In this document: positions 1 through 39,407 of the stretch, piece by piece | Layout of the letters: each line of letters opens with the position of its first letter | Position numbering within the stretch: the first letter of the stretch is position 1 | NCBI GenBank assembly: GCA_944385705.1 | Contig: CALWYF010000020.1 | Location: 1-39,407 of the forward strand | Reading direction: 5' to 3' | Source of the DNA: an uncultured Oscillospiraceae bacterium | Lineage (GTDB): Bacteria > Bacillota > Clostridia > Oscillospirales > Oscillospiraceae | Length of the DNA stretch: 39,407 bases | The notes under the pieces: generated by a model | Seen by the model: the letters and a program-made list of their open reading frames with translations, nothing else | Told to the model about the DNA's origin: nothing | Database searches by the model: none | Program-made: the position numbers and the translations under genes

Positions 1-15
1 TCGTTGCCCGCTCCA
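1..15 (+). tRNA. 3' end of a tRNA (probably tRNA-Gly), cut by the window edge
   Basis: The first 15 bases read as the end of a tRNA: the last T-stem bases, an acceptor 3' strand TGCCCGC (5-11), discriminator T (12) and CCA (13-15). A U73 discriminator is known for bacterial tRNA-Gly and tRNA-Cys. The implied 5' acceptor strand GCGGGCA is more typical of Gly. The anticodon lies outside the window, so the identity is inferred. A terminator follows directly and a second tRNA gene lies 47 bp further on, which suggests a small tRNA cluster. Confidence 0.6.
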
Positions 16-16
16 T

Positions 17-46
17 AAAAGCCTATTGCTTATGCAATAGGCTTTT
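17..46 (+). terminator. Rho-independent terminator after the partial tRNA
   Basis: Perfect 13-bp inverted repeat: AAAAGCCTATTGC, loop TTAT, then GCAATAGGCTTTT. It directly follows the CCA end of the first tRNA and precedes tRNA-Leu. Confidence 0.8.
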
Positions 47-62
47 AAATTAACAAAGTTCT

Positions 63-147
63 GCGGGTATGATGGAATTGGCAGACATGCGAGATTTAGG
101 TTCTCGTGCCGAGAGGCGTGCAGGTTCGACCCCTGTTACCCGCACCA
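63..147 (+). tRNA. tRNA-Leu, anticodon TAG
   Basis: Class II tRNA of 85 bases with an encoded CCA end. Acceptor GCGGGTA (63-69) pairs with TACCCGC (137-143), discriminator A144, CCA 145-147. Anticodon stem CGAGA (90-94)/TCTCG (102-106) closes the loop TTTAGGT, so the anticodon is TAG at 97-99 and reads CUN leucine codons. The long variable arm (GCC-GAGA-GGC, around 108-117) and the T arm with TTCGACC confirm leucine class II architecture. Confidence 0.97.
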
Positions 148-154
148 AACCAAG

Positions 155-206
155 ATAATCCGAACCAGTTTTTCCTAGTGGGAGACGGGTTCGGATTATT
201 TGTTTA
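155..206 (+). terminator. Terminator downstream of tRNA-Leu
   Basis: Inverted repeat ATAATCCGAACC (155-166) and GGTTCGGATTAT (188-199), a perfect 12-bp stem with a 21-base loop, followed by a T-rich tail. Confidence 0.75.
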
Positions 207-319
207 TTTCGAGAAATTTGAGAAGACTCACTTCCGAAACGGTTTCCCCATACTTCCCACAAGTAAACCCAGAAAGCATTGGACAAGGAAAAAGAAAACA
301 TAATCAGGAGGTAAAAACG

Positions 320-568
320 ATGAAAAAATCTATCCGGAGCTGCAAGTTTAATATGGACAGCGGATGTGTAGAGCTGAAGTATTGGGATGGCAGCATGCTT
401 GCCATAGACTGTACCGCCTTGGAGAACCAGGTGGCACACAACCGCTTCCAGAGATCCGAACTGGACTATCTCATCTACAATGACCCGGCAGCGTATGCAG
501 ACTTAGTTTTAAACGGAGATGTGGGGCTTTATCTTAAGACGGTCACGGAATATAAATTTATATCTTGA
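320..568 (+). CDS. Small uncharacterised protein, DUF6061-like
   Basis: An 82-residue cytosolic protein beginning MKKSIRSCKF. The ATG at 320 is chosen because AGGAGG (306-311) lies 8 bases upstream; upstream in-frame starts have no ribosome binding site. The layout (basic start with a Cys, a stretch like GCVELKYWDGSMLAIDC, then a helical end) resembles the small DUF6061 proteins common in gut Clostridia. That assignment is from memory of the family and no function is known. It stands alone, with a strong terminator right after it, so it is probably monocistronic. No signal peptide or membrane segment is visible. Confidence 0.75.
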   Translation: MKKSIRSCKFNMDSGCVELKYWDGSMLAIDCTALENQVAHNRFQRSELDYLIYNDPAAYADLVLNGDVGLYLKTVTEYKFIS

Positions 569-578
569 TAAAACATAG

Positions 579-621
579 AAAAACCAGTGGGTGTCGCGTT
601 TCGCTACACCCACTGGTTTTT
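579..621 (+). terminator. Terminator after the DUF6061-like gene
   Basis: Long hairpin AAAACCAGTGGGTGT...ACACCCACTGGTTTTT with one mismatch near a short TTT loop, ending in T5. Confidence 0.85.
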
Positions 622-811
622 CAAAAGTGATACTATAAAATGACACAGGTCTTTCTAAAATTATACTGACAGATGAAATGAGATTCTAAAACGGAACATG
701 GTCACTTCCATAGTAAACCTGGCAATGACTACCGTCTCCAAAGACAAACACCCGGAGCGGTTCAGGCTAAGCTGACCTATGACCGGACAGTTTATGCGGT
801 TCTTTAAAAAT
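622..811. other. Non-coding stretch with no supported gene
   Basis: This 190-base gap lies between the terminator at 579-621 and the SASP terminator at 812-851. One plus-strand frame is open for about 40 codons (up to the stop near 810) but has no start codon, no ribosome binding site and no family I recognise. It may be a decayed gene end. I see no repeat, promoter or RNA that I can support. Confidence 0.4.
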
Positions 812-851
812 AAAAAATTACAGGTCAGCAAAAGCCGACCTGTAATTTTTT
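812..851 (-). terminator. Terminator of the SASP gene
   Basis: Hairpin AAAAAATTACAGGTC ... GACCTGTAATTTTTT around an AAAA loop with one internal mismatch. Its T-run reads on the minus strand just downstream of the SASP stop. The plus-strand face also ends in T6, so it may work both ways. Confidence 0.8.
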
Positions 852-864
852 ATGAGCACAAAGC

Positions 865-1065
865 TTACTTCATGCCGTTCTCGTAGGACTCGATCATCTT
901 CTTGACCATCTGGCCGCCGATGGAGCCTGCCTGACGGCTGGTCAGATCGCCGTTATAACCGTTCTTCAGGTTAACGCCGACCTCAGAAGCGGCTTCCATC
1001 TTGAACTTATCCATAGCCTCACGGGCAGAGGGGTTCACAAGACGATTACTGGAATTGCTAGCCAT
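865..1065 (-). CDS. Alpha/beta-type small acid-soluble spore protein
   Basis: A 66-residue SASP. These proteins coat forespore DNA, protect it from UV and heat, and are degraded by the GPR protease on germination. The family signature is visible: helix 1 with KMEAASEVGV around residues 22-31, then LTSRQAGSIGGQMVKKM matching the usual TSRxxGSVGGxMxKxM. The GPR site is normally E-I-A-S-E; here it reads E-A-A-S-E, so the Ile after the scissile Glu is Ala. The ribosome binding site AAGGAG lies close to the ATG. Expression would be expected in the forespore under sigma-G, but I could not find a convincing sigma-G promoter. Confidence 0.95.
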   Translation of the reverse strand: MASNSSNRLVNPSAREAMDKFKMEAASEVGVNLKNGYNGDLTSRQAGSIGGQMVKKMIESYENGMK

Positions 1066-1173
1066 AGTTTACATCTCCTTTTCATCAATTCGGGTTTTGT
1101 TTCCCACGCTTATCTTTTGCCAAGATGAAAAAGTTATTCATCAGCTTTCAGGCAATTTCTGTATATTCGTCTA

Positions 1174-1202
1174 TTGACAAATCTGACCGGCAGCTCTATC
1201 AT
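1174..1202 (+). promoter_or_regulatory. Sigma-A-type promoter of the arsR-ATPase operon
   Basis: TTGACA (1174-1179), 17-bp spacer, TATCAT (1197-1202). It lies 40 bp upstream of the arsR ATG and directly abuts a palindrome that could be the operator. Confidence 0.7.
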
Positions 1203-1215
1203 GTTCATATGAGCA
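1202..1215. promoter_or_regulatory. Candidate ArsR-family operator
   Basis: Imperfect palindrome TGTTCATATGAGCA (6 of 7 bp per arm) placed at the -10/start region of the arsR promoter. ArsR/SmtB-family repressors commonly bind TGTTCA/TGAACA-type half sites at this position. Autorepression is inferred. Confidence 0.5.
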
Positions 1216-1241
1216 GATAAACATATTTGAGGTGAGACTGT

Positions 1242-1556
1242 ATGGAACGAGAGCTCGCAGGCAGCGGCGCTGCACCGGACAAGGACAGGCTGTCCGGCTT
1301 GGCGGAGTTTTTCCGCATCTTTGGAGATACCAGCAGGATAAGAATATTATATGCGCTTCTGGATGGGGAAAAATGCGTTCTGGATATTGCAAAGCAGTTG
1401 GGCATGTCCCATTCAGCGGTGTCTCACCAGCTCCAGACATTGCGGGCAAACCGCCTTGTCAAATACAGAAGAGACGGTAAGACCGTGTTCTACTCCCTGG
1501 CAGATGACCATATTTTCGGCATAATTAATCAGGGACTTGAACACATAGAGGAGTGA
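1242..1556 (+). CDS. ArsR/SmtB-family metal-sensing repressor
   Basis: A 104-residue winged-helix regulator with its recognition helix around residues 56-69 (SHSAVSHQLQTLR). The alpha-5 zinc-site signature DxHx10HxxE is intact: D88, H90, H101, E104. In CzrA/SmtB/NmtR this is the intersubunit Zn/Co/Ni site. The alpha-3 cysteine box of CadC/ArsR (ELCVCD) is reduced to one Cys (C45 in KCVLD), so alpha-5 sensing is favoured. Ribosome binding site GAGGTGAG (1229-1236). It ends 4 bp before the ATPase-like gene and shares its promoter, so it probably represses the operon until a divalent metal, most likely zinc, is abundant. The inducing metal is inferred from motif only. Confidence 0.9.
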   Translation: MERELAGSGAAPDKDRLSGLAEFFRIFGDTSRIRILYALLDGEKCVLDIAKQLGMSHSAVSHQLQTLRANRLVKYRRDGKTVFYSLADDHIFGIINQGLEHIEE

Positions 1557-1560
1557 ATCG

Positions 1561-3612
1561 ATGAGCAAGGATTTTGTAAATTACGGCATGCACGAGCCGG
1601 ATGACGACGTAAAGATATACAAGCCCGACGAGCGCAGAGAAGCTCCGGTGCTCAGGTCTGCTCCAGTTGAGAGCATCGAGAGAGAATACACAGAGAAATC
1701 CGAGCAGATCGAGTCTGTGGATCGTCCTGCGCAAAAACGTACTGTCCGCAGGAAAGAGGTAAGAAAATACAGGGAGCTGCGCGCAGGAGATATCGCAGTG
1801 CCTCTGCTTGCGGCTGCGGTCTTTGCTGTTCTCTGGTTTTTGCCCACCACCGGCTGGCTCAGGACACTGAGTTTCCTGCTGCCCTATTTTATAGCCGGAT
1901 TTGACGTGATATTAAAAGCCCTGGAGCGCATTTCCCAAAAGGAGTTTTTTAGCGAGGCTCTTGCCTGCACTCTTGCTTCCATTGCGGCTTACGCCATAGG
2001 CCAGTATTTTGCAGCGGTGCTGATAATGCTCCTCTTCAGGCTGTGCCACATAATAGAATCCTATGCCGTCAGGCGGGGGAGAAAACAGCTTTCAGAGCTT
2101 TTGAGCATAAGGCCGGACAGCGCAAGCGTGGAAACTGCGGAGGGTGTGCTTTCCGTTACCCCGGACTATGTTAATGTAGGGGACATCATTCTTGTGGAGC
2201 CGGGGGAGCGCATACCCCTTGACGGAGTGATAGTGGAAGGCATAAGCACAATAGACTGTTCACCCCTTGCCGGTAAGACGGAGCCTGTGGCGGTCACCAC
2301 TGGGTATAGGGTACTTTCCGGATGTATAAATATCACAAGTCCTCTTAGAATAAGGGCCGACAGAAGCTACGCCGATTCCACAGTGAGTAAAATACTGAGG
2401 CTGGCGGAAAATGCCCCGGAAAATAAATCCAGGCAGGAAAAGCTTATTGCCGCCTTTGGAAAGTATTTTACTCCCGGCGTTCTGGTTTTGGCAGTACTTA
2501 TTGGCCTTGTGCCGCCCATATTCAACGGCCAGTGGCTGGAGTACATACAAAGGGGAGCCGTATTCCTGCTGATATCCTGTCCCAGCTCTATGGTGCTGTC
2601 GGTGCCTCTTGCATATTTTGGCGGTCTGGGAAGCGCAGTGGAAAACGGGGTTCTGATAAAAGGCTTTGACTATCTGGAAAGCCTTGCCAATGCGGATACC
2701 TTTGTATTTGAAAAAACCGGCACCATAACGGAAGGCAAATTTGCTGTGACCGATGTTGTACCTGAGGGGCTGGGGGAGAGAGAACTGCTGGGCATTGCGG
2801 CAACAGCTGAAATGTACTCCCAGCACCCCATAGCAAGAGCCCTGAGGCAGGCCAGCAGCGCCATTGTGGATGCCAAGGATGTAAGGGCGGAGGACATCCC
2901 CGGACGAGGTGTAAGAGCCTATATAGGCAGCAAAGAGGTGCTGGTGGGCAATGCCGCCCTTCTGGAGGAAAACGGCATCGGATATAAGGTGCCCAACCGC
3001 AGCGGCTCGGCTGTGCATGTGGCGGTAGACAGAAGATACTGCGGACACATCCTGGTTAGCGACAGAGTGCGCCGGGGCGCCTTTGACGCTCTGGAGAATA
3101 TGCGTGTCCAGGGAGTGACAAAGACCGTAATGCTCACCGGAGACGTGCTCTCCGTGGCAAGGCCTTTGGGTTCAAAGCTGAATTTTGACATGCTGAAGGC
3201 AGAGCTCAGGCCGGAGGATAAGCTTGCAGCCGTGGACTACCTCATTACCAACAAGGGCGGAATAGGTACAGTGGCCTTCGTAGGTGACGGCGTCAGTGAT
3301 GCGCCGGTCCTGCAGAGGGCTGATGTTGGAATAGTCATGGGGGCAATGAATTGCCAAGAGGCTTTTGAAAATGCCGATGTACTTATTATGGACGAAAACA
3401 TCGGCAAACTGCCTTTGGCGGTGAAAATGGCCAGGTTCACCCACTTTATCGTCAAGGAAAACACGGGCCTGGCCCTGATTGCAAAATTTGCCCTGCTGGC
3501 GGGCAGCGCTCTTGGCTTTGTTCCAATCGCCGCAGCTGCGGTAGTAGACAGCGGCGTTGTGATATTCAGCCTTATTAATTCGCTTAGAACTATGAAGTCA
3601 TGGAAGGAGTAA
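1561..3612 (+). CDS. P1B-type ATPase-like membrane protein with altered catalytic motifs
   Basis: A 683-residue homologue of zinc/cadmium P1B-ATPases without an N-terminal metal-binding domain; residues 1-75 are a charged tail. Fold landmarks are present: HP (422-423), TGD (526-528), last-helix Lys642 and Asp663, which in ZntA-type pumps bind zinc. Several key motifs deviate. The DKTGT phosphorylation motif is EKTGT (384-388), so the Asp that forms the phosphoenzyme is Glu. The actuator TGES is AGKT (237-240), losing the dephosphorylation Glu. CPC is CPS (340-342). GDGxND is GDGVSD (575-580). In characterised P-type ATPases Asp-to-Glu at this site blocks phosphorylation, so active pumping is doubtful. 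Alternatives are a sensor, scaffold or passive metal-binding protein. It is co-transcribed with the zinc-type ArsR repressor and a nitroreductase, ribosome binding site GAGGAG. The reading frame is intact, so this is not an obvious pseudogene. Confidence 0.88.
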   Translation: MSKDFVNYGMHEPDDDVKIYKPDERREAPVLRSAPVESIEREYTEKSEQIESVDRPAQKRTVRRKEVRKYRELRAGDIAVPLLAAAVFAVLWFLPTTGWLRTLSFLLPYFIAGFDVILKALERISQKEFFSEALACTLASIAAYAIGQYFAAVLIMLLFRLCHIIESYAVRRGRKQLSELLSIRPDSASVETAEGVLSVTPDYVNVGDIILVEPGERIPLDGVIVEGISTIDCSPLAGKTEPVAVTTGYRVLSGCINITSPLRIRADRSYADSTVSKILRLAENAPENKSRQEKLIAAFGKYFTPGVLVLAVLIGLVPPIFNGQWLEYIQRGAVFLLISCPSSMVLSVPLAYFGGLGSAVENGVLIKGFDYLESLANADTFVFEKTGTITEGKFAVTDVVPEGLGERELLGIAATAEMYSQHPIARALRQASSAIVDAKDVRAEDIPGRGVRAYIGSKEVLVGNAALLEENGIGYKVPNRSGSAVHVAVDRRYCGHILVSDRVRRGAFDALENMRVQGVTKTVMLTGDVLSVARPLGSKLNFDMLKAELRPEDKLAAVDYLITNKGGIGTVAFVGDGVSDAPVLQRADVGIVMGAMNCQEAFENADVLIMDENIGKLPLAVKMARFTHFIVKENTGLALIAKFALLAGSALGFVPIAAAAVVDSGVVIFSLINSLRTMKSWKE

Positions 3613-3617
3613 AGAAC

Positions 3618-4136
3618 ATGAATGAAGCACTGAAAGCAATTTACGAAAGACGCAGCATAAGAAAATATAAACCCCAGCAGATAAGCCGGGATGAGCTTGA
3701 TGCCGTAGTTAAGGCGGGAGTCTGCGCCCCTACAGGGATGAACAGACAGTCTCCTATTATAGTTGTGGTACAAAACAGCGATGATGTAGCCTATCTCTCC
3801 AAGCTGAACGCCAAGGTGAGAAACTCAACTGCAGACCCATTCTACGGAGCACCCACGGTGCTGGTTGTCCTGGCTGAGGCCGACAGCAGCTTTGCCGTGC
3901 AGGACGGCAGCCTGGTGATGGGCAACCTGATGAATGCCGCCAGCGCCATTGGACTGGGCTCCTGCTGGATAAACCGGGCAAAGGAAGTCTTTGAGACGGA
4001 AGAGGGCAAGGCTCTGCTGAAGAAGTGGGGCGTGGAAGGCAACTATGTGGGCGTTGGCAACTGCATTCTCGGCTACGCCGACGAGGCCCCGGAAATGAAG
4101 CCCAGAAAGGCCAACTATGTGTATTACGCAAAGTGA
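3618..4136 (+). CDS. Nitroreductase-family FMN oxidoreductase
   Basis: A 172-residue NAD(P)H-dependent flavoprotein of the nitroreductase fold. The FMN-binding start RRSIRKY (residues 11-17), the loop APTGMNRQSP and the C-terminal GLGSCWINRA match the family. The substrate cannot be told from sequence; family members reduce nitro compounds, quinones or flavins. The ATG at 3618 is used because AAGGAG (3604-3609) is 8 bases upstream; the gene starts 6 bp after the ATPase-like gene, and the ribosome binding site overlaps that gene's end. It therefore sits in the arsR operon. Cytosolic, no signal peptide. Confidence 0.9.
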   Translation: MNEALKAIYERRSIRKYKPQQISRDELDAVVKAGVCAPTGMNRQSPIIVVVQNSDDVAYLSKLNAKVRNSTADPFYGAPTVLVVLAEADSSFAVQDGSLVMGNLMNAASAIGLGSCWINRAKEVFETEEGKALLKKWGVEGNYVGVGNCILGYADEAPEMKPRKANYVYYAK

Positions 4137-4140
4137 CCCT

Positions 4141-4710
4141 ATGAACACCTACGACTTTGACAAGACCATCTTTTATCCAGACAGCTCTGTTACATTTTAT
4201 CTCTATTGTCTGAGAAAATTTCCGGGTGCAGTCTTGCCCACTGCTCCAAAGTCGCTTATTAAGGCAGCCGCCTATAAATTTGGGCGGCTGTCTGCCAAGA
4301 AGCTTAAGGAACAGCTTTTTTCCTTTCTTCCGAAGATACCGGATATAGACGCTACAGTGGCCCGGTTCTGGGAGGAGAACAGGAGACGCATTGCACCATG
4401 GTATCTGGCCCAGAAGACCGAGGAGGACCTTATCATCTCTGCCTCCCCGGAATTTCTTCTGGAGCCAATATGCCGGGAGCTGGGCGTAAAGCTCCTGGGC
4501 ACCCGCATGGATAAGCACAGCGGGCGCATATCCGGAGAGAACTGCCATGACACGGAAAAGGTGCGCAGATTCAGGGAGGCCTTTCCGAAAGCGTCAACGG
4601 AGAATTTTTACTCGGACTCCCTTACCGACAGCCCCATGGCCGAAATTGCGGACAGGGCCTACATCGTAAAGAAAAATGATGTACGCCCCTGGCCTTTTGA
4701 GAACAAATAA
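4141..4710 (+). CDS. HAD-superfamily (IB-like) phosphatase
   Basis: A 189-residue HAD hydrolase. Motif I DxDxT is residues 5-9 (DFDKT), with D5 the nucleophile and D7 the acid/base. Motif II Ser is S100 (IISAS), motif III Lys is probably K140, and motif IV acids are D159 and D163 (SDSLTDSP). The helical cap inserted at about 15-90 fits subclass IB (SerB-like). The substrate is unknown. The ATG is 5 bp after the nitroreductase stop, so it probably ends the arsR operon. It has no distinct ribosome binding site beyond the upstream coding region, which suggests translational coupling. Confidence 0.85.
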   Translation: MNTYDFDKTIFYPDSSVTFYLYCLRKFPGAVLPTAPKSLIKAAAYKFGRLSAKKLKEQLFSFLPKIPDIDATVARFWEENRRRIAPWYLAQKTEEDLIISASPEFLLEPICRELGVKLLGTRMDKHSGRISGENCHDTEKVRRFREAFPKASTENFYSDSLTDSPMAEIADRAYIVKKNDVRPWPFENK

Positions 4711-4725
4711 GCTGCAGATCGTGGT

Positions 4726-4745
4726 AGGTAAACGCTTGTTTACCT
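4726..4745. promoter_or_regulatory. Perfect palindrome, candidate TetR operator
   Basis: AGGTAAACGCTTGTTTACCT: two perfect 8-bp arms around GCTT. It ends 14 bp before the start codon of the TetR-methyltransferase gene. Size and symmetry are typical of TetR-family operators, so autorepression is likely. No other gene starts nearby. Confidence 0.65.
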
Positions 4746-4759
4746 GTGTCTTGAAAACT

Positions 4760-6130
4760 ATGGATACTAAAGAAAAAATTTTGGACAGCGCCCTGAGACT
4801 GTTTGCCAGGGACGGCTTTGAGGCCGTCTCGGTCAGCATGATAGCCGACGAGCTGGGCATGACCAAGGGCGCTCTTTACAAGCATTATCTGAATAAGCGG
4901 GCCATATTCGACAGCATAGTCCAGCACATGGACCGTCAGAATTACGACAATGTCCGCCGCTTTGAGCTGCCCGGCGACTTGCTGCAGGGAATGCCGGAAA
5001 GGTTAAGGAACACCGGCGTGGAGAAGCTCTGCGCCTATACCATGGCCCAGTTCGTCTACTGGACCGAGGACAAGTTTGCCTCCCGCTTCAGAAAGCTCAT
5101 TTCCCTTGAACGCTACAGGAACCCGGAGATGAACGCCCTGTATCAGCGCTATTTCGGCTCCGGCGTCCTGGAATACACGGAAAAGGTCTTTGCCGCCATG
5201 GGCGACAACAACAGGGGAGGGCTAAGCCCCAGGCTCCTGGCTCTGGAGTTTTGTGCACCTGTATACACGCTGATAAACTTTTTTGACGGCGGCGGAGACC
5301 CGGGGGAACTGGCGGGCTGCCTCAAAGAGCATATGGAGAACTTTGTGGCCGGGCTGGAAAAGCGGGGAAGAACGCTGACCGTATCCGTTCCTGCTGCTCC
5401 TGCAAAGGCAGAGCTTCAATATCCCAGAAGCAGCAAATATTCTCAGGAGGGGTTCTTGTCTATGATGACAGGACCAAATCCCCTTAAGCTGACAGAAGAA
5501 CTGCTGGAGGGGAACCTGATAAGAGAGGGCGGGACGGTGTGCGACCTGGGCTGCGGCAAAGGGCTTACATCTTTGTTCCTGGCCAGAGAGTACGGCTTCA
5601 AGGTGGTGGCCGCAGATCTCTGGAATAATCCGGAGGATAACGCCGCTTTTTTTGCTTCTCAGGGCTTTGGGCCGGACAGAATAAGGGCAGTAAAAGCGGA
5701 TGTCATGGCCTTACCTTTTGCATCTGAGAGCTTTGACGCTGTGCTGTGTGTTGACTCTTACCACTATTTCGGCAGGGATAAGAGCTTCCTCAACGATAAG
5801 CTGCTGCCCTATATTCGCCATGGAGGGTATATCTATATAGCTATACCCGGTATGATCAAGGATTGCCACCAGTGTTTGCCCAGGGAGCTTCTTTTCTCCT
5901 GGAACCCGGACCAACTGGACTATATACACGATGTCCACTATTGGCGCGGTGTTGTCAGTGCGGCCAAAGGAATAGACCTGCTTGCGGTGAGACAGATGGA
6001 GAGCATGGACCAGGTGTGGCAAGACTGGCTAAGGCAGGACAATCCCTATGCCCGGCAGGACAAAAAGGCCATGGACGCCGGAGCCGGCAAGTATCTGAAC
6101 TTCATAAAAATCATTATCCGCAAGAGATGA
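4760..6130 (+). CDS. TetR-family regulator fused to a SAM-dependent methyltransferase
   Basis: A 456-residue single frame holding two proteins. Residues 1-50 are a TetR helix-turn-helix (KILDSALRLFARDGF ... MTKGALYKHYLNK), and 55-200 a TetR-type ligand/dimer domain. After a linker rich in Ala and Pro (about 205-225), residues 226-456 form a class I methyltransferase with the SAM motif CDLGCGKG (261-268), an acidic ADLW after strand 2 and LPF...FDAV later. Such methyltransferases normally stand alone in Clostridia. AGGAGGGG (5445-5452) lies 9 bases before an internal ATG-ATG (5462), so a separate methyltransferase might also be made. ATG 4760 is chosen because TetR domains start there; it has no clear ribosome binding site. 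The palindrome just upstream suggests autoregulation. Substrate unknown. Confidence 0.85.
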   Translation: MDTKEKILDSALRLFARDGFEAVSVSMIADELGMTKGALYKHYLNKRAIFDSIVQHMDRQNYDNVRRFELPGDLLQGMPERLRNTGVEKLCAYTMAQFVYWTEDKFASRFRKLISLERYRNPEMNALYQRYFGSGVLEYTEKVFAAMGDNNRGGLSPRLLALEFCAPVYTLINFFDGGGDPGELAGCLKEHMENFVAGLEKRGRTLTVSVPAAPAKAELQYPRSSKYSQEGFLSMMTGPNPLKLTEELLEGNLIREGGTVCDLGCGKGLTSLFLAREYGFKVVAADLWNNPEDNAAFFASQGFGPDRIRAVKADVMALPFASESFDAVLCVDSYHYFGRDKSFLNDKLLPYIRHGGYIYIAIPGMIKDCHQCLPRELLFSWNPDQLDYIHDVHYWRGVVSAAKGIDLLAVRQMESMDQVWQDWLRQDNPYARQDKKAMDAGAGKYLNFIKIIIRKR

Positions 6131-6144
6131 CGGATACACGTTTA

Positions 6145-6184
6145 AAAAGGCAAAGACCGGATCAAAATCCGGTCTTTGCCTTTT
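6145..6184 (+). terminator. Strong bidirectional terminator
   Basis: Perfect 18-bp stem AAAAGGCAAAGACCGGAT / ATCCGGTCTTTGCCTTTT with a CAAA loop. It lies between the convergent TetR-methyltransferase and membrane protein genes and can serve both. Confidence 0.92.
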
Positions 6185-6207
6185 CGTTGCTTAAAATATA
6201 GTGCGTT

Positions 6208-6678
6208 TCATTTTTTAAACTCAGGGATAAAGGCGTCGCTCACTCCCATATCATGGAGACGTACCTTCATCTGACTGGGCTTCTTATTGTACATGGCGGT
6301 ACGAAGCTCATCGTCAGGTACAAAGCGATAATATGTAGTGCAGAAGCTGTCAAACATGGCACGGTTCTTTGGACCAAGAAGAGGCAGGTACATCACCAGA
6401 GCCACTATAGCCCCGACGAAAAAGCAGAGGATAAAGTACCAGGGGCAGAAGATAGACACTATGGCGATAACTATGGCACACACCACGGCGCAGCTGACCG
6501 TTGAAACGGCAGTATAACGCCTTGCACCTATGGCTATAAGGTCCTCCTTTGCAGCCTGCATGCCCTTTATAAGAGGGTAAGCGGTAAAGAAATTAAAAAG
6601 GAACTGACGGACGAAAAGATAGAACCAGAGCCAGCCCAGCATCAGCAGTGCTCCGCCGCCCAAGATTTTCATTTGCAT
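6208..6678 (-). CDS. Small membrane protein of unknown function
   Basis: A 156-residue protein I do not recognise. One N-terminal hydrophobic segment lies at about 8-30 and two close segments at about 58-100, followed by a charged cytosolic or surface tail (about 100-156) with DDELRTAMYNKK. GGGAGG lies about 8 bases before the ATG at 6678. It is monocistronic and convergent with the TetR fusion, and divergent from spoIIIAA with only about 60 bp before the spoIIIA promoter. No motif supports a function. Confidence 0.7.
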   Translation of the reverse strand: MQMKILGGGALLMLGWLWFYLFVRQFLFNFFTAYPLIKGMQAAKEDLIAIGARRYTAVSTVSCAVVCAIVIAIVSIFCPWYFILCFFVGAIVALVMYLPLLGPKNRAMFDSFCTTYYRFVPDDELRTAMYNKKPSQMKVRLHDMGVSDAFIPEFKK

Positions 6679-6738
6679 ATGCTTTCCTCCCGAAAAAAGC
6701 TTTTAAGAAATGATACCACATACAGCCCAGGGTTTCAA

Positions 6739-6767
6739 GAATATTTACGCATTGGTCAGCATAGAGT
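6739..6767 (+). promoter_or_regulatory. Sigma-E-like promoter of the spoIIIA operon
   Basis: GAATATT (6739-6745), 14-bp spacer, CATAGAGT (6760-6767), 20 bp upstream of the spoIIIAA start. This fits the sigma-E pattern (K-M-ATATT, 13-15 bp, CATAnAnT). The spoIIIA operon of Bacillus subtilis is known to be sigma-E-dependent, so both position and sequence agree. Confidence 0.7.
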
Positions 6768-6786
6768 GTTTCAAGGAAGTGATGGA

Positions 6787-7638
6787 ATGGACAGCTTCAA
6801 GACGGCCTGCGAGCTGCTGCCTGCCAGGCTCAGGGAGCTCCTATACAGCAGCGGCAGGACCCAGGCTGAGGAGATTCGCCTGAGGACGGGAAGGCAGCTG
6901 TCCCTGGTGCTGAACGGACGTGAACTTGAGGCGGGTGGAGACAAGCTGAGAAGAGAGGAGCTGATGCAGGTGCTGGAAAAGGCCACCGGCGCCTCCCTCC
7001 ATTCTGCGGCCCCGGCCATGGTAAACGGCTACATAAGTTACAAGGGATTGCGCATAGGACTTTGCGGAGAGGCAGCCATGAGCGGCGGGCAGCTGCTTGG
7101 CTTCAGGGAGTACAGCTCCCTGGCCATACGTCTGCCCAGGGAGTGCAGAGGCATATGCAGCGGTTTTATAGACAGACTGACGGATGGGGGAGTGGATAAT
7201 ACCCTGATAATTTCACCTCCCGGGGTTGGAAAAACCACGCTGCTGCGGGAACTCATACGGGTGATATCCCAGAGGGGAATACGAGTTTCGGTGCTGGACG
7301 AGCGCTGTGAGCTCTCCGCTTCCGGCAGCTTCGACCTTGGCCGCTGCAGCGACGTGCTCTCAGGAGTGCCAAAAGAGCTGGGGACAAGCATGCTGCTGAG
7401 AGGCATGAACCCCCAGGTGATAGCCATGGACGAGATAAGCCGGGAGGAGGACAGAAAAGTCATAGATCAAATACTGGGCTGCGGAGTAAGTATATTGGCC
7501 AGCGCTCACGGACGGGACAGGCAGGATATGCTTAAAAGACCCATGTACAGGAGCTTTTTTGATATGGGAGTTTTCAAAAATATTTTGACTATATACAGGG
7601 ATGGGGACAAGCGCCGCTACCTGCTGGAGAAGCTATGA
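6787..7638 (+). CDS. spoIIIAA: Stage III sporulation protein AA, secretion-type ATPase
   Basis: A 283-residue ATPase of the SpoIIIA-SpoIIQ feeding-tube complex, which sits in the mother-cell membrane around the engulfed forespore. It resembles type II/IV secretion ATPases: Walker A PPGVGKTT (144-151), Walker B VIAMDEI (211-217). The ATG at 6787 has AGGAAG (6774-6779) 7 bases upstream; the frame is open further upstream but without a site. It is the first gene of a tight spoIIIAA-AH operon and its stop overlaps spoIIIAB. Confidence 0.97.
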   Translation: MDSFKTACELLPARLRELLYSSGRTQAEEIRLRTGRQLSLVLNGRELEAGGDKLRREELMQVLEKATGASLHSAAPAMVNGYISYKGLRIGLCGEAAMSGGQLLGFREYSSLAIRLPRECRGICSGFIDRLTDGGVDNTLIISPPGVGKTTLLRELIRVISQRGIRVSVLDERCELSASGSFDLGRCSDVLSGVPKELGTSMLLRGMNPQVIAMDEISREEDRKVIDQILGCGVSILASAHGRDRQDMLKRPMYRSFFDMGVFKNILTIYRDGDKRRYLLEKL

Positions 7639-8150
7639 CGCTGCACATACTGGGCGCACTGCTGATAGCCGGGGCCTCCCTGACTACTGGACTGAGCTAT
7701 GTGGCGGGAGAGTATAAAAAACTCAATAATCTGAGTTCCTTATTACAGATGCTCCGGGAAATGCGTGGTGAGCTGGAGAGCAGAGCCTCGCCTTTGCCCC
7801 AGTTAATGGAACGGCTCAGCCGCAGCAGCGGAGGTGCTGCCGGCGACTTTGCCCGGGAGCTTTGCTCAAGGATAGGGGAGCTGGGAGAGAAAGAGTTCAG
7901 CAGAATTTGGAGTGAGAGTCTCAGCGCTGCCATACCCGCTCTGGACAGAGCTGATGCGGAGCTGCTGCACGCCCTGGGCCGAAGCCTGGGCCGTTATGAA
8001 CTTTTAAGACAGCTGGCTGAACTGGACAGCTGCATATGCACTCTGGAAAGCCGAGTGTCGGCCTGTAGTGCCGGGCTGCCGGAAAAGAGGAGGATGGGGC
8101 TTGGACTTGCCTGTTCCCTTGGCGCACTGCTGCTCATAGTACTTATTTAG
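7635..8150 (+). CDS. spoIIIAB: Stage III sporulation protein AB
   Basis: A 171-residue membrane-anchored protein of the SpoIIIA complex, distantly related to the GspF-type platform of type II secretion. A hydrophobic segment lies at the start (about 5-25), a long helical middle follows (Leu/Glu/Arg-rich, 30-145), and a C-terminal transmembrane segment at about 153-171 (LGLACSLGALLLIVLI). The ATG overlaps the spoIIIAA stop by 4 bp (ATGA), so translation is coupled. Confidence 0.93.
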   Translation: MTLHILGALLIAGASLTTGLSYVAGEYKKLNNLSSLLQMLREMRGELESRASPLPQLMERLSRSSGGAAGDFARELCSRIGELGEKEFSRIWSESLSAAIPALDRADAELLHALGRSLGRYELLRQLAELDSCICTLESRVSACSAGLPEKRRMGLGLACSLGALLLIVLI

Positions 8151-8159
8151 GAGAAAAGC

Positions 8160-8354
8160 ATGGATGTTGACCTGATATTCAAGATAGCCGCCATAGGCAT
8201 ACTGGTTGCAGTACTGAACATTTTGCTGCAGCGCTCCGGCCGGGATGAACAGGCTCTGATGACCAGCATCACCGCACTGGTTGTGGTGCTGATGATAGTA
8301 GTTCAGAAGATAAGCGAACTTTTCAACATGATAAAGTCGCTGTTCGGCCTTTAG
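8160..8354 (+). CDS. spoIIIAC: Stage III sporulation protein AC
   Basis: A 64-residue protein with two transmembrane segments (about 5-22 and 33-52), the usual size and pattern of SpoIIIAC, a membrane component of the mother cell-forespore channel. The connector LLQRSGRDEQA is typical. AGGAG (8149-8153) precedes the ATG and overlaps the spoIIIAB stop. Confidence 0.93.
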   Translation: MDVDLIFKIAAIGILVAVLNILLQRSGRDEQALMTSITALVVVLMIVVQKISELFNMIKSLFGL

Positions 8355-8357
8355 CCT

Positions 8358-8744
8358 ATGGATATCATCATAAAATGTGCAGCTACGGCTCTGCTCAGCT
8401 GCCTAATTTGCCTGCTTATAAAGCGGACAAACCCGGAAATGTCTGTGGTGCTCAGCGCCGCTGCCATAGTAATAATTATAACAGCCGCTATGAGCTTTGC
8501 CTCCAGCCTTACGGAACTTGCCGCAGCGGTGAAAAATATAAGCGGCAGCGCCGATGCGCTTATAACCCCGGTACTCAAATGCGTAGGGATAGGGGCGGTG
8601 ACGAAGATAAGCACTGAGCTTTGCCGAGACTCTTCCCAGAGCTCTGCCGCCGCAGCGCTGGATCTGGCGGGAACTCTCTGCGCCATTGGGGTATCCATGC
8701 CCCTGATTATGAGCATGCTCAAACTGATAGGAGGGATGACATGA
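8358..8744 (+). CDS. spoIIIAD: Stage III sporulation protein AD
   Basis: A 128-residue integral membrane protein, four hydrophobic helices (about 3-20, 28-50, 68-85, 101-122), matching SpoIIIAD in length and in its position between AC and AE. The ATG starts 3 bp after the AC stop without a clear ribosome binding site, suggesting coupling. Its stop overlaps the spoIIIAE ATG. Confidence 0.92.
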   Translation: MDIIIKCAATALLSCLICLLIKRTNPEMSVVLSAAAIVIIITAAMSFASSLTELAAAVKNISGSADALITPVLKCVGIGAVTKISTELCRDSSQSSAAAALDLAGTLCAIGVSMPLIMSMLKLIGGMT

Positions 8745-9838
8745 GAGTTTTGCTGCTTATACTGCTCATGCTGCCCGCCTTTGCAGTGCCTGCCTACGCC
8801 GGGGACATTTATGAGCAGGCTGCCGACGAGACGGGGATATATGCCGTAGAGGAGCAGCTGCCGGAGGAAGCCCGGGAGATCAGCGGAAGTCTGAAGGTAG
8901 ACGGCAGCTATGATACGGAAAACGCTCTGGAGCGCCTGTGGAAAAGCTTAGTGGAGGATGTCAAGGGAGAGCTGGGAGACGTGCTGAAAATCGCCGGCTC
9001 TCTTATAGCCATTTCCATGCTTTGTGCCCTTTCGGGTTCCCTGTGCAGCGGAAAACCCATAAAGGAATACATCAGCATAGCCGGATGCTGTGCTGCCGCC
9101 GTCCTCTTGCTGGGGAATGTGGACAGCATAGTGGAAGAGACAGTGAAGGCCCTGAACCAGCTCTCGGACTATTCCAAGGCGGCACTGCCGGCAATGTTCA
9201 CCGCCGCCGCTGCCTGCGGAGCGGTGGGCTCGGCCTCGGCAAAATATGCGGCCACCAGTCTGGCTCTGGATGTGCTTATGAGCGCATCTCAAAAGATTAT
9301 AATCCCGCTGGTATATTCCTACCTAGCTCTGGCAGTGGCGGGCAGCGTTTTTCCAAACTCCCTCCTGAGCAATACGGCCAGGCTTACCAAATGGCTGGCG
9401 GGTACCATAATGACGGCAATGACGATAGCTTTCAGCGCCTATATAGGCATGACTGGCCTGGTGGCCGGCAGCATAGACGCTGCGGCAATAAAGACTGCCA
9501 GGACCGTCATATCCACCGGCTTGCCGGTGGTAGGCGGCATAATCTCCGATGCCTCCGGCGCAGTACTGTCGGCGGCTTCAATAATAAAAAATTCCGCCGG
9601 AGTCTTCGGACTGATAGCAGTCTGCGCCATGTGTGCCGGACCTTTTGCCCTGCTGTCGGTGAGGATGCTGGTACTGAGAGCGGCAGCCGCTGCCTCGGAT
9701 ATGGTGCCCAACAGCCGCCTTTCCGGTCTGATAGCCAGTGTCAGCACTGCGATGGCCCTGCTGCTGGGGCTGCTTGGCTGCTGCGGAATAATGCTGTTCA
9801 TATCCATAACGGCAGGAATAAAGGCGGTGGGGCTCTAG
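8741..9838 (+). CDS. spoIIIAE: Stage III sporulation protein AE
   Basis: A 365-residue polytopic membrane protein with a cleavable-looking signal peptide (residues 1-20, ending AVPAYA), a short soluble stretch and about seven hydrophobic helices from residue 85 onward. In the family it forms the large permease-like part of the SpoIIIA channel. The start at 8741 (ATGA overlap with the AD stop, GGAGGG at 8730-8735) gives the signal peptide; the longer open frame upstream overlaps AD and is not real. Confidence 0.94.
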   Translation: MRVLLLILLMLPAFAVPAYAGDIYEQAADETGIYAVEEQLPEEAREISGSLKVDGSYDTENALERLWKSLVEDVKGELGDVLKIAGSLIAISMLCALSGSLCSGKPIKEYISIAGCCAAAVLLLGNVDSIVEETVKALNQLSDYSKAALPAMFTAAAACGAVGSASAKYAATSLALDVLMSASQKIIIPLVYSYLALAVAGSVFPNSLLSNTARLTKWLAGTIMTAMTIAFSAYIGMTGLVAGSIDAAAIKTARTVISTGLPVVGGIISDASGAVLSAASIIKNSAGVFGLIAVCAMCAGPFALLSVRMLVLRAAAAASDMVPNSRLSGLIASVSTAMALLLGLLGCCGIMLFISITAGIKAVGL

Positions 9839-10314
9839 TGTATCAGGGAATACGGGAGCTTTGCGCCGTGTCTCTGCTGTGCGGGGCGGCGCTGAGCATA
9901 CTGCCGGAGGGCGGAGTGAAACGCGTTGCGGAGATACTGTGCACCGCAAGTCTGATATTTGCCGTTATCAGCCCTCTGAAGGAGCTGGACATGGACGCCT
10001 ATGCCCTGGAGAGCGCGCGGCTCCACGAGCTGGAGACCAGCCTGGCCCAGCAGGGACAGGAGGCGGGAGAGAGACTTAACCGCTTAGTCATAGAACAGGA
10101 ATACGAGGCATATATTTTGGACAAAGCCAAGGAATTGAACATAGAACTCAGCGGAGCTGAGGTGGAAGTACAGTGGAGCCTGGAAGGCTTCTGGATGCCC
10201 TGGGGAGTTGAGCTGAGCTCCGGCTGCGGCCAGGAGGACAGGCAAAAGCTATCCGGGATTCTGGAATCCGACCTGGGCATACCTTACGAAAGGCAGCGGT
10301 GGAACAGTGAGTGA
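9838..10314 (+). CDS. spoIIIAF: Stage III sporulation protein AF
   Basis: A 158-residue protein starting with GTG directly at the last base of the spoIIIAE stop. Two N-terminal transmembrane segments (about 6-22 and 30-46) are followed by a soluble alpha/beta domain with the ring-building-like region typical of SpoIIIAF (IELSGAEVEVQW). The continuous frame extends far upstream inside spoIIIAE, so length alone would give a wrong start. Translation is coupled on both sides. Confidence 0.92.
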   Translation: MYQGIRELCAVSLLCGAALSILPEGGVKRVAEILCTASLIFAVISPLKELDMDAYALESARLHELETSLAQQGQEAGERLNRLVIEQEYEAYILDKAKELNIELSGAEVEVQWSLEGFWMPWGVELSSGCGQEDRQKLSGILESDLGIPYERQRWNSE

Positions 10315-10633
10315 AAGCCTGAAAGCAAAAGCCGAAAAGCTGGAAAAATTCAAATATCCTTTGGTGGTGCTGGTCATCGGTGTGGCACTGATGATGCTGC
10401 CTACAGGGGGCTCTCAGGCAAGTGAGGCTACGGACAGGGATGAGCAGGTGGCAGTCATACTGTCCCAGACCGAGGGAGTAGGGGAGGCCAAAGTACTTAT
10501 ATCGGAGAACGGAGTGGTGGTGGCCTGTACGGGAGCGGAAAACGCCCGGGTCAGACTGGATATTATCCGGGCGGTAAGTTCATATACTGGTTTTACATCG
10601 GATAAAATCACGATTCTGAAAATGGCAGATTAA
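10307..10633 (+). CDS. spoIIIAG: Stage III sporulation protein AG, unusually short
   Basis: A 108-residue version of SpoIIIAG, which in B. subtilis (229 residues) forms a large ring between mother cell and forespore. A transmembrane segment lies at about 17-33. The ring-building motif follows: VAVILSQTEGVGEAKVLI, then after only a few residues VVVACTGAENARVRLDII and DKITILKM. The long insertion that forms the beta-triangle in B. subtilis is absent. GTG start at 10307, overlapping spoIIIAF by 8 bp. No frameshift is needed to explain the length. Confidence 0.9.
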   Translation: MSESLKAKAEKLEKFKYPLVVLVIGVALMMLPTGGSQASEATDRDEQVAVILSQTEGVGEAKVLISENGVVVACTGAENARVRLDIIRAVSSYTGFTSDKITILKMAD

Positions 10634-10655
10634 AGCTTAGGGGGAGTATGCAAAT

Positions 10656-11195
10656 ATGAAAAACCGTAAAAGAAACCTTACAATGCTGGCTGTACTGATG
10701 TTCGTATGCGCGGCGGTGGCCCTGAATTGGTCATATAACAACAGATGGGGCACGCCGGATTCGGAGATGGTATCTGCCGAGGATGAAGCCATGATGGAGG
10801 CTAACGCCGAGTTCGAGGATACTCTGGTGAGCACCGGCGGAGAATACTTTGCCGAAGCCCGGCTCACAAGACAGGTGTCCAGAGACGAGGCCCTGGAGCT
10901 TTTGCAGACGGCCGCCACCTCCGAGACGGCTTCCCAGGAAACTATAGACAGCGCTATGAACGCCATCTCGGCCATGGCCACCTGCACCATGCAGGAGGCT
11001 CAGATAGAAAACCTGCTCATAGCCAAGGACTTTGACGAGTGCGTGGTGTACATAGGCAACGACACCGTGACCGTAGCCGTGCCTGCTCCCGCTGAAGGAC
11101 TCAGCCAGGAGGCGGTGGCCAGAATTACCGATGTCATATGCAACGAGACTCAATATACCGCCGCTCAGCTGAGCATAATTGAAGTAAAAGCTTAA
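10656..11195 (+). CDS. spoIIIAH: Stage III sporulation protein AH
   Basis: A 179-residue bitopic protein: cytosolic basic start (KNRKRN), transmembrane segment at about 8-25, then an intermembrane domain. In the family the C-terminal ring-building motif (here about 105-179) binds forespore SpoIIQ to form the channel. The central 40-95 region is Glu/Ala-rich and helical. GGGGGAG (10640-10646) precedes the ATG at 10656; an out-of-frame ATG at 10648 is ignored. It is the last gene of the operon, followed by a hairpin. Confidence 0.94.
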   Translation: MKNRKRNLTMLAVLMFVCAAVALNWSYNNRWGTPDSEMVSAEDEAMMEANAEFEDTLVSTGGEYFAEARLTRQVSRDEALELLQTAATSETASQETIDSAMNAISAMATCTMQEAQIENLLIAKDFDECVVYIGNDTVTVAVPAPAEGLSQEAVARITDVICNETQYTAAQLSIIEVKA

Positions 11196-11209
11196 AAATA
11201 TTGAAAGTT

Positions 11210-11246
11210 TTCAGGCTCCCTGATACCAGGGAGCCTGAATAAATTT
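11210..11246 (+). terminator. Terminator of the spoIIIA operon
   Basis: Perfect 13-bp stem TTCAGGCTCCCTG / CAGGGAGCCTGAA with loop ATAC. The tail TAAATTT is only weakly T-rich, so termination may be partial. Confidence 0.75.
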
Positions 11247-11333
11247 CAGGACTTGCTTTGAAATTTGAATATTGTACTTTATTTTTTGAGTATATCGTGT
11301 TAAAATATAACGAAATCAATTAGGAGGATAACT

Positions 11334-11696
11334 ATGGGCGAGAACTATATCACCTGCCACGAACAGCTTGGCAGTATCAATATTTCCGAGGATGTCATCT
11401 ACAGCATGGTCCGGGCTGCCATTACCGAGGTGGACGGCGTTGCCGGTTTGTCAAACACTGCCGGAGCAGAGCTGGCTGAGCTTTTCGGCCTTAAGACCGT
11501 GGCTAAAGGTGTCAAGGTCCAGTTTGTGGAATCCAAAATAGTTGTAGACGCTATAATCACCGTTATGTACGGAAGAAATATTGTGAGCGTGGCCAAGGCC
11601 GTACAGGAGAAGGTCATGTCCGTGGTGCAGTCCACCACCGGCATAGACAACGCGGAAGTGAATGTTCACGTTTCCGGCGTGGCCTTCGAGAAATAA
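11334..11696 (+). CDS. Asp23/Gls24-family protein, YqhY-like
   Basis: A 120-residue Asp23-domain protein. The whole length is the domain: GSINISEDVIYSMVRAAITEVDGV at the start, then a conserved VKVQFVESKIVVDAIITVMYG-type core and an amphipathic C-terminal helix. In B. subtilis the homologue YqhY lies before nusB and is linked to acetyl-CoA carboxylase control; the accBC genes usually next to it are absent here. AGGAGG precedes the ATG. It probably starts the long nusB-recN transcription unit. Confidence 0.9.
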   Translation: MGENYITCHEQLGSINISEDVIYSMVRAAITEVDGVAGLSNTAGAELAELFGLKTVAKGVKVQFVESKIVVDAIITVMYGRNIVSVAKAVQEKVMSVVQSTTGIDNAEVNVHVSGVAFEK

Positions 11697-11714
11697 GGGC
11701 CGGGGGTAAAATCT

Positions 11715-12182
11715 ATGACCAGAACTACAGCCCGGGAGATAGCCATCCAGCTGGGTTTTGCGGCGGCTTTACGCAAAATGGAGCCCTCTGAACTGATGGA
11801 TGACTTCTTTGCCCCTGAGCATTATGCCAGTTTGCAGGAAGAGGACGAGCTTTATAAGGAGCGGCCCGACAAAAAGCAGATGGCATACATACGCCGCCTT
11901 GTGCAGCTCACCGCTGAAAACCGCAGCGAGATCGACGGGTATATCGAACGCTACTCCAAGGGCTGGAAGCTGGAGCGCATCTCCCGCACTGCCCTTGCCG
12001 TCATGCGCTGTGCCATCTGCGAGATACTTTATATGGACGAGATACCCAATGCCGCCGCCATAAACGAAGCGGTGGAACTGGCAAAGGGCTATGATGAGCC
12101 GGATACCGTGGCCTTTATAAACGGAGTTCTCGGCGGATTCATGAGGGGCGAACTGCACAGCGATGTGCCCGCTCAGGAGTAA
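11715..12182 (+). CDS. nusB: Transcription antitermination factor NusB
   Basis: A 155-residue all-helical RNA-binding protein that with NusE (S10) binds boxA in rRNA leaders. The start TAREIAIQLGFAA and the C-terminal ILYMDEIPNAAAINEAVELAKGYDEPDT...FINGVLGG match the family closely. There is a short insertion (about 30-58) compared with the usual length near 140. A GGGGG tract lies before the ATG. The position after the Asp23 gene and before xseA is the standard Firmicute order, with folD missing. Confidence 0.95.
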   Translation: MTRTTAREIAIQLGFAAALRKMEPSELMDDFFAPEHYASLQEEDELYKERPDKKQMAYIRRLVQLTAENRSEIDGYIERYSKGWKLERISRTALAVMRCAICEILYMDEIPNAAAINEAVELAKGYDEPDTVAFINGVLGGFMRGELHSDVPAQE

Positions 12183-12184
12183 CC

Positions 12185-13399
12185 ATGGACCGCCAAAGCA
12201 TAAGCGTCACCGAGTTAAATAACATTATAAAGGGTCTTCTTGAACAGGAGCCCATCCTATCCAACGTCTGCGTTCGGGGAGAGTTATCCAATTACAAAAT
12301 ATATCCCTCGGGCCACCACTACTTTACCCTGAAGGACAGTGAAAGCAGTCTGCGCTGCGTCATGTTCAAGAGCAGTGCTTCCAAGCTGCGCTTTCGGCCG
12401 GAAAACGGCATGGGCGTCACCGTATACGGACGGGTGGCCGTCTATCCCCGGGACGGAGCTTATCAGCTCTATTGCAGCGCAATAATGCCGGAGGGCACCG
12501 GGGACCTTCAGGTGGCTTTTGAGCAGCTGAAAGCCCAGCTTGCTTCAGAAGGCCTTTTCGAGAGCAGCCATAAAAAAGCTTTGCCTCAATTTCCAAACCG
12601 CATAGCCATCATCACCTCCTCCGCCGGGGCGGCTGTCCATGATATGATCCGAATACTGGGACATCGCTGGCCTATGGCCCAGGTGGTGCTTTTGCCTGTG
12701 CGGGTTCAGGGCGTGGAGGCTCCGCCGGAGATAGTTGGAGCTATTCGCTATGCCAATGAATTCAATGTGGCTGACCTTATCATAACCGGCCGTGGCGGAG
12801 GTTCCATAGAAGACCTGTGGGCCTTTAACGACGAAAGAGTGGCCAGGGCCATATACGAGTCCCGGCTGCCGGTGATCTCTGCAGTGGGCCATGAGCCGGA
12901 TGTGACCATTGCCGACTATGTGGCGGACAGGAGAGCTTCTACTCCCTCCAACGCCGCCGAGATAGCCGTCCCCGATCAGCGTGATATCCGGGACGCTCTG
13001 GACAGCTACAGCATCCGTGCAGACCAGGCTATAAGGAAAAAGCTTCTCAGCCTCAGCGAAAGACTGGAATCTTATAAAAACAAGCGGGTAATTACCGACC
13101 CGTCTGCTCATATCGACAACCGGCGCATAGAGCTGGATCATGCCAGAGACAGACTGACTGCAGCGGAGGAGCGCAATCTCTCCCGATGCAGACAGAGCTT
13201 TGTGGCTCTCACCGCCGCACTGGACGCTATGAGCCCTCTGCGGGTATTAAGCCGGGGCTATGCCATAGCTGAGAAAGAGGACGGCTCCACCGTAAAAAGC
13301 GTTGACATGCTCTCGGCAGGCGATTCTCTGCGCCTCCAGCTATGGGACGGAAGCGCCCAATGCCGGGTGTCTTCAGTGTCAAAGCGGCCGGAGAAATGA
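12185..13399 (+). CDS. xseA: Exodeoxyribonuclease VII large subunit
   Basis: A 404-residue nuclease subunit for single-stranded DNA. It has an N-terminal OB fold (about 1-100, with HHYFTLKD), the catalytic domain with RGGGSIEDLWAFNDE and SAVGHEPDVTIADYVADRRASTPSNAAE, a coiled-coil region (about 260-340) and the C-terminal VLSRGYAI. It starts 2 bp after nusB. The small subunit xseB is encoded 123 bp downstream. Confidence 0.97.
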   Translation: MDRQSISVTELNNIIKGLLEQEPILSNVCVRGELSNYKIYPSGHHYFTLKDSESSLRCVMFKSSASKLRFRPENGMGVTVYGRVAVYPRDGAYQLYCSAIMPEGTGDLQVAFEQLKAQLASEGLFESSHKKALPQFPNRIAIITSSAGAAVHDMIRILGHRWPMAQVVLLPVRVQGVEAPPEIVGAIRYANEFNVADLIITGRGGGSIEDLWAFNDERVARAIYESRLPVISAVGHEPDVTIADYVADRRASTPSNAAEIAVPDQRDIRDALDSYSIRADQAIRKKLLSLSERLESYKNKRVITDPSAHIDNRRIELDHARDRLTAAEERNLSRCRQSFVALTAALDAMSPLRVLSRGYAIAEKEDGSTVKSVDMLSAGDSLRLQLWDGSAQCRVSSVSKRPEK

Positions 13400-13522
13400 C
13401 CGGCTTGTTAATATTCTTTTCGGATTTTACCTTGCCGCTAATATCCGGCGGCTTTTCGGCTCTTCTATTGCCGCTTCGGAGATGAGCCGCATTTTTTCGA
13501 AGGCGGCAGAAGGGAGGCCATA

Positions 13523-13756
13523 ATGGCCGTTAAAAAGCTTAGCTTCGAGCAGTCTCTGAGCAGACTTGACGAGATTGTCCGTCATCTGGAAAAGGGAGAT
13601 TTGCCTTTGAGCGAGTCCCTGGCTCTGTATGAGGAGGGAACCGGACTTATAAAACAGTGCAGCAATATGCTGGACGAAGCTGAACAAAAAGTTGTCAAGC
13701 TTAAAAAAGGACCGGACCGGGAGCCTATAGAGTTCCCCTTTGAGGATGAAACCTGA
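13523..13756 (+). CDS. xseB: Exodeoxyribonuclease VII small subunit
   Basis: A 77-residue helical-hairpin protein that binds the XseA coiled coil. The signature FEQSLSRLDEIVRHLEKGDLPLSESLALYEEG is characteristic; length matches the family. AGGGAGG lies 5-10 bases upstream of the ATG. The stop lies just before the ispA start. Confidence 0.96.
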   Translation: MAVKKLSFEQSLSRLDEIVRHLEKGDLPLSESLALYEEGTGLIKQCSNMLDEAEQKVVKLKKGPDREPIEFPFEDET

Positions 13757-13757
13757 T

Positions 13758-14627
13758 ATGACCGTTGATGAATACAAAAGCAAGATAGAGAACGCCCTGG
13801 GGAAATATTTCCTCATGGGTGAGGAATTTCCTCAGGCAAAGCTGGGTGAAGCCATGCGCTACAGTCTTATGGCCGGGGGAAAACGCATAAGGCCGATGCT
13901 GGTGCTGGAATTCTGCCGCATCTCCGGGGGAGATGTGGAAAAGGCCTTGCCTGTGGCCTGTGCTATTGAAATGCTCCACACCTACAGTCTTATTCATGAC
14001 GACCTGCCCTGCATGGATAACGATGACCTGCGCCGGGGTAGGCCCACCAACCATGTTGTCTACGGGGAGTGCACTGCCGTTTTGGCAGGGGATACCCTTC
14101 AGGCCGAGGCCTTCGGCACAATTTTGCGCTCCCAGCTTCCCGCCGAGCGTCGGGCCCAGTGTGCCGAGATATTGGCCGGGGCAGCCGGTATAGACGGTAT
14201 GTGCGGCGGACAGTATCTGGATATGAGCTGGGAAGGCCGTAAGCTCACTGAACAGGAGCTGACGGAAATTAATTCCCGAAAAACCGGGGCCCTGTTAGTT
14301 GCCGCCTGCCAGATGGGAGTTGCTGCCGCCGGCGGATCTCAGCTTATGATGGATGCTGCGGGACATTTTGGCGCCGCCATCGGTATGGCTTTCCAGATTA
14401 GAGACGATATGCTGGATGTACTCAGCTCCGATGAAGAGCTGGGCAAGCCTGTGGGCTCCGACGAAAAAGAAAACAAGAACACCTATATGGTGCTTATGGG
14501 TAAAGAGGGCTGTGAAAAGACCATAAACAAACTGACTGAATGTGCCAAAAGCATTTTAAGCGAGGCTTTTGAGGATACGGGATTTCTCTGCCGTCTGGCT
14601 GATTCCATGGCTATAAGAAATAAATAA
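13758..14627 (+). CDS. ispA: Polyprenyl (farnesyl-type) diphosphate synthase
   Basis: A 289-residue trans-prenyltransferase that condenses isopentenyl diphosphate with allylic diphosphates. First Asp-rich motif DDLPCMD (81-87), followed by RRGRPTNH; second motif FQIRDDMLD near residue 215. The small residues before the first motif fit a C15 synthase, but chain length is not certain from sequence. The ATG at 13758 is used, with GAGG inside the end of xseB; an ATG at 13746 and a TTG at 13740 are in frame too. It lies directly upstream of dxs, so two steps of isoprenoid synthesis are adjacent. Confidence 0.94.
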   Translation: MTVDEYKSKIENALGKYFLMGEEFPQAKLGEAMRYSLMAGGKRIRPMLVLEFCRISGGDVEKALPVACAIEMLHTYSLIHDDLPCMDNDDLRRGRPTNHVVYGECTAVLAGDTLQAEAFGTILRSQLPAERRAQCAEILAGAAGIDGMCGGQYLDMSWEGRKLTEQELTEINSRKTGALLVAACQMGVAAAGGSQLMMDAAGHFGAAIGMAFQIRDDMLDVLSSDEELGKPVGSDEKENKNTYMVLMGKEGCEKTINKLTECAKSILSEAFEDTGFLCRLADSMAIRNK

Positions 14628-14664
14628 AGGCGGAGCTGCGGCTGCGCACTTTGGAGTGTAATTA

Positions 14665-16518
14665 TTGAGTGTAATAGAAAAAATAAACTGTTCCAATGAT
14701 GTAAAAGAGCTGAGTCGGGATGAGCTGGAGCTCCTTTGCAGTGAACTGAGAAAATTTGAAATTGAGAATATTGCCAAGACAGGAGGACATCTGGCCTCCA
14801 ACCTTGGTGCCGTTGAGTTCACCGTCGCCCTGCACAGAGTTTACGACAGCTCTGTGGACAGGATAGTTTTCGATGTGGGCCATCAATGCTATGCCCACAA
14901 AATAATAACCGGCAGGCGGGATGCCTTCCACACGCTGCGTCAATACGGGGGAATCTCCGGTTTTCCAAAGCCCCATGAGGCGGTGGACGATGCCTTTATT
15001 GCCGGGCACGCATCCAACTCCGTTTCCGTGGCTTTGGGCATGGCCCGGGCAAGGACCCTTAACAAGGAAGACTATAACGTGGTCGCCATTATAGGGGACG
15101 GCGCTCTTACCGGGGGCCTGGCCTTTGAGGGCCTGTCTAACGCCGCTGCCAGCGGTGAGCCTATGGTAATCGTACTCAACGACAACAACATGTCTATCAA
15201 CGAGAACGTGGGCGGAACTTCCAGGCTGCTGCAGATGATGCGTTTGAGGCCCGGATATATAAGCTTCAAGAAATGGTACCGGACTGTATTTAAAAAGTCC
15301 TCGCTCTTATATAGATTTACTCACAGATTCAAGGAGTGGCTTAAATCCTGGATGCTGCCGGACAACATTTTCAGCGAGATGGGTTTGGAGTATCTTGGAC
15401 CCATAGACGGACACAACCTTGATTCTCTGGAAAAGGCCATAGCCCTTGCCAAGGATATGCAGGAGCCGGTGCTGGTGCATGTCATCACCCGCAAGGGAAA
15501 GGGATGCAGCTACGCCGAGACCCACCCGGATAAATATCACGGAGTGGGCAGCTTCGATGCCGAGACCGGTGTGCTCTCAGCCTCTGAAATAAGCTTCTCC
15601 GACAAGCTTGGTGAGTATCTCTGCCAGTTTGCAGAGGAAGACCGGCGCATAGTGGCTATTACTGCCGCAATGGCAGGAGGCACGGGCATAGAATGCTTTG
15701 CCGTAAAGTATCCGGACAGATTCTTTGACACCGGCATTGCTGAAGGCCATGCTGCAGCAATGGCTGCCGGCATGGCAAAGCAATGTCTCATCCCGGTCTT
15801 TGCCGTGTACTCAACTTTCCTTCAGCGCAGCTATGATATGCTGATACACGATGTTTCTCTGCAAAAGCTCCATGTGGTCTTCTGTGTGGACAGAGCCGGG
15901 CTTGTGGGCAGCGACGGAGAGACCCACCAGGGCGTATTTGATGTCAGTTTCCTCTCCTCCGTGCCGGGGATGACTATTTTGGCCCCGGCCAGCTTCCAGG
16001 AACTACACGATATGCTGGGCTATGCCCTTCACGATATAGACGGGCCGGTAGCTGTAAGATATCCCAGAGGCGGAGAAGGTGCCTACAAAGATTCTCTTGT
16101 AGCTGCCGAATCCGTTCTGAGGGAGGGTTCAGACCTTACCATGGTTTGTTACGGAACTATGGTCAACGAAGTCCTGGAGGCCGCCAATAAACTGGAGGCC
16201 AGGGGCATCTCTGCTCAGGTGCTGAAGCTGGGTATGCTGCGTCCTAACCGGTTCAGCCTTTGCCTTGAGTCTCTGAGAAAAACCGGCCGCCTGCTTGTGG
16301 CGGAGGAGGTCTGCCAGTCCGGCTGCATAGGCTCACAGATTATCACCACTGCCGTAACTGAGGGCATAGAGCTCAAAGCCGTAAAGCTTCTTAATCTGGG
16401 CAGCGGTATTGTCAGCCACGGCAAGGTAAGCGAGCTGCTGCAGGAAAATGGACTTGATGCCGCCGCTATTGCGGACAGGGCTCAGGTACTCTGCGGAAAC
16501 GGAATTAAGCTGCAATGA
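14665..16518 (+). CDS. dxs: 1-deoxy-D-xylulose-5-phosphate synthase
   Basis: A 617-residue thiamine-diphosphate enzyme making DXP from pyruvate and glyceraldehyde 3-phosphate, the first step of the MEP isoprenoid pathway. Visible features: KTGGHLASNLGAVE, the cofactor motif GDGALTGG, FDVGHQCYAHKI, and the pyrimidine domain with GIAEGHAAAMAAG, where the catalytic Glu is kept but the usual Q/E before His is Gly. The start is TTG at 14665, with GGAG (14653-14656) 8 bases upstream. The stop overlaps the tlyA ATG. Confidence 0.96.
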   Translation: MSVIEKINCSNDVKELSRDELELLCSELRKFEIENIAKTGGHLASNLGAVEFTVALHRVYDSSVDRIVFDVGHQCYAHKIITGRRDAFHTLRQYGGISGFPKPHEAVDDAFIAGHASNSVSVALGMARARTLNKEDYNVVAIIGDGALTGGLAFEGLSNAAASGEPMVIVLNDNNMSINENVGGTSRLLQMMRLRPGYISFKKWYRTVFKKSSLLYRFTHRFKEWLKSWMLPDNIFSEMGLEYLGPIDGHNLDSLEKAIALAKDMQEPVLVHVITRKGKGCSYAETHPDKYHGVGSFDAETGVLSASEISFSDKLGEYLCQFAEEDRRIVAITAAMAGGTGIECFAVKYPDRFFDTGIAEGHAAAMAAGMAKQCLIPVFAVYSTFLQRSYDMLIHDVSLQKLHVVFCVDRAGLVGSDGETHQGVFDVSFLSSVPGMTILAPASFQELHDMLGYALHDIDGPVAVRYPRGGEGAYKDSLVAAESVLREGSDLTMVCYGTMVNEVLEAANKLEARGISAQVLKLGMLRPNRFSLCLESLRKTGRLLVAEEVCQSGCIGSQIITTAVTEGIELKAVKLLNLGSGIVSHGKVSELLQENGLDAAAIADRAQVLCGNGIKLQ

Positions 16519-17309
16519 AGAAAATACGGTTGGATCAGTTGGTCTATGATCTGGGTTTTACAGAGAGTCGGGAGCGGGCAAAGACCACCATCATGAGCGG
16601 TCTGGTATTCGTAAACGGCCAGCGGGCGGATAAACCCGGAACCCCGGTTTCACCGGAGGCCAAGATAGAGGTTCGGGGTGAGGCCCTGCCCTTTGTCAGC
16701 CGGGGAGGCTTTAAGCTTGATAAGGCCCTGAAGGTTTTCCCTGTGGACCCCAGGGGAAAAATATGTATTGACTGCGGAGCCTCCACAGGTGGTTTTACCG
16801 ATGTACTTTTGCAGCACGGTGCGGCAAAGGTCTATGCTGTGGATGTTGGTTACGGCCAGCTGGCCTGGAAGCTGCGTACCGACGAGAGAGTGGTAAACCT
16901 TGAGCGCACCAATCTCCGCTATATTACCAGGGAGCAGATCCCGGATGAGATACAGCTGGCAGTTATGGATGTATCTTTTATCTCCATTAAGCTGGTGCTG
17001 CCGGCGGTGAAGGAACTGCTGCTGCCCAGCGCCGATATTATCTGCCTTATTAAACCTCAGTTTGAAGCCGGCAGGGATGAAGTTGGGAAAAAAGGCGTTG
17101 TGCGGGATGGCAAAGTGCATTGTGAAGTTATTCACAATATTTTGAATTTTGCGCCTCAGGCCGGGCTCACTGTCATGGGGCTGGATTATTCCCCCATAAA
17201 AGGGCCGGAGGGTAACATAGAATATATCTGCCATATGAAAAACGGGCTGTTTGAAGGGGCTGCTCCGGATGTGGAGGCCCTTGTGGAGGCCTCTCACCAG
17301 GCCTTGTGA
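16515..17309 (+). CDS. tlyA: TlyA-family rRNA 2'-O-methyltransferase (hemolysin A-like)
   Basis: A 264-residue protein with an N-terminal S4 RNA-binding domain (about 3-60, IRLDQLVYDLGFTESRERAK) and an FtsJ-like methyltransferase domain (DCGASTGGFTDVLLQHGA, AVDVGYGQLAWKLR, VMDVSFISI). Family members methylate the 2'-OH of cytidines in rRNA; the exact target in this host is not known. ATGA overlap with dxs indicates coupling. Confidence 0.94.
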   Translation: MKKIRLDQLVYDLGFTESRERAKTTIMSGLVFVNGQRADKPGTPVSPEAKIEVRGEALPFVSRGGFKLDKALKVFPVDPRGKICIDCGASTGGFTDVLLQHGAAKVYAVDVGYGQLAWKLRTDERVVNLERTNLRYITREQIPDEIQLAVMDVSFISIKLVLPAVKELLLPSADIICLIKPQFEAGRDEVGKKGVVRDGKVHCEVIHNILNFAPQAGLTVMGLDYSPIKGPEGNIEYICHMKNGLFEGAAPDVEALVEASHQAL

Positions 17310-17322
17310 TAGGAGCGTCGTT

Positions 17323-18168
17323 ATGATCGCTATTTGTCCGAATCCCTTCAGAGATATTAATTATCGTATTACTCTGGATATAAAAGCCAGACTTGAGAGT
17401 GCAGGCTTCAAGACCTGCATGTGCCCTCTCTTTGCGGAGGAAAATGAGGTAAATCTGCCTGAGAATATTCAGGCCAGGACCCTGTCGGAGGTAGGATCCG
17501 GCTGTGAGGCTGTTATTGTTATCGGCGGGGACGGCACAGTTCTCGCCGCCGCAAGACAGCTGCACAATATTCCGGTGCCAATACTGGGCGTCAACCTGGG
17601 AACCAAGGGCTTTATGACCGCCCTTGAGCCGGATGAACTGGACCGGCTGGTGCCTGCTGTGAGCGGGGGTATGCGCCTTAGCCGCCGGATGAAGCTGGAT
17701 GTGTCAGTCATTCGGGGAGGGGAGTGCGTCCTCAGGGACAGTGCCCTCAACGACGCTGTGATGCACGGCTACGGAGACTGCATCAAAATGACAGTTTTCT
17801 GCAACGGAGACAGAATCAGCTCCTTCTCCGGAGACGGCCTAATTCTTTCCACACCCACCGGTTCAACCGGCTATTCCATGTCCGCAGGCGGCCCAATAGT
17901 GGAGCCGGATGCGGAAAATATAATAATAAGTCCTATTTGCCCCCATGTAATGGGACTGCGTTCCTATGTTCTGGGGCCGGACAGGACAGTGTCCGTTGAA
18001 ATGCAGAAGCTCCACGGACGCAAGGCATATCTCTCCCTGGATGGAAATTCCGTTTTAGACTTGGCAAATGAGGATATTGTTCTTGTGAAACGCTCTGAGA
18101 GCTACACGTTGATGGCAGACGTGGGACTGAGGAGTTTTTATGAGACCACATACGAAAAACTAAGATAA
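17323..18168 (+). CDS. nadK: NAD kinase
   Basis: A 281-residue NAD(+) kinase (ATP-dependent, makes NADP). Signature GGDGT (68-72), followed by GVNLGTKGFM, the substrate region LNDAVMHG and the beta-domain STPTGSTGYSMSAGGP. The ATG at 17323 has AGGAG (17311-17315) 7 bases upstream and gives the expected length; a longer frame overlaps tlyA. It lies between tlyA and argR as in other Firmicutes. Confidence 0.95.
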   Translation: MIAICPNPFRDINYRITLDIKARLESAGFKTCMCPLFAEENEVNLPENIQARTLSEVGSGCEAVIVIGGDGTVLAAARQLHNIPVPILGVNLGTKGFMTALEPDELDRLVPAVSGGMRLSRRMKLDVSVIRGGECVLRDSALNDAVMHGYGDCIKMTVFCNGDRISSFSGDGLILSTPTGSTGYSMSAGGPIVEPDAENIIISPICPHVMGLRSYVLGPDRTVSVEMQKLHGRKAYLSLDGNSVLDLANEDIVLVKRSESYTLMADVGLRSFYETTYEKLR

Positions 18169-18182
18169 ACGGAGGTGACACA

Positions 18183-18632
18183 ATGAAACTGGACAGACAG
18201 AATGTGATAATGGAGATCATATCCCAACGGGATATAGAGACTCAGAATCAACTTCTGGAAGCTCTGGCGGAAAGAGGCGTCAAGAGCACACAGGCGACAC
18301 TTTCCAGAGACATCAGAGACATGCGGCTCATAAAGGAGCTGGGTCCAAACGGCAACTACCGCTATGTCATGGCAACCAGTCAGGACACGGCGGATACCGA
18401 CGCAAGGCTTAGAAAGATCTTCAAGGAATGTGTGCTGTCTTACGACCTTGCCCAGAACATCCTGGTGATCAAGACGCTGCCAGGCCTGGCTCAGGCGGCG
18501 GGCTCCACTTTGGACGGGATGGATATTCCCGGCCTGGTGGGAACCATCGCCGGGGACGACACGGCTTTTCTTGCACTGAAGGATGCCGACACCGCAATAA
18601 AACTCTACCATGAGATAGAACAGCTTTTGTAA
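18183..18632 (+). CDS. argR: Arginine repressor ArgR/AhrC
   Basis: A 149-residue arginine-dependent regulator. N-terminal winged helix (about 1-70, QNQLLEALAERGVKSTQATLSRDIRDMRLIKE) binds ARG boxes; C-terminal hexamer domain (about 80-149) with GTIAGDDTAFLAL binds arginine. Ribosome binding site GGAGGTGA is very strong. No arginine genes are nearby; the location before recN is the conserved Firmicute arrangement. Confidence 0.96.
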   Translation: MKLDRQNVIMEIISQRDIETQNQLLEALAERGVKSTQATLSRDIRDMRLIKELGPNGNYRYVMATSQDTADTDARLRKIFKECVLSYDLAQNILVIKTLPGLAQAAGSTLDGMDIPGLVGTIAGDDTAFLALKDADTAIKLYHEIEQLL

Positions 18633-18665
18633 AAGACCCCTTTATACTACGAGGTAGTTTTAGAC

Positions 18666-20360
18666 ATGCTTAACGAACTTCACATTGAGAATATTGCAGT
18701 AATAGAAAAAGCAGATATCAGCTTCGGCAGGGGTTTTAACGTGCTCACCGGTGAGACCGGCGCAGGTAAATCCATTGTAATAGACTCTATAGGCGCCGTG
18801 CTGGGCGGGAGAGTCAGCAGGGAGCTGGTGCGGAGGGGTGCCGAAAAGGGTACTGTTACTGCGGTGTTCGATCTTGAAGAAGGCAGCGGAAAGTGGCTGG
18901 AAGAAAACGGTATAGATGCGGAGGATGAGCTGATACTCCAGCGCCGCATCAATGCCGACGGGAAGAGCAGCTGCCGCATTTGCGGCATGCCTGTCACTGC
19001 CTCTCAGCTGAAGGAACTGGCTTTGTTCCTGGTGGACATCCACGGCCAGAACGACGGACGGCAGCTGATGGACGAAAGCCGCCACAGGGAATATCTGGAC
19101 CGTTTCGGAGCCGTTGAGGTAGAGCTGAGGGCTTTTGCAGAGGCATATACCGCCTATACAGCCACAAAGAAGGAACTGGCGGGACTGCAGATGGACGAGA
19201 TTGAAAAGGCCCGTCTCAGCGAAAGTCTTAAATACCAGATCGATGAGCTGGAGAAGGCAGGCCTGAAGGCAGGGGAGTATGAGGGACTCTGTTCAAGACG
19301 TGATCTGCTGAGGAACTCTGAGAAGCTCAGAGAGGCTTTGGACCAGGCAGTGGAGCTTCTGGACGGCGGGGAGGATAACGCCTTGTCCATGGCTCAGAAT
19401 GCCGCCTATTATACCGACAGGGCAGCCACAATATCCGGGGAACTGGAAGGCGCAGCAGAGAGTATAAAGTCCGCAGCCTATGCCCTGGCAGATGCCCTGG
19501 AGACTTTGCGGGACTTTAAGGACTCTCTGGACTTTTCTCCGGAGGAGTACGACCAGCTGGAGAGCAGGATAGCCTTGCTTAACCGGCTGGAAAGAAAGTA
19601 CGGCCGGGATGAAGATGAACTCATCAGCTATCTGGAGGAGTGCAGAACTAGGCTTGACGACATTCAGTATGCCGATGAGCGCAGCGCAAAACTGGAAAAG
19701 CAGCTGAAAGAACGGGCTGCCGTATGCCGGAAAGCTGCAAAACAGCTCAGCGAAAAGCGGCAGGAGGCAGCGAAGGAACTGGAGAAGAGGATAACATCCC
19801 AGCTTCGTGAGCTGAATATGCCCTCGGTGCGCTTTGCCGTGGACTTTAGTCCTGTGGAGACGGAAGAAGGCTTTGACGCCAGCGGTGCCGACAAGGTAAG
19901 GTTCATTATGTCCGCCAATGCCGGAGAGGAACTGGGACGCATAAGCCGCATAGCTTCCGGAGGTGAACTAAGCCGCATCATGTTGGCTATGAAGAACGTA
20001 TTTGCGGAAAACGATCCGGTATCCACTATGATATTCGACGAGATAGACACCGGAGTTTCAGGTATTGCCGCCCAGAGAGTAGGGGAAAAGCTTTTTTCCG
20101 TCTCATTGGGAAAGCAGGTTATGTGCGTCACTCATCTTCCTCAGATAGCTGCCATGGCAGATAACCACTACCTTATTTCCAAGGAAGAAAAGAATGGCAG
20201 AACCTTTACTGCCGTGTCAAAGCTGGACCGCGAAGGGAGAAAAAGAGAACTGGCCCGACTCCACGGGGGAGATAATATCACACCTTTGACGCTTGCCAGC
20301 GCCGAGGAGCAGCTGGAGGCCGCAGAAAGATACAAGGCGCATGTCTCCCGGAGCACTTGA
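18666..20360 (+). CDS. recN: DNA repair protein RecN
   Basis: A 564-residue SMC-like ATPase in double-strand break repair. Walker A GETGAGKS (29-36), long coiled coils on both sides of the middle (about 150-225 and 300-380), ABC signature ASGGELSRIMLAMK and Walker B MIFDEIDTGVSG. The stop codon TGA is itself part of the -35 box of the next promoter. In B. subtilis recN is followed by spoIVB-spo0A; these are absent here and a Tyr T-box operon follows instead. Confidence 0.97.
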   Translation: MLNELHIENIAVIEKADISFGRGFNVLTGETGAGKSIVIDSIGAVLGGRVSRELVRRGAEKGTVTAVFDLEEGSGKWLEENGIDAEDELILQRRINADGKSSCRICGMPVTASQLKELALFLVDIHGQNDGRQLMDESRHREYLDRFGAVEVELRAFAEAYTAYTATKKELAGLQMDEIEKARLSESLKYQIDELEKAGLKAGEYEGLCSRRDLLRNSEKLREALDQAVELLDGGEDNALSMAQNAAYYTDRAATISGELEGAAESIKSAAYALADALETLRDFKDSLDFSPEEYDQLESRIALLNRLERKYGRDEDELISYLEECRTRLDDIQYADERSAKLEKQLKERAAVCRKAAKQLSEKRQEAAKELEKRITSQLRELNMPSVRFAVDFSPVETEEGFDASGADKVRFIMSANAGEELGRISRIASGGELSRIMLAMKNVFAENDPVSTMIFDEIDTGVSGIAAQRVGEKLFSVSLGKQVMCVTHLPQIAAMADNHYLISKEEKNGRTFTAVSKLDREGRKRELARLHGGDNITPLTLASAEEQLEAAERYKAHVSRST

Positions 20361-20385
20361 CAATATACACAATATAAAGTATAAT
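20357..20385 (+). promoter_or_regulatory. Consensus sigma-A promoter of the tyrS T-box operon
   Basis: TTGACA (20357-20362), exactly 17 bp, TATAAT (20380-20385): full consensus. The -35 hexamer contains the recN stop codon (20358-20360). Confidence 0.9.
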
Positions 20386-20391
20386 CCACGG

Positions 20392-20648
20392 GAAAACGCT
20401 GAGAAGAACAGAAGTAAGCATTTCCTGCCTGCACAGAGAGACCCCGTATCGCTGGAAGGGGGAGAGGCAGAGTGCTGAATACGGTTTGGAGCGGCATACC
20501 GAAGGCTCGGCCTGTAGGCTATGACGGGAGCGCCCGATACAGCGCCGGAGTGCCCTGCACTCCATGAGGTCCGTGTCGTGAGATACGGACGCACAGAGGT
20601 GGTACCGCAATCATTGCCCTCTGTCCCCCTGGGACGGAGGGCATTTAA
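20392..20648 (+). promoter_or_regulatory. Tyrosine-specific T-box riboswitch leader
   Basis: tRNA-sensing leader. The conserved T-box AGAGGTGGTACCGC is at 20595-20608; its UGGU bulge can pair with ACCA of an uncharged tRNA. In Stem I, AGTA (20413-20416) faces GAA (20477-20479), the helix AGCA (20417-20420)/TGCT (20473-20476) closes it, and the next triplet TAC (20480-20482) is the specifier, a tyrosine codon. The terminator GCCCTCTGTCC / GGACGGAGGGC (20616-20642) with a T-rich tail overlaps the antiterminator, whose CAGAGG can pair with CCTCTG. Uncharged tRNA-Tyr would therefore allow read-through into the downstream genes, tyrS among them, which agrees with the specifier. Confidence 0.95.
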
Positions 20649-20671
20649 TTTACTTAAAAAGGAGAAAGACT

Positions 20672-21064
20672 ATGTCCATTAAAGAAACAGCTGTGGAATA
20701 TCATGTCAAAGGTTATAATTGCTCCCAGAGCGTGTTGTGTTCCTGCAAGGAATATACCGGTTTAGATGAGAAAACCCTGCTGGCGGTGAGCGGCGGTTTC
20801 GGCGGCGGAGTTCGCTGCGGTGAAATATGCGGCGCAGTGACCGGCGGGGTAATGGCCATAGGCCTTTGCAATCCCTATAACGACTGCACCGATCTTGAGG
20901 CAAAAGACCGCATTGCCGCCCTTACCAGGGAGTTTATCGCTAAATTCAAGTCCCAGTTTGGCTGTCTGCGCTGCAATGACCTGAAGGCCGGAGAATGCGA
21001 CTGCAACGGACTTATCGCCTACTGCGCAGCAGCTGCCGAGGAAATAATAAAGAATAACAAGTAA
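20672..21064 (+). CDS. C_GCAxxG_C_C family redox protein
   Basis: A 130-residue Cys-rich protein with the family pattern: NCSQSVLCS near the start, GGFGGGVRCGEICGAVTGGVMAIGL in the middle (cysteines in RCGEICGAVTGG), and CLRCNDL ... CDC ... YCAAA at the end. The family is thought to be redox-active and is uncharacterised in detail; it may bind metal or form disulfides. It is the first gene behind the Tyr T-box and precedes tyrS by 32 bp, so it should be induced by tyrosine starvation. A good ribosome binding site (AAGGAG) lies upstream. Confidence 0.9.
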   Translation: MSIKETAVEYHVKGYNCSQSVLCSCKEYTGLDEKTLLAVSGGFGGGVRCGEICGAVTGGVMAIGLCNPYNDCTDLEAKDRIAALTREFIAKFKSQFGCLRCNDLKAGECDCNGLIAYCAAAAEEIIKNNK

Positions 21065-21096
21065 AATATTTATCATAAAATCAGGAGAATAAGTAA

Positions 21097-22323
21097 ATGG
21101 GAATTTACGAAGAACTGGTAGCCAGAGGACTTATTGCCCAGGTCACCAATGAGGAAGAAATAAGAGAAATGATAAACAACGGCAAAGCCACCTTCTATAT
21201 TGGCTTTGACCCCACTGCGGACTCTCTCCACGTGGGCCACTTCATGGCGCTATGCCTTATGAAGCGCCTGCAGCAGGCAGGCAACCGGCCCATTGCCCTT
21301 ATCGGCGGCGGCACCGGCCATGTGGGCGACCCCTCCGGCCGCAGCGACATGCGCAGTATGATGACCACTGAGGTCATCGAACATAACTGCGCCTGCTTTA
21401 AAAAGCAGATGGAGCGCTTTATCGAGTTTGGTGAGGGCAAGGCCCTGATGGTGAACAATGCCGACTGGCTGCTGAAGCTCAACTACGTGGAGCTACTGCG
21501 GGAGGTGGGCGCCTGCTTCTCCGTAAACAACATGCTCCGCGCCGAGTGCTACAAGCAGCGTATGGAAAAGGGCCTGAGCTTCCTGGAGTTCAACTACATG
21601 ATAATGCAGAGCTACGACTTTTACTACCTGTTCCAGCACTATGGCTGCAACATGCAGTTCGGCGGCAACGACCAGTGGAGCAATATGCTTGGCGGCACCG
21701 AGCTGATACGCAAGAAACTGGGTAAGGACGCCCATGCCATGACCATCACCCTGCTCCTCAACTCCGAGGGCAAGAAGATGGGCAAGACTGCATCCGGCGC
21801 CGTGTGGCTGGACCCCAACAAGACCAGCCCCTATGAGTTCTATCAGTACTGGCGTAATGTGAGTGATGCTGACGTACTCAAGTGCATACGCATGCTTACC
21901 TTCCTGCCCCTGGAGCAGATAGACGAGATGGACAAGTGGGAAGGCAGTCAGCTGAACAAAGCCAAGGAGATCCTGGCCTATGAGCTTACCAGCTTGGTCC
22001 ATGGTGAGGAGGAGGCCAAGAAGGCCGAGACCTCTGCAAAAGCCCTCTTTGGCGGTGGCAGCGGCAGCAGCGAAGATATACCCACTACAGAGATAAGCGA
22101 GGATGAACTCACCGACGGCGCTATGGATATCATGACTATCCTGGTACGTACCGGCCTCTGCTCCTCCAAGTCCGATGCCCGGCGCAACATCCAGCAGGGC
22201 GGCATCACCGTGGACGATGTTAAGGTGAGCGACATCGGCAAGAGCTACACTGCCGATGAACTCAGAGCAGGTATCATGGTAAAGAGAGGAAAGAAGAATT
22301 TCAACAAGCTCACTTTGAAATAA
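21097..22323 (+). CDS. tyrS: Tyrosyl-tRNA synthetase
   Basis: A 408-residue class I synthetase. HIGH-type motif HVGH (45-48) after GFDPTADSL, KMSKS-type motif KMGKT (227-231), GGNDQWSN in the tyrosine site, and a C-terminal S4 domain (about 345-408, ARRNIQQGGITVDD). It charges tRNA-Tyr in the cytosol. It is controlled by the Tyr T-box at 20392-20648. Confidence 0.97.
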   Translation: MGIYEELVARGLIAQVTNEEEIREMINNGKATFYIGFDPTADSLHVGHFMALCLMKRLQQAGNRPIALIGGGTGHVGDPSGRSDMRSMMTTEVIEHNCACFKKQMERFIEFGEGKALMVNNADWLLKLNYVELLREVGACFSVNNMLRAECYKQRMEKGLSFLEFNYMIMQSYDFYYLFQHYGCNMQFGGNDQWSNMLGGTELIRKKLGKDAHAMTITLLLNSEGKKMGKTASGAVWLDPNKTSPYEFYQYWRNVSDADVLKCIRMLTFLPLEQIDEMDKWEGSQLNKAKEILAYELTSLVHGEEEAKKAETSAKALFGGGSGSSEDIPTTEISEDELTDGAMDIMTILVRTGLCSSKSDARRNIQQGGITVDDVKVSDIGKSYTADELRAGIMVKRGKKNFNKLTLK

Positions 22324-22351
22324 GCAGAGAAAAATTTACAGACTGACAGAT

Positions 22352-22386
22352 AAGGCCCGAACCGCAGATTTAGCGGTTCGGGCCTT
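22352..22386 (+). terminator. Terminator between tyrS and bcp (bidirectional)
   Basis: Perfect 14-bp stem AAGGCCCGAACCGC / GCGGTTCGGGCCTT with a 7-base loop between the convergent tyrS and bcp genes. Confidence 0.88.
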
Positions 22387-22400
22387 GATTTCTGTTCGAT

Positions 22401-22862
22401 TTACTTGGATTTGAGATAGTTGAGGATATCCTCCGCATTGGTATCCGGCTTTACCTTGGGCATGACCTTTTCAATAATGCCCTGCTCATCTATGACATAG
22501 GTACTGCGCACCACGCCCATGCTCACCTTTCCGTAATTCTTTTTCTCCTGCCACACGTCGTAGGCCTTGATGGCCTCCAGCTCCGGGTCGGAGATAAGTA
22601 TGAAGGGGAGAGAATACTTTTCGGCAAACTTTACATGGGAAGCCACCGAGTCTTTGCAGACTCCAATGACGGCCACATCCATATCCTGAAACTCCCTATA
22701 GGCTCCGGCAAAGGCGCAGGCCTGACGGCTGCAGCCTGGGGTGTTATCTCTGGGGTAGAAATACAAGACCACTTTCTTGCCAAGAAAATCCGACAGAGAA
22801 ACAGTGCTTCCGTGCTGGTCTTTCAAAGAAAATTCCGGCGCTTTCATTCCGGCTTCAAGCAT
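22401..22862 (-). CDS. bcp: Thioredoxin-dependent thiol peroxidase (Bcp/PrxQ type)
   Basis: A 153-residue peroxiredoxin reducing hydrogen peroxide and organic peroxides. Peroxidatic Cys44 in TPGCSRQAC and resolving Cys49 five residues on, the PrxQ arrangement. Catalytic Pro/Thr (YPRDNTPGC) and a downstream Arg are present. AAGGAGG precedes the ATG. It is 20 bp downstream of the aldolase gene on the same strand, so the two probably form one unit. Confidence 0.95.
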   Translation of the reverse strand: MLEAGMKAPEFSLKDQHGSTVSLSDFLGKKVVLYFYPRDNTPGCSRQACAFAGAYREFQDMDVAVIGVCKDSVASHVKFAEKYSLPFILISDPELEAIKAYDVWQEKKNYGKVSMGVVRSTYVIDEQGIIEKVMPKVKPDTNAEDILNYLKSK

Positions 22863-22882
22863 GATTAGTACCTCCTTATCTC

Positions 22883-23659
22883 TCAGCCTCTGCGGATATC
22901 CGCCATGGCTGCCTTATACGCTTCGGTGAAAACGGTGAAGTCTATGCTGTGGGCCACACCGTCAAAGCCCTGTTCCAGATAAGCTCTGGCCTGGTCAATG
23001 GCTGTGGAGAATATCAGGGAGTATTTCCCGGCTTTTTTGCAGGCCTCAAGTATTCTGGCCACGGCACTTTTAAATCTCGGGTCATCAAAATCTCCCGGCA
23101 TACCCAGAGAGATGGACAGATCAAAGGGGCCTATAAATATGCCGTCAATTCCCTCAATGGCCAAAACATCCTCTATCTGCTCATAGCACTCCCTGGTCTC
23201 ACACTGGGGCAGGACCAGAAGCCCGTCGTTGCTGGCGGCCATATAATCCGCCACACTGCCCCTGGCCCAGTCCTGATAGCCGAAGCCGCTGCCCCGGCCC
23301 TTGATGAAGCCCCGATTCCCCACAGGGGCAAACTTGGCAAGCTCCACCAATTTTTTCATATCCTCCAGGCTGCGCAAACAGGGAACTATCAGCCCCTGGA
23401 CACCCATATCAACAGCTCTCTGTATTTCCTTGTGGCTCACATCCGCTATGCGCATAAAGGGGCTGAGGCCCACTGACTCAGCAGCCCTCACCAGTGCCAT
23501 GGCACTCTCAGTGTCAAAGGGGCCGTGCTCCGTGTCTATAATGACAAAATCCATCCCGGTATAGCCCAGGCATTCCATGGCGGAAGGATTCCCCATGGAG
23601 AAAAAAGTGCCCAGTATATTTTTCCCGTCTTTCAATTTGGATTTAGCCAGGTTTTCCAT
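22883..23659 (-). CDS. HpcH/HpaI-family class II aldolase
   Basis: A 258-residue TIM-barrel metal-dependent aldolase or lyase. Family landmarks: TEHGPFD (catalytic His45), RGF around 117 and the metal Glu/Asp in LPQCETRE and GPFDLSISLG. Homologues cleave 4-hydroxy-2-oxo acids or 2-keto-3-deoxy sugar acids to pyruvate plus an aldehyde; the substrate here is unknown. In many relatives the Glu motif reads QIE; here QCE. GGAGG precedes the ATG at 23659. It is divergent from a MocR regulator, its likely controller. Confidence 0.9.
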   Translation of the reverse strand: MENLAKSKLKDGKNILGTFFSMGNPSAMECLGYTGMDFVIIDTEHGPFDTESAMALVRAAESVGLSPFMRIADVSHKEIQRAVDMGVQGLIVPCLRSLEDMKKLVELAKFAPVGNRGFIKGRGSGFGYQDWARGSVADYMAASNDGLLVLPQCETRECYEQIEDVLAIEGIDGIFIGPFDLSISLGMPGDFDDPRFKSAVARILEACKKAGKYSLIFSTAIDQARAYLEQGFDGVAHSIDFTVFTEAYKAAMADIRRG

Positions 23660-23739
23660 TTCAGTATGCCTCCTGTTATTGGCCTTTGTTTACCAGACCA
23701 CATTACTGTTGGGGTCCTTGAATACTATTTTTCTTTTTT

Positions 23740-23768
23740 AATATAGCAAATTATCCTCAATTCCTCAA
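23740..23768 (-). promoter_or_regulatory. Promoter of the aldolase-bcp unit
   Basis: On the minus strand: TTGAGG (23763-23768), 17-bp spacer, TATATT (23740-23745), about 80 bp before the aldolase ATG. The -35 box is part of a tandem TTGAGGAA/TTGAGGAT repeat. Confidence 0.55.
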
Positions 23769-23771
23769 TAC

Positions 23772-23795
23772 CTTTGCCAAAGCTGTTGCCGGCAA
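23772..23795. promoter_or_regulatory. Two adjacent palindromes between divergent promoters, candidate operators
   Basis: CTTTGCCAAAG (23772-23782) and TTGCCGGCAA (23786-23795), both sharing a TTGCC core, lie between the divergent aldolase and MocR promoters. They are possible MocR binding sites; this is positional inference. Confidence 0.35.
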
Positions 23796-23819
23796 AAACC
23801 ACCAAATCAGGTACGGGCG

Positions 23820-23847
23820 TTGACTTTTTCACCGACTGTGTTATATT
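23820..23847 (+). promoter_or_regulatory. Promoter of the MocR regulator
   Basis: TTGACT (23820-23825), 16-bp spacer, TATATT (23842-23847), 60 bp upstream of the GTG start. Confidence 0.6.
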
Positions 23848-23907
23848 AAATTAAACTGATATTCCCGTTTATTGCAAAACTTTAAGTTACGATAAGGTCG
23901 GTATGCA

Positions 23908-25296
23908 GTGTTAACTATTGATTTTGATGATTCCAAACCCTTGTATGAGCAGCTGTACAGTTATATAAGAGGGGAAATAGAGAAGGGAAACATAGCTCCG
24001 GGAGCAAAGCTCCCCTCGAAAAGGGCTCTCTCCGCTCATCTGAAGATAAGCGTCGTGACTGTGGAAACGGCCTACTCTATTCTCGCTGCGGAGGGATATA
24101 TATATTCCGTACCCGGCAGCGGCTTTTATGCGGAAAACATCCCGGGCCGTTCAGGAGAGCAGAAAGAAAGGCCCTTGGTTCTGAAGCCCGAACCGCCCAA
24201 GCAGGAGTACGCCGTGGATTTCAGCACCAACCGGGCGGACACTGCACTCTTTCCCTTCTCCGTCTGGGCTAAGCTTTCCCGGGAAATACTCAGCTCCGGC
24301 GGAGATGAGCTGCTGAACTCCTGCAGCGGCAAAGGTGTCTATGGTCTCAGACAGGCCATAGTCGACTATCTGCGCTCCTTCCGGGGCCTGACTGTTCATC
24401 CCCAGCAGATAGTGATAGGAGCAGGAAGTGAATATCTTACCGGACTGCTTATTCAGCTTTTGGGCAGAGACAGATGCTATGGTGTGGAGGACCCGGGCTA
24501 CGTCAAGACCCACCGGGTTTTCTCCGCCAACTGCTCCAGAGTGCTGCCCATAGCTATGGACGGCAGCGGAGCACGGTTGGACTCTCTCACGGCTCAGGGC
24601 ATACAGGTAGCCCACATAACTCCTTCCCATCATTTTCCTCTTGGTACCGTTATGCCTGCGGCAAGACGGCACGAAATTCTCTCCTGGGCCTGCGCCTCCC
24701 CGGACAGATATATAATCGAGGATGACTACGACAGCGATTTTCGCATGTACGGCAGACCTGTCCCCACCCTTCAGAGTCTTGACCGCTCCAGCAGGGTGGT
24801 ATATCTGAATACCTTCACAAAGAGCCTGGCTCCATCCATGCGCATAGGTTATATGGTCATCCCACCGGAACTTATGGAGCGTTTTGACTCCAGGCTGGGC
24901 TTCTATGCCTGCACGGTGCCGGTCTTTGAGCAGCTCATTCTGGCTGAGTTTTTAAAGAGGGGATACTTTGAACGCCATGTCAGCCGCCTGAGAAAGCTAT
25001 ATCTCAGCCGCCGGGAGCATTTTATTAAGTCTCTGGAGGATAGCCCCTTGTCCGGGATGCTGGAGGTAAAGAGCTCCAGCGGCGGTACTCATCTGCTCCT
25101 CAGGGCTACAAACGGAATGAGTGAGAGAGAGCTGGTGGAGCGGGCAGCAGGGGAGGGCGTCAGAGTATACGGCCTTTCGGAATACTATTCTTTCGGGTCA
25201 AACCCGGATGAGTCCAGAGTCATTGCCGGCTACTCCGGTATGAGCGCTCAGGATATAAGCCGTGGCATAGCAGCTCTGGAGCGGGCCTGGCTTTGA
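23908..25296 (+). CDS. MocR/PdxR-type GntR regulator with aminotransferase domain
   Basis: A 462-residue fusion typical of the family: GntR winged helix (about 1-75, PLYEQLYSYIRGEIEKGNIAPGAKLPSKRALSA), linker, then a fold-type I aminotransferase-like domain with IEDDYDSDFR and the PLP-lysine motif TFTKSLAPSMRIGY. It probably senses PLP or an amino compound. Start GTG at 23908 with AAGG ten bases upstream; a nearby ATG is out of frame. No pdxST genes are in view, so a role in vitamin B6 control is not supported; the divergent aldolase is the nearest target. Confidence 0.92.
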   Translation: MLTIDFDDSKPLYEQLYSYIRGEIEKGNIAPGAKLPSKRALSAHLKISVVTVETAYSILAAEGYIYSVPGSGFYAENIPGRSGEQKERPLVLKPEPPKQEYAVDFSTNRADTALFPFSVWAKLSREILSSGGDELLNSCSGKGVYGLRQAIVDYLRSFRGLTVHPQQIVIGAGSEYLTGLLIQLLGRDRCYGVEDPGYVKTHRVFSANCSRVLPIAMDGSGARLDSLTAQGIQVAHITPSHHFPLGTVMPAARRHEILSWACASPDRYIIEDDYDSDFRMYGRPVPTLQSLDRSSRVVYLNTFTKSLAPSMRIGYMVIPPELMERFDSRLGFYACTVPVFEQLILAEFLKRGYFERHVSRLRKLYLSRREHFIKSLEDSPLSGMLEVKSSSGGTHLLLRATNGMSERELVERAAGEGVRVYGLSEYYSFGSNPDESRVIAGYSGMSAQDISRGIAALERAWL

Positions 25297-25302
25297 TTGC
25301 TG

Positions 25303-25331
25303 TTGCTATAAGGACGAGAATGTGTTAAAAT
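25303..25331 (+). promoter_or_regulatory. Promoter of the ruvCAB operon
   Basis: TTGCTA (25303-25308), 17-bp spacer, TAAAAT (25326-25331), 20 bp before the ruvC ATG. Confidence 0.55.
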
Positions 25332-25350
25332 CCATAAAGGATGTGATAAG

Positions 25351-25863
25351 ATGCGCGTACTGGGTATAGACCCCGGAATTGCCACCATAGGCTTCGGTGT
25401 GGTGGATTCAGAGAAAAACTGCCACAAGCTTGTAAACTGTGGAGTGATAAGTACTCCCGCTCACACCAGCCTGTCCAGCAGACTGGAGCAGATTTACGAT
25501 GACATGCTGCAACTGATAGAACTCTTTCACCCTGACGCTGCATCCATTGAGGAGCTGTTCTTCAATACCAACCTTACTACCGGTATTGCCGTTGCCCATG
25601 GCAGGGGAGTGATACTCCTGGCCTGCCGCAAGGCCGGCCTGAAGGTATACGAGTATACGCCGCTCCAGGTCAAACAGTCGGTGGTAGGTTATGGTCGTGC
25701 GGAGAAGGCCCAGGTCATGGACATGGTCAAGCGCATATGCGGATTGCAAAAAGCGCCAAAGCCTGACGATGCGGCGGATGCTGTGGCCCTTGCCCTGTGC
25801 CATGCCAGAAGCTCCACATCATTACTTTACAGAGGAGAGAACGAGGAATGTTCTACCATATAG
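25351..25863 (+). CDS. ruvC: Holliday junction endonuclease RuvC
   Basis: A 170-residue resolvase that cuts Holliday junctions as a dimer. Catalytic acids: D7 (GIDPG), E67 (SIEELFF), D140 and D143 (KPDDAADA). AAGGATG precedes the ATG. It overlaps ruvA by 16 bp. The order ruvC-ruvA-ruvB is a compact operon giving resolvase plus branch-migration motor. Confidence 0.97.
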   Translation: MRVLGIDPGIATIGFGVVDSEKNCHKLVNCGVISTPAHTSLSSRLEQIYDDMLQLIELFHPDAASIEELFFNTNLTTGIAVAHGRGVILLACRKAGLKVYEYTPLQVKQSVVGYGRAEKAQVMDMVKRICGLQKAPKPDDAADAVALALCHARSSTSLLYRGENEECSTI

Positions 25864-26447
25864 AAGGCAGTGTAGCCGAGCTGGAGCCCGGCCTGGTGGT
25901 GCTGGACTGCGGCGGTGTGGGCTATGCCCTTAACGTAACACTGAACACCGTATCCAATATCCATCTGGGGGATAAGGTTAAACTTTATGTAGCCGAGTCC
26001 ATAGGAGAAAATAATTTTGACCTCTATGGCTTTTACACCAAAAGTGAGAAACGCTGCTTCGACATGCTGGTCTCCGTCTCCGGCATAGGACCCAAGGCTG
26101 CTCTGTCCATACTCTCCTACAGCACACCGGAGACCCTGGCCCTGGCTGTTATGAATGAGGATGTAAAGGCCCTGACTGTGGCTCCCGGAGTAGGGAAGAA
26201 GATTGCCCAAAGGGTCATCCTGGAGCTGAAGGACAAGATGAGCAAGGACAGCTCCCTCCAGAATATCCAGATTACTTCAGCCATACCCGTGGCCGGCCAG
26301 GACAGCACCATGACCGACGTTATGGCAGCTCTCAGCGTGCTGGGCTACAGCAGCGCAGAGATAGCCCCGGCGCTGAAGAAGATAGAGCCCAGCGGCATGA
26401 GCGCCGAGGAGATAATCAAGGCAGTACTCAAACAAATGGTTAAATAG
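25848..26447 (+). CDS. ruvA: Holliday junction DNA helicase subunit RuvA
   Basis: A 199-residue tetrameric junction-binding protein. It starts FYHIEGSVAEL (OB domain), then helix-hairpin-helix motifs around SVSGIGPKAALSIL and VAPGVGKKIAQRVILELKDK, and a C-terminal RuvB-binding domain (about 150-199). The ATG at 25848 lies inside the ruvC end; the longer frame upstream is ruvC sequence. Confidence 0.97.
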   Translation: MFYHIEGSVAELEPGLVVLDCGGVGYALNVTLNTVSNIHLGDKVKLYVAESIGENNFDLYGFYTKSEKRCFDMLVSVSGIGPKAALSILSYSTPETLALAVMNEDVKALTVAPGVGKKIAQRVILELKDKMSKDSSLQNIQITSAIPVAGQDSTMTDVMAALSVLGYSSAEIAPALKKIEPSGMSAEEIIKAVLKQMVK

Positions 26448-26456
26448 GAGCGCTAA

Positions 26457-27497
26457 ATGAGCATCAGCTTTTCTGACGAAGTCAACGAGGAAATAATAAC
26501 TACAACCGCCAGCCTCCCTGAGGACGGGAATGAGGGTTCCCTGCGGCCCAGGACTATCCGGGAGTACATCGGCCAGGAGAAAGCAAAGGACAATCTGGAA
26601 GTGTTTATCAACGCCGCAAAGATGAGAGGGGAGCCCCTGGACCATGTACTTCTTCACGGCCCCCCGGGACTGGGAAAGACTACCCTTGCTGCGGTCATAG
26701 CCAACGAGATGGGAGTGAATATGCGCATCACCTCCGGCCCGGCCATAGAAAAGCCGGGGGATCTGGTGGCCATGCTCACCAACCTCAATGAGGGAGACAT
26801 TCTCTTTGTGGATGAGATACACCGTTTAAACCGGGCCTATGAGGAGATACTCTACCCGGCTATGGAGGACTATGCCATAGACATAATTCTGGGCAAGGGT
26901 CCATCGGCCAACTCCCTGCATCTGGACCTGCCTCACTTTACCCTTATAGGCGCCACCACCCGTTCCGGCCAGCTGACAGCCCCCTTGAGAGACAGATTCG
27001 GAGTCTCCCTTCGTCTGGAGCTGTACACGCCTGAGGAGCTGCAGCGCATCGTCATGCGCTCCGCCGGGATACTTGGCGTAAAGATCCTGCCGGAAGGCGC
27101 CGCGGAAATAGCCGCCCGTTCCAGAGGCACTCCCAGGATAGCAAACCGCATGCTGCGCCGGGTAAGAGACTTTGCCCAGGTGAAAGCAAACGGCGTGATA
27201 AGCCGCGAAATAGCTGATGAAGCGCTCTCCCGCCTGGAAGTGGACAAGTTGGGTCTGGACGCTCTGGACAGGCGTATGCTCAAAAGTATAATCGAATTTT
27301 ATAACGGCGGGCCCGTAGGACTGGAGACTCTGGCGGCAACCATCAATGAGGAGGCTGTCACTCTGGAGGATGTATATGAGCCATATCTGCTTCAGCAGGG
27401 CTTTTTGACACGCACTCCAAGAGGCCGCTGCGTAACAAAAAAGGCATATGAGCACCTTGGACTGGAATATATGGGCCAGCAGCAATTAGATATGTAA
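26457..27497 (+). CDS. ruvB: Holliday junction DNA helicase motor RuvB
   Basis: A 346-residue AAA+ motor driving branch migration. Walker [10 protein letters not shown] (68-76), Walker B LFVDEIHR, sensor [18 protein letters not shown]-terminal winged helix. It starts 9 bp after ruvA with AGGAG. Confidence 0.98.
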
Positions 27498-27527
27498 TAT
27501 TTTATGGGACAAATGAATAAAAAGCTA

Positions 27528-27555
27528 TTGACTTTATACAAACCTGTTGTATAAT
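27528..27555 (+). promoter_or_regulatory. Sigma-A promoter of the sigma-H-like gene
   Basis: TTGACT (27528-27533), 16-bp spacer, TATAAT (27550-27555), 38 bp before the ATG. It shows that this gene is transcribed separately from ruvB. Confidence 0.7.
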
Positions 27556-27593
27556 GTAACATGTAAATTTGTTAAGAATTTAAATTGGCAGTT

Positions 27594-28211
27594 ATGGAAG
27601 ACTATACAAATTTCCGTGATGTCGATCTGCAGCGAATGGTAGTTGCAGGAGACAAGGAAGCCGAGGAAACTTTGGCCGCCAGATATATGTATCTGGTTCG
27701 GGTCTGTGCAAGGCCCCTGTTTCTTGCCGGCGGAGACAGCGAAGATCTTATTCAGGAAGGTACTTTCGGTTTGGTTTCAGCTATCAGGCAATATTCTCCG
27801 GATTGCGACACATCCTTCAAGACCTTTGCAGAACACTGTATTAGAAAGCGGTTGTATTCCGCTGTTAAATCCGCATCCCGTTTAAAGCATTTCCCGCTCA
27901 ATGATGGAGTTCCATTTGAGCAACTCTCAGAAGACCATTGTGTCCAATTGTCGGCAGTTCCTGAGATTTTCCGGCTCAGCCCGGAAGAATTAGTTCTAGC
28001 CAGAGAGAGCAAGGAAGAACTTTACACCGCCTTTTCCAAATGTCTATCCAGCTTTGAAAGTAAGGTCCTTGATTTGTATCTGGACGGTCTGTCCTATCGG
28101 GAGATAGCTCAGCGTCTGGGCAAGGAGCCAAAAGCAGTGGATAACGCAGTTCAGCGAATAAGGCGCAAGCTGGCGCGGAATCTAAATTTAGGCGATATCA
28201 GCAAAAGCTGA
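27594..28211 (+). CDS. sigH: Sigma factor of the SigH type
   Basis: A 205-residue sigma-70 family member. Region 2 (about 15-100) has EDLIQEGTFGLVSAIRQY and SFKTFAEHCIRKRL; region 4 (about 150-205) has YLDGLSYREIAQRLGKEPKAVDNAVQRIRRKL, very like B. subtilis sigma-H (218 residues), which drives early sporulation genes. I prefer sigma-H over an ECF or sigma-E/F type on these regions and the absence of a pro-sequence. The ATG at 27594 is chosen; an in-frame TTG at 27585 is possible and no strong ribosome binding site is visible for either. Confidence 0.85.
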   Translation: MEDYTNFRDVDLQRMVVAGDKEAEETLAARYMYLVRVCARPLFLAGGDSEDLIQEGTFGLVSAIRQYSPDCDTSFKTFAEHCIRKRLYSAVKSASRLKHFPLNDGVPFEQLSEDHCVQLSAVPEIFRLSPEELVLARESKEELYTAFSKCLSSFESKVLDLYLDGLSYREIAQRLGKEPKAVDNAVQRIRRKLARNLNLGDISKS

Positions 28212-28259
28212 ACGCAAATAAAAGCCGACAGGCACATCTATCAAAAGAGAGGATTCAAA

Positions 28260-28538
28260 ATGTACGAAGACAAGACCTTAGTTTGCAAAGAGTGTGGTAA
28301 GGAATTTGTATTTACCGCCGGTGAGCAGGAGTTCTACGCAGAGCGTGGTTTCCAGAACGAGCCCCAGCGCTGCAAGGCATGCCGCGATGCACGCAAGAAC
28401 GCTGCCCGTGGTCCCCGCGAGTTCTTTACTGCTGTCTGCGCTGCCTGCGGCGGCGAGGCAAAGGTTCCCTTCGAGCCCAAGTCTGACCGTCCTGTATACT
28501 GCAGCGAGTGCTTTGCAAAGATGAGAGGACAGGCCTGA
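28260..28538 (+). CDS. Small zinc-ribbon protein
   Basis: A 92-residue protein with four CxxC pairs: CKEC, CKAC, CAAC and CSEC. This suits two zinc ribbons, and the start LVCKECGKEFVFTAGEQEFY is typical of the probable zinc-ribbon family common in Clostridia. Function unknown; a nucleic-acid or protein-binding role is plausible. AGAGAGGA precedes the ATG. It is 48 bp downstream of the sigma-H-like gene, has no promoter that I can see, and ends at a terminator. Confidence 0.88.
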   Translation: MYEDKTLVCKECGKEFVFTAGEQEFYAERGFQNEPQRCKACRDARKNAARGPREFFTAVCAACGGEAKVPFEPKSDRPVYCSECFAKMRGQA

Positions 28539-28549
28539 TCGCCTGAACA

Positions 28550-28587
28550 GATTAAAGGGGCACTTTGGGTGTCCCTTTAATCTTTTA
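28550..28587 (+). terminator. Terminator after the zinc-ribbon gene
   Basis: GATTAAAGGG / CCCTTTAATC (10-bp stem, extended by weaker pairs) followed by TTTTAT. Confidence 0.8.
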
Positions 28588-28605
28588 TCCCGCCTCAGCT
28601 CCCCA

Positions 28606-28648
28606 CTGCCGCTTGTGGGCAGCGCTGAAGGAAGCTAATAAGCGGCAG
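28606..28648 (+). repeat. Inverted repeat in the leader of the DUF1858 gene
   Basis: Perfect 9-bp arms CTGCCGCTT (28606-28614) and AAGCGGCAG (28640-28648) separated by 25 bases, ending just before the ATG region. It could be a leader hairpin; no riboswitch class is recognised. Confidence 0.4.
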
Positions 28649-28661
28649 AATGGAGAACACA

Positions 28662-28862
28662 ATGGAAATCACCAGAGAAACTCTTATTTCGGAAATAGTA
28701 GAGAATTGCCCTCAGGCCATGCCCGCCTTCATGGAGATCGGCATGCACTGCATGGGCTGCGCCCTGGCCAGCGGCGAGACTCTTGAGCAGGCCTGTGCCG
28801 CCCACGGTGTGGACCCGGATGAATTCTTGGTCTATCTCAAGGCTTTTCTCGAAACAGCCTGA
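28662..28862 (+). CDS. DUF1858 domain protein
   Basis: A 66-residue protein that is a single DUF1858 domain: MEITRETLISEIVENCPQAM, then GMHCMGC with the conserved CxxC pair and SGETLEQACAAHGVDPDEF. The domain occurs alone or next to redox and hybrid-cluster proteins; its function is unknown and a redox or metal role is inferred from the CxxC. The ATG at 28662 is preferred, since family members start M-x-I-T and GGAG is 6 bases upstream; ATG 28650 is the alternative. It has its own terminator. Confidence 0.88.
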   Translation: MEITRETLISEIVENCPQAMPAFMEIGMHCMGCALASGETLEQACAAHGVDPDEFLVYLKAFLETA

Positions 28863-28873
28863 CAGAACAGTTT

Positions 28874-28902
28874 AAAGCCGGACTTGCTCCGGCTTTAGTT
28901 TT
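28874..28902 (+). terminator. Terminator after the DUF1858 gene
   Basis: AAAGCCGGA / TCCGGCTTT stem with loop CTTGC, followed by AGTTTTT. Confidence 0.8.
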
Positions 28903-28915
28903 TCGGGGGACATTT

Positions 28916-29590
28916 ATGAATAAACGAATGCAAGCGATAGTTAAATATATGGAGTCAGGCAGGGGAGTTATAGATGTGGGTACGGACCACGGCTATTTCC
29001 CAACCTGGATGGCCTCCCATGGATACAAGGGGAATATCATCGCCTCGGATATAAATGCCTCCCCGCTGCAAAAGGCAATGGAGACAGCCAGAGAAGCCGG
29101 TGTGGAAGACAAGATTCGTTTCCAGCTGTGCGACGGGCTGGATAGCTGTCCCCCTGATTTGGTGGATACAATTGTGATTGCGGGGATGGGCGGAGAGCTT
29201 ATCTGCCGCATTCTTGATCGCGCCGAGTGGTGCATGTCCAAGCGCTATAAGCTCATTCTCCAGCCTATGACTAAAAGCGAGGTGCTGAGGTACTGGCTGG
29301 TGAACAATGAGTTTGAGATAAGCTCAGAGGATCTTATTCTGGAAGGCGGCACGATTTATCAGCTGCTGGTAGCCAGATTTGGGGGAATTACAAAGCTCAG
29401 CGACGCAGAACTGTTTATAGGCAAAAAGGAACTATGTATGGATCCCGAGCTATACAGTATGCAGAGGAAGAAATATATAAAACGTTTTGAAGCGGCTATA
29501 GCCGGGATGGAAGAAAGCAGCTCAGGGTCGCTTTCGCCTGTTCTGGGACTCTACAGGGAGATTCTGGCCCAACTGAAGGAGATGAACTGA
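28916..29590 (+). CDS. trmK: tRNA m1A22 methyltransferase TrmK
   Basis: A 224-residue class I methyltransferase modifying A22 in the tRNA core. SAM motif VIDVGTDHGYFP (about 18-29), then ASDINASPLQKA and the family-specific VIAGMGGELI and LILQPMTKSEVLRYWL. A C-terminal coiled coil starts near 180. GGGGGA precedes the ATG. The pairing with a Nif3-like gene 2 bp downstream is the standard Firmicute arrangement. Confidence 0.95.
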   Translation: MNKRMQAIVKYMESGRGVIDVGTDHGYFPTWMASHGYKGNIIASDINASPLQKAMETAREAGVEDKIRFQLCDGLDSCPPDLVDTIVIAGMGGELICRILDRAEWCMSKRYKLILQPMTKSEVLRYWLVNNEFEISSEDLILEGGTIYQLLVARFGGITKLSDAELFIGKKELCMDPELYSMQRKKYIKRFEAAIAGMEESSSGSLSPVLGLYREILAQLKEMN

Positions 29591-29592
29591 AC

Positions 29593-30345
29593 GTGACAAA
29601 AGTAAAAGACATTTTCGACGAGCTTTGTGGACTGGCCCCGCTGGAGCTTCAGATGGGATTTGACAATTCCGGCTTTCTCTTCGGAAGGGAAAAGGCAGAA
29701 GTACACAAGGTGCTGCTGTCTCTTGATATTACCCCGGCCGTGGTGGAGGAGGCTATGGATATTGGAGCAGAGCTGATAATCTCCCATCACCCCCTGATAT
29801 TCAGTCCACTGAAGTCCGTAACAGATGAAAAGCTGCTGAAGCTGGCGGCCAACAATATCTCCGTAATATCCATGCATACTAATCTGGATATTGCCAAGGG
29901 CGGAGTGAACGATGTACTTATGGAAGCTCTTGGTGCTGCCGTGGAGGCTCCCTTGGATGAGCAGGACTGCGGGAGGGTTGGAGCTCTGCCAAAGCCCATA
30001 AGTATGCCCGAATTCCTTTCCCTGTGTAAAGACGTCCTTAAAACCAAGGGACTGCGCTATTACGACAGCGGCAGACCGGTAGAACGGCTGGCCGTCATGG
30101 GAGGCTCCGGCGGAGACAGTCTGGAAACTGCCTTTCAGCTGGGCTGCGACACCTACCTTACCGCAGATATCAAATACCACCAATTCCTTCAGGCTGCCGA
30201 ACTGGGCATCAATCTGGTGGATGGGGACCACTTCTGCACCGAGAACCTGGTTATCCCTGTGCTGGCCAAAAAGCTGGAAGAACGCTTTAAAGACCTGAAC
30301 TTTATCGTGTCTGGAGTACATCACCAGATAGTTTCCTTTGCCTGA
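29593..30345 (+). CDS. Nif3-like dinuclear metal centre protein (DUF34)
   Basis: A 250-residue protein of the Nif3/YqfO family, which binds two metal ions in a toroidal hexamer; proposed roles include GTP cyclohydrolase-like activity and metal insertion, none settled. Metal ligands visible: SHHP (His pair), MHTNLD, and the C-terminal DGDHFCTE. The short form lacks the central insertion of B. subtilis YqfO. GTG start at 29593, 2 bp after trmK, so the two are probably co-translated. Confidence 0.92.
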   Translation: MTKVKDIFDELCGLAPLELQMGFDNSGFLFGREKAEVHKVLLSLDITPAVVEEAMDIGAELIISHHPLIFSPLKSVTDEKLLKLAANNISVISMHTNLDIAKGGVNDVLMEALGAAVEAPLDEQDCGRVGALPKPISMPEFLSLCKDVLKTKGLRYYDSGRPVERLAVMGGSGGDSLETAFQLGCDTYLTADIKYHQFLQAAELGINLVDGDHFCTENLVIPVLAKKLEERFKDLNFIVSGVHHQIVSFA

Positions 30346-30353
30346 GATGCTTG

Positions 30354-30382
30354 TCATAAACCACCTCCGCTGCTCATAAACT
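30354..30382 (+). promoter_or_regulatory. Sigma-E-like promoter of spoIVA
   Basis: TCATAAA (30354-30360), 14-bp spacer, CATAAACT (30375-30382). The -10 matches CATAnAnT fully and the -35 five of seven positions. spoIVA is sigma-E-controlled in B. subtilis. The element lies inside the 5' arm of the hairpin at 30363-30416. Confidence 0.6.
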
Positions 30383-30416
30383 CGTACAAACGAGAACATG
30401 AGAGCGGAGGTTTTTT
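30363..30416 (+). terminator. Terminator after nif3 whose 3' arm carries the spoIVA ribosome binding site
   Basis: ACCTCCGC (30363-30370) pairs with GCGGAGGT (30404-30411), extended by CTCAT/ATGAG and CTCGT/ACGAG, followed by T6 (30411-30416) and then the spoIVA ATG at 30417. GGAGG (30406-30410) is the spoIVA ribosome binding site, spacing 6. Confidence 0.8.
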
Positions 30417-31895
30417 ATGACTGATACAAATATTTATCGCGATATCGCTGCAAGGACTGACGGGGCTTTCATGCTTGGCGTTGTAGGCCCGGTCAGGACG
30501 GGAAAATCGACCTTTATAAAAAGGTTTATGGAAAAGCTTGTTATCCCTCAAATAGATAACACCTATATGAAAGAAAGGGCCAGAGATGAGTTGCCTCAAA
30601 GCGGCTCCGGCAAAACCATAATGACGGCCGAGCCAAAGTTCGTGCCGGAAAATCCTGTAACCGTGTCCCTGGCGGAAAACACCCAGTTATCCGTGAGATT
30701 GGTGGACTGCGTGGGTTACATGGTTGATGGCGCTGCCGGGCAATTTGAGGACGGAGAGGAACGTATGGTCACCACGCCCTGGTTTGACCACGAGATAAGC
30801 ATGACAGAGGCAGCAGAGAAGGGTACCTATAAGGTGATAACTGAGCATTCTACTATAGGAATTGTGATAACCACCGACGGCAGCATTTGCGACATACCCA
30901 GGGAAAAATACATAGTCCCTGAACAAAGAGTTATAAATGAATTGAAAGAGATAGGCAAACCCTTTGTGGTTCTCCTGAACAGCGCAGAACCGGACTCGGA
31001 ATTTGCTGTGGAGACTGCAAGGGAGATAAGTGAGAACTACGGTGTGCGCTGCCTTAGGGTGAACTGCCTGCAGCTAGACGAGGATGGAATATCCGAAATA
31101 ATACGCTCTGTCCTGGAGGAGTTCCCTCTGAAGTCTGTTGGCATATATCTCCCGGAGTGGTTGGAGGCCCTCCCCGGAGATAATGAGCTACGTAGTGAGA
31201 TATTCTCAGGAATAATGGAGAGCTATTCGGGAGTCAGCAAAATAAAGGACTGCTATACTTCCGTAGATAAGCTGTCGGAATATGAAGACATCAGCGAAGT
31301 AAAAGTCAGCAAAAGTGATTTGGGCTGTGGAGCAATGGAGGTAAACGTTCGTTTACCGCGGGTCCTATATTACAAAACCATAAGTGAGCAGACCGGAATT
31401 GAGGTAAAAAACGACGGAGATCTGATTACCACTCTGTCGGAGATGAGCGCCGTGAAACTGGACTACGACAAGCTGCGCTCTGCCCTGGAGGATGTACGCA
31501 CAAAAGGCTACGGCGTAGTCATGCCTGACTCCTCCCAGATGCACCTGGAAGAACCGCAGATCGTTCGTCAAGGCGGCAAGTACAGCGTTAAGCTGAAGGC
31601 CAGCGCCCCGGCCATCCATATGATGATGACCAATATAGAGACAGAGGTAACGCCGGCTCTTGGCGGAGAGACCGCTTCAGAGGACATAATCAACTTCCTG
31701 CTGCAGGGCTTTGATGGGGATGTAAACAGAATATGGCAGTCCAATATATTTGGAAAGTCTCTCTATGACATAGCCGAAGAGGGGCTGACCTCCAAGATAG
31801 AGGCGCTGCCTCAAAGCGCAAAAGATAAGCTTCAAGAGACGCTACAGAGGATAATCAATGAGGGAAGCGGCGGACTTATATGTATCTTGCTTTGA
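30417..31895 (+). CDS. spoIVA: Stage IV sporulation protein A, spore coat morphogenetic ATPase
   Basis: A 492-residue protein, the same length as B. subtilis SpoIVA. It polymerises on the forespore surface using ATP to form the basement layer of the coat. Walker A GPVRTGKS (24-31), VDCVGY as the Walker B region, central domain and a C-terminal tail ending GGLICILL. The ribosome binding site is within a terminator hairpin, and a sigma-E-like promoter sits in that hairpin. Confidence 0.97.
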   Translation: MTDTNIYRDIAARTDGAFMLGVVGPVRTGKSTFIKRFMEKLVIPQIDNTYMKERARDELPQSGSGKTIMTAEPKFVPENPVTVSLAENTQLSVRLVDCVGYMVDGAAGQFEDGEERMVTTPWFDHEISMTEAAEKGTYKVITEHSTIGIVITTDGSICDIPREKYIVPEQRVINELKEIGKPFVVLLNSAEPDSEFAVETAREISENYGVRCLRVNCLQLDEDGISEIIRSVLEEFPLKSVGIYLPEWLEALPGDNELRSEIFSGIMESYSGVSKIKDCYTSVDKLSEYEDISEVKVSKSDLGCGAMEVNVRLPRVLYYKTISEQTGIEVKNDGDLITTLSEMSAVKLDYDKLRSALEDVRTKGYGVVMPDSSQMHLEEPQIVRQGGKYSVKLKASAPAIHMMMTNIETEVTPALGGETASEDIINFLLQGFDGDVNRIWQSNIFGKSLYDIAEEGLTSKIEALPQSAKDKLQETLQRIINEGSGGLICILL

Positions 31896-31904
31896 GCTGC
31901 CCGG

Positions 31905-31933
31905 TTGACTTGGCAGTTTGGAACATATATAAT
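31905..31933 (+). promoter_or_regulatory. Promoter upstream of cwlD
   Basis: TTGACT (31905-31910), 17-bp spacer, TATAAT (31928-31933), 40 bp before the ATG. It reads as sigma-A. The overlapping CATATATAAT could also be misread as a sporulation -10, so the sigma class is not certain. Confidence 0.6.
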
Positions 31934-31972
31934 GTGAGTTACGGCCTCAAATATTATTTATGAGGTGTCTGC

Positions 31973-32695
31973 ATGTACTGCGTTTTTAAAGTCAAAGGCG
32001 GCAATAAAGCTGCCCTGATAGTTGCCGCTGTGCTTTTGGCGGCTGCTATAATAATCAGTTTACTGGTACCTGAGCAGGAGAGCGTATCTGAAACTGCAGC
32101 CGATACCGGGGACTATACTCTGGTTATCGACCCGGGACATGGCGGTATAGACGGGGGTGCTCTGGCAGCAGACGGGACCAAGGAGAGCGATATAAACCTT
32201 GCAATTGCCCTGAAGCTTCGGGCTTTGGCTGAGTTCTACGGCCAGGACAACGCTATGACCCGCCAGGATGACAGCACAAAATCCGCCACTGAAAACTACA
32301 GCGAACATGACGACCTGGTAAACAGAGCTGAACTGGTCAATTCCGCCCCTAATCCGGTGCTGATCAGCATACACCAAAACTGCTTTCCTACCGGCCAGCC
32401 CAGCGGACCACAGGTTATATATTCCACTTCAGGAAACAGCGAGAGCCTGGGTGTTCTGACCCATCAGAATCTGATTTCCCAGCTTTATCCTGACAACCGC
32501 CGGGTGGCAGAACCCGCCTCCAGTAAGCTCTATGTATTAAATCACGTATCCTGTCCGGCGATACTGGTAGAGTGCGGATTCATGTCAAATCTTTCGGATA
32601 TGGGAAAGCTTGCGGACAGCAGCTATCAAACCGCTCTTTCCACCGTACTTATGGCCTCTTTCCTCCAATATAAAACCGGTGTAGCCAACACTTGA
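31973..32695 (+). CDS. cwlD: N-acetylmuramoyl-L-alanine amidase CwlD
   Basis: A 240-residue zinc amidase that, in the family, strips peptides in spore cortex to allow muramic-delta-lactam formation. An N-terminal signal anchor lies at about 12-32. The Amidase_3 domain starts at TLVIDPGHGG, with zinc ligands His56 and Glu71 and a later His in LISIHQNC, and the catalytic Glu in LVECGFMSN. GAGGTG precedes the ATG. Confidence 0.94.
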   Translation: MYCVFKVKGGNKAALIVAAVLLAAAIIISLLVPEQESVSETAADTGDYTLVIDPGHGGIDGGALAADGTKESDINLAIALKLRALAEFYGQDNAMTRQDDSTKSATENYSEHDDLVNRAELVNSAPNPVLISIHQNCFPTGQPSGPQVIYSTSGNSESLGVLTHQNLISQLYPDNRRVAEPASSKLYVLNHVSCPAILVECGFMSNLSDMGKLADSSYQTALSTVLMASFLQYKTGVANT

Positions 32696-32710
32696 CAGAC
32701 GGAGACAACT

Positions 32711-34096
32711 ATGGCAAAACAAAAGACAATTTACTGCTGCACGGAATGCGGCAACGAAACTGCCAACTGGGCGGGCAAGTGCCCGTCCTGCGGCGCATGG
32801 AACACTTTGACCGAGGTAATGCTGGGCAGCGACCGGCGATCCAGAACCGCGTCTTATTCCAAAGGTGACTTTAAAGAAATGAAGCTCAAGCGCATCTCTG
32901 AGCTGGACACTGCGGCGGAGCTCCGCTTCATGACCGGCATTTCGGAATTTGACCGGGTGCTGGGGGGCGGAGCTGTGGCCGGCTCCCTTATACTTGTAGG
33001 CGGTGCCCCAGGCATAGGAAAGTCCACTCTGCTGCTGCAAATGTGCGGCAGTCTGGAAAAGTCCAGGAAGGTACTGTATGTCACCGGTGAGGAAAGTGAG
33101 AGACAACTTAAGCTCCGTGCCATGCGCCTGGGTGTGGACGGGGGAGAGACCTATGTTTTGGCCGAGACTGACATGGATAATATCATCGCGGCCATAAATC
33201 GTGCCGAGCCGGAAATCGTTATTATCGACTCCATACAGACTGTTTCCGACAGTGAGCTTCCTTCGGCTCCCGGAAGCCTGACTCAGATAAAAGAGTGCAC
33301 CATGCGCATTATGCGCACGGCCAAGGACAAGGGCCTGACTGTTTTTGTTGTTGGCCATATAAATAAGGAAGGCAGTATAGCCGGGCCAAAAGTTCTGGAG
33401 CACATGGTAGATTGCGTGCTGTATTTTGAAGGAGAGCGGAGCACCAGTTTTCGCATTCTCAGGGCCGCAAAAAACCGCTTCGGCTCTACCAACGAGATAG
33501 GTGTTTTTGAGATGGCAGACAAAGGGCTGCGCTGTGTTGAGAATCCGTCAGAGGTTTTTCTCAGCGGGCGGCCGGAGGACAGTCCCGGCACCTGTGTATC
33601 CTGTATCGTGGAGGGCAGCCGTCCAATTCTGGCGGAGGTCCAGGCCCTGGTCACCCCGGCAAATTATAACGCTGCCCGCCGCTGCAACGGCATAGACTAT
33701 AATCGGGCGGCTATGCTTCTGGCAGTGCTGGAAAAACGTGGAGGCCTGCCTGTAGGCAACTGTGACGCCTACATAAACGTTATTGGTGGGTTGAGCTTGG
33801 ACGAGCCCGCAGCCGATTTGGCGACTTTGCTTGCCGTGGCTTCCAGTTTTCTGGATCGTCCCCTTGGCACCGACCTGGCAGCCTTTGGTGAAGTGGGACT
33901 TTCCGGGGAAATACGCAGTGTCAGCGCACTTAACCAGCGCCTGGGAGAGATCTCACGGCTGGGTTTCAAACGCTGTGTCATCCCGGCCCATGTTAGGGAT
34001 GAGGTAAAGCAGTTCAATGGCCTGGAGCTTATACCTGTTAAATCCGTGGGCGAAGCGATGGCCGCCGTATTGGGGAAAAAACGTGAACGCAGTTGA
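32711..34096 (+). CDS. radA: DNA repair protein RadA (Sms)
   Basis: A 461-residue RecA-like ATPase aiding branch migration in recombination. N-terminal C4 zinc finger (C10, C13, C24, C27), Walker A GGAPGIGKST, Walker B-like EIVIIDSIQT, the RadA-specific KNRFG motif (AAKNRFGSTNEIGVF) and a Lon-like C-terminal domain. GGAG precedes the ATG; it starts 15 bp after cwlD. Confidence 0.97.
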   Translation: MAKQKTIYCCTECGNETANWAGKCPSCGAWNTLTEVMLGSDRRSRTASYSKGDFKEMKLKRISELDTAAELRFMTGISEFDRVLGGGAVAGSLILVGGAPGIGKSTLLLQMCGSLEKSRKVLYVTGEESERQLKLRAMRLGVDGGETYVLAETDMDNIIAAINRAEPEIVIIDSIQTVSDSELPSAPGSLTQIKECTMRIMRTAKDKGLTVFVVGHINKEGSIAGPKVLEHMVDCVLYFEGERSTSFRILRAAKNRFGSTNEIGVFEMADKGLRCVENPSEVFLSGRPEDSPGTCVSCIVEGSRPILAEVQALVTPANYNAARRCNGIDYNRAAMLLAVLEKRGGLPVGNCDAYINVIGGLSLDEPAADLATLLAVASSFLDRPLGTDLAAFGEVGLSGEIRSVSALNQRLGEISRLGFKRCVIPAHVRDEVKQFNGLELIPVKSVGEAMAAVLGKKRERS

Positions 34097-34850
34097 ATCT
34101 CCAAACCTGCCTCTAAAGGCTGAACACATAATTATTGGGGAAAAATATTCCGGTATTCTTACATTATCCCTGAAAAAGCTGGGTATAACAGCTCTTTATG
34201 TACCTGATAACCCACATGTTGACCACAGGCTTTCGGGCCACGCCGACCTGTCGGTGTTTCATGGAGGAGGGGAGAGGCTCTGGCTTGCTCCATATTTGAA
34301 GGACAGCAGCTTCTCAACTACCCTGGAGAAGATGGGATTTAAGCTTTCCTATCCAAAAATTGTGCAGTCTGAGGCTTATCCCGGGGATGCCCAGCTGAAC
34401 ATGTGCATATGCGGGGACAAGCTCATATATAACCCACGTACGGCGGCTTATAATATTGCTGATTTTTTAACAATTCATGCAGGCCTGGAGCCTGTAAAAT
34501 GCAGACAGGGCTACAGCAAATGCGCTGTATGTGTTGTGGACAGCGGAGCCATAATAACTGCTGACAGGGGAATAGCTGCGGCATCAAAAGAGGCCGGACT
34601 GGATGTGCTGCTGATATCCCCGGAGGGCGTTAGCCTGGAGGGATTTGACTGCGGCTTCATCGGCGGCGCTGCCTTCAAAATCAGCAGGGAAGCTCTGGCC
34701 TTTGCCGGTAGGCTGGACAAGCACCCGGACAGGGAAGCTATACTCAGTTTTTTGGACAGGTATAAAGTCGAGCCGCTATATCTTACTGAGTCCCCAATAT
34801 TTGACATCGGCTCAGGACTTGCTATTACTGAAAAAACCGTTTCGCTTTAA
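34083..34850 (+). CDS. DUF6873-like protein, possible GME (amidinotransferase-like) fold
   Basis: A 255-residue protein starting at GTG 34083, inside the end of radA (overlap 14 bp), with GGGGA 6 bases upstream. Blocks such as KCAVCVVDSGAIITADRGIA and DCGFIGGAAFKI resemble the DUF6873 proteins of Clostridia, which are predicted to have the guanidino-modifying enzyme fold. No activity is established, and I do not see the full catalytic triad of an arginine deiminase. The last codons lie inside the terminator stem. Confidence 0.75.
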   Translation: MNAVESPNLPLKAEHIIIGEKYSGILTLSLKKLGITALYVPDNPHVDHRLSGHADLSVFHGGGERLWLAPYLKDSSFSTTLEKMGFKLSYPKIVQSEAYPGDAQLNMCICGDKLIYNPRTAAYNIADFLTIHAGLEPVKCRQGYSKCAVCVVDSGAIITADRGIAAASKEAGLDVLLISPEGVSLEGFDCGFIGGAAFKISREALAFAGRLDKHPDREAILSFLDRYKVEPLYLTESPIFDIGSGLAITEKTVSL

Positions 34851-34868
34851 TTATGCGAAACGGTTTTT
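34832..34868 (+). terminator. Terminator overlapping the DUF6873-like stop codon
   Basis: AAAAACCGTTTCGC / GCGAAACGGTTTTT, loop of 10 bases containing the stop (34848-34850) and downstream bases. Convergent with the next minus-strand gene, so it can act for both. Confidence 0.88.
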
Positions 34869-34896
34869 ATGCTTAATTGTTTGAGGTGCCGATGTT

Positions 34897-35313
34897 CTAC
34901 ATCGTTTTTTGAAGGTGCCAGAGCTTTAAAATAAAAGCAAGCTGTCCAATGGTAAAAGCGCCGATAATGGTAAAGCAGGGGACGACTGTCATATAGCCGG
35001 TAAAAATCAGGATAAACAGCGATACAGAAATTGATACGTTCATCACTTTAAAGCCGCTGGCCATGGCTGCATTGCTGAGAGCAATGTTCCTCTCGTCCTT
35101 TTCTTCAATCTCCATCTCCCGGGTCTTCTTGACGAACAAGTCACAGGCACCGGACACGATGAAGATTATCCCTATCAGCGTAGTGCCTGGAGCAATCAGA
35201 TCAGGACGTGGCACCTGAATAATATCATTTATTCCAAGACCATATGTAAGCATGCCGCCCATAAGAATTATAAGGCCTGCAGCAATGCTGAGATTTGCCA
35301 AAGTTTTTTTCAT
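34897..35313 (-). CDS. Four-helix membrane protein paired with an Xre regulator
   Basis: A 138-residue protein with four hydrophobic helices (about 5-25, 38-58, 90-108, 112-130) and a charged loop KKTREMEIEEKDERN in the middle. Small membrane proteins with this EEKDERN loop are often encoded with an Xre regulator. Function unknown. Its ATG overlaps the regulator's stop (ATGA), so the pair is co-translated. Confidence 0.82.
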   Translation of the reverse strand: MKKTLANLSIAAGLIILMGGMLTYGLGINDIIQVPRPDLIAPGTTLIGIIFIVSGACDLFVKKTREMEIEEKDERNIALSNAAMASGFKVMNVSISVSLFILIFTGYMTVVPCFTIIGAFTIGQLAFILKLWHLQKTM

Positions 35314-35513
35314 TGCACTTCCTCCTCATATATGAAGATCTCTTCTATGCTCATGTCAAAATACCGGGCAATTTTAAAAGCCAACAGTATGGATGGATTA
35401 TAACGGCCGTTTTCCAGGGAGCCTATGGTCTGCCGGGATACTTCCAGGGCAGCGGCCAGCTCCTCCTGTTTTATTCCCCTCTGCTTGCGCAATTCTTCCA
35501 AGCGGTTTTTCAT
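35310..35513 (-). CDS. Xre-family helix-turn-helix regulator
   Basis: A 67-residue single-domain repressor: LEELRKQRGIKQEELAAALEVSRQTIGSLENGRYNPS is the HTH_3 core, followed by a short acidic tail. The ATG at 35513 has GGAGG just upstream; the TTG twelve bases before it is part of the ribosome binding site region. It controls, by inference, its own two-gene operon, whose promoter is flanked by inverted repeats. Confidence 0.93.
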   Translation of the reverse strand: MKNRLEELRKQRGIKQEELAAALEVSRQTIGSLENGRYNPSILLAFKIARYFDMSIEEIFIYEEEVQ

Positions 35514-35527
35514 TAAAGCCTCCAATA

Positions 35528-35593
35528 TGGAAAGTTTGCTTTACATGGTTTAATTATAACAGATAAAATCAAAATGTCAAGTATACTTTCCAT
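35528..35593. promoter_or_regulatory. Inverted repeats around the Xre promoter, candidate operators
   Basis: ATGGAAAGT (35527-35535) and ACTTTCCAT (35585-35593) flank the promoter, and AAGTATACTT (35579-35588) is a perfect 10-bp palindrome touching the -35 box. Small Xre repressors often bind such sites around their own promoter. Confidence 0.45.
35553..35580 (-). promoter_or_regulatory. Sigma-A promoter of the Xre-membrane protein operon
   Basis: On the minus strand: TTGACA (35575-35580), 16-bp spacer, TATAAT (35553-35558), 40 bp before the ATG. Confidence 0.8.
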
Positions 35594-35611
35594 TTTCTTC
35601 TTAAAATTTTT

Positions 35612-35645
35612 GAGACCGGAGATTTATGAACAAATCTCCGGTCTC
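35612..35645 (-). terminator. Hairpin downstream of the recombinase gene, probable terminator
   Basis: Perfect 14-bp stem GAGACCGGAGATTT / AAATCTCCGGTCTC with a 6-base loop, 53 bp past the recombinase stop. The flank on the minus strand is AAAAATTTT rather than a clean T-run. Confidence 0.65.
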
Positions 35646-35698
35646 GGACAATTTATTTGGACAAAATAACAAATTTAAAAGCAAATATATTGTATATT

Positions 35699-36703
35699 TC
35701 AGCTGTCCTCCTCAATGTCTGCTTTGGTCTTACGACCTATTGGATTGGCCATGGCAGCTTCGTGAAGAGCAGCATTATCCAGATGGGTATATATCTGAGT
35801 AGTATTCAGGTTACTGTGGCCCAAAACCTCCTGTAAGGCTCTGGTATCAACGCCATTTTTCAGCATAAGCGTTGCGGCGGTATGGCGGAGCTTATGGGGA
35901 GAATAGCGGCTGGCATCCAGTCCGGCCTGCAGGAGCTTTTTGTCTACCATTTTTTGTACACCTCGGACGCTGATGCGCCTATGGTCTCTACTGATAAAAA
36001 GGGCGTTCCTGTCCTCAGGTACAATGTTCTCCGGTTCCCGAACAGCAAGGTAGTCATCTATAGCCTCCCGGCAGCCCTGGGCAAAGTAAATCATACGTTC
36101 CTTATTGCCTTTGCCCACAACTCTAAGGTGATCATCATAGATATCCGATACATTGAGGGAAACCAGCTCCGAGACACGCATACCGCAGGACATGAAGAGC
36201 ATTAGTATACAGTAATCCCTGAGGGCAAAGGGGCCGTCGCAAACGGAGAGTAATCTTTCGCATTCTGCCTCTTCCAAATACCTGGGAAGCAAATTGGGGC
36301 GTTTAGGCATGTCAAGTTCTTGACAAATATTAAAGTCCAATAAATGGCGTTTTACCGTGAGATAATTATAGAATGATTTTACGGAGGAGGTACGGCGGCA
36401 ACGGCTGGCTGCCGACAAAGACCTGTTGGAACCGCTCATCTCAGGGGAGAAAGACTGGTATCTATAGAGCTCCTCAATACGTATGGATTTGATAAAATCA
36501 ATATCCACGTCGCTGATATCAATTTCGTTAAATGGTGTTTCTGCCGGAACCAAATGCCTCCGCCGCTTGATAAAGCGAAACAGAATTTTTAGATCCAAAT
36601 AGTATCCGGCTACAGTTTTATCCGAATGTCCCCGAACCGTAGAGTGGTATTCCAAAAACTCCATAAGTATATCCGGGGCGTCGTTTATCTGATCTAGGTT
36701 CAT
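35699..36703 (-). CDS. Xer-type tyrosine recombinase
   Basis: A 334-residue recombinase (338 if ATG 36715 is used). The N-terminal SAM-like DNA-binding domain covers about 8-110. The catalytic set is complete: Arg in CGMRVSELVSLN, Lys in VVGKGNKER, HKLRH, GHSNLNTTQ with the second His, and the nucleophile Tyr in QIYTHLD. This is closest to XerC/XerD, the enzymes that resolve chromosome dimers at dif, rather than to phage integrases: no arm-binding domain, no phage genes nearby. A consensus promoter and a dif-like site lie in front of it, the latter inside its leader. The ATG at 36703 is preferred for spacing from AAGGGATGG. Confidence 0.93.
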   Translation of the reverse strand: MNLDQINDAPDILMEFLEYHSTVRGHSDKTVAGYYLDLKILFRFIKRRRHLVPAETPFNEIDISDVDIDFIKSIRIEELYRYQSFSPEMSGSNRSLSAASRCRRTSSVKSFYNYLTVKRHLLDFNICQELDMPKRPNLLPRYLEEAECERLLSVCDGPFALRDYCILMLFMSCGMRVSELVSLNVSDIYDDHLRVVGKGNKERMIYFAQGCREAIDDYLAVREPENIVPEDRNALFISRDHRRISVRGVQKMVDKKLLQAGLDASRYSPHKLRHTAATLMLKNGVDTRALQEVLGHSNLNTTQIYTHLDNAALHEAAMANPIGRKTKADIEEDS

Positions 36704-36736
36704 TATGTTAACCATCCCTTATATTTTATAGTCCTA

Positions 36737-36764
36737 AGTTCGTTTAATTTATATTATGCGAACT
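36737..36764. other. dif-like Xer recombination site in the recombinase leader
   Basis: Arms AGTTCGTTTAA (36737-36747) and TTATGCGAACT (36754-36764) flank the 6-bp centre TTTATA. The arms match each other as inverted repeats at 9 of 11 positions. Compared with B. subtilis dif (right arm TTATGTAAACT, centre TATATA, left arm ACTTCCTAGAA) the match is 9/11, 5/6 and 7/11. The geometry 11-6-11 is that of dif. It lies 34 bp before the first possible start of the Xer gene and downstream of its promoter. Confidence 0.6.
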
Positions 36765-36781
36765 TGGGCGGGGAGATATAT

Positions 36782-36806
36782 AAGGGGGATAATTCTTGGC
36801 CCCCTT
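36782..36806 (-). promoter_or_regulatory. Hairpin in the recombinase leader
   Basis: AAGGGGG / CCCCCTT, loop of 11 bases. On the minus strand it forms at the very 5' end of the recombinase transcript, ahead of the dif-like inverted repeat, so the leader holds two stem-loops. Confidence 0.5.
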
Positions 36807-36814
36807 CTTTAGTA

Positions 36815-36843
36815 ATTATATGGTAAGCAGCCCGAGCTGTCAA
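36815..36843 (-). promoter_or_regulatory. Consensus sigma-A promoter of the recombinase gene
   Basis: On the minus strand: TTGACA (36838-36843), exactly 17 bp, TATAAT (36815-36820). The leader is about 100 bases and contains the hairpin and the dif-like site. Confidence 0.88.
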
Positions 36844-37163
36844 GATGTAATTTACATAATTAATTGATTAGATAATCCGGAGCATGCGCTCAGATAATTT
36901 AACCCAATAGATAAGGATTTTGTAAATGCAGCTCTGACTGCTTGAATGTAAGCTCAAGTCAGCGGAAACTGTTTTACCGAGCATAGGAATAATATAAAAT
37001 GCAGCTTCTTTTAAATGTACATAATTAACGCAGCGGCGCAATCAGACAGTTATAGTTCTTTCTAAGCTATTATGATAATCAGTATTTCGATTAGGTTTTT
37101 ATTCTGCTGTTATCTTATTTCCAATTTTGAATCATAATTTTCAAATATTTGCAGTAAAGATTT
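36844..37163. other. AT-rich non-coding stretch
   Basis: This 320-base gap lies between the recombinase promoter and the small RNA promoter. It is AT-rich, with no open frame of note. A weak hairpin with CTTGA/TCAAG and CTGA/TCAG stems sits at about 36932-36962. I see nothing else I can support. Confidence 0.5.
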
Positions 37164-37192
37164 TTGAAGAAGAATAATTTTTATTTTTTAAT
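37164..37192 (+). promoter_or_regulatory. Promoter of the candidate small RNA
   Basis: TTGAAG (37164-37169), 17-bp spacer, TTTAAT (37187-37192); start expected near 37199. Confidence 0.5.
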
Positions 37193-37198
37193 AGCCCG

Positions 37199-37323
37199 AA
37201 CATCCAGATGGCGTAGCCTCAATTGGCATGCCTCCCCTTCCCTTGCGCTTAGGTACTTTCGCTGTGGATGCTGCAAAAGGCTCCAATAGTCCGGCTTTAT
37301 GCCGCGGCTATTGGAGCCTTTTT
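37199..37323 (+). ncRNA. Candidate small RNA with C-rich tract
   Basis: About 125 bases between a promoter and a strong terminator with no open frame. The 5' end ACATCCA (37200-37206) can pair with TGGATGC (37265-37271), closing a domain that contains short GGC/GCC stems (37210-37232) and an unpaired run GCCTCCCCTTCCCTT (about 37229-37244). C-rich loops complementary to Shine-Dalgarno sequences are the seed of several Firmicute regulatory RNAs (FsrA, RsaE/RoxS, CsfG). The terminator (37275-37323) follows. CsfG, conserved in spore formers, is one possible identity that I cannot test here. The strand is inferred from the promoter and T-run. Confidence 0.55.
37275..37323 (+). terminator. Strong terminator, bidirectional
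   Basis: GGCTCCAATAG (37279-37289) / CTATTGGAGCC (37308-37318), perfect 11 bp plus AAAA/TTTT, with an inner CGGC-TTTAT-GCCG hairpin; T5 on the plus strand, T4 on the minus strand. It serves the candidate RNA and the minus-strand gene that stops at 37335. Confidence 0.9.
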
Positions 37324-37334
37324 CATACATGAAG

Positions 37335-38999
37335 TCAGCGACCCATCTTATAGCGCAGAGTGCTTATCAAAGATTCATTAGTCACCCTGATGGTATTCAG
37401 GATGGTTGCAACGGCAGCTACCATATCTATAAATATGGCAAACCACAGGTTGCAGTAGCCGACGATACTCAGGAACACCAGAAGCGCCTTGACTACAAAC
37501 GCAAACAAAGCGTTCTCCACAGCTATATCCTTTACCCTGACGGCAACTTGTTTTGCAAAAGGCAGGTTGTTGATATAGGCGGGATCAACAATGGCGTCGG
37601 CATATTTGCCTTTGCTGCCGACCCTGATATCCACAGCGGCATCGGAGTGGGATTCTATACCGCTGGAATATACAAAGATAACTGCGCCTTTTTCTCTCTT
37701 TGCTATCTCGCTGATAATGCTGAGCTTCTTCTCAGTGTCGCACTGGGCATACATCTCATTGAAATTCATAAGCTCGGCAAACTGCTGCCCCACTTCCTTA
37801 CTGTCTTCAGTAAGGAGAATGCAGCGGTTTATACCCACAGCCTTCATTTCAGGAATAAGATTTTCGGTTTCTTCATTTACATCAGAGGAAACCACTACTT
37901 TGCCCACGTACTTATTGGCTACGACCATATAATAAGCCTGGCCGATAGCGGCATTGTCATCAGGCAGTTCCACTTCCCTGCTGGAATAAAGTTCCCGGGT
38001 ACCAAACGAGACCGGTATCCCGTCGATACTCAATTCCATACCGTAGCCGGGGATATCCCGGAAGTCGGAGATGACGTCCAGCTTATAGTCCTGGTCAAAG
38101 GCGGCGGAGACTGCCTTGGCAATGGGCTGGTCGGAGTAGTACACCGCATGGGCCACAAAATTCATAAAGGTTGCAGAGTCCAGAATATCCGAATACATGG
38201 CGATTATCCTGGGGCACTCGTCGGCAAAAATGCCGCCCTTATCAAAGATGGCTACGGTGGAATCAGCCATGGCTTCCAGGCTGGAGGCCTTTTCTATAAC
38301 CACTCCCTGCTGGGCACTGTAACACATACCAACAGTAGCTGCCAGAGGTATTGACACGGCAACAGACATTGGCGTGGCAATTAGAATGATTGTAAGAGCC
38401 CGATGGATGGAAACTATATAGGTATAGTTTGTAATCAGCGGCAGTGTAATTGCATAAATCACCGAAAGAATCATTGCAAGCTTCAGGACCGAGCCGGAGC
38501 TGCTTTTCATCACGGATTCTATGGACATAGACGTGGCGTCTTTATCGTTGAGAAGTTCAGCCATGCGGTTTTTTATGCTATCGTCCTGGTAGTTCAGCAA
38601 TTCCAAAGCCGCCTTTTTGGTGTGATCCACGGCGTAATTAATAAGCATAAGGCCAATTTGGTATAGAAGTATAAGCGCAGCACCCTCTATGGCGAAGCCG
38701 ATAAAATACGAAAGGAGGGCAATAAATACCACTACCACAGGGACGGAGAAATAATCCCCTTCCTCAATGGAGTTCATGGCCTGCAAAACGATGTCATAGC
38801 CTGCGGCAACAGCGGCAAGAACAAGGAGGATAATGCTGAGGAACTCAGGCATGCTGATGATAAGCGAGACGGCAAAAATAACTGATGCAACCACCAGACG
38901 GATAACCATCATAGTATTATTATTGGGGATCATGCTTATCAGGTTTTCCGGTTTCTTTTTGACGGCCTCATGCCTGCTTCTTTCCGGTTTTTGACTCAT
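37335..38999 (-). CDS. Degenerate P-type ATPase-like membrane protein lacking the actuator domain
   Basis: A 554-residue relative of P1B-ATPases, paralogous to the protein at 1561-3612. After a basic tail (1-28) come paired helices (about 30-70 and 85-120) clearly similar to that protein. Between residues 130 and 170 only a short linker is left where the actuator domain (PGE..P.DG..TGE) should be. Helix 6 has ATP (208-210) instead of CPC, the phosphorylation motif is DKGGI (253-257) instead of DKTGT, HP is QP (291-292), TGD is TED (397-399) and GDGxND is YSSGIES (444-450). Lys504 and Asp525, counterparts of the zinc-site residues of ZntA helices 7 and 8, remain. It cannot be a normal pump. 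An intact 554-codon frame and a strong ribosome binding site (AGGAGGTGG) argue against a pseudogene. It is 35 bp downstream of fba. Confidence 0.88.
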   Translation of the reverse strand: MSQKPERSRHEAVKKKPENLISMIPNNNTMMVIRLVVASVIFAVSLIISMPEFLSIILLVLAAVAAGYDIVLQAMNSIEEGDYFSVPVVVVFIALLSYFIGFAIEGAALILLYQIGLMLINYAVDHTKKAALELLNYQDDSIKNRMAELLNDKDATSMSIESVMKSSSGSVLKLAMILSVIYAITLPLITNYTYIVSIHRALTIILIATPMSVAVSIPLAATVGMCYSAQQGVVIEKASSLEAMADSTVAIFDKGGIFADECPRIIAMYSDILDSATFMNFVAHAVYYSDQPIAKAVSAAFDQDYKLDVISDFRDIPGYGMELSIDGIPVSFGTRELYSSREVELPDDNAAIGQAYYMVVANKYVGKVVVSSDVNEETENLIPEMKAVGINRCILLTEDSKEVGQQFAELMNFNEMYAQCDTEKKLSIISEIAKREKGAVIFVYSSGIESHSDAAVDIRVGSKGKYADAIVDPAYINNLPFAKQVAVRVKDIAVENALFAFVVKALLVFLSIVGYCNLWFAIFIDMVAAVATILNTIRVTNESLISTLRYKMGR

Positions 39000-39034
39000 T
39001 TTGCCACCTCCTGTTTTTGCTTATTGAAAGATGC

Positions 39035-39407
39035 TCAGGCCTTTCCGTCGCAGCCGAGGACATCCACGATCTTATGCTTTACCATTTCCTTGATGGCGGT
39101 ACGGGCCGGCCCAAGGTACTGGCGGGGGTCAAAATGATCGGGATGATCGTTAAAGTACTTCCTTATGGTAGCTGTCATGGCAAGACGCAGGTCGGAGTCA
39201 ATATTAATCTTGCAGACGGCCATCTTGGCGGCCAAGCGCAGCTGCTCCTCGGGAATGCCGATGGCTCCGGGCATGTTGCCGCCGTTTTCGTTGATCATCT
39301 TCACAAATTCCTGAGGAACGGAAGAAGAACCGTGGAGAACTATGGGGAAGCCGGGCAGACGCTTCTGAACCTCTTCCAGAATGTCCAGACGCAGCTTGGG
39401 ATCGGTG
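39035..39407 (-). CDS. fba: Class II fructose-bisphosphate aldolase, C-terminal part
   Basis: The 3' end of the gene; the 5' part lies beyond the window. The visible 123 residues include LHGSSSVPQEF (phosphate and metal site) and the ending with KINIDSDLRLAMTATIRKYF and HFDPRQYLGPARTAIKEMV, typical of class II FBA. It catalyses the reversible cleavage of fructose 1,6-bisphosphate in glycolysis. The following ATPase-like gene starts 35 bp downstream on the same strand and may be co-transcribed. Confidence 0.95.
   Translation of the reverse strand, partial: TDPKLRLDILEEVQKRLPGFPIVLHGSSSVPQEFVKMINENGGNMPGAIGIPEEQLRLAAKMAVCKINIDSDLRLAMTATIRKYFNDHPDHFDPRQYLGPARTAIKEMVKHKIVDVLGCDGKA

Follow-up and report, generated by a model that had tools for sequence, protein, structure and literature searches.

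What does an intact gene do directly behind the gene of class II fructose-bisphosphate aldolase (fba), if its product resembles a heavy-metal P-type ATPase that lacks the actuator (A) domain and the catalytic motifs? This question is raised by one end of a contig from an uncultured Oscillospiraceae bacterium, of which the whole stretch of 39,407 nucleotides was analysed (hereafter the window). A first-pass annotation of this DNA had proposed a retained family lacking catalytic motifs. In this study, we show that the gene, here called F, represents a real, conserved pseudo-P-type ATPase family of unusual architecture, with members in 73 of the 102 genomes searched from its genus and in other genera, under purifying selection and adjacent to fba, in agreement with that proposal. 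We further consider what such a protein may do in place of pumping.

F (37335..38999, minus strand) begins with ATG and encodes 554 amino acids followed by a stop codon. An AGGAGG ribosome-binding site (39007..39012, minus strand) is located 7 nt ahead of the start codon, and GGAGG-like sites are found upstream of most of the 43 F relatives compared. Concerning family membership, F scores 142.3 bits (E 2.3e-41) with TIGR01525 (NCBIfam; curated cut-off 346.25) and 21.5 bits with PF00122 (Pfam; cut-off 28.1), the latter over profile positions 78-176 only; both family profiles thus match F far above chance, yet below their curated cut-offs. By descent F belongs to the P1B superfamily, as evident from sequence and fold homology across the membrane, P and N domains. 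An AlphaFold2 model from 63 rows (mean pLDDT 86, pTM 0.78) shows a confident P1B fold with eight transmembrane (TM) helices.

The domains follow each other along the minus strand. Residues 28-127 (38619..38918) comprise the first four TM helices with conserved Arg34, Asp69 and Glu105, the last being the equivalent of ZntA Glu202. Residues 128-168 (38496..38618) are a 41-residue remnant at the place where complete-motif P1B ATPases carry a 127-residue actuator-domain stretch; the A domain and its TGE motif are absent. In the TM pair preceding the P domain (residues 169-240; 38280..38495) the CPx metal motif reads ATP (209-211) and not CPC, and CPC occurs in none of the 42 rows of the core clade. 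The first P-domain part (residues 241-276; 38172..38279) has DKGGI for the phosphorylation motif DKTGT, with Asp253-Lys254 retained and both threonines gone. In the N-domain region (residues 277-372; 37884..38171) SDQP replaces SEHP, the histidine of the HP dipeptide being Gln291 (38 of 42 core-clade rows), and the GxG motif is retained (glycines in 42 and 40 of 42). The second P-domain part (residues 373-485; 37545..37883) has TED for TGD and YSSGIE for GDGxND, together with new residues His451 and Asp457. The last TM pair (residues 486-554; 37338..37544) retains N496-x7-K504 and D525-x9-N535. Hereby the first-pass reading of this gene is borne out by alignment in all its letters: an intact 554-codon frame with a strong ribosome binding site, a missing actuator domain, the motifs ATP, DKGGI, QP, TED and YSSGIES, and retained Lys504 and Asp525. 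A divergent F subgroup (L046, L047, L048) shares a short N-terminal motif like SFFVxMxPPKK, which is absent from the F of the window.

Conservation within the core clade is uneven in kind. In the membrane, E105 is found in 41, N496 in 42, K504 in 42 and D525 in 41 of 42 rows. The P1B-2 signature of the last TM pair (N-x7-K and D-x-G-x7-N; motif names as given in PMC6305203) is kept at its N, K, D and N positions in 38-42 of 42 rows, and its G is replaced by A, V or L. In the cytosolic head, position 253 is Asp in 38 and Glu in four of 42 rows, and invariant Asp across the 63 rows of alignment A3; position 425 is Lys in 37 of 42. Moreover, positions 451 and 457 have acquired residues of their own: His and Asp, respectively, in 38 rows each and both together in 38 of 42. 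Each is also present in seven of seven rows of the genera g208, g224 and g231, and the two occur together in none of the 31 other rows. The 13 reference pump rows have L or M at 451 and G at 457, one of them (L155) with GEG for GDG.

The first-pass annotation had held that the idea of a retained family would fall if no other genome carried the gene or if close relatives showed frameshifts. Searches covered 99 genomes (own included) and then, with a 28-row alignment, 102 genomes of the genus. F is carried by 73 of the 102, and by 29 of the 34 genomes with at least 90% completeness and at most 5% contamination; three divergent forms (33-35% identity) have the same layout. A single full-length frame is present in 69 of the 73 carriers. 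In the other four F is in pieces, spread across two contigs in G016 and G054 and broken within a contig in G055 and G482, so that frameshifts in close relatives are mostly absent, with these two of 73 as the exception. Four further genomes (G008, G047, G487, G460) had one stop flagged in the search, yet their extracted frames are full length. Eight of the 29 non-carriers were inspected. Seven (G023, G026, G053, G029, G058, G025, G004) have no fba match either (E up to 1e-40), hence the locus is probably missing from these assemblies; one, G051, is truly without F, its fba being directly followed by a recombinase gene. The case of G051 shows that the aldolase does not require F. Another genome counted as a non-carrier, G003, holds a 72-residue F piece at a contig end. 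The F-fba locus seems to be often dropped in these metagenome assemblies, and the contig of the window also ends inside fba. In the GTDB-220 collection 65 F loci were found, many of them from rumen. They are labelled as uncultured or metagenome-assembled Oscillospiraceae, Ruminococcaceae, Clostridiales or Clostridia, one as Candidatus Limivicinus, and single loci as Eubacterium sp., Lachnospiraceae or just bacterium.

Distinct orthologues sharing 70-97% identity formed 105 pairs, and selection on F was assessed on the 30 closest of these (NG86). dN/dS ranges from 0.010 to 0.159, one value being undefined, and from 0.05 to 0.16 in unsaturated pairs (dS under about 1.3). This comparison, which the first-pass annotation had suggested, reveals purifying selection that is not relaxed. 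By domain (14 pairs; two undefined dS values in the first P-domain part averaged as 0), mean dN is lowest in the N domain (0.046), followed by 0.053 and 0.070 in the P-domain parts, 0.086 in TM1-4, 0.079 in TM5-6 and 0.055 in TM7-8, and highest (0.119) in the linker replacing the A domain. The control gene fba gives dN of 0.000-0.024 in the 11 of these 14 pairs computed. F is constrained throughout, and its cytosolic head is constrained about as much as its membrane part.

The linkage to fba is equally consistent. In the window the 3' part of fba (39035..39407, minus strand), cut by the contig end, precedes F with a gap of 35 nt, and the two genes are, to judge from the sequence, likely on a shared transcript. 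Directly after F lies a hairpin (37275..37322, minus strand; RNA fold -34 kcal/mol, z -6.5), which is absent from the terminator-scan list and may mark where the fba-F unit ends. The remaining 5' part of the aldolase gene is found on contig 84 of the same genome together with a divergent pfp gene for PPi-dependent phosphofructokinase (PPi-PFK). Class II fba is immediately followed by F, in the same orientation, in all 90 distinct loci that show both genes, counted as distinct by their last 200 residues and including other genera, some with an A domain. Seven further loci have no fba within the stretch covered, one of them (L155) being a pump of another genus. A PPi-PFK gene is placed divergently upstream of fba in L157 and, judged from the start sequence, in L164, L141, L154, L151 and L143; L206, L235 and L236, three loci that have fba but no F, carry it behind fba instead.

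Further features near F concern other genes. A perfect sigma-70 consensus, TTGACA-17-TATAAT (36815-36843, minus strand), is located ahead of a gene for a XerC/D-like recombinase (35699-36715). In genus g244 (L149:6725-9426) the gene for an A-less protein is followed by a gene for 223 amino acids and a histidine-kinase gene with a VanS-like match, and genes of these two clusters are near F in L150 and L153 as well.

The position behind fba has been occupied by more than one kind of protein. A survey of fba in the family gave 70 loci, 68 of them with more than 120 nt behind fba. A P1B-type gene follows in 13 of the 68, and no P1B relative was seen behind fba in the other 55, about half of which cover just 1.5 kb there. 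When 400 genomes of the family were searched (best three candidates each), 33 passed, nine of them from the own genus; among the others, 17 match from model positions 6-23 (g202, g250, g244, g191) and seven only from position 128. In a sample of the order (394 genomes, best three candidates each) no other genome exceeded 245 bits, against 864 for the window, and the matches listed start at model position 126 or later. Since this sample missed genera found by the family search, it does not bound the range of F. A complete-motif pump follows fba in g210, and also in g195, there in a frame that opens 276 nt behind fba and belongs to a different lineage. In g208, g53, g224 and g243 the position is taken by proteins whose motifs are broken but which have a stretch of A-domain length; A-less proteins retaining CPC are found in g244 and g191; A-less degenerate proteins are found in the window (g1), g250, g202 and g231, and the A-less proteins of g35 lie on a long branch. 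The relatives of F in g208 (L154:4708-6762, L158, L252) have an A-domain-length stretch, GDES, GDFS or GDTS for TGES, and degenerate P-domain motifs, and are intermediate forms.

Quick trees with SH-aLRT supports were calculated for 80 rows, for 76 rows without four long branches (CAN_L004, two g35 rows and F_g202_L148, also left out of the tree without A-domain columns) and for 28 rows with a simpler model. In the 80-row tree the g35 rows stand beside CAN_L004, a joining which the tool warns may be false. The rows of g1, g250 and g202 form one clade (support 99, 99 and 100 in the 80-, 76- and 28-row trees), g208 pairs with g231 (98, 96, 88) and g244 with g191 (95, 96, 90), the latter pair joining g210 in the 80- and 76-row trees (93, 95) and being unresolved in this respect in the 28-row tree. 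All fba-linked rows except g195 are on one side of a branch with support 100 (76 rows), together with CAN_L155, which does not adjoin fba; without the A-domain columns, the fba-linked rows (59, g195 excepted) are again on one side, with a support of just 73. Both this latter tree and the 28-row tree require three changes for the presence of the A domain. A single loss, with all A-less rows in one clade, was rejected (AU p 1.9e-5; 28 of 80 rows, simple model), and a clade joining g231 with g1, g250 and g202 was not (AU p 0.146). At least two losses of the A domain, and probably three, follow from this. Provided that the tree is correct, His451 and Asp457 arose in the P domain before the A domain was lost, as g208 and g224 retain the A-domain-length stretch.

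Taken together, selection has kept a former zinc-pump protein intact, and this suggests that the protein took up a new job. Having lost TGE along with the A domain, and also the CPC site, GDGxND and the histidine of HP, F should not run a phosphorylation cycle, and from these losses we infer that it no longer pumps. Our preferred reading, to which we assign a probability of roughly 45%, is that F does not pump but acts in the membrane, in connection with glycolysis, as a receptor, regulator or anchor. On this account F goes back to a gene for a heavy-metal P1B ATPase that was placed behind class II fba in an ancestor of several Oscillospiraceae genera, and it has survived as a membrane protein of eight helices bearing a cytosolic head. 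The altered P-domain site (Asp253, Lys425, His451, Asp457) and the N domain may bind a phosphorylated ligand or a partner from the glycolytic unit; candidates are a nucleotide, PPi, a sugar phosphate (FBP) or the aldolase itself. Binding could be relayed to the membrane set Glu105/Lys504/Asp525, whose charges would pass on the signal or hold the fold, and the output would concern glycolysis. Family-wide motif loss, purifying selection that includes the head, the invariable fba linkage with a divergent PPi-PFK gene, the new His451 and Asp457 and the confident P1B-fold model argue for this reading. Against it, operon inertia could by itself maintain the linkage, GxG and the charged membrane residues that were retained would also suit a transporter remnant, G051 carries fba but no F, and no P1B relative was seen behind fba in the 55 family loci, about half of which cover just 1.5 kb there. 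A fuller version, in which zinc pumps of one clade became glycolysis-linked membrane receptors, is rather doubtful as a whole: the site would have been rebuilt around the new His and Asp so that a nucleotide or a phosphorylated metabolite could be read, the actuator domain would then have been shed more than once, and the protein would sense, anchor or gate the aldolase/PPi-PFK step at the membrane.

The near-invariance of E105, N496, K504 and D525 also fits a passive cation or proton pathway, i.e. a facilitator or channel whose ion path is formed by exit-side Glu105, Lys504 and Asp525. In the profile alignment these three fall on E202, K693 and D714 of ZntA, the roles of which are described, with those of C392/C394, in PMC6305203. 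Both metal-site cysteines are gone from F, however, the ZntA funnel residues E184 and E214 face uncharged residues, and D348 faces a position that varies (Glu by consensus, with Lys in the window). Constrained N and P domains would hardly be needed by a mere channel, and the Lys-Asp pair may be structural; we regard a channel as unlikely.

Class II aldolase is a zinc enzyme, and F might instead tune zinc for it as a regulatory partner, e.g. in a dimer, of the complete P1B pumps of the cell. The own genome does have complete-motif P1B genes (contigs 70 and 12), and F resembles the zinc subgroup in fold and in the residues of its last TM pair. P-type pumps, however, act mostly as monomers, and in the loci inspected the gene linked to F is fba and not that of a complete pump; a pump partner is improbable. 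It is very improbable that F still pumps at the expense of ATP in some unusual cycle, with Asp253 in use and the A domain contributed by a different protein: the conservation of Asp253 and Lys425 would suit such a cycle, but CPC, the DKTGT threonines, GDGxND, HP and TGE are all lost. That F is a pseudogene in decay, as the broken frames of G055 and G482 and the long branch of the orthologue pair L172/L173 might indicate, has practically no chance, being ruled out by dN/dS of 0.05-0.16 and the new conserved residues, with full-length frames in 69 of 73 carriers and ribosome sites ahead of most relatives also speaking against it.

Pseudokinases and other pseudoenzymes are well known. Phrase searches of an open-licence library gave no paper on a conserved P-type ATPase relative without an actuator domain, and one may be in print elsewhere; the portion of PMC10654040 available to us names no actuator-less or pseudo P-type ATPase. 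The single position behind fba shows a series that starts with a complete-motif pump and ends with a protein that is degenerate throughout yet still under selection, and one and the same domain was lost repeatedly. This series makes it testable what the P-type fold can do without the pump cycle. Moreover, F is a candidate for a connection between the membrane and glycolysis in bacteria of the gut and rumen.

The window itself offers the first comparison. At 1561-3612 (plus strand) it encodes a second degenerate P1B protein of 683 amino acids (EKTGT, CPS, AGK for TGE). In contrast to F, it retains an A-domain-length stretch, GDG, TGD and HP and does not adjoin fba. The first-pass annotation had grouped both genes as paralogues of one pseudo-ATPase group; this view finds no support, as the 76-row tree places the lineage of 1561-3612 (P4) among ordinary pumps, across a branch with SH-aLRT 100 from F. 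The two genes consequently look like independent degenerations. Four more distant relatives of 1561-3612 in the genus vary in the phosphorylation motif (DKTGA, NKTGT, GKTGT), and GDG is lost in three; this lineage, too, seems to be degenerating, apart from F.

Among solved relatives, the ZntA-type P1B-2 zinc/cadmium ATPases (4UMV/4UMW; TIGR01525, TIGR01512) are the best match of F (profile E 6e-46), and ZntA also gives the best Foldseek E-value with the F model (5e-22), other P1B pumps also being among the best matches. F shares with ZntA the eight TM helices (model), the N/P domain order, the Glu202 equivalent and, in the last TM pair, N-x7-K and D-x9-N; unlike ZntA, it lacks the A domain, CPC, DKTGT, HP, TGD and GDGxND. 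The top TM-score among the 50 matches listed (0.73 by query length) belongs to a CopA-type copper P1B ATPase (7R0G), from which F differs by the absence of CPC and of every catalytic motif. Finally, the SEHP His to Gln exchange at Gln291 (SDQP in the window, SEQP in most relatives) is the same as in human ATP7B H1069Q, found in Wilson disease; the role of H1069 and the frequency of H1069Q are treated in PMC5684295. This likeness is an analogy only, as the exchange in F is one loss among many and no disease allele.
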